Shown here: positions 1 through 43,256 of the stretch, one piece after another
How the letters are laid out: every line of letters starts with the position of its first letter
Numbering within the stretch: the first letter of the stretch is position 1
From: an uncultured Bacilli bacterium
GTDB taxonomy: Bacteria > Bacillota_I > Bacilli_A > RF39 > UBA660
Assembly: GCA_947626535.1 (NCBI GenBank)
Contig: CANQSO010000004.1
Coordinates: 1 to 43,256, forward strand
Reading direction: 5' to 3'
DNA length: 43,256 nucleotides
Translations under genes and position numbers: made by a program
Notes under the pieces: generated by a model
Told to the model about the DNA's origin: nothing
What the model saw: the letters and a program-made list of their open reading frames with translations, nothing else
The model's database searches: none

Positions 1-32
1 TTACCTCACTTTTTTACTTTTTCTATATACTA

Positions 33-61
33 ATTATACCAAAAAAGTACGATAAAATCGA
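33..61 (-). promoter_or_regulatory. promoter for a gene beyond the left edge
   Basis: On the minus strand a perfect -10 TATAAT (33-38) is preceded by TGG, making an extended -10, with a weak -35 TCGATT (56-61) at 17 bp. The first bases of the window read AGTGAGGTAA on the minus strand, a good ribosome binding site, so a leftward gene probably begins just outside the window. Confidence 0.55.
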
Positions 62-262
62 GGATTACAGCCAATTTCTAATGGAAAAAATTTTAAAATG
101 TCAAGCTCTAAAATGGGCTATTTTTTGTCTCTGAAACAATATTTTTTATTCAAAAAAATTTATGTATAATTTTTCTTTAAAACCCATTTTTAAGCTTATA
201 TAGCAACATTTATATCTTGCTTAATCATTTTTGATGCCATTTTTTCACTTGACATTCATTAT

Positions 263-310
263 TTTTTTTTACATTTTTTGACGTGGCCGTGAATAGTAAC
301 ATTATTTTCG
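263..310. repeat. 48-bp direct repeat, copy 1
   Basis: This copy matches 336-383 except for one base (ccgt versus ctgt). The core reads gacgtggccgtgaatagtaa. The two copies are 73 bp apart start to start. Confidence 0.85.
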
Positions 311-335
311 TTACTAGATTGTTCATAAGAGATAA

Positions 336-383
336 TTTTTTTTACATTTTTTGACGTGGCTGTGAATAGTAACATTATTTTCG
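336..383. repeat. 48-bp direct repeat, copy 2
   Basis: Second copy of the 48-bp repeat, one mismatch from 263-310. Closely spaced long repeats of this kind occur at the ends of some insertion sequences and as clustered regulator sites; nothing here decides between them. Confidence 0.85.
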
Positions 384-424
384 AAGATTATAAGTTATAA
401 AATTAATACCATTTTATATTTACA

Positions 425-1777
425 TTATAATAATTCAGTCATATATATTGGGATATATAAAATACCATTTTCTTCTTTTAAATCTTTTGTATGAATAATT
501 ATTGCTTTATCTAAATAATCATTATATTTTTCTTTTAATTTATTTAATGAAGAATACTTATATCTTTTACTAGATTTTACTTCAATTGGAACAATATTAT
601 GTTTAGAAGTAATCTTATTAGCAGATATTAAAAAATCAATTTCCATTGTACTATCTGAATCATTTCGATTATTTTTGGAAAAAAAGTATAATTTTCGACC
701 ATTACTTACTAACATTTGAGCTACAATATTTTCAATTATCATTCCTTCATTAAAAGACAGATTATCAAATAATATTTTTTTATAAATTTCATCATTTATT
801 ATTTGTTTCTCATTGAAAGTCATAGTAAGTAACAAACCGGTATCTAGAAAATAACATTTTAAACTATTATCATTAATTCTTTGTCCTAAACCAATATTAG
901 GCTCAGTTGTATTATAAGCAATGTTAATTAAAGAAGCATCAGAAAGCCAATAAAATGCTCCTTCGTAATTTCTATATCTTGCTGTGTCATCTAAAACTGA
1001 TAAATTAAACTTTTTTTCATGTTTTTGAAGTTGAGAAGGAATTGTATCAAAAATTTGTTCAACTTTTAAATTTAATTCATCAGCATGTTTTCTAATATCT
1101 TCACGATATAAGTTTATAATATTTCTTTTAATTTTATCAGTAAGTTGAAAATCTCTTCCATTACGATATTCATTAACAGCTTGAGGCATTCCTCCTACAA
1201 TTAAATATTCTTTAAAATAATCCATTGCTTTACGATGTAGAGCTTGACCTAAAGGTTTTTTATTATTATAGCATTCTCTTATATAATCCATTAAAGTTAT
1301 ATTCCCCATTGCCCATAAAAATTCTTCAAAATCCATAGGTGTCATTTTAATTATTTCTTCTTCAGAAGGAATTAAGATATCCTTAACATTTTTTTTGATA
1401 GATATTAAAGAGCCAGTTTCAATATAATCATATCTACCATCCATAACTAAATGTTTAATAGCTCCTCTAGCTTTAGGACAAAACTGAATTTCATCAAAAA
1501 TAATTAATGATTCTTTTTCATATAATTTTGTTTCATAGTATTCTGATAAATAAGTGAATAAATAATCAAGATTATCTAAGTAAAGCGAAAACAATTTTTT
1601 AATTTCATCGGAAACTTTAGAAAAATCAATTAAAATAAAAGACTTGTAATTTTCTTTAGCAAATTCTAAAGTAATATAGCTTTTGCCAACCCGTCTTGCT
1701 CCTTCAATTAATAGAGCACTTTTTCCTTTGCTTTCTTCCTTCCATTTTAAAATTTCATTATATATTTTTCTTTTCAT
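425..1777 (-). CDS. AAA family ATPase with DUF4143 C-terminal domain
   Basis: A 450-residue protein of the AAA_14/DUF4143 family, which is widespread in host-associated anaerobes and has no settled function. It shows a Walker A (GARRVGKS, about residues 26-33), a Walker B (LIIFDEIQ, about 91-98) and a C-terminal PD-(D/E)XK-like motif (EIDFLIS followed by IEVKSS), so a nuclease-like fold is likely at the end. No signal peptide or membrane segment is seen. The start is supported by the ribosome binding site aaagga. The gene is monocistronic and preceded by a three-copy 33-bp-period repeat (1811-1886) directly upstream of a probable -10, which suggests dedicated control. A related ATPase lies at 10849-12111 with an equally placed but different repeat array. 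A defence, addiction or mobile-element role is inference only. Confidence 0.85.
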   Translation of the reverse strand: MKRKIYNEILKWKEESKGKSALLIEGARRVGKSYITLEFAKENYKSFILIDFSKVSDEIKKLFSLYLDNLDYLFTYLSEYYETKLYEKESLIIFDEIQFCPKARGAIKHLVMDGRYDYIETGSLISIKKNVKDILIPSEEEIIKMTPMDFEEFLWAMGNITLMDYIRECYNNKKPLGQALHRKAMDYFKEYLIVGGMPQAVNEYRNGRDFQLTDKIKRNIINLYREDIRKHADELNLKVEQIFDTIPSQLQKHEKKFNLSVLDDTARYRNYEGAFYWLSDASLINIAYNTTEPNIGLGQRINDNSLKCYFLDTGLLLTMTFNEKQIINDEIYKKILFDNLSFNEGMIIENIVAQMLVSNGRKLYFFSKNNRNDSDSTMEIDFLISANKITSKHNIVPIEVKSSKRYKYSSLNKLKEKYNDYLDKAIIIHTKDLKEENGILYIPIYMTELL

Positions 1778-1803
1778 ATCAAAATTCCTTTCTAATTATT
1801 AAT

Positions 1804-1886
1804 ATTTTAACACGAAATCAAAAATAACAAAATACTTATTTTGCACGAAATCAAGATTAATAAAGTGCCAAATTTGCACGAAATCA
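1804..1886 (-). repeat. 33-bp-period tandem operator-like repeats
   Basis: The plus-strand core CACGAAATCAA starts at 1811, 1844 and 1877, an exact 33-bp spacing. A probable minus-strand -10 (TAAAAT, 1804-1809) abuts the promoter-proximal copy, so the -35 region lies inside the array. This placement upstream of the ATPase start at 1777 fits binding sites for a regulator, possibly the ATPase itself. Confidence 0.7.
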
Positions 1887-1937
1887 AAAATAATAGCCAT
1901 TTTCGTTGACTATTATTATTTTTTGTATTTTAAAGTT

Positions 1938-2507
1938 CTATTTTTTTACTTTTTTTAAAATGTTTAGAAATTGTTGTTGCAAAAAAGGCTTTGTAAATTT
2001 TTCTTCCAGTAATAGAACGGTATTTTTATATCTATTATAGGCATTATTGTAATTACCTTGTAAAATTTGTTTAACAGAATAAAGGACTATTGTTTCATAA
2101 ATATAATTATATATAGTATCAGCTTGTTCAGTTTTATTTATTGTTTCAACAATTACAGGCGCAACAGAATAGTAATGTTTAATATCTTCCTCGGATACAT
2201 ATTTATCCCTAAACCATCTTAATACTTTTAATTCGTAACAATTATCGTCAAAATTTTCTTTTAAATGTCTCATACATGCTGTAGTTAAATAACAACTTGT
2301 ATCAGTTTTTGATGTTTTGCCATCTGGTCCATGTTCTACAATTTGTCCTTTACCAGTATCGGTATTAATATTAATATGGATAGCTGAATGGCCTTTTTCT
2401 GAAGGATTTTTATCATATATAGAATATGATGAATTTGATTCATTACCAGTCATCTTAGAATAATGACCATCATCGTGTTTATAGCCATATTTATCTTTCT
2501 CACCCAT
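1938..2507 (-). CDS. CFI-box-type protein
   Basis: A 189-residue soluble protein. The N-terminal 70 residues are polar and Gly/Ser/Asp-rich without a recognised domain. The middle carries a pattern like the CFI-box C-terminal domain: SCYLTTACM, then LKVLRWFRDKYV, then HYYSVAPVIVETI. This Cys-containing module is found at the ends of many bacterial proteins and its function is unknown. The start ATG overlaps the stop of the upstream 90-residue gene by one base (TAATG) and has the binding site ggaggg, so the two are translationally coupled. Both lie at the end of the rnc-smc operon. The family call rests on motif spacing recalled from memory. Confidence 0.6.
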   Translation of the reverse strand: MGEKDKYGYKHDDGHYSKMTGNESNSSYSIYDKNPSEKGHSAIHININTDTGKGQIVEHGPDGKTSKTDTSCYLTTACMRHLKENFDDNCYELKVLRWFRDKYVSEEDIKHYYSVAPVIVETINKTEQADTIYNYIYETIVLYSVKQILQGNYNNAYNRYKNTVLLLEEKFTKPFLQQQFLNILKKVKK

Positions 2508-2779
2508 TATATTTTTCCCTCCTTTATCTTTTGCTCTAATATAAATTCAAATGCATAAAATTCATTACTGATATGGTCAGTTATTAATGAAAAAGTATTA
2601 TCAATATTTAATTGATAAACTAAATTAGAAATTTCTTTAACATTTTCTAAATCAATTTTTTCTTTTAATTTTATAATACTATTTTCTAAAAAATTGATAT
2701 CAACATTATTTAAATTATATTTGTTTGCTTTTTTAATTTCGTTAATATCATTAAGAATATTATCTAAATGTTCTATCAT
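2507..2779 (-). CDS. hypothetical protein, helical, coupled to CFI-box gene
   Basis: A 90-residue acidic protein, predicted mostly helical from its Leu/Ile/Asn/Lys pattern, with no motif I recognise and no membrane segment. It sits 22 bp after smc and overlaps the start of the CFI-box gene by one base, so the two products may form a pair. A binding site (aaagga) precedes the ATG. Confidence 0.6.
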   Translation of the reverse strand: MIEHLDNILNDINEIKKANKYNLNNVDINFLENSIIKLKEKIDLENVKEISNLVYQLNIDNTFSLITDHISNEFYAFEFILEQKIKEGKI

Positions 2780-2801
2780 AATTTAATTCCTTTCAATATA
2801 T

Positions 2802-5738
2802 TTAATCTTCTAATTTTACACTAACAATTTTAGATACACCTTTTTCTTGCATCGTTATGCCATATAGAGTATCAGCATATTCCATTGTTCTTTTCTTATG
2901 AGTAATTAAAATATATTCACTCTTAGCTTTTTGTTCTTGTAAGTACTTACCAAAAGTATCAACATTAGCTTCATCTAGTGCTGCTTCTACTTCATCTAAG
3001 ATACAAAATGGTACTGGAAAAACATTTAAAATAGCAAATAATAAAGCAATAGCTGTTAAAGTTTTTTCACCACCAGATAAAAGCACAATATTATCAAGTT
3101 TTTTACCTGGAGGTTCCGCAACAATTTCAATTCCAGTCTCTAAAATGTTATCAGGTTCAGTTAGTTTTAACATTCCTCTTCCACCTTTGAATAAATCTTT
3201 AAAGACAACTTCAAATTCTTTAGAAATTAAATCAAAAGTTTTAGTTAAGCGTTCAACCATCTTTTCATCCATTTCTTTAATAATACTTTCTAATTCTTCA
3301 ATAGCTAAAACTAAATCTTCTTTTTGACTACTTAAAAATTCATAACGTTCATTAATACGGTTAAATTCATCAATACTTCCTAAGTTAACCATTTTATAAT
3401 TACTTAATTTAGTTTTTAACATTTTAGCATTTTCTTTAGCTAAGTCATAATCCATATCTAAAATATAAGTAACTTTAGCTTTATCAAAAGTAATATGATA
3501 TTCTTCACTTAAATGATTTAAAAGATAATCCATTTTAATATCAATTTTATTTTTTCTAATTTCTAATTCATTTAAATCATTAATAATAGTGTGTAATTCG
3601 GTATTTTTCTTTCGATATTCTAATTCTTCTTCAGCTAATTTACTTGCTAAATCACTTTTTTCTTTTCTTAAATTTCTAATTTTAGTATTAGTTAATTCTT
3701 TTTTGGTAGCTATATCTTTTTCTTTAGCAAGTAGTTTTTCGATTTCTTTTTCAATTCCCCCATTTTTTAGAGTATCAGTTCTTTTTAAACTTTGAACGGT
3801 ATTTAATAAATCTTTTTCAATATTAGCTAACTTTTCTTTTAATTCATTTACTTCTTTAGTTAAAACATAATGATTATTTTGAACTTCTAATCTTTTAGTT
3901 TCTAATTCTTCTAATTCTTTTGCTAAACTATCATTATTTTTATTTAATTTATTTTTTTCTTCTTGTAAGATTTTTAATTCGGTTTCTTTCTTTTCTAATT
4001 CTAATTTATCATTTAAAGAATTATTAACTTTAATTGTACCACCACTGATACTACCACCAGCATGAGTAATTTCACCATCTAAAGAAACAATTCGATATTT
4101 ATAATCTAATTTTTTAGCTAACTCATTCATTGCATTCATATCTTTGGTAATTAAAACATTTCCTAATTGATTTTCAATGATATTTTGAAATTCACTATTA
4201 TAAGAAATTAAATCAGAAGCAACACCTATAAAACCAAGACATTTTTGGGCAACTTTAATAATATCTTCGCTTACTTTACGACCTTTAATGACATTCATTG
4301 GAAAAAAAGTTACTCGTCCTAAATGGTTATCTTTTAAATAATTTATAGCATCTTTAGCATTTAATTCATTTTCTACAACCACAAAATTAGTAGAACTAGC
4401 TAAGGCTACTGAAATAGCTAAACTATAATCATTTTTAACCTCAATTAATTTACCAATAGTTCCTTTAATACCTTTTAAACGGGGATTATGTAAAATATTT
4501 TTAACAGCAACAGGCATATTATTATCTTCTAAAATATTATTTTTTAAAATTTCTATTTTATTTTCTAATAAAACTTCTTCTCTAATTTTATTTTGATAAA
4601 CTAAATCATTATTTCTTTTTTTATTATTTAATAAAAGACTTTTTTCATCAATACTTCCTAATTCATTATTAATAGTATTTAAATTATCTTCTTTTTCTTT
4701 TAAATTAAAAGTTACTAAAGATTTTTCTTTTTCTAAATTAGTTTCTTTTTCTTTATTTAATAAATATTCTTCATCTACTTTTGTTTCATCAACCGCATAT
4801 TTTTGTCTTTCTAAAATAAGATTTTTTTCACTTTCAATATTAGCTAATTTTTCAGTTAAACTAGTATATTCTTCATTTAACTTTTCTATTTCTTCTTCTA
4901 TTTCTAAACTTCTCGTTTTATAATTTTCTAATTTACTACTATCTAAAGTATTTTCTGATTCAATATTTAATTTTTCATTTTCTAAAGTTTTTCTTTTTCT
5001 TTCTAATTCTTCTAATTCTTCATGATTTTTTTTAATATCATAAGTAGTTAGGGAACGATCAATTTCTTCATATTCATTTAAAAGGGCTAGATAAGTTCTG
5101 GCTTCTTCACTTTGTTTTTTTAAAGGTTCTAAATTAACTTCTAACTCATCAATTACTAAATCAACTTTTTCTAAATTATCTTTAGCTTTTTCTAATTTTC
5201 TTAAACTTTCTATTTTGCGATTTTTATATTTTAAAACTTTACTAGCACTTTCTAGAATAACTCTTCTTTCTTCTGGTTTAGCAGTTACAATTTTTTCAAT
5301 GCTTCCTTGACTAATGATGTTAAGTGAATCACTACCTATACCACTATCTAAAAAAAGACTAGTTACATCTTTTAGGCGAACTTTAGCATTATTAATATAA
5401 TATTCATTTTCCCCAGTTTTATATAATATTCTTTTTACTTCAACTGTTTCTAAATCGGTATTTAAAAAATGGTCAGTATTATCAAATTCTAAAGCTACTT
5501 CGGCTCTTTTTAAACCACTTCTTGATTCACTACCAGCAAAAATAACGTCAACCATTTCTTTAGAACCACGTAAACTTTTAACTGATTGTTCTCCTAAAAC
5601 CCATCTTACAGCATCAACTATATTACTTTTTCCTGAACCATTAGGTCCGACAATAGCCGTTATATTACTTTTTAATTCTAAATCAATTTTATCGGCAAAA
5701 GATTTAAAACCATTAATTCTAATACTTTTTAATTTCAT
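2802..5738 (-). CDS. smc: chromosome segregation ATPase SMC
   Basis: SMC organises and segregates the chromosome as a dimeric ring ATPase, normally with ScpA and ScpB. Visible are the N-terminal Walker A GPNGSGKS (about residues 31-38), a long coiled coil, a hinge at about 415-570 ending in glycine-rich HAGGSISGGT, a second coiled coil, the ABC signature LSGGEKT (about 888) and Walker B FCILDEVEAALD (about 912). At 978 residues it is roughly 200 shorter than Bacillus SMC (about 1190). The ATPase heads and hinge look complete, so the arms are shortened, as in Mollicutes. It begins 7 bp after rnc with the site taggtga, and is followed not by ftsY but by two small genes. Confidence 0.97.
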   Translation of the reverse strand: MKLKSIRINGFKSFADKIDLELKSNITAIVGPNGSGKSNIVDAVRWVLGEQSVKSLRGSKEMVDVIFAGSESRSGLKRAEVALEFDNTDHFLNTDLETVEVKRILYKTGENEYYINNAKVRLKDVTSLFLDSGIGSDSLNIISQGSIEKIVTAKPEERRVILESASKVLKYKNRKIESLRKLEKAKDNLEKVDLVIDELEVNLEPLKKQSEEARTYLALLNEYEEIDRSLTTYDIKKNHEELEELERKRKTLENEKLNIESENTLDSSKLENYKTRSLEIEEEIEKLNEEYTSLTEKLANIESEKNLILERQKYAVDETKVDEEYLLNKEKETNLEKEKSLVTFNLKEKEDNLNTINNELGSIDEKSLLLNNKKRNNDLVYQNKIREEVLLENKIEILKNNILEDNNMPVAVKNILHNPRLKGIKGTIGKLIEVKNDYSLAISVALASSTNFVVVENELNAKDAINYLKDNHLGRVTFFPMNVIKGRKVSEDIIKVAQKCLGFIGVASDLISYNSEFQNIIENQLGNVLITKDMNAMNELAKKLDYKYRIVSLDGEITHAGGSISGGTIKVNNSLNDKLELEKKETELKILQEEKNKLNKNNDSLAKELEELETKRLEVQNNHYVLTKEVNELKEKLANIEKDLLNTVQSLKRTDTLKNGGIEKEIEKLLAKEKDIATKKELTNTKIRNLRKEKSDLASKLAEEELEYRKKNTELHTIINDLNELEIRKNKIDIKMDYLLNHLSEEYHITFDKAKVTYILDMDYDLAKENAKMLKTKLSNYKMVNLGSIDEFNRINERYEFLSSQKEDLVLAIEELESIIKEMDEKMVERLTKTFDLISKEFEVVFKDLFKGGRGMLKLTEPDNILETGIEIVAEPPGKKLDNIVLLSGGEKTLTAIALLFAILNVFPVPFCILDEVEAALDEANVDTFGKYLQEQKAKSEYILITHKKRTMEYADTLYGITMQEKGVSKIVSVKLED

Positions 5739-5745
5739 ACTTCAC

Positions 5746-6402
5746 CTACTTAGCTCTTTTTTGATAGGCTGCAAAAGCTGCTTGTTGCTCAGCTTCTTTT
5801 TTACTTTTACCAGTACCCCTACCATAAACAATTCCATCAATTACTACTTCCATAATAAACTCTTTATCATGAGCTGGACCACTTTCACTAACTAATTCAT
5901 AAGTTAAACTCTTTCGATCAGTTTGAACAAGCTCTTGAAGTAAAGTTTTATAATCTCTTAAAAAATGTGTATCTCCTTTAATAAAAGGCAAGATTATTTC
6001 TTCAGCATAACGTTTAGCAACATGAAATCCACAATCTAAGTAAATCGCGCCTAAAACACTTTCAAAAACATCAGCTATAATGGTGTCATTAACGTCTTTT
6101 TTCTGACCTTTACCAACTAAAATATATTTATCTAAACCAATTGTTTTAGCATATGTTGCTAAAGCTTTTTCACAAACAAAACAAGCTCTTTCTTTACTCA
6201 TTGCCCCTTCTTTTAAATCAGTATGTAAATAAAAATATTCACTGGTAATTAGTTGTAAAACCGCATCGCCTAAAAACTCTAAACGTTCATAATTTTTAGT
6301 ATGACGTTCATTGGAATAAGAACTATGAGTAAAAGCTTCAAGCATCAATTTTTTATTTTTAATTTCTATGTGATATTTTTTAAAAAATTCATCGAAGTTC
6401 AT
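5746..6402 (-). CDS. rnc: ribonuclease III
   Basis: A 218-residue double-strand-specific endoribonuclease that processes rRNA precursors and structured mRNAs. The signature ERLEFLGDAVLQL lies at about residues 40-52, the second acidic site is in DVFESVLGAIYLD, and a C-terminal dsRNA-binding domain ends with the typical GKSKKEAEQQAA (about residues 198-209). Length is normal. It is the first gene of an rnc-smc operon, an order common in Bacillota, and has a near-consensus promoter at 6424-6452. Confidence 0.97.
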   Translation of the reverse strand: MNFDEFFKKYHIEIKNKKLMLEAFTHSSYSNERHTKNYERLEFLGDAVLQLITSEYFYLHTDLKEGAMSKERACFVCEKALATYAKTIGLDKYILVGKGQKKDVNDTIIADVFESVLGAIYLDCGFHVAKRYAEEIILPFIKGDTHFLRDYKTLLQELVQTDRKSLTYELVSESGPAHDKEFIMEVVIDGIVYGRGTGKSKKEAEQQAAFAAYQKRAK

Positions 6403-6423
6403 CTCGTCACCACTTTCCTAAAT

Positions 6424-6452
6424 ATTATACTATGTATAACTTAAAATGTAAA
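6424..6452 (-). promoter_or_regulatory. promoter of rnc-smc operon
   Basis: On the minus strand, TTTACA (6447-6452), a 17-bp spacer and a perfect TATAAT (6424-6429), about 20 bp upstream of the rnc start. Confidence 0.8.
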
Positions 6453-6483
6453 TTAAGGAAATAAAAACTTCATCACAAATCGT

Positions 6484-6512
6484 TTTACAAATAAAGATAA
6501 ATATAGTAAAAT
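6484..6512 (+). promoter_or_regulatory. promoter of yidD operon
   Basis: TTTACA (6484-6489), a 17-bp spacer and TAAAAT (6507-6512), followed by the binding site gggtgg and the yidD ATG at 6529. It is divergent from the rnc promoter. Confidence 0.75.
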
Positions 6513-6528
6513 GTTATTGGGTGGTTAG

Positions 6529-6750
6529 ATGAAAAAGGCCCTTATTTTTTTGATTAAATGTTATCAAATTACCCCTCTTGCTAGTCATAGTTTTTGTAGA
6601 TGCACTCCAACTTGTAGTAACTATATGATTGAAGCAATAGAAAAATATGGGTGTTTAAAAGGATTAAAATTAGGGATTAAGCGTATTTTAAAATGTAGAC
6701 CAGGTGGTATTTATGGATATCAACCTTTAGAATGGAGTAAAGAAAAATGA
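6529..6750 (+). CDS. yidD: membrane protein insertion efficiency factor YidD
   Basis: A 73-residue YidD family protein. Members are thought to assist YidC-dependent insertion of membrane proteins at the inner face of the membrane. The hallmark [17 protein letters not shown] is present, together with RILKCRPGG and a YQPLEW ending. The usual neighbours rpmH, rnpA and yidC are absent. Its stop codon overlaps the start of the lipoprotein gene (ATGA), so the two are co-translated. Confidence 0.95.
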
Positions 6751-7607
6751 AAAAATTATTTTATAGTGTGATATTATTTAGTTTACTGTTTATTACAAGT
6801 GGTTGCTTTGATTGGAATAACTTAGATAATGCCACAATTTATACAACTGTATATCCAATTGAATATTTAGTTGAAAATTTATATTCTAATTATAAAAGTT
6901 CTAGTTCAATATATCCGCCAGGAGCTGATGTCGTAAATTACTCACTTACTGATAAGCAGGTTTTAGATTTTAGTAAAGGAACTTTATTTGTTTATAATGG
7001 TATAACTAATGAAAAACAAATTGCTAAATCATTTATTAATAAAAATAAACAAATGAAAATAATTGATGTTGCTCAAGGATTAAAATATACTTATGGGGTT
7101 GAAGAATTATGGCTTAGTCCAAGTAATTATTTAATGCTTGCTACTAATTTTAAAAACAATTTAGAAAAATTAGTTGGTAGTAAATATACTAATGATGAAA
7201 TTGAAGCTAAATATCAAGAGTTAGAAGAAACCTTATCAATAATGGATGCTGAAATAAGGAAAATCGCTACACTTGCTAAAGAAAATAATTGTAATACCTT
7301 AGTTGTCACTAAAAAAATCTTTAAATTTTTAGAAAATTATGGCTTTAATATTATTTGTTTAGAAGATTATGAAGAAAATTCAGCTAACTTAAATGTTTTA
7401 AAAAGCAACTTTAGAAATGGGACTTATAAATACCTATTTAAAAGAAATGATGAAGAAAATAATGAAGTTATAGAAGATTTAAAAAAGAATTATAATGCAA
7501 ATGTTTTAGATATTAATATGATGAATACTTTAACAAATGAAGAAAGCACTTATTTAACTATTATGAATGAATTTGTAACTGATCTAAAAAATGCAACTAA
7601 CTCATGA
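6747..7607 (+). CDS. ZnuA/AdcA-like lipoprotein lacking the metal ligands
   Basis: A 286-residue predicted lipoprotein with signal peptide and lipobox (ITSGC, Cys about residue 20). The layout matches zinc/manganese ABC binding proteins: [14 protein letters not shown] at the start of the domain, a PPGAD loop, LFVYNG, LWLSP, and a helix-strand pair [16 protein letters not shown]. The His residues that family members use to hold metal are missing at all three places where they are expected: after PPGA, before WL.P, and in the LVVT segment, where a Lys stands. No permease or ATPase gene lies beside it. It may be a diverged, non-metal-binding member or bind something else. It is coupled to yidD and ends at a bidirectional terminator. 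Confidence 0.7.
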
Positions 7608-7637
7608 AAAAAAACTTCCATATGGAAGATTTTTTTT
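7607..7637. terminator. bidirectional terminator
   Basis: Palindrome CTTCCATATGGAAG (7615-7628) flanked by eight A on the left and a run of T on the right. It sits between the convergent ends of the lipoprotein gene and the PDDEXK gene, so it can serve both. Confidence 0.85.
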
Positions 7638-8535
7638 ATTTGTTTTCTAAAGACTTAATTTCTTCTTTAGTTAAACCTGTAAAATTTACTATCTTATCAA
7701 TTGGTTCATTTGCATCTAACATTTTCTTAGCAATTTCTAAGCTATTACTTTTTTTACCTTGTTCAATTCCTTGTTCAATTCCTTGTTCAATTCCATCCTC
7801 TTTACCATTATTATAGACCATTTCTTGGTCAAGCTTCTTTTTGTCATAATATAATAATTCATCTAAGTCATAACTTAACTTTTCAGCTTCTTTTAAAAAT
7901 TCTCTCATAAAACTTCCCTCTTCATATAATTCATATAATATATTTTTATTATTACACACAAATATATATAATGACTTTTCTAATTCATCTGTAATATTAT
8001 TATAGCCTAACTTTTCTAAATATTCAAGATTTATATCAATATAATGTATTCCTAAATTTCTTGGCATTAATAAATTTTTTTCAATCATTTCACTTTCATA
8101 AATAAATTTATTTTGACCAAAATAATCAAATCCATCAATATTAATACTATACACTTCTTTCAAATTTTTATAATCACTGTTAGGTAATAAATCTCTTAAA
8201 TATAAACAACATACATAAGAAAAATTTTTCTTAGATAAACTTTTATAATCGCTATAATTTATTTCTAATGAAATATAAATTTTATCATTTTCATATACTA
8301 AATCAGCTTCAGAATTAATATTTTTATCATTTAAAGCTATTTGGGGATGCATTATTTTAAAATCTCTTTTAAGGTTTTCTATGGGAACCTTTATTACTTT
8401 ACTAATTATTAGATATAACAAATCTTCACTGGCTTTAGAACCATTAGTAAATAACTTCTTAACAATTCGATCACTTAACATATAAAATTTTTCCTTTTTA
8501 TTCTCTTCTTTTTCATCAATAACTTCGTTTTTCAT
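7636..8535 (-). CDS. Rpn/PD-(D/E)XK family protein with C-terminal repeats
   Basis: A 299-residue member of the Rpn/transposase_31-like PD-(D/E)XK group, whose members are DNA endonucleases or their diverged kin. The core shows SEADLVYENDKIYISLEINYSDY (D, then E-x-N where the family usually has E-x-Q), with a preceding F-rich helix. The C-terminus has the repeated IEQGIEQGIEQGK, encoded by three perfect 12-bp DNA repeats (7757-7792), then a helical TGLTKEEI tail. The ATG at 8535 is preferred over the adjacent TTG because agagga precedes it. A second, more distant family member lies at 12264-13133. Confidence 0.75.
   Translation of the reverse strand: MKNEVIDEKEENKKEKFYMLSDRIVKKLFTNGSKASEDLLYLIISKVIKVPIENLKRDFKIMHPQIALNDKNINSEADLVYENDKIYISLEINYSDYKSLSKKNFSYVCCLYLRDLLPNSDYKNLKEVYSINIDGFDYFGQNKFIYESEMIEKNLLMPRNLGIHYIDINLEYLEKLGYNNITDELEKSLYIFVCNNKNILYELYEEGSFMREFLKEAEKLSYDLDELLYYDKKKLDQEMVYNNGKEDGIEQGIEQGIEQGKKSNSLEIAKKMLDANEPIDKIVNFTGLTKEEIKSLENK
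7757..7792. repeat. 12-bp tandem repeat inside PDDEXK gene
   Basis: Three perfect copies of ccttgttcaatt on the plus strand. The unit is a multiple of three, so gain or loss of copies would keep the reading frame and only change the length of the IEQG tail. Confidence 0.9.
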
Positions 8536-8692
8536 CAAATTAATCCTCTCCTTCCATGTTGCTTGAAAAACATTTAAAATTTAAGAACTTTCCATAGAAT
8601 CCTCCTCTCACAAAAGGTAATCTAATTTACCTTTCTACTAATATATTACCTATAAGGGTATCGATTTCCTTTTTTTTAGGTTAAAATGAAGC
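8536..8692. other. intergenic region with inverted repeat
   Basis: An inverted repeat AAAGGTAA (8613-8620) / TTACCTTT (8627-8634) with a 6-bp loop lies about 80 bp upstream of the PDDEXK gene. It could be an operator or a hairpin in the leader RNA. No clear promoter pair was found. Confidence 0.45.
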
Positions 8693-8728
8693 AAAAAAAA
8701 TATGTGCAATTTTGCACACATCTTTTTT
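8693..8728 (-). terminator. terminator after LCP-VanZ-small peptide unit
   Basis: On the minus strand the hairpin TGTGCAA-AA-TTGCACA is followed by eight T. It lies 18 bp past the stop of the 27-residue reading frame. Confidence 0.75.
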
Positions 8729-8745
8729 ACTATTAACAATTAAAG

Positions 8746-8829
8746 TTATTTATCTATTTTAGATGAATTAATACAACAAAATAAATCTAAAATAAAAACT
8801 AAAATAAAAAAGAATACAATTATTTTCAT
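8746..8829 (-). CDS. 27-residue single-span hydrophobic peptide
   Basis: An unrecognised small reading frame between vanZ and its terminator. The sequence starts MKIIVFFFILVFILDLFCC and ends in a short polar tail, so it is one membrane span with two Cys at its end. A strong ribosome binding site (aggtga) lies 5 bp before the ATG, which argues for real translation. It is followed at once by a terminator. It could be a small membrane regulator or toxin-like peptide; function unknown. Confidence 0.5.
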   Translation of the reverse strand: MKIIVFFFILVFILDLFCCINSSKIDK

Positions 8830-8873
8830 ATATTAATCACCTATTTAATTATATGAAATAATTATTACTCTTT

Positions 8874-9308
8874 TTAATTAACAGGTCTAATTATTTTAAA
8901 TAAATTATAAATTAGACAACCTAAAATAGCTCCACAAAAATCAATTAGAACATCCATTGCTTGAGGACTTCTTCCTCCAACAAAAGATTGATGAAATTCA
9001 TCACTTATAGCATATAATAGACAAAAAATTGATACAATAATAAATTCTTTTTTAGTAATTTTATAATATTGCTTTATTAAATTAATTGTTAATAAAGCTA
9101 AGATTAGATATATACTAAAATGACCTAATTTGCGAATGAAAAATTTACACCAAGGTGTTGATAGGGAAATATGAAATATATTTTCAAACATTTTTAATAT
9201 ACCATTGGAAACCCCACTACTAGACTCACCATTTTGAGATGAAAAGAAAAAGATTAAAAGAAGCCATCCAATAAATAAAATCCAAGCTAATATTTTTTTT
9301 CTATTCAT
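8874..9308 (-). CDS. VanZ family membrane protein
   Basis: A 144-residue protein with four predicted membrane spans. VanZ-family features are SSQNGESSSG after the first span, KLGHFSIYLILALL in the middle, and SDEFHQSFVGGRSPQAMDV with its FCGAILG helix. VanZ proteins give low-level teicoplanin resistance in enterococci; most relatives have unknown envelope roles. The ATG at 9308 is preferred over one 21 bp upstream because it overlaps the LCP stop codon and has GGA before it. It is coupled to the LCP gene. Confidence 0.9.
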   Translation of the reverse strand: MNRKKILAWILFIGWLLLIFFFSSQNGESSSGVSNGILKMFENIFHISLSTPWCKFFIRKLGHFSIYLILALLTINLIKQYYKITKKEFIIVSIFCLLYAISDEFHQSFVGGRSPQAMDVLIDFCGAILGCLIYNLFKIIRPVN

Positions 9309-10773
9309 CAGGTGTTTCCAATACTTCATTTAATTTAGCAATTGCTTCAGTTACAGTTTCCATTTTTGGTTCCATTACATATAAGTTTTGATTAGGATAA
9401 CTATAAGTCGGTAACATATTCCCACTACCATCAACATTCTTAGTTTCAATATGCCATGAACGCATATCATCTAATTGCATTTTAACAAGACTAGTTATAT
9501 CATCAGAAGTTAAATTTGTTTCAAAAGTTCCATCTAACGCTCCTAAAATACTATTATAATTATTAATAATTGTGCTTGAACTTGTTACTTTATCAATGAT
9601 TAAGCTAATTACTTGTTCCTGATTTTCACCACGATGACGATCTCCTGTGTCATAAGCATGACGTTCTCTAGCAAAAGCAAGAGCACAAGCACCACCAACG
9701 TTATTTAAACCTGGGTAGAATGTACAGCTATGATTTGTCCAACAATTAAAGGAATAATCTACATCAGAATTAATACTTAAACCTCCAATAGCGTCAACTA
9801 AATTAACAACAGCATTAAAGTTAACTCTTAAATAATAAGGTATTTTAATTTCTAATAAATCTTCAATTGTGGCCATGGAAAGTTCTATTCCACCTATTGT
9901 ACCTGAATGAGTTAATTTATCTTTTAATCCTTCAGTTCCATGAAGTTGAACATAATAATCTCTTGGAATATGTATCATTAAAATATTTCTAGTATTAGGA
10001 TTAATTGCTAAAATAATATTTACATCGCTTAAACTTCTAGAAGGTAAATAATTACTTCTAGTATCTATTCCACTTAAATATAAGACAAATGGCTCTTTTG
10101 TAACATCAATACCAGTATCTGTAACTCTTTTTTCAGTAGTTATTGTAACCGTATCTAAAACTTTAACTTTTTCTTCGTATTCATCATCAACTTCTATTTT
10201 AGCATCATAATTACCTGAATTAACTATAGCAATTAATTCTGTATCTTCTTTTACTTCATCCATTAAACTTACAATATCATCAACGTATTCAATATTAACA
10301 CTTACTTTACGTTTAATTGCTCCTTCATATTCTGTTAAATCTTCTAAATCTTTAAATGTTTTTACTGTATGATCTTTAATATCTTCTAATTTTTCATAAG
10401 AAGAATTAGCATTAACTAAAATATTATAAACATTAGTTTCAAAATGAGCTCCTAAATTGCTTCTTAAAAATGATATCGTGTCATTAATTTGATAAATAGC
10501 ATATCCTTCAATAAGCATGAATAAAACGGCAAAGATATCAAGAGCAATTAAAACAACTTTTTTAGTGTGCTTTTTAAAAACAATTAAACCATGAATACAT
10601 CCTAAAATAATTAAAACAATTACTACGGAGATAAAATATTTAAATGGTAAAATATTAGCATCAAAAATAAAATATCCTAATACAAGCATTAGGATAATTG
10701 ATAATCCCCATATAGCTTTGCTAGCAACAACATATTTCAAACTTTTTTTCTTTTTTCTTTTTTTATTTTGCAT
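9301..10773 (-). CDS. LytR-CpsA-Psr family glycopolymer transferase
   Basis: A 490-residue membrane-anchored LCP protein, the family that attaches teichoic acids or capsular polysaccharide from lipid carriers to peptidoglycan. A highly basic N-terminus is followed by about three membrane spans and a large extracytoplasmic part. The LCP core (about residues 235-415) contains SDVNIILAINP, the Arg/Asp signature IPRDYYV, DKLTHSGTIGG and the late ARERHAYDTGDRHRGENQEQ. It is a good candidate for anchoring the polysaccharide encoded at 13316-25863. It has its own promoter (10796-10824) and is coupled to vanZ. Confidence 0.93.
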   Translation of the reverse strand: MQNKKRKKKKSLKYVVASKAIWGLSIILMLVLGYFIFDANILPFKYFISVVIVLIILGCIHGLIVFKKHTKKVVLIALDIFAVLFMLIEGYAIYQINDTISFLRSNLGAHFETNVYNILVNANSSYEKLEDIKDHTVKTFKDLEDLTEYEGAIKRKVSVNIEYVDDIVSLMDEVKEDTELIAIVNSGNYDAKIEVDDEYEEKVKVLDTVTITTEKRVTDTGIDVTKEPFVLYLSGIDTRSNYLPSRSLSDVNIILAINPNTRNILMIHIPRDYYVQLHGTEGLKDKLTHSGTIGGIELSMATIEDLLEIKIPYYLRVNFNAVVNLVDAIGGLSINSDVDYSFNCWTNHSCTFYPGLNNVGGACALAFARERHAYDTGDRHRGENQEQVISLIIDKVTSSSTIINNYNSILGALDGTFETNLTSDDITSLVKMQLDDMRSWHIETKNVDGSGNMLPTYSYPNQNLYVMEPKMETVTEAIAKLNEVLETPDE

Positions 10774-10795
10774 TTTACAACCTCTTTTCTAGAAG

Positions 10796-10824
10796 ATTAT
10801 ATCATGAATTAATAAGAAAGTAAA
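10796..10824 (-). promoter_or_regulatory. promoter of LCP gene
   Basis: On the minus strand, TTTACT (10819-10824), a 17-bp spacer and TATAAT (10796-10801), ahead of the binding site agaggt. Confidence 0.8.
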
Positions 10825-10848
10825 ACTCCGGCCAAATTCAAAATTATT

Positions 10849-12111
10849 CTACATTTTTAATGTTGTAATTGGTACAACGTAAATGCCATCTTCTCTTTGA
10901 TATGCAATTTTTCCAGCAGTTAAAATCATTAAAAATGATGGTTTTTTCATTTTATCTGTATCAATAACTTTTTCTAATTTCAATAAATTTTTAGCAGCTT
11001 CTTCAATAGATTCATCGGAACCAATTTTTATTTCAACCGCTCCCCAATTTCCATTTTTTAGATGAATAATTGCATCACATTCTAAACCAGATTTATCTCG
11101 ATAAAAAAATACATCACCATTTATACAATCAGCATAAATTTTTAAATCTCTTAAACATAAAGCTTCAAATATAAGTCCAAACGTGTTAAAATCCATTAAT
11201 AAATCTTTGTCACTTGCTCCTAAAGCTGCTACAGCTAATGATGGATCAACAAAGCATCTTTTATTTGTCGTACGAATATCAGTTTTACTTCGTAACTTTG
11301 GTTTCCATGCCATTACATCATCTATTATGTATAGTTTAGATAAAGCATTTAAGTAATCAGCAATTGTTTTTTCAGAAATTTCAGCATCATTATATAATGT
11401 ATCTTCCTTAATTGTAGTCAAATTAGCTGTAGTACAAATATTTCTTGCAAGACTTTTTAATATTATTCTTAATCTTGTAGGATTTCTAGTAATTTCGTCA
11501 ACTGTATTAATATCATTTGATATTACTGATTCTAAATAATCACTTGCTATTATTAATGCTCCTTCATTATCTGCAGTTAAAGAATCCGGCCAACCACCTC
11601 TTGCACATAAAAAAGCAATATCTTCTAATTCTTTATCAGAATAACCATTTATTTTTTTTTGATTAAATAAATCTTCTAATGATACTTCACCTGTAGAATC
11701 ATTTGATTCATAAAGGCTCATTGTTCTCATAAATAATTTAATTATTCTTCCTGTACCAGTATGTTTCGGTTGTTCTTTTCTAGGAGTTGCAGAACCTGTA
11801 AGTATATATTGATTTTTTAAACCAGTATTATCTATATCATAACGAATTGCATCCCAAAGCATTGGAGCGTCTTGCCACTCATCGATTAACCGTGGTTTTT
11901 CGCCAGTTAACAATAAGTCTGGACGAGTTTGGGCTATTTCCAAATTATTTTTTCTTGTTGATGGATTTTGTAGTTCTAAATAACTTTTAGCAATTTGCTT
12001 AGCAGTAGTTGACTTTCCACACCATTTTGGACCTGTTATTAATATAGCTCCATATAATTTTAAACGTTTAGTTAAAACACTATCCATTATTCTTGGCATA
12101 TACTTTTTCAC
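10849..12111 (-). CDS. AAA family ATPase with DUF4143 domain
   Basis: A 420-residue protein with Walker A GPKWCGKST (about residues 27-35), a Walker B-like region with RLIDEWQD, sensor-type ILTGSATP, and a C-terminal DUF4143/PD-(D/E)XK-like segment GLECDAIIHL...AVEIKIG. It is a different subgroup from the ATPase at 425-1777. The start is a GTG at 12111 with gagagga 8 bp upstream; the next ATG (12099) is too far from that site. Upstream lie three perfect 23-bp repeats whose first copy covers the -35 region of a probable promoter (TATACT, 12159-12164). Family function is unsettled. Confidence 0.85.
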   Translation of the reverse strand: MKKYMPRIMDSVLTKRLKLYGAILITGPKWCGKSTTAKQIAKSYLELQNPSTRKNNLEIAQTRPDLLLTGEKPRLIDEWQDAPMLWDAIRYDIDNTGLKNQYILTGSATPRKEQPKHTGTGRIIKLFMRTMSLYESNDSTGEVSLEDLFNQKKINGYSDKELEDIAFLCARGGWPDSLTADNEGALIIASDYLESVISNDINTVDEITRNPTRLRIILKSLARNICTTANLTTIKEDTLYNDAEISEKTIADYLNALSKLYIIDDVMAWKPKLRSKTDIRTTNKRCFVDPSLAVAALGASDKDLLMDFNTFGLIFEALCLRDLKIYADCINGDVFFYRDKSGLECDAIIHLKNGNWGAVEIKIGSDESIEEAAKNLLKLEKVIDTDKMKKPSFLMILTAGKIAYQREDGIYVVPITTLKM

Positions 12112-12158
12112 TTATATCATCCTCTCATTAAATAAAATATACCATATTTTTTAAATAA

Positions 12159-12232
12159 AGTATAGCTTTACTTCCGAGTTTGGCACGTTTTTACTTCCGA
12201 GTTTGGCACGTTTTTACTTCCGAGTTTGGCAA
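12159..12232 (-). repeat. 23-bp tandem repeats over the ATPase promoter
   Basis: The plus-strand unit starting acttccgagtttggcacg begins at 12170, 12193 and 12216, exactly 23 bp apart, with the third copy partial. A minus-strand -10 (TATACT, 12159-12164) abuts the array, so the -35 hexamer falls inside the first copy. Confidence 0.85.
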
Positions 12233-12263
12233 AAGTTAAATAAGAGGCTGCTGAATAATTTAA

Positions 12264-13133
12264 TTATTGTAGAGTTTTTTGAAGTTTTAATACTTCTTGT
12301 TCAGTTAAACCTGTAGTTTTACATATAATATTAAAATCAACTTTTTCATTTAATAGATTTTTTGCAACTTTATTTAAACTTCGTTCTTCACCACGTTTTT
12401 CACCAATTTTTATACCACGTTCTTTTCCAATTTTTATACCACGTTCTTCGCCAATTTCTTCATGTTCTCTGGCTTTCCATAATTCTCGATCAAAAAGTTC
12501 TTTTGTTTCTTCATCATTTAAAAAATCTTCTAAACATTGGGTTATACTCATAAATACTTCATCTCCTTTCGCTATCTTTTTCATTTCTTCAATACTTTTA
12601 GCATTAAATAATTTTAAATATTTACTTAATCTATCACTTATACCAACATTATAATTTTCTTCTGTTACATTGTCAAGACATAGTATAAAGATTAAATAAT
12701 CATCTCTTAAAACATCATATTTACCATTCTTATAATTTAATAATCCATATTTATTAATGATATCTTTAACATTGCATTCCTTACAAATATTTAATTGTAT
12801 TACCTTTTTTGGTTTATATTTTTTACCTCTTTTTATCTGTGTTCCATAAAGCCTGGACGCATACTGCTTACTTTTCTCAACATTACTATTTTTAAAATTT
12901 TTATATGCCTCTAAATTATAGATAACATTATTAAATTCAACAACTATATCACCTCTTATAGATTTATCATTATATTCTGTTTTAGGTAATACATCTTCAC
13001 TTTTTAGTTTTAGATTTTTAAGTTGATATCTTTTATTAAAAAAAGTATTAATAAAATCAAGAATAAATTCTTCTTTACTAAAAATATAATTGAATACAAT
13101 ATCGTTATACAATGGTTTAAAAAATTTTGACAT
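12264..13133 (-). CDS. PD-(D/E)XK nuclease family (Rpn/transposase-like) protein
   Basis: A 289-residue relative of the PDDEXK_2 transposase/Rpn group. The N-terminus KPLYNDIVFNYIF and the catalytic region RGDIVVEFNNVIYNLEAY are visible, followed by SRLYGTQIKRGKKY and a conserved hydrophobic strand. The usual E-x-Q is E-A-Y here. The C-terminus has RGIKIGKERGIKIGEKRGEERS, encoded by imperfect 24-bp DNA repeats, and a TGLTEQEVLKL tail like that of 7636-8535. The binding site gggggat precedes the ATG. An extended nested palindrome lies upstream. Confidence 0.75.
   Translation of the reverse strand: MSKFFKPLYNDIVFNYIFSKEEFILDFINTFFNKRYQLKNLKLKSEDVLPKTEYNDKSIRGDIVVEFNNVIYNLEAYKNFKNSNVEKSKQYASRLYGTQIKRGKKYKPKKVIQLNICKECNVKDIINKYGLLNYKNGKYDVLRDDYLIFILCLDNVTEENYNVGISDRLSKYLKLFNAKSIEEMKKIAKGDEVFMSITQCLEDFLNDEETKELFDRELWKAREHEEIGEERGIKIGKERGIKIGEKRGEERSLNKVAKNLLNEKVDFNIICKTTGLTEQEVLKLQKTLQ
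12403..12450. repeat. 24-bp in-frame repeat in PDDEXK gene
   Basis: Two near-identical 24-bp copies (ccaatttttataccacgttc core) encode the RGIKIGxE tail. Copy change would preserve frame. Confidence 0.8.
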
Positions 13134-13148
13134 CTACAATCCCCCATA

Positions 13149-13213
13149 TTAAGAAAGAAATTAACCGATTATTACATTTAAACAAGTTTAAAATGTTTTT
13201 TCGTCTTTCTTAA
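13149..13213. repeat. nested palindrome upstream of PDDEXK gene
   Basis: Outer arms ttaagaaaga (13149-13158) and tctttcttaa (13204-13213) are perfect complements. Inside them acatttaaac (13174-13183) pairs with gtttaaaatgt (13186-13196) with one bulge. It may form a structured leader RNA or a regulator site. Confidence 0.6.
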
Positions 13214-13294
13214 GTTTGCTATTATAAACCAAGACATCTAAGAAACTTGTCGGATTAAGTCGTATTTTTATGATTTTAAACCACTTCTTTTTTA

Positions 13295-13320
13295 TTAAAA
13301 AAAATAGTATTACTACTATT
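13295..13320 (-). terminator. terminator of the polysaccharide locus
   Basis: On the minus strand AATAGTA-GTAA-TACTATT followed by T8, overlapping the last codons of the cytidylyltransferase gene. Confidence 0.8.
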
Positions 13321-14053
13321 TAAATTTTCTTTCTAATTTCATAAATTGTTTATAGTCATCAGCATTATAATTTCCTAATAAAGTACAATAATCTTCAGGA
13401 GTAGTAACTTTAATATTACCATTATTACCATGAACAATATGACATTTAATACCATTTTTAAACATTAATCCACATGAATCAGATATTCCTTCATAATTAG
13501 GATTAATTTTTCTTTCTTTTAAATGCATATTATATATATCATTTAAATAAAAACATTGGGGAGCTTGGGCTGTATACATTAAATTTCTAAAAGGCATTTT
13601 TTCTACAGTCTTATCATCTAAACTCATAATAGGTGTTTCAAAACAAGGAATTACTGTAATGGCACTTCCATAATATTTAACATCATTAATGCATTTATTA
13701 ATAGTTTCATCACTTACTAATGGTCTTACTCCATCATGGATTAAAACAATGGCATTTTCATTTTCTTTTTTTATTTCACTAAGAGCTAGAAAAATAGAAT
13801 CTTGTCCACTTTTTCCACCAGGGAAAACTTTTTTTACTTTTGAAATATTATATTTAGTGACTAATTGTTTTAATAATTCTACTCCTTCTAAAATACAAGC
13901 TACATATATTTCATCAATATTCTCATTAATTTCAAATAATCCTAAAGTATGAATTATAATTTCTTTTCCTTGGATTTTTAGAAATTGTTTAGGTATTTCA
14001 CACCCCATTCTTTTACCCGCGCCACCAGCAAATATAACGACAATATTTTTCAT
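13316..14053 (-). CDS. TarI/IspD-like cytidylyltransferase
   Basis: A 245-residue nucleotidyltransferase making a CDP-linked product from CTP and a sugar-alcohol or methylerythritol phosphate. Motifs: FAGGAGKRMG...PKQFL (CTP binding, residues 8-24), GGKSGQDSI, IHDGVRPLVSD, and NIKVTTPEDY near the end. The FAGG start and RNLMYTAQAPQ resemble TarI (ribitol-5-phosphate cytidylyltransferase) more than IspD, but the families are close. Location at the end of a polysaccharide locus with two LicD domains favours supply of a CDP-alcohol. No TarJ-type reductase is nearby. It follows rmlDC by 14 bp. Confidence 0.75.
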   Translation of the reverse strand: MKNIVVIFAGGAGKRMGCEIPKQFLKIQGKEIIIHTLGLFEINENIDEIYVACILEGVELLKQLVTKYNISKVKKVFPGGKSGQDSIFLALSEIKKENENAIVLIHDGVRPLVSDETINKCINDVKYYGSAITVIPCFETPIMSLDDKTVEKMPFRNLMYTAQAPQCFYLNDIYNMHLKERKINPNYEGISDSCGLMFKNGIKCHIVHGNNGNIKVTTPEDYCTLLGNYNADDYKQFMKLERKFK

Positions 14054-14067
14054 ATCATGTAACTCCT

Positions 14068-15585
14068 CTAACGTTTAAATTTAAATGTTCTTTCTAATGT
14101 TAACCATTTTTGATCTTTTTCACTTAATGATAATGGTGTTCCATCTTCTAAAGTATAATTACTAGCTACGGCATTACCAGGATAATTACCAACAACTTCT
14201 GGCCAAGCTATATTAATATTTGGATCATTCCAAGCAAGACCACTTTCATCACCAGGATGATAAAAATCTGTACATTTATAGCAAAATTCTGCAGTATCAC
14301 TTAAAACTAGAAAACCATGGGCAAAACCTTCAGGAATATAAAATTGTTTTTTATTTTCGGCCGATAATATAACTCCATACCATTTACCATAAGTATTACT
14401 ATCAGCTCTTAAATCTACAGCAACATCAAAGACTTTACCATTTATTACTCTTACAAGTTTTCCTTGCGGATATTCTTTTTGAAAATGTAACCCTCTTAGA
14501 ACACCTTTTTTAGAACAACTTTGATTATCTTGAACAAAATTCATATTCAAGCCAAAACTTGCTAAATCTCTAGCATTATAGGTTTCCATAAAATATCCCC
14601 TATCATCACCATGAACAGTAGGCATTATTTCATATAATCCTTCAATTGGACATTTACTAACACTAATTTGACTCATTTTATCACTTTCCTTTTCTTTTTT
14701 TATATTTAATTCTTTTAAATACCTTTTAACGGCGTCTTGCCAATTTGGTAAAGGTTCAAAACCTTTTTCTTGTAATTTACTTGTATCTAAACGACTATTT
14801 TTAGGTCTTTTAGCTAAAGTAGTTCCATATTCTTCAGTAGTAACTGGCGTAACTTTAGTGTTTATTCCAGCTTCTTGATATAAATACTTAGTTAAATCAT
14901 ACCAAGAAATATATTCTCCTTCATTAGTAGCATGATATATTCCGTATTCTTCCTTTTCGGACATATCAAGCAAAAGACGGGCTAAATCTTTTGTATAAGT
15001 AGGTCTTCCAATTTGGTCATTAACAACTTTTACTTCATCATGATTTTTAGAAACATTTATCATTGTCTTTAAAAAATTTTTACCATTTATACCAAAAACC
15101 CAAGATATACGAACAATATAATATTTATCTAAACATTGTTTTACCGCATCTTCGCCTAAAGCTTTACTTACTCCATAATAATTTAAAGGAAAAGTAGTTG
15201 CATCATCAGGATGCCAAGGCTTATTTTCTAAACCATCAAAGACATAATCAGTACTTAAATATATCATTTTAGCATCAAGATCATGACAAATTTTTGCTAA
15301 ATTTTTAGTGCAACTATAATTACTATCAAATACTTCTTTTTTATTTTCTTCTTTTTCAGCATCATCAACTTTAGTCCAAGCTGCACAATGAATAATAACA
15401 TCAGGATTTATTTCTTTTACTTTTTCTTCTAATGAAGTAAAATTTAATAAATCTAGTTTTAAGTATGAGTCTAAATTATACTCATCTTTTCTTCCACAGC
15501 CTACAACTTCATAACCTCTTTTTAAACACTCTTTATAAACATCGTATCCTAATTGTCCAGTAACCCCAGTAACTAAAACTTTCAT
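14068..15585 (-). CDS. rmlDC: RmlD-RmlC fusion: dTDP-4-dehydrorhamnose reductase / 3,5-epimerase
   Basis: A 505-residue fusion of the last two steps of dTDP-L-rhamnose synthesis. Residues 1-300 are an RmlD-type SDR: GVTGQLGYDVY, STDYVFDG, and catalytic YYGVSK. Residues about 315-500 are RmlC: the catalytic His in GVLRGLHFQ, VAVDLR, and FYIPEGFAHGFLVLS. A linker rich in Lys/Glu joins them. The usual order of action is epimerase then reductase, so the fusion order is reversed. The ATG at 15585 is chosen because a strong site aaaggag lies before it; an upstream ATG lacks one. RmlA and RmlB are not in the window. A 16-bp palindrome lies just upstream. Confidence 0.93.
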   Translation of the reverse strand: MKVLVTGVTGQLGYDVYKECLKRGYEVVGCGRKDEYNLDSYLKLDLLNFTSLEEKVKEINPDVIIHCAAWTKVDDAEKEENKKEVFDSNYSCTKNLAKICHDLDAKMIYLSTDYVFDGLENKPWHPDDATTFPLNYYGVSKALGEDAVKQCLDKYYIVRISWVFGINGKNFLKTMINVSKNHDEVKVVNDQIGRPTYTKDLARLLLDMSEKEEYGIYHATNEGEYISWYDLTKYLYQEAGINTKVTPVTTEEYGTTLAKRPKNSRLDTSKLQEKGFEPLPNWQDAVKRYLKELNIKKEKESDKMSQISVSKCPIEGLYEIMPTVHGDDRGYFMETYNARDLASFGLNMNFVQDNQSCSKKGVLRGLHFQKEYPQGKLVRVINGKVFDVAVDLRADSNTYGKWYGVILSAENKKQFYIPEGFAHGFLVLSDTAEFCYKCTDFYHPGDESGLAWNDPNINIAWPEVVGNYPGNAVASNYTLEDGTPLSLSEKDQKWLTLERTFKFKR

Positions 15586-15627
15586 TTTCGACTCCTTTGT
15601 AGATTTTACTAGTTTTAATAAATATAA

Positions 15628-15643
15628 TTTTATCATGATAAAA
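15628..15643. promoter_or_regulatory. 16-bp palindrome upstream of rmlDC
   Basis: Perfect palindrome TTTTATCATGATAAAA, 43 bp before the rmlDC start, in a 150-bp gap with several AT-rich -10-like hexamers. It suits a dimeric regulator, though AT-rich palindromes also occur by chance. Confidence 0.4.
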
Positions 15644-15723
15644 AGTATCTAATTTTTATAATCATTTCTATTATAATTTTAAAAATTAACTCTTTTATCT
15701 TCTTAATTATAAAATAGATTTTA

Positions 15724-15750
15724 TTAAAAAACAAGGTTTTAAGCCTTGCT
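15724..15750 (-). terminator. possible terminator after acyltransferase gene
   Basis: On the minus strand GCAAGG-loop-CCTTGT followed by T-rich sequence, overlapping the stop codon of the 15739-16776 gene. The stem is short, so it may only partly separate rmlDC from the genes upstream. Confidence 0.5.
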
Positions 15751-16776
15751 CAACTTCTTAACTCTTTTAGGAATTTTAATATGAGATAAAATTATATTTA
15801 AGATTTTAGCCAAAATTATACTTACAATTATAAATGCAATATCACAAATAAATGTTGTACTTATTTTAGTGGGCTTTATCTTTAAAAACTCTTGTACAAC
15901 ATGCATAAGTACAATATGCATTACATAAATTTCTAATGTAAATCCTCCTAAATAATTATAGAATTTTTTTATTATTTTTAAATCAAACAATTCAAAAATA
16001 ATATTTAATACAAATACCACTCCAACAGATGCTAAACCTAAATATATTCTTAAAAAAATAGTTGAATAAATTTTAAAAAAAGAAATTTTATTTAATACAA
16101 AAAATAACGGTCCATAGCTAAATAAAAGTAATAGAAACAATATATATATATTTTGTTTAATTGGCTTTTTTTCATAAACATTAGGTCCTAGCAACGCTCC
16201 AACAATAAATATAGGAATTCTTGTCAAACATATTTCGTATTTTATAAATAACGAGTTACTATAAGTACAAAATATAAATATAAATAAGATATAAATCCCT
16301 AATCCAATTATTATTAGCTTATATTTTTTTTCATTTAAAAACTTATATATTACCGGATATATAAAATAACATATTAATATGCACATTAAAAACCAAAAAG
16401 AATTTAATTGTTTTCTAGAAAAAGTAATTTCATGAAAGAAAGCATTAACATTATGACCCCAAAAAATATATCTAATAATCATATATGGTACACAGAATAA
16501 TATATATACTTTTAAAATTTTAAAAATTCTTTTTTTTAGGAATTCTTTTTTATTATTAGATTTCTTTAATGAAAAATAAGAACAAATACCAGCCATTAAT
16601 AAAAAAATTTCCACTCCAATATTTCCGCTTTTACATATATAAACACTTATCCAATTAAAATTAATTGTTTTAAAAATTTGAAAAAGATGAAATATAATTA
16701 TCCAAAATATTGAAAAGCCATATATTTCATTTCGATATTTACTTAAATTACCCCAATTAAATATATCCTTTTTCAT
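15739..16776 (-). CDS. acyltransferase 3 family membrane protein
   Basis: A 345-residue protein with about ten membrane spans, of the acyltransferase 3 (OafA/WecH-like) family that O-acetylates or otherwise acylates surface glycans. The first span carries the expected His in WIIIFHLFQ, followed by GNIGVEIFLLMAGICSYF, and the middle has FWFLMCILICYF. It lies directly after the flippase gene (5 bp) within the polysaccharide locus, so the likely substrate is the repeat unit made here. A second, phase-interrupted acyltransferase is at 23164-24209. Confidence 0.85.
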   Translation of the reverse strand: MKKDIFNWGNLSKYRNEIYGFSIFWIIIFHLFQIFKTINFNWISVYICKSGNIGVEIFLLMAGICSYFSLKKSNNKKEFLKKRIFKILKVYILFCVPYMIIRYIFWGHNVNAFFHEITFSRKQLNSFWFLMCILICYFIYPVIYKFLNEKKYKLIIIGLGIYILFIFIFCTYSNSLFIKYEICLTRIPIFIVGALLGPNVYEKKPIKQNIYILFLLLLFSYGPLFFVLNKISFFKIYSTIFLRIYLGLASVGVVFVLNIIFELFDLKIIKKFYNYLGGFTLEIYVMHIVLMHVVQEFLKIKPTKISTTFICDIAFIIVSIILAKILNIILSHIKIPKRVKKLSKA

Positions 16777-16781
16777 ACTTA

Positions 16782-18296
16782 CTACTTCCTTCCAATAATA
16801 TTTTTAAAAAAATTCCTAACATAAGCAAACTCTTCTTTGTAAAAAATTATACTTATTAATAAATATAGTATCATAAAAATACTGGTATATAAAACTCCAT
16901 GCAAAATCCAATTTATTAATGTTACTTCTTTAATTGGTAAATAAATTAAGCAAATAGCTAAGCCAATGGCAGTTGCTATTCCAAATAGCAATAATTTTTT
17001 TAAAAATATATTAATATTTCGATTAATTAAATTTTCTTTTAAATATACCACATGATAAATAGTTCTATAACTCATTGCCACTAACGTTCCTATTGCTACA
17101 CCAATTAAACCATAAGCATTTACTAGTATTACTGATAACACAATATTTATAATAGCTTCAATATAAGCATGTTTTTTAATACTTTTAAATTTACCTGCCG
17201 AATATGCTAAGTTCACAAAAGGCTCTTTTAAACAGAACACAGCCTCAGATAATAGTAATATAATACCAAATAAAGGTTGATAATAATTAACATCATTAAT
17301 ATTTTTAGTATATAAGGAAACAAATGAAGTAACTAGTAATGAACCAACTGTAAATAACAAAAAGGTTACAAAAAAAATGATATATTCATAAAAATTAAAC
17401 ATTTTATTCAACTCTTCTTGATTATTTTTAGCATATAATTGTCCTAAAGTAGGAATAATTCCACTAGACAAAGAAGTAATTAACGCTTTAATACCATTAG
17501 TTACTAAACTATATACACTATAAATAGAAACTATTTTTAAATTGGTAAAAAAAGTTAAAATTGTAATATCAGTATTTTTGTGAATAAAAGTTGCAATACT
17601 TATGCTAAATCCATCCCATCTACTCTTTAAAACATTTTTATCTTCTTTGACCTTTTTATCAATTTTAAAATATTTTTTAATATAATAATGATATATTATT
17701 GGTTGCAATAAATAAACTAAGGCACTTACAAATTTTAAAAAGTGAATTGATGGAAAAAATCTAATTAAAATTGCAAAGATAACCGTATTTAAAATAATTA
17801 AAGCAATTTGGCTTATGGAAACAATGTATACTTTTTTGTCAGCATTTAATAATAATTTCCAAGATATTGAAAAATTATATTGAATAAATAAATTAATTGC
17901 TAATATTAAAGTTAAAGTAAAAACATATTCAAAAGTAAAAGATACATTAAAAATAATTGGATATAAAATAGCTACCCCTAAAGCATAAAATATAAATATC
18001 GTTGCTAATTTTTGATAAAATTTTTGAGTAGTTTTAATTACTGAATTAATTTTAGCATGATTTTTGTCATATAAAGGTTTATATAAATTAGCTAATATTA
18101 CCGAAGATAATCCCCCTTCTAAAATTGTTACATAATTCAAAAATTGATTTAAAGAAGATATTAAGCCATTAACTTCGGATCCAAAATTTTTTAAAATTAG
18201 TCTTGGAATAATAAAACCACTTACAATTGTAACTAATTGCAATAATAAACTAGTAAAAGCATTCCAAAAAGTTATCGATTTAATTTTTGATTTCAC
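16782..18296 (-). CDS. wzx: Wzx-type polysaccharide flippase
   Basis: A 504-residue protein of the MATE-like polysaccharide exporter superfamily, with 12-14 predicted spans. The N-terminus (TFWNAFTSLLLQLVTIVSGF, then IPRLILKNFGSEVNGLISSL) is typical of Wzx/RfbX proteins that move undecaprenyl-linked repeat units across the membrane. The start is a GTG with aaaggagg 8 bp before it. It follows the Wzy-LicD gene by 24 bp, the classic flippase-polymerase pairing. Confidence 0.9.
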   Translation of the reverse strand: MKSKIKSITFWNAFTSLLLQLVTIVSGFIIPRLILKNFGSEVNGLISSLNQFLNYVTILEGGLSSVILANLYKPLYDKNHAKINSVIKTTQKFYQKLATIFIFYALGVAILYPIIFNVSFTFEYVFTLTLILAINLFIQYNFSISWKLLLNADKKVYIVSISQIALIILNTVIFAILIRFFPSIHFLKFVSALVYLLQPIIYHYYIKKYFKIDKKVKEDKNVLKSRWDGFSISIATFIHKNTDITILTFFTNLKIVSIYSVYSLVTNGIKALITSLSSGIIPTLGQLYAKNNQEELNKMFNFYEYIIFFVTFLLFTVGSLLVTSFVSLYTKNINDVNYYQPLFGIILLLSEAVFCLKEPFVNLAYSAGKFKSIKKHAYIEAIINIVLSVILVNAYGLIGVAIGTLVAMSYRTIYHVVYLKENLINRNINIFLKKLLLFGIATAIGLAICLIYLPIKEVTLINWILHGVLYTSIFMILYLLISIIFYKEEFAYVRNFFKNIIGRK

Positions 18297-18320
18297 TTAA
18301 TAATCCTCCTTTCAATTTAC

Positions 18321-20333
18321 TTAATTATTTTTATTTAGATAGGAAATATTCATTATGTGAGCAATTTGCTCTTTTTTTGGTGGTAATTTCATATAATCAC
18401 CATAAAGATTATGTAAATAATAATCCCAACAAGAAAATGTTTTAACTTTCATTTTTTCAAAATCAACTTTAACTATTTTATCAACTTCACTTTTTAACAT
18501 TTTTTCTTTAGGACCATAACCCCATGCAATCCCACCAACATATTTAACTTTTTCATAAGGGTATTTTAAACATAATTTATTAATTCTTTTTACATAAAAT
18601 TTTTTAGGTAAAAAATCAACAAAAAATTTTACAAATGGTTTTAAAATTTTTTCAATTTTAGTTTTAGATCCTTCTATTACTCTTTCATCTTTAAGTTTTC
18701 TTATCATCAATAACTTGCGCCAAAAAATTGATTTTTGAAAAATCCTTTTGGTTTTTCGATCACTTTCTGGCAAACCGTCTAAAGGGAAAACATCAATCCA
18801 CATATGAGTATCATATTCATCTAATGAATTATATCTTTCCATAACAGTATTTAAATTGTATATTTTGCAAAATGGGTCATTTAAATTTCCTAATTCAAAG
18901 GAATGAACATCTAAAGATTCATCAATCTTTTTAGTTAAAGCAATACTTTGCAGTTTCATATAATCTGGTCTAGGCATTAAAATATCAACATCATCATCCC
19001 AAGGAATAAAACCTTTATGCCTAATCGCTCCAAGTAAAGTTCCTCCACATACAAAATATGTAAGTTGATTTTCATCAAAATATTTTATGATTTTTTTTAG
19101 CATATTTTTTTCTTCTTTTTGAATTTCCTTAAGAGATAAGCCATCATTTGTTTTTTTATTTTTATTTATTGAAATAAAATGAACTAAAATTTCAGAAAAC
19201 TGTAATAGAAAAATATTTACTGATATTTTTGTTAAATGAGGATCTATTAAAGAATGGATAAATATTATAATTAATAGCAAATTTGAAAAATCATTTTTAT
19301 TTTGATGATTATATTCTACTAATTTATAAAATAACCACAATAATAGTAAAATAAATACAGAACCAAAATTAAGCAATAAGTTTATGTATGAATTATCGAC
19401 ATAATTCATAGCACCCTTCTTAATTTTCATTTTAATATCGTAATTAGTTACCCAATCAATATTACGACCAAATAAATTAATTGGATAAGATTTTATGGCA
19501 TTATTTTGCAGATATATTCGACCACTAAAAGTTTTATTAACTTTAACCATAAATTCATTTTTAGGATTATACATTAAACTAATTGTTACACTAAAAATTA
19601 TTAAAAGCAAAGGTATAAGCTTAGCAAAAAAAGTTATAATTTTATTAATTTTATGGTGATACTTTTGTAAAATATTATATGCCATTGTTAATACTATTAA
19701 AATTATCGAAGAATATAGTCCATTTCTTGATGCAGTGACTAAGTAAAATATAAAACTAACTGATGTTAAACCTATGTAATCAACTGCTTTCAAATTTTTA
19801 TTTTTTAAAAACACAAATAACAAACATATGCCCCAAATGTAACCAGCAATACTTGGAGGATATTTAAATCCTAAAGCATATCTCGTAATAGTACCTCTAG
19901 CTGATACATAATTTTCTATTACGCCAAATAATGATAAAACAGCTATTACACTAATAAGAATTATTTCAGCAATAAATAATTTTTTAACAAATTCTTTAAA
20001 AGGAATATTTTTAGCACCAACAATTAAAATAAATAACTGCAAAAAATATCTATTTCCACAGAAAAATGCAATAAATAATAAATAAATAAACAAAATAAAT
20101 AATGTACCAAAAGTTCTAGATGTATATTTAGAAATATCACAAACTAATATTTTTATCATCACTAAAAAAACAGCTAAATATTTTAATAATGAAAATATTG
20201 TTCCATATTGAACTGCTAAAACGCTATTATCATCTAAAATAAAAGCTAAAATAAACAATATAGTTGAATAAGTATAAATATTATTACTATGCTTTTTTAT
20301 AAAATTACATATTGAGTTAAATAACTTTTGCAT
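18321..20333 (-). CDS. Wzy-like polymerase fused to a LicD domain
   Basis: A 670-residue two-part protein. Residues 1-390 form about ten to twelve membrane spans with a Wzy-like pattern: SARGTITRYALGFKYPPS in an outer loop, TASRNGLYSS, and a second large loop around FSGRIYLQNNAIKSYPINLFG. Residues 400-665 are a cytoplasmic LicD domain: CGGTLLGAIRHKGFIPWDDD at about 428-447, then VDILMPRPDY. LicD enzymes transfer phosphocholine or phospho-alditols from CDP donors. The frame is open throughout, with no internal stop near the join. The usual state is two separate genes. It sits between wzx and a stand-alone licD, so one membrane protein may both polymerise and decorate. The polymerase call rests on topology and context. 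Confidence 0.8.
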   Translation of the reverse strand: MQKLFNSICNFIKKHSNNIYTYSTILFILAFILDDNSVLAVQYGTIFSLLKYLAVFLVMIKILVCDISKYTSRTFGTLFILFIYLLFIAFFCGNRYFLQLFILIVGAKNIPFKEFVKKLFIAEIILISVIAVLSLFGVIENYVSARGTITRYALGFKYPPSIAGYIWGICLLFVFLKNKNLKAVDYIGLTSVSFIFYLVTASRNGLYSSIILIVLTMAYNILQKYHHKINKIITFFAKLIPLLLIIFSVTISLMYNPKNEFMVKVNKTFSGRIYLQNNAIKSYPINLFGRNIDWVTNYDIKMKIKKGAMNYVDNSYINLLLNFGSVFILLLLWLFYKLVEYNHQNKNDFSNLLLIIIFIHSLIDPHLTKISVNIFLLQFSEILVHFISINKNKKTNDGLSLKEIQKEEKNMLKKIIKYFDENQLTYFVCGGTLLGAIRHKGFIPWDDDVDILMPRPDYMKLQSIALTKKIDESLDVHSFELGNLNDPFCKIYNLNTVMERYNSLDEYDTHMWIDVFPLDGLPESDRKTKRIFQKSIFWRKLLMIRKLKDERVIEGSKTKIEKILKPFVKFFVDFLPKKFYVKRINKLCLKYPYEKVKYVGGIAWGYGPKEKMLKSEVDKIVKVDFEKMKVKTFSCWDYYLHNLYGDYMKLPPKKEQIAHIMNISYLNKNN

Positions 20334-20348
20334 TTCAATCGCACCTTT

Positions 20349-21251
20349 CTATAATTTTAGATCGACAAAAATATGAGCTTCTATATCGTTTTTAGATGGC
20401 AATTCCATATAATTACCATACATATTTTTTAAATAACCATCATAATCTTTAGCAACAGGAAATTTATACTTTTTTTCAAAATCAAATAAAATTGTTTTAC
20501 AAAATTTATCTCTTTCATACATTTCCTTAAAAAAGTGGTTGCGTCCAGTAGGTACTGTAACATATCTTGATTTATTATTCTTACACATGGCATTTACTTT
20601 ATTCCAAGCATGAGTCATTGTATCTAAAGAGATCCATGATAAAAGACGACCTATATTAACCTTAAACTTAAAAGTTTTAGATAATTCTTTATCTTCTTTA
20701 ACCATATCTAAATAAAAATCTTTGTTTTTATAAAAATTACGACAAGATAAAAGAAAACCAAAAACATAAGATAAAAAACCATGTAAATATCTTAAAGGGA
20801 CAAAATTATAAGTATTTTCAATTATAAAAATATCAATATAAACCCCAGCTTCTTCATTTTCCATATCTTCTCTTGCTCGATAAATAGTTCCTTTTTTTCT
20901 TACTCTAGCAAAACCTAAACCATAATTTTTAGTTTTTTCTGGAGTATGTAACCAATATTTATCACCAAACTCTTTTAAGAAAACCGTAGAAAATTTTTCA
21001 TAATCTTTTCTAAGCATATTTATATCAAAATCATCATCCCAAGGAATAAACCCATGATGTCTTACGGCACCTAAAGCACTTCCTCCTCCTAAATTATAAT
21101 TAAGATGATATTTTTGACAAACAAAATTAATATCATCTGCAATTTCTAATATAGTTTTTTGTAATTGTTTTAATTGTTTATCACTTAATTTTTTTAAATT
21201 TTTATTTTTATTATTCAAACTTTTAAAGGCACTTACTGTTGATAATCCCAT
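20349..21251 (-). CDS. licD: LicD family phosphotransferase
   Basis: A 300-residue cytoplasmic LicD-type nucleotidyltransferase-fold protein with GGGSALGAVRHHGFIPWDDD (about residues 54-73), then FDINMLRKDY, and a C-terminal MYGNYMELP. Relatives attach phosphocholine, phosphoethanolamine or phospho-alditols to surface glycans; the animal kin FKRP and fukutin use CDP-ribitol. With a TarI-like cytidylyltransferase in the same locus, a phospho-ribitol-type donor is plausible, but the substrate cannot be read from sequence. It precedes the fused LicD by 15 bp. Confidence 0.9.
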   Translation of the reverse strand: MGLSTVSAFKSLNNKNKNLKKLSDKQLKQLQKTILEIADDINFVCQKYHLNYNLGGGSALGAVRHHGFIPWDDDFDINMLRKDYEKFSTVFLKEFGDKYWLHTPEKTKNYGLGFARVRKKGTIYRAREDMENEEAGVYIDIFIIENTYNFVPLRYLHGFLSYVFGFLLSCRNFYKNKDFYLDMVKEDKELSKTFKFKVNIGRLLSWISLDTMTHAWNKVNAMCKNNKSRYVTVPTGRNHFFKEMYERDKFCKTILFDFEKKYKFPVAKDYDGYLKNMYGNYMELPSKNDIEAHIFVDLKL

Positions 21252-21270
21252 CTTTGCACTTCCTTTTTAT

Positions 21271-22371
21271 TTATAAATTTTTAACTAATTCTAAAGCCGC
21301 TTTAATTACTTTATCCATATCATAATATTGATAATTTCCTAATCTTCCTCCAAATATAACACGTTTTTCCTTTGAAGCTAATTTTTTATATTCTTCATAA
21401 AGCTTAGAATTTTTTTCATCATTAATTGGATAATAAGCTTCATCACCTATATGCCAATCACTTGGATATTCCCTCGTGATAATTGTACCATGACAATCAT
21501 TAAATTCAAAGTGTTTATGTTCAATTACCCTAGTATAAGGTATTTCTCTATCAGTATAATTTATAACAGCATTACCTTGATAATTATCAATATTTTCTAA
21601 TACTTCATTTTCAAATTTTAAACTACGATATTCTAAATTACCTAATTGATAGTCAAAATATTCATCAATCATTCCTGTATATAAAATTTTATCAGCTAAA
21701 GCATTATATTTTTCTTTTTCTTTTAAATAATCGACATTTAACTTTACATCACAATGTTCAAGCATTTTCTCAATAATAACATTGTAACCTCCAATAGGAA
21801 TACCTTGATAACGGTCATTAAAATAATTATTATTAAATGTAAATCTTACTGGTAATCTTTTAATAATAAAGGCTGGTAAATCCTTACAATCCCTATTCCA
21901 TTGTTTTTCAGTATAACCTTTAACTAGTTTTTCATAAATATCACGGCCAACTAAACTAATAGCTTGTTCTTCTAAGTTTTGTGGTTCTCTACCATTAAGT
22001 TCTTTTTTCTGTTCTTCTATTTTTTTCTTAGCATCATCAGGCGTTATAACGTCATCCCATAGTTTAGTAAAAGTATTCATATTAAATGGCATATTATAAA
22101 GTTCTCCTTTATAATTAGAAATTGGACAATTTATATAATTATTAAATTCACAAAACTGATTAACATAATTCCATATTTCTTTATCTGATGTATGGAATAT
22201 ATGAGCTCCATATTTATGAACATTAATACCATTTATATTTTCACAATATATATTTCCACCAATATGATTTCTTCGATCAATTACTAAAACTTTCTTACCT
22301 TTTTTAGACATTTCATAAGCAAATGTTGTTCCAAACAATCCTGCACCAACTACCAAATAATCATATTTCAT
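21271..22371 (-). CDS. glf: UDP-galactopyranose mutase
   Basis: A 366-residue FAD enzyme converting UDP-galactopyranose to UDP-galactofuranose. Motifs: GAGLFG (residues 8-13), IDRRNHIGGNIY, KYGAHIFHT, EYFDYQLGNLEYRSLKFE, and a C-terminal FGGRLGNYQYYDMD. The length fits the family. It starts 2 bp after the DUF4422 glycosyltransferase gene, so the glycan probably contains galactofuranose. Confidence 0.97.
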   Translation of the reverse strand: MKYDYLVVGAGLFGTTFAYEMSKKGKKVLVIDRRNHIGGNIYCENINGINVHKYGAHIFHTSDKEIWNYVNQFCEFNNYINCPISNYKGELYNMPFNMNTFTKLWDDVITPDDAKKKIEEQKKELNGREPQNLEEQAISLVGRDIYEKLVKGYTEKQWNRDCKDLPAFIIKRLPVRFTFNNNYFNDRYQGIPIGGYNVIIEKMLEHCDVKLNVDYLKEKEKYNALADKILYTGMIDEYFDYQLGNLEYRSLKFENEVLENIDNYQGNAVINYTDREIPYTRVIEHKHFEFNDCHGTIITREYPSDWHIGDEAYYPINDEKNSKLYEEYKKLASKEKRVIFGGRLGNYQYYDMDKVIKAALELVKNL

Positions 22372-22373
22372 AA

Positions 22374-23150
22374 TTAAAAACTCCCATCATATTTTTTCTT
22401 AAAAAATTTGGCTTTTAAAAAACTAGTACCTTTCTTCCACCAATTTATTTTTTCCATATAGATAAATGGCACTTCCTTATATTTATAACCTTTATAATCT
22501 AGCCATACATCTAATAATCTTTCACTTACTCTTCCATAAAATCTAGCATGAAAAGAATCATAATTATTATTTTTCATTTTCTTTTCTAATTCAAATAAGA
22601 TATCAAATAACCAATTACAATATTCATCTAAATATTCTTTTTTCATAATAAACATATTAAATGCATGCATACTTCTTTTTTTCATAACTTTATTTACACT
22701 ATTAAGATATTCAGGATATTTTTTTGCAATTATTTTAATGGTTTCATCTAATGTTTCAATATGCATAGTATGCTTATAATGATTGTAAATGGTTTCAATC
22801 CAATATTTTCTTTTTTTAGGCACGATAATATCATAATCACTTAAATATTTTTGTAATTCATTTTCAGTTAAAATTGATTCAAATTTATTTTTATTTTTTT
22901 TCTTTGATGCAAAATATCTTCGATAATGGACTAAACCAATGTAATCAGCATCAAGATTTTTCCAAGCCCAATAAAGACCTGTTAATTCACAAAAATAAGG
23001 ATTTTTTTTAGATATATTTTTACCAGTATTATCTTTTTGAAAACCTATATCTTCTTTACCTTCTGCTCCAACATGAAGTGGTAAATACATTTTTTCTTTT
23101 GGCATTTGATATTTTTTATGGGCTGCAATAATTATTTTAATACTTTTCAT
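22374..23150 (-). CDS. DUF4422 glycosyltransferase
   Basis: A 258-residue cytoplasmic protein of the DUF4422 family, found in capsular and exopolysaccharide loci as a presumed (galacto)glycosyltransferase. Typical motifs: IIIAAHKKYQMP at the start, PLHVGAEG, NPYFCELTGLYWAWKN, and DYIGLVHYRRYF, which provides the family's conserved HYRR. It is the only clear stand-alone glycosyltransferase in this operon apart from the priming enzyme, so others must act from elsewhere. It lies next to glf. Confidence 0.88.
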   Translation of the reverse strand: MKSIKIIIAAHKKYQMPKEKMYLPLHVGAEGKEDIGFQKDNTGKNISKKNPYFCELTGLYWAWKNLDADYIGLVHYRRYFASKKKNKNKFESILTENELQKYLSDYDIIVPKKRKYWIETIYNHYKHTMHIETLDETIKIIAKKYPEYLNSVNKVMKKRSMHAFNMFIMKKEYLDEYCNWLFDILFELEKKMKNNNYDSFHARFYGRVSERLLDVWLDYKGYKYKEVPFIYMEKINWWKKGTSFLKAKFFKKKYDGSF

Positions 23151-23163
23151 ATATTCTTTCCTT

Positions 23164-24209
23164 TCAATTCAAAATTTTTTTAAATAATGGTAATTTAGCC
23201 AATATAACAGAAGTAATAAGTGATAAAACAAACGCATATATATAAAAAGCAATTTCACCAACAAATATTGGAAGTACAATTGGATATAAATGAACACCTT
23301 TATTTAACAAGTTAATCCAAAAACAATGAACTAAATAAATGGTAAAACTATATTTTGAAATAATATTAATGAATTTATTTGGTTTTATCTTTATTTTTTC
23401 AGTAGAAAATAATTTCACTATAGCCATTGTTTCTAAAATCATAAATGCACTTACTTGAGAATTATAAACATTAAAATAACAACATAAAAAGTAACCAATT
23501 GTGCCAATAATTCCACCAATATAAAGATACTTTTCTTTAATAATATTTGTACAAGTAATATAATAACCACATAAATAGATAAAAATAAAATTTAATCCTT
23601 CTAAATAAAATGTTGAAATATTTAATTTAAAAATTTGATTTATTGTAGGAACTAAAGTTGATAGTATTAATAAACAAATTAATGTAAATTTTACTTCTAT
23701 CTCACTAGAATATTTAACAATTTTTTTTAATAATGGTGTCAAAATATAAAGTCCTATTAAACAATACAAATACCACATATGTGACCAAGCATTTCCTTGT
23801 ACTAAATTACTAAGTGCAGTTAATATAATGTTTATTAAATTTTTATCAGTGCTTGATATATATGATTCAATAAAAGCAAATGTTAATCCAAATGTAGCTA
23901 AAACTAAAAGCATTCGTTTAATATATGTTTTAATTTTATCAAGAGTAACTTCTTTTTTTGGATTTAATAATAAACATCCTGTTATCATAATAAAACAGGG
24001 AACAGCAAATCGAGTTATTGTTCTTAAAAAAACAAAATCAAGTAACCATCTATCTTTGCCTAATACCCCCCCCCCATATAAATTACATTATTTACAATAT
24101 TAATATTTTCAGCTTGTATCCATCCTTCAATCACGTGAATCATAATAACTGCTAAACAAGCAATAGCTCTTAAAGATACAATCCATTCAATTCTTTTTTC
24201 TTTCTTCAT
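23164..24209 (-). CDS. acyltransferase 3 family protein, frame broken at a G10 tract (phase-variable)
   Basis: The reading frame starts at 24209 (site aggtga) with RIEWIVSLRAIACLAVIMIH, carrying the family His in the first span. After Met45 it enters ten G (24066-24075); in the present state the next codons are Tyr and a stop. From the end of the tract the other frame is open to 23164 and continues the family pattern: FAVPCFIMITGCLLLNP, then eight or so membrane spans. Eleven or eight G would restore a 348-residue protein; ten gives about 49 residues. This is the form expected of slipped-strand phase variation, with the sequenced molecule OFF. A short downstream start at 23988 lacks the catalytic His. 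It probably acylates the locus polysaccharide. Confidence 0.85.
24066..24075. repeat. poly-C/poly-G tract, 10 bp
   Basis: Ten consecutive C on the plus strand (G on the coding strand), remarkable in an AT-rich genome, inside the acyltransferase coding region directly after codon 45's first two bases. The two flanking frames differ by one base. Confidence 0.95.
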
Positions 24210-24217
24210 TTATTCAC

Positions 24218-25213
24218 CTACTCTATTGTATATTTTTGATTATTAGATTGAAGTTGAATATAAGTATTACCATCATTTAATTTTACTTCTTCGCCATTAG
24301 GATATGTATATATAGTTTTTGATTTTCGATTTTCTTTTGACCATTTAATTGGAGTTGCATAACCATTTGTAATATACATACCTTCTCCACTACCAACTGT
24401 TTCTAATTCCCAATAGTAATTATCACTAGCCATTCTAGTATTTATTTTTTGAATAATAATATTTTTAGCTGTATATTGTTCTTTAGTTAAATAATCAATA
24501 TGTTTGTTGCCATTTACACTTCTTAAATAAAGCTTTTTATCACTGTCATATTCATAAGAAGTATTAGATACATTAGAAGATGGAATATATATTTTATTAG
24601 CAACTTCTCCACTATCATTTAAATTAACTTCTTGCAAAGAATAATTTAAAACTAAGCCTTTATCAGATGTTAGGGAAAAACCTTTTTCTTTAGATAAATC
24701 TCTTACTTTTTGAATACTTGTATAACCAGTATGTTCTATTGCTAAATTAAGAGGATTTTCTCGCCAAAAAGCTGAATCATATAAACCATTTAAGCTTTCA
24801 ACATTAAGAGATCTTATTTGATCTTTAGCATAATGGCTCCAGCCCCAATGAACAAATATAGCATCTTGTTCAAAAACATAATCTAAAAAATTATGTCTTG
24901 CACTTCTAATTGTTCCTACTTTTAAATCATCGATATCTTTATAAAAAGCAAGCAATCTTGTCATGTTACCTTCAACTGGTATTTCATAAACCATATAAGC
25001 TTTTTGTAATCCTTGTTGAACTTTTACAGCAACTGTAGCATTATTAACTACAACAGCAAATGGTCTAGTATTAGAATTTACATCAACAATATCAATTTTT
25101 TCTTTAACCGGAATAGCTTCTTCTACTTCCGGTGATTCGACAATTGGTTCTTCTTTTTTCCCACAACCACAAAAAATAAACAAAATGAAAATTAAACTTG
25201 CAATTTTTTTCAT
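24218..25213 (-). CDS. DUF3048 domain lipoprotein (YerB-like)
   Basis: A 331-residue secreted lipoprotein: signal peptide with lipobox-like FIFCGC, an acidic Glu/Pro linker, then the DUF3048 N- and C-terminal domains (NTRPFAVVVNN, LQKAYMVYEIPVEGNMTRLLAF, GTIRSARHNFLDYV, FVHWGWSHYA, and IQKINTRM near the end). YerB-like proteins are of unknown function. It overlaps the upstream sugar transferase gene by 4 bp and is followed 8 bp later by the acyltransferase, so it belongs to the polysaccharide operon. An extracytoplasmic role in glycan assembly is inferred from position only. Confidence 0.88.
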   Translation of the reverse strand: MKKIASLIFILFIFCGCGKKEEPIVESPEVEEAIPVKEKIDIVDVNSNTRPFAVVVNNATVAVKVQQGLQKAYMVYEIPVEGNMTRLLAFYKDIDDLKVGTIRSARHNFLDYVFEQDAIFVHWGWSHYAKDQIRSLNVESLNGLYDSAFWRENPLNLAIEHTGYTSIQKVRDLSKEKGFSLTSDKGLVLNYSLQEVNLNDSGEVANKIYIPSSNVSNTSYEYDSDKKLYLRSVNGNKHIDYLTKEQYTAKNIIIQKINTRMASDNYYWELETVGSGEGMYITNGYATPIKWSKENRKSKTIYTYPNGEEVKLNDGNTYIQLQSNNQKYTIE

Positions 25214-25863
25214 TTTGCACCCTCCTTTTTTATAACCGCAAAAATAGTATCAAAAATAATTTGTAAATCTAATAAAACACCACAATGATCTATGTAATAT
25301 AGCTCCATTTTTATTCGCTCTTTATAAGAAATATTGTTTCTTCCATTACTAGCCCAATAACCTGTTAAGCCCGGACGCATAGATAAAAATTTAGCTTTCC
25401 TTTTACCATAATATTCTACTTCATCAGGAACAACTGGTCTAGGTCCTATTAAAGACATATCCCCAATTAAAATATTTATAAACTGAGGAACTTCATCTAT
25501 TGAAGATTTACGTAAAAAATTACCTATTTTTGTTATTCTTGGGTCATTATCAATTTTACGATCTTTTAAATATTCTTTTCTTTTTTCCGGATTTTCTTTT
25601 AACCATTTTTCTAATATTTGATCTGCATTAGGAACCATTGTTCGAAACTTAAATATTTTAATAATTTTACCATTTTTACCTAATCTCTTTTGACGATAAA
25701 AAATACTATTAAAATCACCTGTACAAATAAAAACAATTTTAATAATAATAGTAAGAGGAATTAAAAAAACAATTCCTACTAAACTACAAATAATATCAAA
25801 TATTCTTTTAAAAAATAAATATATTTCTTTCTTTATTTTATATATATTGCCTTTTTTTTTCAT
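25210..25863 (-). CDS. polyprenyl-phosphate sugar-1-phosphate transferase (priming enzyme)
   Basis: A 217-residue bacterial sugar transferase that starts repeat-unit assembly on undecaprenyl phosphate. One N-terminal membrane segment (CSLVGIVFLIPLTIIIKIVF) precedes the core: KIFKFRTMVPNAD, FLRKSSIDEVPQFINIL, GDMSLIGPRPVVPDE, and RPGLTGYWASNGRN. The FRTM, DE-P and IGPRP elements are all present. It lacks the large multi-span N-terminal domain of WbaP, so it is the short PglC/WcaJ-C type. It is the first gene of the operon, with a promoter 40-70 bp upstream. Confidence 0.95.
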   Translation of the reverse strand: MKKKGNIYKIKKEIYLFFKRIFDIICSLVGIVFLIPLTIIIKIVFICTGDFNSIFYRQKRLGKNGKIIKIFKFRTMVPNADQILEKWLKENPEKRKEYLKDRKIDNDPRITKIGNFLRKSSIDEVPQFINILIGDMSLIGPRPVVPDEVEYYGKRKAKFLSMRPGLTGYWASNGRNNISYKERIKMELYYIDHCGVLLDLQIIFDTIFAVIKKEGAK

Positions 25864-25902
25864 AAATTCACCTAAATGCTTCTACATTATTACTACATAT
25901 AT

Positions 25903-25931
25903 ATTGTAACATTAATAATTAGCTAGTTCAA
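25903..25931 (-). promoter_or_regulatory. promoter of the Wzx/Wzy polysaccharide operon
   Basis: On the minus strand TTGAAC (25926-25931), a 17-bp spacer and TACAAT (25903-25908), ahead of the sugar transferase start at 25863. The -35 hexamer and spacing equal those of the Dlt-like operon promoter at 31493-31521. Confidence 0.7.
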
Positions 25932-25986
25932 GAACATTCTATGCTTATTAATTTTTTGTTAATTATAAAAAGCAAACTAATATTTT

Positions 25987-26943
25987 TTAACTACTTTTTT
26001 CAATAGAGCGAATTTTTTCATAATAATTATTAATTAATTGATACCAATTTTGATAATTAACATCATACCGATGGTCAACCAAATTATAATTATCTTTTAT
26101 ATATTTTCCAACTTGAGTAGTAGTTTTTCTTGCCCCCAAATAATTTAAATGATCTCCAGCATCAACTGTGTCAGCTTTCCAATCTATATTTGCAATATTA
26201 TCAATATTTAAATCAAAATAAGATACATTATTTTTTTTAGCAAGTAATTCTATAGCATTATGCTTAGCATAAGTCCATTCAATATAACTTGGTGTACTTA
26301 CAAATAATACTTCTATTCCTCTTTTTTGGCATTCATTAATTATTTTATTTATATAAAAAACATTTTCAATGTTAATATCAAATATTTTATCAGTACTTTG
26401 CTTTTCATAATATTTATTAACAGACTTAATATTATTTCTAATTAAATATCCTTTATATTTATCACTATAGGTATATGATTTATCACTTAATAATAAATCT
26501 TTCTTAGTTAAATGTTTCCAACGATTATGATATTTAAATATTGCCAAAAAATTTTCTAATTTATTATTTAAAATTTCATTATATTTCATTTTGCGAAAAA
26601 ATAAATTACAATCTAAAACTACCATTTTAAGATTTTGATTTTTCATTGTTTTCTTTAAGAAATCCCAAGATTCAAATAATTTTTGACCTGCTGTACTTGT
26701 TACATATGAAGCTATACCATACTCATTAAAAAGTTGTAATGGTGAAATACTACTATATAGCTCTGAATCACCTAAAAATAATATATCAATTGTATTTTTA
26801 GGTTCTCCTAATATTCCATTGGCTTCTAAAGATCTTATATCATAACTTTCTAAATTATCTTTCGGTTCAAATACTAATGATAAGAAGGCTAACATTCCTC
26901 CTAATATTGCAATAAAAACTATTGGTTTAATAATATTTTTCAT
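25987..26943 (-). CDS. SGNH/DltD-like membrane-anchored protein
   Basis: A 318-residue protein with one N-terminal membrane segment and an extracytoplasmic SGNH-like domain. Visible are the GDSE motif (LFLGDSELYSSISP) as nucleophile block, LKMVVLDCNLFF, VLFVSTPS, and a C-terminal D-x-x-H-like AGDHLNYLGA. These correspond to blocks in DltD and AlgJ/AlgX-like partners of MBOAT acyltransferases. The ATG at 26943 is chosen for its strong site aaggagg; it begins 10 bp after the MBOAT stop. It is the last gene of the Dlt-like cassette and probably takes the acyl group on the outer face. Confidence 0.75.
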   Translation of the reverse strand: MKNIIKPIVFIAILGGMLAFLSLVFEPKDNLESYDIRSLEANGILGEPKNTIDILFLGDSELYSSISPLQLFNEYGIASYVTSTAGQKLFESWDFLKKTMKNQNLKMVVLDCNLFFRKMKYNEILNNKLENFLAIFKYHNRWKHLTKKDLLLSDKSYTYSDKYKGYLIRNNIKSVNKYYEKQSTDKIFDINIENVFYINKIINECQKRGIEVLFVSTPSYIEWTYAKHNAIELLAKKNNVSYFDLNIDNIANIDWKADTVDAGDHLNYLGARKTTTQVGKYIKDNYNLVDHRYDVNYQNWYQLINNYYEKIRSIEKSS

Positions 26944-26953
26944 TTTAGCCTCC

Positions 26954-28543
26954 TTAAAAATCTGCATACATTGGTTCTACGGGAATATATAATCCGCCAT
27001 AAGCTCCAAAAATAATAACATATAAAACTAAAGCATAATAAATCATCCAACGAATATATATCGGTTTTTTAGCAATTTTTTCTCTAATATTAATTCCTTT
27101 TTCTTTTATAATGCTTATAATAAAAACAATTAATAAAGTTATTCCAATTATAATTAATTCATAATTAAATAATTTTAAAGCATTTAAAGTTTTCCAATTT
27201 AAACTACTTATGTTAAATTCAGTAAAGATTTTTTTAAACATAACTAAACCAATTTTTAAACTTTGCGCCCTAAAGAAAAGTTCCCCAAAAATAACAAAAA
27301 TAGTTGTTTTAATAATTCTTATAGCTTTTATAAAAAATTGTTCAGGATTTATATGACATATTTCGTAAAAATTATTTATTGCTGGATTAAAAATATTAGC
27401 CATTAATATAAGAGCAAAATGATAAAAGCCAAAGAAAACATAATGATAAGCTGCCCCGTGCCATAAACCATTACATAACCAAACTGTACCTAAAGCAATT
27501 GTTCCAGCAACTAAAGGGCCAAAATGATTACCTATTTTCTTTCGTAAAGAATTAGTTATTTTTCTAGACATTTTGCTTAAAGAAATAGGATAAAAGATAT
27601 AGTCTTTAAACCATGTTCCTAAAGTAATATGCCATCTACTCCAAAATTCTGAAATATTTTTTGAAAAAAATGGTTGACGAAAATTCTCTGGTAATTTTAT
27701 TCCAAATATTTCACCAGTACCAATAACAATATCAATTATACCTGAAAAATCCATATATAACTGAATCGTATATAAAATGGCTCCAAGCAAAAGAATTACT
27801 CCACCATATTTGTCATAACCGTTAAAAATTAATTTAACAGGCGTATTTAATCGGTCCGCTATAACTAATTTTTTTAATAAACCATAACATATTCTTTGAA
27901 TACCAAAACACATATTATGATAAGTTATTTTCTTTCCTTCATATAAATTTTCAGCTGTATCTTCATATCTTGATATAGGTCCTTCCATAATTTGTGGGAA
28001 GAAAGCTAAAAATAAAGCTAATTTAAATAAGTTATTATCGGCTTTTATCTTACCTCGATAAACATCAACTAAATAAGAAATTGCTGAAAAAGTATAAAAA
28101 GATATACCTATAGGCGCAACTAAATTAGATAATTTAAATTTTAAATTAATCTTAAACAAAGCTAAAAGATGATTAATATTTACACCAATAAAAGCCATAT
28201 ATTTAGTTAAAGTTATCATAATCATTAAAATTAAAATACCTAAAAATAAAATGCCTTTTCTTTGTTTTAAATATTTTAACTTAATTTGTTTTTTTTCTTC
28301 TTTATCTAAATCTTTAATTTGTTCTTTTTCTTCTTTTTTATTGGCATCCAACCATATGCCAAAATGATGAATACATAATGTTGCTAATAATAAATAGACA
28401 AGTAGTTTACCACTTAAAGTATATATAAAAATATAACTAGCTATTAATAAAATAAATGGTCTTTTTTTCTTGCCAACAAGTTGATAAATTAACATTACCA
28501 ATGGCAGAAATAATATCAAGAAAGTTAATTCAAAATATTGCAT
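26954..28543 (-). CDS. MBOAT family acyltransferase (DltB-like)
   Basis: A 529-residue polytopic MBOAT protein, which moves acyl or aminoacyl groups from a cytoplasmic carrier to an outside acceptor. Conserved parts: APIGISFYTFSAISYLVDVY, FPQIMEGPISRY, FRQPFFSKNISEFWSRWHIT with its WF.DY extension, and WHGAAYHYVFFGFYH, whose first His is the family's active-site residue. It is longer than typical DltB (about 400), with a Lys/Glu-rich loop around residues 75-95, and so is nearer AlgI in size. It follows the carrier-protein gene by 2 bp. Confidence 0.92.
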   Translation of the reverse strand: MQYFELTFLILFLPLVMLIYQLVGKKKRPFILLIASYIFIYTLSGKLLVYLLLATLCIHHFGIWLDANKKEEKEQIKDLDKEEKKQIKLKYLKQRKGILFLGILILMIMITLTKYMAFIGVNINHLLALFKINLKFKLSNLVAPIGISFYTFSAISYLVDVYRGKIKADNNLFKLALFLAFFPQIMEGPISRYEDTAENLYEGKKITYHNMCFGIQRICYGLLKKLVIADRLNTPVKLIFNGYDKYGGVILLLGAILYTIQLYMDFSGIIDIVIGTGEIFGIKLPENFRQPFFSKNISEFWSRWHITLGTWFKDYIFYPISLSKMSRKITNSLRKKIGNHFGPLVAGTIALGTVWLCNGLWHGAAYHYVFFGFYHFALILMANIFNPAINNFYEICHINPEQFFIKAIRIIKTTIFVIFGELFFRAQSLKIGLVMFKKIFTEFNISSLNWKTLNALKLFNYELIIIGITLLIVFIISIIKEKGINIREKIAKKPIYIRWMIYYALVLYVIIFGAYGGLYIPVEPMYADF

Positions 28544-28545
28544 TT

Positions 28546-28779
28546 TTAATCTTCCTCTTGTAATTTTTCAATTAATTTTAACATATTATCTACAGAATTA
28601 AAATTAGCTGGAATAATTTCAACAGTTGGAATGACTATATCAAATTCATCTTCTAATTCAGCAACTAAAGATAAAATTGATAATGAATCTAAATAATGTT
28701 CATCAATTAAAGTATTAAGATTTTCATAATCAACCCCAGGTTTAATATTCTCTAATATTTCTAATAAATCGTTTCTCAT
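28546..28779 (-). CDS. acyl/peptidyl carrier protein (DltC-like)
   Basis: A 77-residue acidic carrier protein with the phosphopantetheine site HYLDSLSILSLVAELEDEF (Ser at about residue 33). Size and helical layout match DltC and ACP. The start codon overlaps the stop of the decarboxylase (ATGA) and the gene is 2 bp from the MBOAT gene, so it is the dedicated carrier of this cassette rather than the fatty-acid ACP. The acpS gene at 31590-31946 may be its modifying enzyme. Confidence 0.92.
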   Translation of the reverse strand: MRNDLLEILENIKPGVDYENLNTLIDEHYLDSLSILSLVAELEDEFDIVIPTVEIIPANFNSVDNMLKLIEKLQEED

Positions 28780-29936
28780 AATTTTACCTCTCCTTCATAA
28801 TTGGGACAATTAATTTTATAACTATTAATGGTATCCCTTACTAATATTTTTTTATCACTTATTAATACAACTTTAGGCATATCTCTACTTAAAAATAAGG
28901 CAATACCTTCTGTTATTGAATAAGCTCCAACATTTTTAAAAATAAAAACGTCATCAATCTTTAATTTTGGTACTTCTAATTGTTTTACCAAAATATCATT
29001 TGTTGTACATAGTGAACCACATAAGTTTACTATTTCTTTATTTTTTTCTTTATTATTAATTATTTCATAATCTGGTATTTTCATAGCCATTGTTTGACCA
29101 TAGTATACTAAATGGTTTATTCCACCATCTAAGATTGCATATTTTTCTTTTTTATTTTCTTTTAAATCAATTACCTTTGTACAATAATAGCCACAACTAG
29201 CTACTAAACTTCGACCAATTTCTAAAATAATTTTTTTATCAGAAAAATATTTATTTAAAATGTCATTAACTTCTTTTAAAAAATTTACTTCATCAAATTC
29301 TTCTTTAAAATAATATATTGGCAACCCAGGACCATATTCTAATTCTGATAAAGTAATATGATAATTATTTTCTATCTTTAAAAATAATTCTTGTAAGTAT
29401 AAACATTCTTTTTCAATTCTTTTTAAGGAATGCTTTTGAGTTCCAGAAAAATATTCAATTCCAATAATATTTAAATATGAATTCTTTTCTTCAAAAATTT
29501 TATCTAATTTGCTTTCATCAATTCCAAATTGATTGCCACTTGTTATTCTAATTAAAATATCAATATTGTTTTGATAAGTATTACTTAGTTCATTTAATAA
29601 TTTAAATTGTTCATATGATTCAATAGTATATCTACCAATCTTTTTTTGACTTTTAAAAATATTATCAAATTCAAGTTTATTTTTATTAACACCTGATAAA
29701 ACTAATTTAGAAGAATCTATCTTTAATTTATCACAAATTTGATATTCACCATATGAACATACTTCAACTCGTTCTATATCATTAATTATTTCTTTAATAA
29801 CAAATGAATTAGCTTTAATAGCATAACAAATATCCATTTTTTTAAAAATTGATTTTAAATATTTAATTCGTTCTTTTATAATATTACAATCATAAATAAA
29901 AAGTGGCGTATTATACTTTTGAATAAGTTCTTGCAT
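28776..29936 (-). CDS. PLP-dependent fold-III decarboxylase (LysA/BtrK-like)
   Basis: A 386-residue enzyme of the diaminopimelate/ornithine decarboxylase fold-III family. The PLP Lys is Lys41 in CYAIKAN; other family blocks are VCSYGEYQIC, IEYFSGTQKHS, the phosphate-binding EYGPGLPIYY, EIGRSLVASCG, and the C-terminal CGSLCTTNDILVKQ with FKNVGAYSIT. All expected blocks appear present. The ATG at 29936 has an ideal site aaggaggt, and the gene overlaps the adenylating ligase by 26 bp and the carrier by 4. BtrK of butirosin synthesis, a relative, decarboxylates glutamate while bound to a carrier protein, which is a direct precedent. A free-substrate decarboxylase or a racemase cannot be excluded. 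Confidence 0.85.
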   Translation of the reverse strand: MQELIQKYNTPLFIYDCNIIKERIKYLKSIFKKMDICYAIKANSFVIKEIINDIERVEVCSYGEYQICDKLKIDSSKLVLSGVNKNKLEFDNIFKSQKKIGRYTIESYEQFKLLNELSNTYQNNIDILIRITSGNQFGIDESKLDKIFEEKNSYLNIIGIEYFSGTQKHSLKRIEKECLYLQELFLKIENNYHITLSELEYGPGLPIYYFKEEFDEVNFLKEVNDILNKYFSDKKIILEIGRSLVASCGYYCTKVIDLKENKKEKYAILDGGINHLVYYGQTMAMKIPDYEIINNKEKNKEIVNLCGSLCTTNDILVKQLEVPKLKIDDVFIFKNVGAYSITEGIALFLSRDMPKVVLISDKKILVRDTINSYKINCPNYEGEVKL

Positions 29937-31461
29937 TTTTACCTCCTTCAATCATTTCCAACAAATATTTTCGATCAATTTTACCATTTTTATTTAATTT
30001 AAATTCTTCAAGTTTAACAAAGTTTGTTGGTATCATATAAGGAGGAACTTTTAATTTTAATTCATTAATTATATCCTCTTTAGTAACATCGCCTATATAA
30101 AAATTATACAGTCGCGATTTTTTTTCATAAAAAATTGTTACTGTTCTTTTAATATTTTTAATTTTAGATATTTCACGATCAATTTCCTCTAATTCAATTC
30201 GATGACCCATATATTTAATTTGAAAATCTTTTCTTCCTAAGAAAACTAAATTCCCATCTTCATCATATTTTCCTAAATCACCGGTTCGATAGATTAATTC
30301 ATGATATTTATTATTTAAAGGATTTTGAATAAATGAGGTAGCCGTTTGAGAAGGAAAATTATAATAACCAAGGGCTAGGCATGAACCACTGACACATATT
30401 TCTCCAATAGTTGTACCCCCGACCCTAGGAGATATTAGTTCATTAGTTTCCACATTAAGAAGAAATACTCTTTCATTTTTAAAAGGCTTACCAATTGGAA
30501 TATATTCATCATAAGTTTTTTGACGGTCAATAATATGATATGTACAATTACAAGTTATTTCTGTTGGTCCATAAACATTAACAAATGTTGCATCTGGTAA
30601 TTTATCCATCCACATTTTTAAATGTTTTAAAGGCATTACTTCACCACTAAAAATAATTTTATTAACAGTTTTAGGAACTTTATATTCTAAGCCATGAAAA
30701 GTTGTAATTAAGCATAACGCTGATACAGCCCATATCATCGTTGTAATATTATTAGCAACAATGTAATCTAATAAATTAGTAGGCATTGAAAAATATTTTT
30801 TTGGAACAATTACTAAAGTTGCTCCAACAAAAAAAGTTGAATAAATATCTTTAACAGATACATCAAAATCAAAAGGAGCTTGATTAGCAATAATATCTTT
30901 TTCATTAATATTAAATTCATTAGTAAAAACATTAATAAAATCAATTATTGAACGATGACCAACTACTACTCCTTTAGGAACACCAGTTGAACCTGAAGTA
31001 AAATTAATATAAACAGGGTCTAAATCTATTTTTTGTTCTTTAATCGCATTAAGTGTTTCATTATCTATTTTGCCAACTAATAAATCATCAACTAATAAAA
31101 TTGTACAATCTTCAAATATTTCTTTACATTGTTGATAATTTTCTTCATTAGTTATGACAATTTTACTTTCTAAAACATTAATAATTTGATTTATTCTACT
31201 TTTAGGAAATTCTAAATTAACTAAACTATAGCAACCACCTGCATATAAAATACCAAAGAAAGTTTCTAAAGTTTTTATTCCTTTATCCATATAAACCATT
31301 ATTGGTTCATTTATTGAAATTTGACTAATTAAATTTGTTGCTATTACTTTAGATGTTTTTAATAAATCTTGATAAGTTATTTTTTCGCCTTCCTCAATAA
31401 CGGCAATTTTTTTAGCATATTTTTCACAATTTAATTCTAAATAATCTGTAACAAACTTCAT
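29911..31461 (-). CDS. amino acid adenylating ligase (DltA-like)
   Basis: A 516-residue adenylate-forming enzyme that activates an amino acid and loads it on a carrier protein. Core motifs: YINFTSGSTGVPKGVV (P-loop), APFDFDVSVKDIY with the Asp expected to hold the alpha-amino group, NVYGPTEITC, YRTGDLGKYDEDG, FLGRKDFQIKYMGHRIELEEID, and the catalytic Lys in NKNGKIDRKYL. Size fits DltA. Where DltA has FCGEVLP this protein has FSGEVMP; the Cys there is, from memory, linked to D-alanine choice, so the substrate may differ. ATG 31461 (site ggtgag) is preferred over a GTG four codons earlier. It is the first gene of the Dlt-like cassette. Confidence 0.88.
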   Translation of the reverse strand: MKFVTDYLELNCEKYAKKIAVIEEGEKITYQDLLKTSKVIATNLISQISINEPIMVYMDKGIKTLETFFGILYAGGCYSLVNLEFPKSRINQIINVLESKIVITNEENYQQCKEIFEDCTILLVDDLLVGKIDNETLNAIKEQKIDLDPVYINFTSGSTGVPKGVVVGHRSIIDFINVFTNEFNINEKDIIANQAPFDFDVSVKDIYSTFFVGATLVIVPKKYFSMPTNLLDYIVANNITTMIWAVSALCLITTFHGLEYKVPKTVNKIIFSGEVMPLKHLKMWMDKLPDATFVNVYGPTEITCNCTYHIIDRQKTYDEYIPIGKPFKNERVFLLNVETNELISPRVGGTTIGEICVSGSCLALGYYNFPSQTATSFIQNPLNNKYHELIYRTGDLGKYDEDGNLVFLGRKDFQIKYMGHRIELEEIDREISKIKNIKRTVTIFYEKKSRLYNFYIGDVTKEDIINELKLKVPPYMIPTNFVKLEEFKLNKNGKIDRKYLLEMIEGGKNARTYSKV

Positions 31462-31492
31462 TTTACTCACCACTTATTAACTTGCTAAAAAT

Positions 31493-31521
31493 AATATAGC
31501 ACAAATATAATTTCTGTTCAA
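31493..31521 (-). promoter_or_regulatory. promoter of the Dlt-like operon
   Basis: On the minus strand TTGAAC (31516-31521), a 17-bp spacer and TATATT (31493-31498). It is divergent from the acpS promoter. Confidence 0.7.
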
Positions 31522-31539
31522 GTTTTGGCAAAAATTAAT

Positions 31540-31568
31540 TTTACATTTATTTAAGAGAATGTTAAACT
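31540..31568 (+). promoter_or_regulatory. promoter of acpS
   Basis: TTTACA (31540-31545), a 17-bp spacer and TAAACT (31563-31568), followed by the site gtggtga and the ATG at 31590. Confidence 0.6.
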
Positions 31569-31589
31569 TAAAACAAGTGGTGAATAAAA

Positions 31590-31946
31590 ATGATGAATGT
31601 AGGAATTGATTTAGTTAAAATAGAAAATATAAATAAGTTAAAAAAACTAGAAAAAGTTTTTACTAAAAATGAATTAGAATACATATCTAAGCATAATTCT
31701 TTAGAAACAATTGCTGGATTATATGCTTCTAAAGAAGCAATGCTTAAATCTTTAAAATTAGGAATTAGTTCTTATGAACTGTTAGACATTGAAGTAAGAC
31801 ATGATGAAAATAATGCTCCTTATTTAACTTTTTATGGCAATTTAAAAAAGAAAATTGTCAATGAACAACTTTCTTTTAGTCTTTCTATCTCTCATGATGG
31901 AAAATATACTATAGCAATTGTTATAAATTATAAAAATAATATTTAA
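31590..31946 (+). CDS. acpS: holo-[acyl carrier protein] synthase
   Basis: A 118-residue AcpS, which moves 4'-phosphopantetheine from CoA to the Ser of carrier proteins. Motifs: NVGIDLVKIENI (Mg-binding Asp), FTKNELEYI, AGLYASKEAMLKSL, and FSLSISHDGKYTIAIV. It is divergent from, and 128 bp away from, the Dlt-like ligase. The usual neighbour alr is absent, so it may mainly serve the carrier protein at 28546-28779, though it may also be the cell's general enzyme. Confidence 0.95.
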   Translation: MMNVGIDLVKIENINKLKKLEKVFTKNELEYISKHNSLETIAGLYASKEAMLKSLKLGISSYELLDIEVRHDENNAPYLTFYGNLKKKIVNEQLSFSLSISHDGKYTIAIVINYKNNI

Positions 31947-31954
31947 TTTTATTC

Positions 31955-33538
31955 TTACATTATTTTATTTAATGTAATATTAGATTCATTAATATTTAAG
32001 ATATAATCAATATTATTATTTAAATCACTAATATAAACATTATTTATTTTACTTTTTTTATTACTTCCACAATCTATATTTATAAGATATTTTTTATCTT
32101 TTTTCATTGCCTCATTTTTTAATTTATTATATTTATCACTATTAAATGGTACTGATTCATATATTCCTCGATTAAATAGTAAATTAAGATATCCTCTAAC
32201 ACTATTAGAACTTGTTAAAATACTATTTTCATAGTTATAATTTGATTTAATATAGTCAGCTATTAAATTATTTCTAGCCGTATAATTAAAATCAGAAACA
32301 TACTCATTTTTTTTATAAAGATAATTGTTGCAATTTAAAATAGCCATAAATATAGCAAAAATTAAAATATAAGTAGCAAAAAACTTATCATTTTTATTTT
32401 GTTTAGTAATTGTAATTATTATTAAAAATAATAAAATAATTAAAATAAAGATAACTTTTAATCTATCAAAACTATATACAGTAGCATGCTGCATTAATAA
32501 AAAATTTTCTACAATAATAAATGAAAAAAATATAATTGGATATTGATATTCCTTTAATAATATCCAAAATTTTTGACGATAATTTTTTAAAAGCAATATC
32601 GTAATTAATAAAATACTTATTAAGAATATCAAATATTTATATGATAAAATATATCCTTTGAATAAATCATAAAAACTAGCTATTTTTAAAACTGTATTTC
32701 TAGCAAAGAAGCGATTATACATTGCCTTAATAACAACAGAAAATTCAATATTTAAAAGATAATGGCCAATAAATAGAAATAAGGAAATTATAGTAAGAAT
32801 TCCTACTATCACAGACTCTTTAAAACAATTTAAATTTATTTTTTTATTTTTCTGATAATTTTTAATAAACAGTAAAATCATAAAAGCCCCATTACTTATA
32901 AATCCAGTCCATTCAACATAAGGCAAAATTAAACATAAAATATAAAACAATATCTTATTTTTTCTATTTTGATCATAATTTAAAAAAGTAAGAAAATGTC
33001 CCAATAATAAAACTTGCATAATTGAATGAATCCAATAAATAACACCTTGAGAATGCATAACTTCCATTTGAAACAAATAAATTAAAGAAGTTAAAATAAT
33101 TATAAAATTTTTAGATAAATATTTTGAAAATAATTTAATCATTAATTTAATTGTTAAGAATAATGATAATATTAAAATTATACTATTAAATACATATAAA
33201 CTATATTCATTAATTGGTAAAGAAAATAATTTTATAAACAAATAGGGACATACAAATCCAACAGCTGAAAATGATGTGTAGTAATAATTACCTTTAGAAT
33301 CTTTAACTGTTGCTCCCCAAGATATATTTTTATCTTCTTCATTTCCTAGTGAAACAATCGGCAAAAATTTATGAATACTTAAAGGTGTCTCATCATATGC
33401 TTTGATAGTTAATAAAGTGTGATATGTAGCATCGTTATTTTTATAAGATTTGTTTTCTTTTGGAATTCTTAATAATATTCCAATTCCTATTAAAAGCACA
33501 ACTAAAATATAAATGAAATTTTTTTTAATAAACTGCAT
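31955..33538 (-). CDS. GT-C-like polytopic membrane glycosyltransferase
   Basis: A 527-residue protein with 11-13 predicted spans and a hydrophilic C-terminal tail. After the first span an outer loop contains NDATYH and a Tyr-rich stretch, as in GT-C enzymes that use polyprenyl-phosphate sugars and carry an acidic catalytic residue there. I cannot place it in a named family. It is the last gene of the leftward operon and follows the SMR-like pair by 9 bp, which supports a transferase acting after flipping. Converges on acpS. Confidence 0.55.
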   Translation of the reverse strand: MQFIKKNFIYILVVLLIGIGILLRIPKENKSYKNNDATYHTLLTIKAYDETPLSIHKFLPIVSLGNEEDKNISWGATVKDSKGNYYYTSFSAVGFVCPYLFIKLFSLPINEYSLYVFNSIILILSLFLTIKLMIKLFSKYLSKNFIIILTSLIYLFQMEVMHSQGVIYWIHSIMQVLLLGHFLTFLNYDQNRKNKILFYILCLILPYVEWTGFISNGAFMILLFIKNYQKNKKINLNCFKESVIVGILTIISLFLFIGHYLLNIEFSVVIKAMYNRFFARNTVLKIASFYDLFKGYILSYKYLIFLISILLITILLLKNYRQKFWILLKEYQYPIIFFSFIIVENFLLMQHATVYSFDRLKVIFILIILLFLIIITITKQNKNDKFFATYILIFAIFMAILNCNNYLYKKNEYVSDFNYTARNNLIADYIKSNYNYENSILTSSNSVRGYLNLLFNRGIYESVPFNSDKYNKLKNEAMKKDKKYLINIDCGSNKKSKINNVYISDLNNNIDYILNINESNITLNKIM

Positions 33539-33547
33539 AACTTCCTC

Positions 33548-33877
33548 CTATATTGCTAAAATAATTACGCCGGTAATAATAATAAATACACCAACTATTT
33601 TTTTTAAACTTATTTTTTCCTTTAAAAATTGATAAGAAATAATTAAAGTCCAAATATAAGTTATTGAAGTCATAGGTAAAACAAGAGAATAATCTAAATA
33701 TTTTAATAAATAAATATTTAATACTGCTGATAATAAATATAAGAAGCCTCCTAAATAAAGATTATAATTTTTAATAAGGTCTAATATTTTTTCACTCTTT
33801 GAAGCCTTTTTTAGAAAAAATGAAGCTATCGCACCAATTAAAGTCATTACAATTAGTAGTAGATAGTATTTAATCAT
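33548..33877 (-). CDS. SMR/EamA-type half transporter, subunit 2
   Basis: A 109-residue four-span protein of the EmrE/ArnE-like fold: LLIVMTLIGAIASFFLKKAS, then SLVLPMTSITYIWTLI and GVFIIITGVIIL. ATG 33877 follows GGAGGTGG and overlaps the stop of the preceding half gene, so both halves are made together. ArnE/ArnF pairs flip a polyprenyl-phosphate aminosugar; the neighbouring GT2 and GT-C genes suit the same job here. Confidence 0.8.
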   Translation of the reverse strand: MIKYYLLLIVMTLIGAIASFFLKKASKSEKILDLIKNYNLYLGGFLYLLSAVLNIYLLKYLDYSLVLPMTSITYIWTLIISYQFLKEKISLKKIVGVFIIITGVIILAI

Positions 33878-34211
33878 TATCTCCACCTCCAATTAAAATG
33901 ACACCAATAATAATAATTATAATACCTATAAAATCATACCAAAATATTTGTTCTTTTAAAATTAAAGATGCTAAAATAATTGTAAAAATATAATTAGCAC
34001 TTAACATTGGTTGTAAAACCGATAAACTTCCAAATTTATATGCATAAAGCATTAATAAAGCCCCTATTCCATACAAACCAAAACCAATTATTAAATACAA
34101 AATATTATTATCAACTGATAATTTCCAAAACAATTGTCCTAAACATACACAAAAAGAAGATAATAACATTATTATTATTCCTTTTTTATTTTTTCTTAAT
34201 GATTCAATCAT
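33870..34211 (-). CDS. SMR/EamA-type half transporter, subunit 1
   Basis: A 113-residue four-span protein: IIMLLSSFCVCLGQLFWKLS, FGSLSVLQPMLSANYIFTII, GIIIIIIGVILIGG. The ATG at 34211 overlaps the stop of the GT-C gene before it (ATGATTGA) with site aaagag. With 33548-33877 it forms a presumed heterodimer with opposite topologies. Confidence 0.8.
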   Translation of the reverse strand: MIESLRKNKKGIIIMLLSSFCVCLGQLFWKLSVDNNILYLIIGFGLYGIGALLMLYAYKFGSLSVLQPMLSANYIFTIILASLILKEQIFWYDFIGIIIIIIGVILIGGGDND

Positions 34212-35634
34212 TAGTATCACTCTTTCTAAATTTTATTTTACTCATAATTATTGATATAAAATTAAAAAATATTGATAAATCTAAAATAAAACATAAATAT
34301 AATGATGGATAAAAATATCTAATTTCAAATGACTGAGTATTTATAATATAGGCCCCATAATAAAATACGGATAGCAAAAAGATAAATAGATAATAATTTG
34401 TTTTTTTATCCTTTTGCTTTTTACTTACAAATATAGCCAAAATAGTAAGAAGATAAACTATCCATGGTCTTCGTATCACAAAACCAAATAATTCATTAAA
34501 CTTATCATAACTCTTTACAAATAAAACTCTCATTTTACTATCACTAAAATTATATTTTTTCATTATATTCCAACGATTATAATTATATTCGGCATAACTA
34601 ATTTTTTTAACAATCCCTAAAGTTTTTAAAGTAAAATTTCCTTTTACTTTAAAATATGTTAATGGTTCTTTTATTATTAAATTAATATATTTACTTAAAA
34701 TAATTTTAGAATTACCTTCCTTAGAAAGATTTTCTTTATTTATTTTACTTTCAAATAAGGAATTAACTGAACCTTCTGCAGATATCTTTAATGCTTCTTC
34801 TGTTGAACCACTCCCACCTATTTCATCTAAATAATTTAAATAATTTTGTTTTTTTCCATCGTCTAAATGTTGAATAACACTTATAATTTCCCAAGCAAAA
34901 CCAGCTGAAACACTAGACATAATTTTAATATTTAAAATCATTGGTAGTAAAAAAGTTAATAAATATCCAAACATTAAACTAAAAGTTGTAAGTAATTTTA
35001 ACTTTTTATCTACCTTTAATTTATAAACATAAAATAATAATACTGGAATAACGGTAAATGCATTAGCACGATAACCAAACATCATAAAAGAGAAAAAAAT
35101 TATTAAGCCAAATTCTATAATTTTATCAAATACACTTTTATTAATTTTTATCATATCTAATAACAATATTAAATAAACTAAAGCCGCGACACATAAAATA
35201 GAAGCTTCATAATAAACAGAAACACAATATATTAACGGGCTTAATGTTAATATTATATATTTTGCTTTTAAGTAACCCTCCCCCCCATTATTTAACTTTT
35301 TACATAATAAAAAAGTAGCCTGAAAAAACATAAATGCTTGAAAAACGGTATATGAAGCAATATTACCTGTAATAACTTTAAAAAATTCCATAAAAAACGA
35401 TGGTACAACAGTTAGCCAACAACTGACATTTATTAAATTTCTTTGTCCATTTAAAATCATTTTTAAACATTTACCAATTGTTAAAGACATATTATATCTA
35501 CTATATGAATCAGAATACCATATTCCTGGATATGTTATTAAAGTACATAATATTGCTAAAAATAAACTGCCAATAATTATATTTTTATTATTTTTAATTT
35601 TTTGAATATAAAAACTTTTTTTTATGCTGTTCAT
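34204..35634 (-). CDS. GT-C-like polytopic membrane protein with G7 tract
   Basis: A 476-residue protein with about ten spans. The first outer loop reads TYPGIWYSDSYSRYN, an Asp-containing loop reminiscent of GT-C glycosyltransferases; a long hydrophilic insert (about residues 255-345) precedes the last spans. The family is not certain. The ATG at 35634 has aggag 9 bp upstream. A run of seven G (35280-35286) encodes the Gly-Gly of NNGGEG in an inner loop; the frame is presently intact. Confidence 0.5.
   Translation of the reverse strand: MNSIKKSFYIQKIKNNKNIIIGSLFLAILCTLITYPGIWYSDSYSRYNMSLTIGKCLKMILNGQRNLINVSCWLTVVPSFFMEFFKVITGNIASYTVFQAFMFFQATFLLCKKLNNGGEGYLKAKYIILTLSPLIYCVSVYYEASILCVAALVYLILLLDMIKINKSVFDKIIEFGLIIFFSFMMFGYRANAFTVIPVLLFYVYKLKVDKKLKLLTTFSLMFGYLLTFLLPMILNIKIMSSVSAGFAWEIISVIQHLDDGKKQNYLNYLDEIGGSGSTEEALKISAEGSVNSLFESKINKENLSKEGNSKIILSKYINLIIKEPLTYFKVKGNFTLKTLGIVKKISYAEYNYNRWNIMKKYNFSDSKMRVLFVKSYDKFNELFGFVIRRPWIVYLLTILAIFVSKKQKDKKTNYYLFIFLLSVFYYGAYIINTQSFEIRYFYPSLYLCFILDLSIFFNFISIIMSKIKFRKSDTND
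35280..35286. repeat. poly-C/poly-G tract, 7 bp
   Basis: Seven C on the plus strand within the GT-C-like gene, immediately beside another GGG. One base more or fewer would truncate the protein near residue 118. Confidence 0.9.
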
Positions 35635-35646
35635 AATCAAGTACTC

Positions 35647-36579
35647 CTAATTTAATTTATCTATAGATTCAATTAGATAATTAGTTTTCTTAAAAATTAA
35701 ATTTAATATTAATGATAAATATTTAATAATAATAGCATAAATCAAAAATACTCCTGTAAATCCAAAAGACATAAATAACATCGTTGATGCCCAACCTTCA
35801 ACAGTTTGTTTAGTAAAAAATGTTACTAAAGTATAAATACTTACAAAGATACTAAATAAGAACATAATCATTGTTAAAATAATGGTAGCTTTATAACTAA
35901 CATCTGTAAATAATATCAACGCATCAAAAGCATTTTTACCACGTTCTCTTTTTAGTTGTTTATCAATTTTTAAATTATTTGTTTTAGTTTGTTTATAATA
36001 TATTGAAGTTATTTTTAAACCGCAATTTGCTTGAATTGCTTTACGATAAGGAATTGTTTTATTCATAGCATTCATTCGATTAATTGCTCTTCTTGAAACA
36101 ATTCTAAAAGTTTCGGTATCAATTTTATATTGATAATTTGAAAATTTATTAAACAATTTATAAAATAATGTTGAAGATTTTTTTCTTTTGCCTTTACTAC
36201 TTGTATTAACAATATCATAACCTTCTAAAGATTTTAAATATGTTTCAAAAATTAAATCTAAATTATAATCAATATAAACCGAATCAAATTCATAAACAAA
36301 ATCTCCTATTGCTAAATCAACACCAGCATTCATAGATAATTCTAAACCTTGATAATAACTCATATTAATAACACTAACTGTAGCATTATTAACATTTTTA
36401 GCAAATTCTTTTATTTCATTTAATGAATTATCAATAGATTCATCATTAACAAAGATAATCTCATACTTTAAAAATTTATCTTCTAATACTTTATTTAATT
36501 TTAAAGCAAAATCTTTAATTATTTTTTCATTATTTCGAACATATACAACCGCTGAAATAAAATTTTTTTCTTTATTCAT
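35647..36579 (-). CDS. GT2 polyprenyl-phosphate sugar synthase (GtrB/DPM1-like)
   Basis: A 310-residue GT-A family 2 glycosyltransferase followed by two C-terminal membrane spans, the layout of GtrB-like enzymes that load a sugar on undecaprenyl phosphate. N-terminal SAVVYVRNNE, IIFVNDESIDNS, and a position equivalent to the DxD that reads EFDSVYIDY, are visible. The DxD is atypical. It overlaps the FAD oxidoreductase gene by 4 bp. It is the likely donor-making partner of the GT-C and SMR-like genes. Confidence 0.82.
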   Translation of the reverse strand: MNKEKNFISAVVYVRNNEKIIKDFALKLNKVLEDKFLKYEIIFVNDESIDNSLNEIKEFAKNVNNATVSVINMSYYQGLELSMNAGVDLAIGDFVYEFDSVYIDYNLDLIFETYLKSLEGYDIVNTSSKGKRKKSSTLFYKLFNKFSNYQYKIDTETFRIVSRRAINRMNAMNKTIPYRKAIQANCGLKITSIYYKQTKTNNLKIDKQLKRERGKNAFDALILFTDVSYKATIILTMIMFLFSIFVSIYTLVTFFTKQTVEGWASTMLFMSFGFTGVFLIYAIIIKYLSLILNLIFKKTNYLIESIDKLN

Positions 36580-37694
36580 TTTAACACCTCATCTAAATCA
36601 TATACGGTATTTATTTTACCAGATAACACACTTATAAAAGTAGGATTAGTACTAAATTTTTTGATAACTGTTGGTCTTGAATCATCAATTTCACTAGCTT
36701 TTAGAATTGGTTTCATTGAAAATAATGAGCCAACATATTCAAAACCAAATTCCTCTTTTAAATATTTTTTAGCTAAATTAGACATGTAAGGCCATGCACT
36801 TTGAGGTTTATGTGGACACTCATTACAATTTCCAAGTTTTTTAGGACTACAATAATTATTTTTTAAATTCTTTTGACATTCAAAAGTTGGACAACTATCA
36901 TACGATGTTTTATGCGGAGTAAAAGTTACACTTGTTAAAGAATGATATCCTGTTTTACCAAATGGCATGATTGAAAAGAAAGGACCATCCATTACAGTTA
37001 TACCAACATTTTTAAATTTTTCTGAAACAGTACATAAAATAATTTCACATAATTCATATTTAATTTTAAATGGTTCAAATCCTAACATTTCATGAATTTG
37101 ATTAACACTTGCATAAGTAGCATTTAAAATATATCCACTTTTATATATACCAGTATTAGTTTTAATATCATAAGTAGTTTTATTTTTTTTAATATCTGTT
37201 ATATCTTCATTAAATTTAATTGTTACATTTTTATATTTTTTAATTTCTTTCAAAAAATAATCTTTTAATATCTGGGCATCATAAGTATATTCTTTGGTAA
37301 GAAAAGCTCCATCACACATTCCTTCTTTAAAATATTTATTTGTATTTACTTCATCACACATTATATTAGCATTTTCACAAAATTTTTTAAATTGTTTAGC
37401 ATCAGTCCAAGAAAATTTAGAACTTGTAGCATAAACTTGATCAAAACTTGATAGGATAGAAAAATCATAATCCTTATTAAATCTTTCAAAATAATGTGCA
37501 GATTTAATTGCCGTAGAATAACTTCTAGGATAATGATAGCCCATATGAACTCTTGCTTGATTAATATATGTTGCTCTTTTAAAAGCATTATCCTCTTTTT
37601 CTAAAACTAAAACTTTCTCACCTTTCTTACCACAATATAAGGCTGCATATAAACCATAAATTCCAGCTCCTATAATAATTTTATCGTACTGCAT
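36576..37694 (-). CDS. FAD-dependent oxidoreductase with Cys cluster
   Basis: A 372-residue DAO-like flavoprotein: FAD-binding IIGAGIYGLYAALYCGKKG (residues 6-24), then VLVLEKED, a substrate domain, and a C-terminal FISVLSGKINTVYD. Between about residues 265 and 296 lies an insert with five Cys spaced C-x4-C-x8-C-x7-C-x2-C, ending CPHKPQSAWPY, which could hold zinc or an iron-sulfur cluster. The substrate is unknown; flanking GT2 genes suggest oxidation of a sugar or sugar-linked group in glycan synthesis. Confidence 0.8.
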   Translation of the reverse strand: MQYDKIIIGAGIYGLYAALYCGKKGEKVLVLEKEDNAFKRATYINQARVHMGYHYPRSYSTAIKSAHYFERFNKDYDFSILSSFDQVYATSSKFSWTDAKQFKKFCENANIMCDEVNTNKYFKEGMCDGAFLTKEYTYDAQILKDYFLKEIKKYKNVTIKFNEDITDIKKNKTTYDIKTNTGIYKSGYILNATYASVNQIHEMLGFEPFKIKYELCEIILCTVSEKFKNVGITVMDGPFFSIMPFGKTGYHSLTSVTFTPHKTSYDSCPTFECQKNLKNNYCSPKKLGNCNECPHKPQSAWPYMSNLAKKYLKEEFGFEYVGSLFSMKPILKASEIDDSRPTVIKKFSTNPTFISVLSGKINTVYDLDEVLK

Positions 37695-37697
37695 AAT

Positions 37698-38516
37698 TCA
37701 CCTCTTATTGTTTTCTTCTATATTTTTTACGTCATATTGATGAAATAAGTTTTTAACTAATATTTTCATTAAATTTGAATTTCCTTTTATAGGACTAATT
37801 TTAGTCGGAGTAGCTTCATTTTTAGGATATTCTCTTTTTACAGGTATTTCACAAGTTTTCATTTTTAATTGGTCAGCTTTAACTGATAAATAAGCTAATA
37901 ATTCATAAGTAACAAATATATCTCTTAATGGTTGAACATTTTCATTTTCTAAATATTCTTTGGAATAAGCTCGAAAATTATTAGTGGTGTCTGTATACCA
38001 TTTGTGGGCAGCCAAAGATATTATTGGTGCATGAATAAAACGAACTGATAAATATCTAATTACTGGTGTATTAATAGCTTCTCCACCTTTAATAAAACGT
38101 GACCCTTGAACAAAATCATAACCCTCTTCTAATTTTTTAATAAATTTTGGAACATCTTCAATACTATCTTTATTATTACCATCAATTGTTATAATTCCAG
38201 AGTATCCTCTTTGTAAAGCATAATAAATTCCCATCCTTAATTGAGCACCTTGACGTCCTTCTCCCGTTTTTATTAATAAGGTGTTTACCCCATATGATTT
38301 TAATAATTTATCGTCAGTGCTACCATCACTTGATTTTCCATCGCAAATAATTATATCAACTAAAGAATCAATATTTTTATTTTTAGCTCTTTCTAATTCT
38401 TTTTTTATTCTGTCTCCTTCATTTAAAATTGGAATTAATAAACAATATTTATTTTGCTTTTGACTATATTCTTTGATTGTAAAATCAGGAACACCATTAA
38501 TATTCTTTTTTTCCAT
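37698..38516 (-). CDS. GT2 family glycosyltransferase
   Basis: A 272-residue soluble GT-A glycosyltransferase of the DPM1/GT2 type: LLIPILNEGDRI, IIICDGKSSDGST, GEGRQGAQLRMG, IITIDGNNKDS (DGN where DxD is usual), and QGSRFIKGG. No membrane span. ATG 38516 (site aggtga) is chosen over a GTG three codons earlier. It precedes the FAD enzyme by 3 bp. Confidence 0.88.
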   Translation of the reverse strand: MEKKNINGVPDFTIKEYSQKQNKYCLLIPILNEGDRIKKELERAKNKNIDSLVDIIICDGKSSDGSTDDKLLKSYGVNTLLIKTGEGRQGAQLRMGIYYALQRGYSGIITIDGNNKDSIEDVPKFIKKLEEGYDFVQGSRFIKGGEAINTPVIRYLSVRFIHAPIISLAAHKWYTDTTNNFRAYSKEYLENENVQPLRDIFVTYELLAYLSVKADQLKMKTCEIPVKREYPKNEATPTKISPIKGNSNLMKILVKNLFHQYDVKNIEENNKR

Positions 38517-38525
38517 AATCTTCAC

Positions 38526-39308
38526 CTATAATTCTAAAACATATTCTAACACGTCCATGATATTTTTTAAACTAGTTTGCTTCATTTCAATTGAAACAAT
38601 TTTATCGTATTTTTGTTTTTTTAAAATTGCAAATAATTCTAAATGAAGATGATTCTTTTTAATAATTTCTAAATTAGGTTCACTAATATGAATATGATTA
38701 ATTAAATCAAGATTTTCTTTAATAATAGTTAATTTTTCATTATTAGCTATTACCGTTCCAAAATCATAATTAATTTTAACACTAGGCAAATTAATTTCTT
38801 TAACAAAATCTAGAGCTTCTTTAGTAGTATTTAAAAAATTAGTATTATAAATAGTAGGATTAGGTTCTAGAGCAATTACAACATTATAATCTAACGCAAA
38901 AAGCCCAATATCTTTAAAAAAATTTAAAGCTATAGCATAATCTTTTTCATAATTATCCATATTTCGATTTTTAGGATTACCAAACACTAAATTTTGACAT
39001 CCTATAGCATGGGCAAATAAAATAGCTTTTTTAGTATATTCTACTAACATTTGATAATTTTCTTCACTAGCAAAAATGTTTTCTTTTTTGCCAAACCAAA
39101 TTGATTGCATAGACACAATATCTAACTGATAATTACTTTTTAATTCTTGAGCTATTTTTTTAGCTTCATCTAAATGATCATAAGGATCTTTTTCAATTAT
39201 TCTTGTTGGAGCAATTTCTAAAGATGTAATATTATTTTCTTTTAAATAATTATACATTATATTATCATCATCTTTAGTCCAAGCAATATTAGAAATGGCT
39301 AATTTCAT
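38526..39308 (-). CDS. sugar phosphate isomerase/epimerase-like TIM-barrel protein
   Basis: A 260-residue protein of the AP-endonuclease-2/xylose-isomerase-like fold: LEIAPTRI, QSIWFG, LVFGNPKNR, IALEPNPTIYNTNFLNTT, VKINYDFGT, and HIHISEPN carry the His/Glu/Asp metal ligands expected of the fold. The reaction cannot be read from sequence. It lies between an SDR epimerase and a GT2 gene, so a sugar-modifying role is likely. Confidence 0.85.
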   Translation of the reverse strand: MKLAISNIAWTKDDDNIMYNYLKENNITSLEIAPTRIIEKDPYDHLDEAKKIAQELKSNYQLDIVSMQSIWFGKKENIFASEENYQMLVEYTKKAILFAHAIGCQNLVFGNPKNRNMDNYEKDYAIALNFFKDIGLFALDYNVVIALEPNPTIYNTNFLNTTKEALDFVKEINLPSVKINYDFGTVIANNEKLTIIKENLDLINHIHISEPNLEIIKKNHLHLELFAILKKQKYDKIVSIEMKQTSLKNIMDVLEYVLEL

Positions 39309-39316
39309 TACTATCC

Positions 39317-40237
39317 CTACTTTCTTTCTAAAACAAATTTTTTAATATCTTCTAAAACATAATCTTTATCATAAATATAACCATTCTGGCCATTAAACAC
39401 TTTTGCATACTTAGTTTTAAAATTATAATTAGGAATAACATTACTAATTTCATTATTAAAATCTTTAGCAAAAAGATAATAATATAATTCTTTAATAGTT
39501 ATTGGTTCTGTAGCTACATTTAAAATTTTAATATCATGTTTAATAACATCTAAAATATGTCCCCATAAGTTAGCCAAGTTATAAAATTGAAATGAGCCTC
39601 TGCTATCAGTAAAATTTAAAGCTGAAAAACCTAAATCATTAAAAACTTTTTTTAATTTTTTTTGTTCTTCATTTGTTAAATCACGACACTTATAAAAACC
39701 ATTATCAATCTTAAAATAATATTTAGCTAGTTCACTATTTTGTAATAATAATTCTTCATATTTATTTTCTTTTAACATACTAGGAATAATATTAATTAAA
39801 TCATAAATAAAATTTTTCTTTAAATTTTTACCATACAAACCAGGAAGTCTAATAATATGATAATCATAAATATTGTTAATAACCCAATCTTCTAAATATT
39901 TTCGATTTTTACCATATGCATCTTTACTTACTTCAAACATAGTTTCTTCATCAACATTTACTGGATTATCATAAACATCAATAGTTGAAATTAAAACCAA
40001 TTTTTTGGGATTAATTTTTTTAATATTTTCTATAGCATTTAAGATAATTTTAAAATCTTCATCAGGATTAGCATTAGCAATAAATTTTTGAGCTGGTATT
40101 CCACAATAAACTAGAAGATCAGGATTTAAATCAAAAGCTTCATTAATATTTTTAGAATTAAAACACTGAGTAAACTGATGTTGGGCATTAATATTCGAAC
40201 CAACAAAACCTGTATAACCTACTAAAAATTCTTTCAT
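39317..40237 (-). CDS. NAD-dependent epimerase/dehydratase (SDR)
   Basis: A 306-residue extended SDR: FLVGYTGFVGSN (NAD binding), LVLISTIDVYDNP, and the active-site Tyr in DAYGKNRKYLE (Y-G-K-N-R-K, so Y-x3-K fits). The ATG at 40237 follows gaggc; an upstream ATG has no site. It is the first gene of the second glycan operon. The sugar substrate is unknown. Confidence 0.85.
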   Translation of the reverse strand: MKEFLVGYTGFVGSNINAQHQFTQCFNSKNINEAFDLNPDLLVYCGIPAQKFIANANPDEDFKIILNAIENIKKINPKKLVLISTIDVYDNPVNVDEETMFEVSKDAYGKNRKYLEDWVINNIYDYHIIRLPGLYGKNLKKNFIYDLINIIPSMLKENKYEELLLQNSELAKYYFKIDNGFYKCRDLTNEEQKKLKKVFNDLGFSALNFTDSRGSFQFYNLANLWGHILDVIKHDIKILNVATEPITIKELYYYLFAKDFNNEISNVIPNYNFKTKYAKVFNGQNGYIYDKDYVLEDIKKFVLERK

Positions 40238-40285
40238 AACTTGCCTCTTTTCTATAAGAATAAATTTTTTTATCAATACTTTTAT

Positions 40286-40314
40286 ATTTTATCATTTCTA
40301 AAAATGTTTAACAA
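40286..40314 (-). promoter_or_regulatory. promoter of second glycan operon
   Basis: On the minus strand TTGTTA (40309-40314), a 17-bp spacer and TAAAAT (40286-40291). Most of it lies in a 31-nt segment copied from, or shared with, the 3' end of lysR. Confidence 0.65.
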
Positions 40315-40317
40315 CAT
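40287..40317. repeat. 31-nt duplicate of the lysR 3' end (promoter copy)
   Basis: Matches 40432-40462 at 30 of 31 positions. It contains the -35 and most of the -10 of the operon promoter. Confidence 0.85.
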
Positions 40318-40343
40318 ATAGTATTTAAAAATCGAGGAATTTA

Positions 40344-40402
40344 AACACCACTGAACCCATTTAACACCACTGAACACCACTGAACACCGCTGAACACCAT
40401 TG
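40344..40402. repeat. 10-bp tandem repeats
   Basis: Unit AACACCACTG at 40344-40353 and then four head-to-tail copies from 40363 to 40402, with single changes in the last two. Ten bp is about one DNA turn, so sites would lie on one face. They sit 30-90 bp upstream of the operon promoter. Confidence 0.85.
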
Positions 40403-40425
40403 GTCAGCTCTGGTCTGCTCTTATT

Positions 40426-41304
40426 TTATTTTTTTATCATTTCTAAAAATGTTTCACAACATCTATTAAAATAATTTTGTTTTAAACATATAATACCAAA
40501 ATCCCTTTTAGGAATTTTTGGTATTACATTTAATTCATATAATTCTTTATTATTTAATTCTTTTAAAACATATTCTTTAGTTACTACTCCTACTCCATAA
40601 CCTATTTTAGCAAATTCAATTAATAAATTAGAAGATGCTGCATCAATAACACTATGTAAAGTAACATTATTTTCTTTACAATATTTTTCAATATAATCTC
40701 TTGAACTAGATGGTTGTTTTTGCATTAAAATTGGTAATTTAACTAAATCTTTTAAATTAAGTTTTTGATTTATTAATTCATGATAATCTTTACTTACTAC
40801 AAATATATCTTCTAAAGTTCCTAATTTTTGATACCATAAATCATCGGTTATTATTAAAGGAAATTTATTAATTATAAAATCAATATTTCCCTTTTTTAAA
40901 TCTTCTTTTAATTTACTTGTTGGATCAGTACTAATCTCAAAATTAACATTTGGATAGTCTTTATGAAACATTTTTATATAAGGCATTAAAAAGTTTTTAG
41001 CTAAAGTTGTACTTATACCTATTCTAATTGTTCCTACTAATAAATCTTGACCATCTTTAATTTTTTGAGTTGCTTTAGAAAGTAAATTTAAAGCTTCTTC
41101 TATATCATTATAAATTAAATTACCTTCTTTAGTTAAAATAACGCCTTTTTGATTTCTAATAAATAATTTACAATTATAAATACTTTCTAATTTTTTAATT
41201 TGTTTAGTTATTGCTGGTTGAGAAATATGTAATTTTTCACTAGCTTTTGAGATATTTTTAGCTTTTGCCACTTCATAAAATAAATTCCACAAATCTAAAT
41301 TCAT
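40426..41304 (-). CDS. LysR family transcriptional regulator
   Basis: A 292-residue LysR protein: N-terminal helix-turn-helix NISKASEKLHISQPAITKQI (residues 18-37), GVILTKEG, then a substrate-binding domain beginning LVGTIRIGISTT with GNIDFIINKFPL. Related to the CysL/YwfK-like branch by general look only. It is divergent from the HD gene with overlapping promoters, the usual layout for LysR autocontrol and control of the divergent gene. Confidence 0.93.
   Translation of the reverse strand: MNLDLWNLFYEVAKAKNISKASEKLHISQPAITKQIKKLESIYNCKLFIRNQKGVILTKEGNLIYNDIEEALNLLSKATQKIKDGQDLLVGTIRIGISTTLAKNFLMPYIKMFHKDYPNVNFEISTDPTSKLKEDLKKGNIDFIINKFPLIITDDLWYQKLGTLEDIFVVSKDYHELINQKLNLKDLVKLPILMQKQPSSSRDYIEKYCKENNVTLHSVIDAASSNLLIEFAKIGYGVGVVTKEYVLKELNNKELYELNVIPKIPKRDFGIICLKQNYFNRCCETFLEMIKK
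40432..40462. repeat. 31-nt duplicate within lysR 3' end
   Basis: Encodes the last residues of LysR (CCETFLEMIK). It matches 40287-40317 with one mismatch. Confidence 0.85.
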
Positions 41305-41346
41305 TATAACCTCCTGTTATATTAACTATAAATAATATATATTTTT

Positions 41347-41376
41347 ATTATATTTTTAATTGTGATATATTGTCAA
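41347..41376 (-). promoter_or_regulatory. promoter of lysR
   Basis: On the minus strand consensus TTGACA (41371-41376), an 18-bp spacer and TATAAT (41347-41352), followed by the binding site aggaggt. Confidence 0.8.
41363..41371 (+). promoter_or_regulatory. extended -10 promoter of HD-domain gene
   Basis: TGATATATT (extended -10) on the plus strand, overlapping the -35 of lysR by one base, 24 bp ahead of the HD gene start. The -35 is not clear, which suits activation by LysR. Confidence 0.45.
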
Positions 41377-41394
41377 TAGAAAGAGGTAGTTGGT

Positions 41395-42036
41395 ATGGAA
41401 GTAAAAAAAGATTTAGAAATTAAAGATATGTATCATTTTTTAGAAACTTATTGCGAAAAAAAGCATTATGAAAATGCTTTAGTTGCCCTGCCTTTTGCTA
41501 GGGAAGTTCATAAAGAACAAAAACGTTTAGGTGGAGAACCATATATAATTCATCCTTTAAGTGTTGCATTCTTTTCAATAGGCATTGGACTTGATTCTGA
41601 TAATATTATTAGTGGTTCATTATTACATGATACGATTGAAGATCAACATGCTAATTTAGATTTAATAAATATTACTTATGAAATTAAGCATATTGTTAAT
41701 TTACTTACTTTCATTAAAAATACAAATCTCAGTAAAGATATTGCATTAAAAAATTATTATGAAAATATTAAGACTAACTGTGATGCCATCATAATTAAAT
41801 TAATTGATCGAATTCATAATTTATCAACAATGAATAATGCCTTTTCTTTAGAAAAAATGAAAAATTATATTATTGAAACCCAAAAATATGTTATACCTTT
41901 AGCTGATTATGCTAAAAATCATTATCAAAACATAACTAATAAATTATGGTTATTAAAATTTTATTTAACGACACTAGTTAATACTACTGATTATGTGATT
42001 AATGAAGAAGAAAAATTAATTAGGAAAATATGCTAA
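41395..42036 (+). CDS. stand-alone (p)ppGpp hydrolase-like HD protein
   Basis: A 213-residue HD-domain protein like the hydrolase part of RelA/SpoT and MESH1: PYIIHPLSVAFF, the metal-binding HDTIED, and IKLIDRIHNLSTM match the SpoT pattern. The synthetase, TGS and ACT domains are absent, so this would be a small alarmone hydrolase. The start has the site agaggt. It is divergent from lysR. Confidence 0.85.
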   Translation: MEVKKDLEIKDMYHFLETYCEKKHYENALVALPFAREVHKEQKRLGGEPYIIHPLSVAFFSIGIGLDSDNIISGSLLHDTIEDQHANLDLINITYEIKHIVNLLTFIKNTNLSKDIALKNYYENIKTNCDAIIIKLIDRIHNLSTMNNAFSLEKMKNYIIETQKYVIPLADYAKNHYQNITNKLWLLKFYLTTLVNTTDYVINEEEKLIRKIC

Positions 42037-42094
42037 TTATATTTTATTATCTATTTTTTTAAATTTGACATAAAATATTATAGGAAGTGGTTTT

Positions 42095-42349
42095 ATGTAT
42101 CCAGGAAGAACTTTAACTTTAACAAGTATGATAGGAAGAATAAATAGAACTTTAAATTTTGCTAATCAAGTTATACCCTTATATATGAAAGCCAAACCAA
42201 TGGTGAAAAATGCTAAAGATGCTTTTAAAGTTGCCAAAGTTTTTATGGAAAAACCAAAAGTAACAACAAAAACAACTAAAATAATTGAAACCCCAATAAA
42301 AAAAGTAGAAACCAAAATTCCTACTAATAAGCCTGTATTCTTTCAATAG
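42095..42349 (+). CDS. YqfQ/VrrA-like small protein
   Basis: An 84-residue basic protein. The segment FANQVIPLYMKAKPMVKNAK resembles the core of the YqfQ (VrrA) family of Bacillus, of unknown function; the C-terminal half is Lys/Thr/Pro-rich and low in complexity. The site aggaagtgg precedes the ATG. It follows the HD gene by 58 bp and may be co-transcribed. The family call is tentative. Confidence 0.55.
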   Translation: MYPGRTLTLTSMIGRINRTLNFANQVIPLYMKAKPMVKNAKDAFKVAKVFMEKPKVTTKTTKIIETPIKKVETKIPTNKPVFFQ

Positions 42350-42360
42350 GATTTTTTTAT

Positions 42361-43206
42361 TCATTTTTTAGCATATATTCCTTTTTTACCTTGAAGTTTT
42401 AAAACTTCACTTTTTAAAATTTTATCTTCTTTTGTTCCTGTTAAATTTAAACTTTTCATTTCTTGTTCCATACCCAAAACATTAGTCTTTACATTAATTT
42501 CTTATCACCTAAATAATCAATATTATTCTTTTCACATGATTTTATTATAGAACCATTTTCTTCAAAACCATTGTTTTTAAATATTTGCAACAATTTCATA
42601 CATTTTTCTTCAGTTTCATAAGTATAAGTTTTTGATTCATCGCTTGTGCTTAATTCTATAAAATATAATGGTTCAAATGGTTCACATTCTTTAGTAATCT
42701 TTTCATTTCTGCTTAATGATAAAGAACTTAAATTTTCTAGAAATTTTTCTTTTGTATCAAATGTTTCCAAATTATGTTTTAGAAAACCTGCTTTTAAAGT
42801 AAAGTAAGATTTTTGTTCTTGATACAAAGTTAGCAATTCGCCTCCATAGTTTTCAATACTACTTTGAACATTTTGTAAAATTTCTTGACATTTTGCTAAG
42901 TTTTTAAATCCCATACCCAATATTGGATTATACAAATTAAATTCAAAACTTGATATATAAGATTCATAGTTTTTACAATTTTCTGATGATGAATATGCAT
43001 CAAACAATTCTGGATCTTCAGCTGAAATAGTATCACTTGATATTATTTCACTTTTATAATCATTTATATCAATTTCATTAGAGAATATTTTACATAATCA
43101 CTATCTAGTGTCGTTTCATCAAGCATTTCTAAATTGATTGTATAATCTGCATTGTCTTTTTCTTCTTCTATTTCAACATTTAAACATGCTGTATTAACAA
43201 CATTTT
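42361..43206 (-). pseudogene. decayed gene of unknown family, two frameshifts
   Basis: The minus strand reads as one protein only across frame changes. From 43206 a frame codes NVEIEEEKDNADYTINLE and on to DSDYVKYS, then stops; removing a duplicated CT near 43081-43090 joins it to YSNEIDINDYKSE in the next frame. That frame runs to 42489, where one missing A near 42508 would restore GDKEINVKTNVLG and a final stretch ending GKKGIYAKK at 42361. The piece between (172 codons) is acidic, Ser/Glu/Cys-containing and unrecognised. The 5' part is cut by the presumed intron end. Errors in the sequence near its edge could mimic this. Confidence 0.6.
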
Positions 43207-43256
43207 ATCGAGTAGAAGTATGGGTCACCCCATACAACCCTCTCAGAACTGGACGT
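43207..43256 (-). mobile_element. 3' end of a group II intron (domains V-VI), partial
   Basis: On the minus strand the edge reads CCAGTTCTGAGAGGG, then the hairpin GTATGGG-GTGA-CCCATAC, then TTCTACTCGAT. This resembles the 3' half of domain V, domain VI with its branch-site region, and the terminal AY of bacterial group II introns. The rest, including any reverse transcriptase, would lie beyond the window. It borders the decayed gene, so that gene may be its insertion target. Based on recalled consensus. Confidence 0.6.

Follow-up and report, generated by a model that had tools for sequence, protein, structure and literature searches.

A putative phase-variable envelope acyltransferase gene and a large repertoire of poly-G tracts in an uncultured genus of gut Bacilli

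Bacteria are known to vary their surface by changing the length of homopolymeric tracts, and phase variation is also known of an acyltransferase. In Haemophilus influenzae, oafA encodes a phase-variable acyltransferase 3 (AT3) protein that O-acetylates the LOS (PMC9558356). The phasomes of Campylobacter, Neisseria and Helicobacter hold hypermutable G/C tracts within reading frames and in intergenic regions, mainly of surface genes (PMC8355987, PMC6321876, PMC5953494). The tract of porA in Neisseria meningitidis is a poly-G between the -35 and -10 boxes, where 11 G give high expression, 10 G about half and 9 G switch the gene off (PMC3639595). How does the locus described here compare? It is an AT3 gene of an uncultured Bacilli bacterium, located in a stretch of 43,256 nucleotides (the window, contig C4) of a 1.53 Mb genome assembled in 140 contigs and 67.9% complete. 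Like oafA, it would encode a surface-glycan AT3 enzyme with phase-variable expression, but phylum and glycan are different, and the two are likened by family and phase variation and not by sequence orthology. As a repertoire, the poly-G tracts around it appear to work in the manner of a Campylobacter or Neisseria phasome; those bacteria are Gram-negative and mostly pathogens, whereas here the host is an uncultured genus of gut Bacilli in which most tracts sit in a single promoter type in front of related surface-type proteins. The repertoire also overlaps the targets of a diversity-generating retroelement (DGR). In these promoters the poly-G has the same placement as in porA, but there are about 30 of them instead of a single gene, with spacers of 19-20 bp at G9-G10. 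The DGR resembles that of Treponema denticola (PMC4891356) in its reverse transcriptase (RT), accessory gene, template repeat, remote targets and adenine-directed changes, and differs in that targets here also lie behind poly-G promoters. The T. denticola paper (PMC4891356) uses neither 'promoter' nor 'phase variation', and a limited search of open-access text found no report of poly-G promoters joined to DGR targets.

The AT3 gene had been described in an earlier note on this DNA as otherwise intact and broken exactly at ten G, and this description holds: two frames meet at the tract and both match the Acyl_transf_3 profile (Table 1). The 5' frame opens with an ATG at 24209, preceded by AGGTGAA, and its 44 codons, which end at the tract, encode the peptide MKKEKRIEWIVSLRAIACLAVIMIHVIEGWIQAENINIVNNVIY; at the assembled G10 length the frame stops soon past the tract and translation ends about 49 residues in. 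When the two parts are joined by reading a four-base word at the tract, the resulting protein has 347 residues and reaches 120.8 bits against Acyl_transf_3 (PF01757; cutoff 31 bits), covering positions 2-325 of the 326 in the profile. As read from the sequence, tract length determines how the remainder of the gene is read, the halves being parts of one domain. The same note expected G11 or G8 to restore a protein of 348 residues. The frame arithmetic is right for both, but only one of the two lengths gives 348 and the other gives 347. What would be left in OFF cells? OafA cannot do without the residues of the R/K-X10-H motif (PMC7448272), which is present here in transmembrane (TM) helix 1 as R14-X10-H25 (P0001/P0002). 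The confinement of this motif to the short N-terminal piece supports the claim of no enzyme in OFF cells. An alignment with four intact family homologues (32-34% identity) places the tract in an insert of 14 residues, between TM1 and TM2, which these homologues lack; the insert may be a site that tolerates changes in length. The window has a GC content of 23.8%, and overlapping G7 words occur five times against 0.16 expected, a number reached by none of the dinucleotide shuffles; four of the five come from the AT3 tract. Judged by these shuffles and by the counts for the genome and the genus below, the tract is beyond chance and of a length expected to slip.

Table 1. Coordinates of the AT3 gene, its neighbours and the DGR features (window positions unless a locus is named)
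Feature	Position	Strand	Remarks
G10 tract inside AT3 coding sequence	24066..24075	-	ten C on the + strand, read as ten G in the direction of the gene
AT3 5' part, 44 codons	24076..24209	-	TM helix 1 and R14-X10-H25 motif; Acyl_transf_3 profile 2-31, 19.9 bits
AT3 3' part, 299 codons open in other frame	23164..24063	-	Acyl_transf_3 profile 53-325, 77.3 bits
DUF4422 glycosyltransferase-like gene	22374..23150	-	directly downstream of AT3; PF14393, 1.3e-94
UDP-galactopyranose mutase	21271..22371	-	GLF 4e-83
Two LicD-family genes	18321..21251	-	longer one with N-terminal membrane region; domain matches
DUF3048 lipoprotein-like gene	24218..25213	-	directly upstream of AT3; domain match
Priming sugar transferase (Bac_transf)	25210..25863	-	7.2e-61
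MBOAT (DltB-like), PLP-decarboxylase and DltA-like adenylation genes	26954..31473	-	second acylation module; domain matches
Second AT3 gene, intact, without tract	15739..16776	-	orthologue L279 in G007 broken at G11
Glycosyltransferase family 2 (GT2) gene, intact, without tract	35647..36579	-	orthologue L255 in G025 broken at G10
DGR, apparently complete, one template	L078 1259-3543		template repeat L078:1545-1644
DGR variable repeats of five poly-G-promoter genes	L033 6705-6802; L036 13196-13295; L045 985-1084; L046 841-939; L053 5605-5702
Second DGR, RT broken	L048 3262-6780 (C62)		bAvd gene, lectin-type target

The neighbours of the AT3 gene, which also include an IspD-like gene, point to an envelope polysaccharide as the probable acceptor glycan, and the gene family together with this neighbourhood suggests that the AT3 gene may switch polysaccharide acylation. 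The locus has other features of its own: an RmlD-RmlC fusion gene at 14068-15636, a membrane (polymerase-like) region fused to LicD at 18321-20333, and an in-frame G7 run at 35280-35286 in a gene for a large membrane protein (34204-35640).

Is the gene switching, or is it simply lost? It could be a recent pseudogene that suffered a frameshift in the G-run and is decaying without any switching. A few observations would fit such a fixed loss. The genus has 36 further genomes and no homologue of the gene was found in them, the evidence comes from one genome and a single allele (G10), and the nearest homologue in the family (46% identity, L073 in G311) is itself frame-broken at a different position. 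Still, the remainder of the sequence is open throughout and family-like, and the break coincides exactly with a type of long G-run that recurs across the genus. By our estimate from base composition, the chance of a random frame staying open for 299 codons is of the order of 1e-12; a frame this long, open past the tract in an AT-rich window (24% GC), means that this is no old pseudogene and has seen no long decay. Fixed loss is thus an unlikely account of the break. The homologue in G311 had been considered as a second phase-variable AT3 and was rejected, as its frame break lies away from any long G-run; AT3 relatives in the family (32-46% identity) include none with a G tract. Searches for the AT3 gene in plasmids and for its flanking DNA in viral contigs gave no match.

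Under phase variation a gene should occur at several tract lengths within a population or species; with one genome per species, the comparison covered paralogues and orthologues, among which the lengths do vary. A group of surface-protein paralogues in G001, of the form MKIENYKLK...-GGG-YLLN, has the tract in an N-terminal membrane segment; it is in frame at G9 in four members (L141, L180, L181, L215) and out of frame at G10 in one (L249) and at G11 in another (L271). Similarly, surface-protein paralogues in G004 are in frame at G9 (L150, L200) and out of frame at G11 (L280). Tract length also differs in 13 of 25 pairs of near-identical promoters (8 or fewer mismatches across 78 bases of flank), mostly paralogues and not alleles, one pair having G11 and G10 with a single flanking-base difference. 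Genes of glycan and envelope synthesis show breaks at G tracts as well. In G007 a G11 tract splits the gene orthologous to the window's second AT3 gene, its halves being 79% and 71% identical to the window copy, and the GT2 orthologue in G025 is split by G10, with halves 61% and 70% identical. An MBOAT gene in G002 (L269) is split by G11 and two YfhO genes in G005 (L183) by G9, and an acylation operon in G007 (L116) combines a G10 promoter tract with in-frame G10 and G9 in its SGNH-like and GT2 genes. Independent G-runs in the same kinds of envelope gene fit selection for switching, and chance breakage would not produce them. The sister copies also bear on a rescue of the frame without any change in DNA, in which RNA polymerase or the ribosome slips on the G-run and expression is constitutively low. 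Polymerases can slip on long homopolymers. However, the several lengths seen in the sister copies indicate that change at the DNA level is available, and the sequence holds no sign of programmed frameshifting, which leaves this rescue with little credit.

Counted exactly over the 37 genomes of the genus, and summed by us, there are 113 G9, 477 G10 and 81 G11 tracts, found in 29, 34 and 25 genomes respectively; the distribution peaks at 10, with neighbours one base to either side. The majority of the classified tracts lie between -35 and -10 promoter boxes, chiefly of large surface-type proteins, and the rest are intragenic. The G9 sample comprised 50 promoter tracts, 15 N-terminal coding tracts (11 of them in frame and 4 out of it), 7 intragenic tracts (6 out of frame and 1 in it) and 23 unclassified ones, with classes that were assigned mechanically and of which a few are doubtful; most of the G9 set was covered, and G10 and G11 by sample. 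Beyond the genus the trait is patchy, as a G10 tract occurs in 68 of 193 genomes spread over the family. Could these lengths be errors of sequencing or assembly, with the true AT3 tract in frame? Long homopolymers are prone to error and many tracts are close to contig ends, but in up to 34 genomes the lengths gather at 9-11, most N-terminal G9 tracts (11/15) keep the frame, unlike what random error would leave, and the sister genomes have SPAdes-style NODE_ contig names, which suggests short reads for these sisters. An error of this kind is therefore very improbable. Lost mismatch repair was also considered as the cause of slippage and found no support: MutS was found in 35 of the 37 genomes of the genus (and not in the 68% complete assembly studied here), so slippage would arise from the tracts themselves.

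Pattern searches of this genome, taking G8 as the lower limit, gave about 35 separate G8-G11 tracts, almost all G9 or G10. About 31 (G8-G10) belong to one promoter type, TTGACTTA-G(9,10)-(8 bp)-TATAAT, followed within a few dozen bases by an ATG (examples are L042 489-8981, L031 3898-5996 and L036 7443). A -10-like box follows 109 of the 119 TTGAC-tract sites in the loci retrieved, and in 105 of these cases the spacing is 18-20 bp; the distance between the boxes is usually 20 bp at G10 and 19 bp at G9. The textbook spacing is 17 bp, and the poly-G spacers here are longer. A change in spacing would be expected to alter expression, by analogy with porA (PMC3639595). Most of the genes behind these promoters encode large proteins whose N terminus holds a membrane segment; some have a C-terminal lectin-like domain (with a weak FGE-sulfatase match in one) and others finish in a GVQPVVYLSSSVKI tail. 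Does the AT3 tract itself act as such a spacer, driving the 274-codon downstream frame? With about 31 tracts of the genome in that role the idea comes readily, but it is barely credible, because the AT3 tract has no TTGAC before it and no TATAAT after it, and the 274 aa product that the internal ATG at 23988 would yield has neither TM helix 1 nor the R-X10-H motif. A descent of the AT3 tract from the promoter element was likewise rejected, the flanks having only the G-run in common.

Several further features were seen at these tracts. Most poly-G promoters of this genome (L042, L036, L045 and others) have a conserved box, GTGGTYYAAARTAAT, about 15-20 bp 5' of the -35, which is perhaps a regulator or recombination site. 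In two genomes, foreign-looking sequences replace the -10 box next to the G tract (L031 1-69; L096 ~4616; L044 6898; L121 103). Their features are a shared GCCTTATAATAC end and a palindromic ATGTATACGTATACAT, and they are possibly mobile elements inserted there; a Dcm-like methyltransferase was reached from one of them. A G11 at L056 2184-2194 (C106) lies where a small Hpt-like ORF meets a response regulator, behind a hybrid histidine kinase; depending on the length of the tract, ORF and regulator could be fused or kept apart. The promoter pattern is also present in L108, from a MAG labelled Clostridia that comes from the same rabbit study as the sister MAGs, which would suggest transfer or misbinning.

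A probable second layer of variation is the DGR. The element has an RT (C74, RVT_1 2.6e-22), a template repeat and adenine-biased variable repeats, and is a DGR by these features; with the RT goes a bAvd-like gene (E 2.5e-9, under its curated cutoff), and between template and RT a 123-residue gene that none of the Pfam models matches. Ten variable repeats, on ten contigs, each differ from the template at 14-19 positions, and by our sums 150 of the 164 differences fall at template adenines, which make up 30 of its 100 bases. The element is presumably active. Unexpectedly, at least five genes (L033, L036, L045, L046, L053) both stand behind a poly-G promoter and carry a variable repeat. As for the second DGR, a G11 at L048:5130 was rejected as a gene tract; behind the target of that element it falls within an inverted repeat and in no clear gene.

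Phase variation remains the best reading of the AT3 gene, given the genus-wide excess of G9-G11, the paralogues in and out of frame and the orthologues broken by poly-G. It is very likely that the G10 tract is a hypermutable contingency repeat in an envelope-polysaccharide AT3 gene that is currently off. The proposed mechanism is simple: slippage at the G-run during replication would alter the length of the tract, and certain lengths would join both halves into a complete AT3 enzyme. At the assembled G10, translation would end past the first membrane helix, leaving the enzyme off, and daughter cells would come to differ in an acyl group on the glycan. The slippage in living cells, the AT3 substrate and the surface phenotype are inferred parts of this scheme. 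The tract would also be one part of a large phasome, made mainly of promoters and overlapping the DGR, which the earlier note had missed. Because G-runs like that of the AT3 gene recur in dozens of surface genes of the genus, its cells very probably shuffle their surface coat through slippage at such runs. With somewhat more reserve, a two-layer diversification of the surface is the probable picture for the genus, in which poly-G promoters on dozens of proteins, a DGR rewriting in trans the tips of at least ten genes, and intragenic G-runs in glycan acyltransferase and glycosyltransferase genes would give each cell a private mix of proteins and glycans.

Taken alone, the AT3 switch would be a further case of a well-known kind. 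Its setting is another matter: a dense, probable poly-G phase variation in uncultured gut Bacilli, placed in promoters as well as coding regions and on genes diversified by a DGR, while poly-G phase variation is best known in Gram-negative pathogens. Two ideas thereby become testable: that commensals may use the antigenic lottery of pathogens, and that expression switching and targeted hypermutation may cooperate on single genes.

Follow-up and report, generated by a model that had tools for sequence, protein, structure and literature searches.

Introduction

Minisatellites near promoters consist of short units repeated head to tail, their copy number varies among relatives, and a promoter lies adjacent. 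The array described here, situated between a lysR-family regulator gene and a glycan operon of an uncultured Bacilli bacterium, shares these properties, but differs from minisatellites in its period of near one helical turn, in a unit family linked to a regulator, and in its site at the putative border of a gene cassette. Plasmid Rep iterons and the ParR sites in parC are comparable to the arrays at AlbA_2 loci treated below, in that direct repeats of approximately one helical turn lie beside a gene for a putative nucleic-acid-binding protein. However, the window contains no Rep, ParR or ParM gene, no partition (parC/ParR-ParM) or Rep genes were found next to the array in the window's gene content, and no binder gene of that kind adjoins the array. 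In capsule-type exchangeable polysaccharide loci a conserved flank is followed by variable glycan genes, as it is here beyond an HD gene and lysR; unlike in those loci, crossover probably took place within a tandem array, and the tail of the flank gene appears to have given rise to the first promoter. Putative regulators with SLFN_AlbA_2 and HATPase_c_4 domains (PF04326, PF13749) are connected to the locus by an array in a related genome, G047, which shares both units and orientation with the array of the window, whereas the window itself has no such gene. The sole solved relative of these proteins found by sequence is 3LMM, which is uncharacterised. In open-licence papers we found no description of AlbA_2 with tandem or direct repeats, and nothing relevant on tandem repeats at capsule-locus promoters.

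The window, i.e., the whole stretch of DNA that was analysed, is 43,256 nucleotides long and belongs to a draft genome, G000, which is 68% complete. All compared genomes are draft MAGs. The junction features given with coordinates below are all on the minus strand.

Duplication of the lysR end

The lysR coding sequence (40426..41304) was recognized as an open reading frame with PF00126 and PF03466 domains and orthologues in other genomes; the duplication derives from its last codons, CCETFLEMIKK-stop. An earlier note on this DNA had reported that a 31-nt segment at the lysR stop codon is repeated 145 bp away. Indeed, 40287-40317 matches 40432-40462 in all but one of the 31 positions (30 of 31), at an offset of 145 bp, and the similarity is longer than the segment, comprising 47 nt at 85% identity when aligned without gaps, or approximately 52 nt when two gaps, of 4 nt and 1 nt, are allowed. 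The leader of the glycan operon aligned to the lysR 3' region with a score of 64, while the maximum in 3000 dinucleotide shuffles was 45 and the highest value among 566 further stretches taken from the window was 47. The duplication of the lysR end is true and far beyond chance. Its 22-mer core occurs without mismatches at two sites alone in the 1.53-Mb draft genome, namely in both copies. A genome-wide dispersed repeat was rejected, the array and the exact duplicated core being found nowhere else in G000.

The copy at 40422..40468, which takes in the final codons of lysR together with the stop, stays coding in lysR orthologues from G007 (73% amino acid identity) to G002 (97%). Because this copy is conserved coding sequence, down to an orthologue of 73% identity, the other one (40276..40330, approximately 50 nt, core 40287-40317), identified as a repeat match and also present in G002, is the derivative.

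Predicted promoter and the glycan operon

The derived copy carries a promoter-like site on the minus strand, consisting of TTGTTA as the predicted -35 (40309..40314), a 17-nt spacer ending in TGA, and TAAAAT, which gives a predicted extended -10 of the form TG-A-TAAAAT (40286..40291). The copy contributes the -35 and five of the six bases of TAAAAT. The corresponding hexamers in the lysR source are TTGTGA and TAAAAA, and it is a one-base deletion together with an A-to-T change that creates the T at position 6 of the -10. The claim that the derived copy supplies a promoter-like -35 and most of a -10 before the operon is borne out by the sequence. The arrangement of -35, 17-nt spacer, TGn and -10 is that of sigma-70/SigA extended -10 promoters, though it is one site and weak when taken alone. 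It was the single consensus match on the minus strand between the array and the ATG; sigma-70-like matches in general were not enriched (9 found, 9.8 expected from shuffles). Since such matches are as common in shuffled sequence, the assignment of the derived copy as the predicted promoter of the glycan operon leans on its position and conservation.

The operon extends over 31955..40237, as delimited by gene families and by 94-99% identity with G002. Its first gene (39317..40237) encodes an NAD-dependent epimerase/RmlD-like protein according to domain matches, and AGAGG at 40244..40248, identical in G002, is the likely Shine-Dalgarno sequence. The gene most likely starts at ATG 40237 and not at TTG 40276 of the open reading frame list, because homology to G003 resumes exactly at that codon. 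The leader gave no Rfam match and no intrinsic terminator, and its predicted folding did not differ from expectation (z=0.02). The leaders of G003 and G009 show weak similarity to that of the window or none, yet a TGTTAAAAT extended -10 is present in each; the local score between the G000 and G009 leaders, 37, was reached in 13 of 2000 shuffles, and a leader common to these two was not claimed. Two other groups of genes in the window were recorded. Firstly, two overlapping short reading frames at 33548-34220, both with a match to EamA, resemble a paired small flippase. Secondly, genes for an MBOAT acyltransferase, a PLP-dependent decarboxylase-like protein and an AMP-binding enzyme stand in a row at 26954-31473, suggesting aminoacyl-type glycan decoration.

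The array beside lysR

The repeat search and comparison with relatives delimited an array of approximately eight 10-bp units at 40344..40421, about 30 bp upstream of the predicted -35. Read in the sense of the operon, the units are GAGCAGACCA, GAGCTGACCA, ATGGTGTTCA, GCGGTGTTCA, GTGGTGTTCA, GTGGTGTTAA, ATGGGTTCA and GTGGTGTTTA. Five 10-bp repeats had been noticed earlier between the two copies, and these were recovered as clear AACACCACTG-type units at 40344, 40363, 40373, 40383 and 40393; a degenerate 9-bp unit at 40354 and two related TGGTCAGCTC-type units at 40402-40421 bring the number to about eight. The array is degenerate (82% matches in TRF). Coding function was rejected, since a period of 10 shifts the frame with each unit; although none of the frames is closed by a stop in the repeated GTGGTGTTCA unit, the ATG within the array lacks a ribosome site in front of it, and units of the G047 array contain TGA. 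It is plausible that the units are protein-binding sites. Elsewhere in the window, a DUF4143/AAA_14 gene and a PDDEXK_2 gene enclose a 23-bp perfect repeat at 12167-12231, and the PDDEXK_2 gene itself contains a 12/24-bp repeat at 12382-12462.

Orthologues of LysR were found in G002, G003, G007, G009 and G017, and also in G049, next to its array. Directly 3' of the lysR stop codon the array comprises approximately 8 units in G000, 6 in G002, 7 in G009 and approximately 28 in G049, numbers which derive from draft MAGs where long arrays may be mis-sized. Head-to-tail units differing in number among close relatives characterise it as a variable tandem repeat array. G003 has at most one unit-like stretch (0-1) after lysR, yet retains the operon, and the orthologues in G017 and G007 have no array.

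History of the junction

The gene downstream of the orthologous lysR is not constant. The epimerase operon takes this place in G000, G003 and G002 (in the last via contig ends), Bac_transf in G009, and another gene in G017. A leader with the copy of the lysR end precedes the epimerase operon of G002 and is identical to the window at 104 of 108 positions (87 of 88 in the copy and the 5' UTR), making G002 a second species with the same operon and leader. Since leader and copy are common to G000 and G002, the duplication predates the split of these species or moved between them. The G002 junction is divided over two contig ends that share one terminal inverted repeat, GTTACTACTCAGCCAT, next to which stands an 8-bp sequence, CAATGGTG, that looks like a target duplication (end of C81, L071:5414-5429; start of C10, L158:59-74). 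These features indicate insertion of a putative transposable element in the lysR array of G002, the element itself being absent from the assembly.

Comparison of the junction in related strains had been proposed as a check of the original observation, and it showed the duplicated copy with the epimerase operon in G000 and G002, and the array of G009 in front of Bac_transf. The earlier note also held that the same arrangement in distant genomes, with different downstream genes only by chance, would speak against it, and no such recurrence was encountered. The combination of lysR and array with another downstream gene occurs in G009, a close relative, by homology, and the duplicated copy was seen solely with the epimerase operon, in G000 and G002.

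The two sides of the junction differ in divergence. The window at 31.8-40.35 kb aligns to G002 in one continuous alignment of 96.4% identity. Operon genes of the two genomes are 94-99% identical and the epimerase 98.2%, against 94.9% for lysR and 92.7% for the HD gene. Synonymous-codon differences amount to 10 of 300 in the epimerase versus 34 of 285 in lysR (Fisher p=7e-5). The nearest relative of the G000 lysR is that of G009 (98.3%), which has the array with Bac_transf behind it, while the G002 lysR is nearest to that of G049 (97.6%). Bases after the stop codon agree with this, AAAATAAGAGC uniting G000 with G009 and AAAATTATGAGC uniting G002 with G049, unlike the leader, which unites G000 with G002. 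The disagreement between these two groupings places the switch of history in the array. The suggestion that the junction is the boundary of an exchangeable glycan cassette thus gains support from the discordant lysR and operon histories in relatives: a conserved flank is followed by different downstream genes, and divergence is discordant across the border. We infer a recombination border in or beside the array, where the G002 side of the junction was read from two contig ends. Cassette exchange with a crossover in the array would be the simplest reading, though different constraint, and not transfer, could account for part of the high identity of the operons in G000 and G002.

Arrays at AlbA_2/HATPase_c_4 genes

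Arrays were searched with a degenerate 30-nt pattern of three units, the reversed control of which gave zero matches. The pattern found arrays in 7 of 37 genomes of the genus, one of them a weak two-mismatch match in G014, and in one more genome among 296 of the class. Those arrays in these Bacilli which do not follow lysR immediately follow a gene that encodes SLFN_AlbA_2 and HATPase_c_4 domains in G047 and in Lapin-025 bin58. A remnant in G014 belongs with these, and G240 is possibly alike, its contig starting there. Units GAGCTGACCA and ATGGTGTTCA of the window recur exactly, and in the same orientation, in the array behind the AlbA_2 gene of G047, and via these shared units the window array falls within the unit family of AlbA_2-linked 10-12 bp arrays. 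When neighbours are compared, G050 lacks 1.8 kb present in G047, comprising the AlbA_2 gene and most of the array between the same neighbours (G047:C1, L066:9420-11230; G050:C11, L067 near 9200), and keeps the promoter region of the gene and approximately three units. G050 thus illustrates one way for a solo array to come about.

No AlbA_2 gene was found in the window or in the examined flanks of the lysR arrays, the contigs of G002 and G049 ending beside the array, and the 68%-complete G000 genome yielded no AlbA_2 gene belonging to the close subfamily, so that binding in trans is left without a candidate. The window array looks like an orphan member of the AlbA_2-linked class with no regulator gene beside it, a link based on similarity and orientation of units and not on a gene remnant.

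Beyond these genomes, AlbA_2/HATPase_c_4 loci were sampled (L119-L148, L150, L151, L156, L164, L166, L168, L170 and L171). Arrays of 10-12 bp units were present at 25 of 49 AlbA_2 genes and at 8 of 256 control genes (p=1.5e-16, an optimistic value, as the sample contains related genes and the G047 and Lapin-025 loci entered through their arrays). Among nearby arrays, a period of 10-12 was found in 26 of 38 at AlbA_2 genes versus 8 of 41 in controls. The period is 10, 11 or 12, the units are mostly specific for each gene, and the arrays lie after, before or inside the gene. A homologue on a Streptococcus dysgalactiae plasmid has 20 perfect copies of TAGGATACAG, and an S. respiraculi plasmid has 15.6 perfect copies of TTTATTGTAG, beginning with the first base past the stop codon; arrays were also found at homologues of a Lactobacillus iners plasmid, two streptococcal satellite phages and others. 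Several homologues had no array, i.e., those of Azospirillum, a Gordonia phage, a Mycobacterium phage and Rubrobacter. Judged from this association, each regulator probably binds the array at its own gene.

A pattern search also returned resembling 10-mers in Streptomyces, Phormidium, Verrucomicrobia and others; homology was considered and rejected, as none has an AlbA_2 gene in the examined flank, and they were treated as chance or independent arrays. A Spartobacteria locus (L104:4585-4709) carries 12.5 copies of a similar 10-bp unit, AAAGGTGTCC, in the interval of a clpX-like and a helicase-like gene, with no AlbA_2 gene in the examined flank. The PADLOC match of AlbA_2 proteins to pAgo models covers the shared AlbA_2-like part and was not counted as a defence role.

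Discussion

We regard the locus as the border of an exchangeable surface-glycan cassette, where a copy of the lysR tail has turned promoter and the array represents orphan iterons of AlbA_2 type, and give this reading a probability of roughly 0.6. The history of the junction is well supported; promoter activity and protein binding we infer from motifs and comparisons. In an ancestor shared with the G002/G049 lineage, or donated by it, approximately 50 nt of the lysR 3' end would have been duplicated downstream of the 10-bp array. A small deletion and a few substitutions would then have made the non-coding copy an extended -10 promoter driving the glycan operon. The array beside lysR expands and contracts, and cassettes would have been exchanged by recombination in or next to it, a step for which the discordance comes from the compared genomes and the crossover is presumed. 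Most likely the array is an orphan of those accompanying SLFN_AlbA_2/HATPase_c_4 regulators; with the regulator gene absent here, it may be a relic or a trans-acting operator.

Another explanation, which we consider possible though not probable, is that slippage generated the array as a neutral minisatellite, and that array and duplicated lysR end are replication accidents which do nothing apart from the promoter. In its favour, the units drift freely in number and sequence and those of G000 are degenerate, an insertion-sequence-like element appears to sit in the G002 array, RNA folding is ordinary, and the operon of G003 persists without an array. However, slippage alone does not predict that AlbA_2 arrays cluster at periods of 10-12 with different units, nor that orientation and exact units are common to the lysR array and an AlbA_2-linked one. 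Of similarly doubtful standing is the idea that the second copy arrived with a foreign cassette joined to another lysR allele, as an integration scar, and not by local duplication. The cassette has indeed a history different from that of lysR, and the copy matches the G002/G049 allele slightly better than its own (score 67 vs 64), but this difference corresponds to approximately three bases, and none of the genomes with a lysR orthologue was found to have a complete second lysR in front of the operon. Finally, that the array is a multi-site operator through which the adjacent LysR regulates the glycan operon is very improbable: although lysR adjoins the array, its transcription runs in the direction of the operon and the array lies approximately 30 bp upstream of the -35, regulators of the LysR type typically recognise T-N11-A dyads at their own promoters. 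LysR is not a likely binder, given that the intergenic region between lysR and the HD gene contains no array-like unit, and G003, G017 and G007 have the orthologue without the array. The closest relatives of the array, moreover, are found at AlbA_2 regulator genes and not with LysR.

The arrangement combines known kinds of process, and the link to AlbA_2 is unexpected and most worth following. As a tentative and rather doubtful extension, AlbA_2/HATPase_c_4 proteins may be regulators of a widespread and undescribed class, in which every protein binds a helical-phase array of 10-12 bp iterons of its own, located after, before or inside its gene, on chromosomes, plasmids and phages, with the array of the window as an orphan operator that controls or marks the border of a glycan cassette. 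Relatives on both sides of the event show a non-coding copy of a gene end becoming a likely operon promoter, and a tandem array can serve as the crossover zone of a surface-glycan cassette. A family of regulators that is common but uncharacterised appears to carry iteron arrays of its own along with it, a side result that may matter more than the promoter. Each AlbA_2 array would be the predicted target of the neighbouring protein, and the function of the family thereby becomes a testable question of binding.
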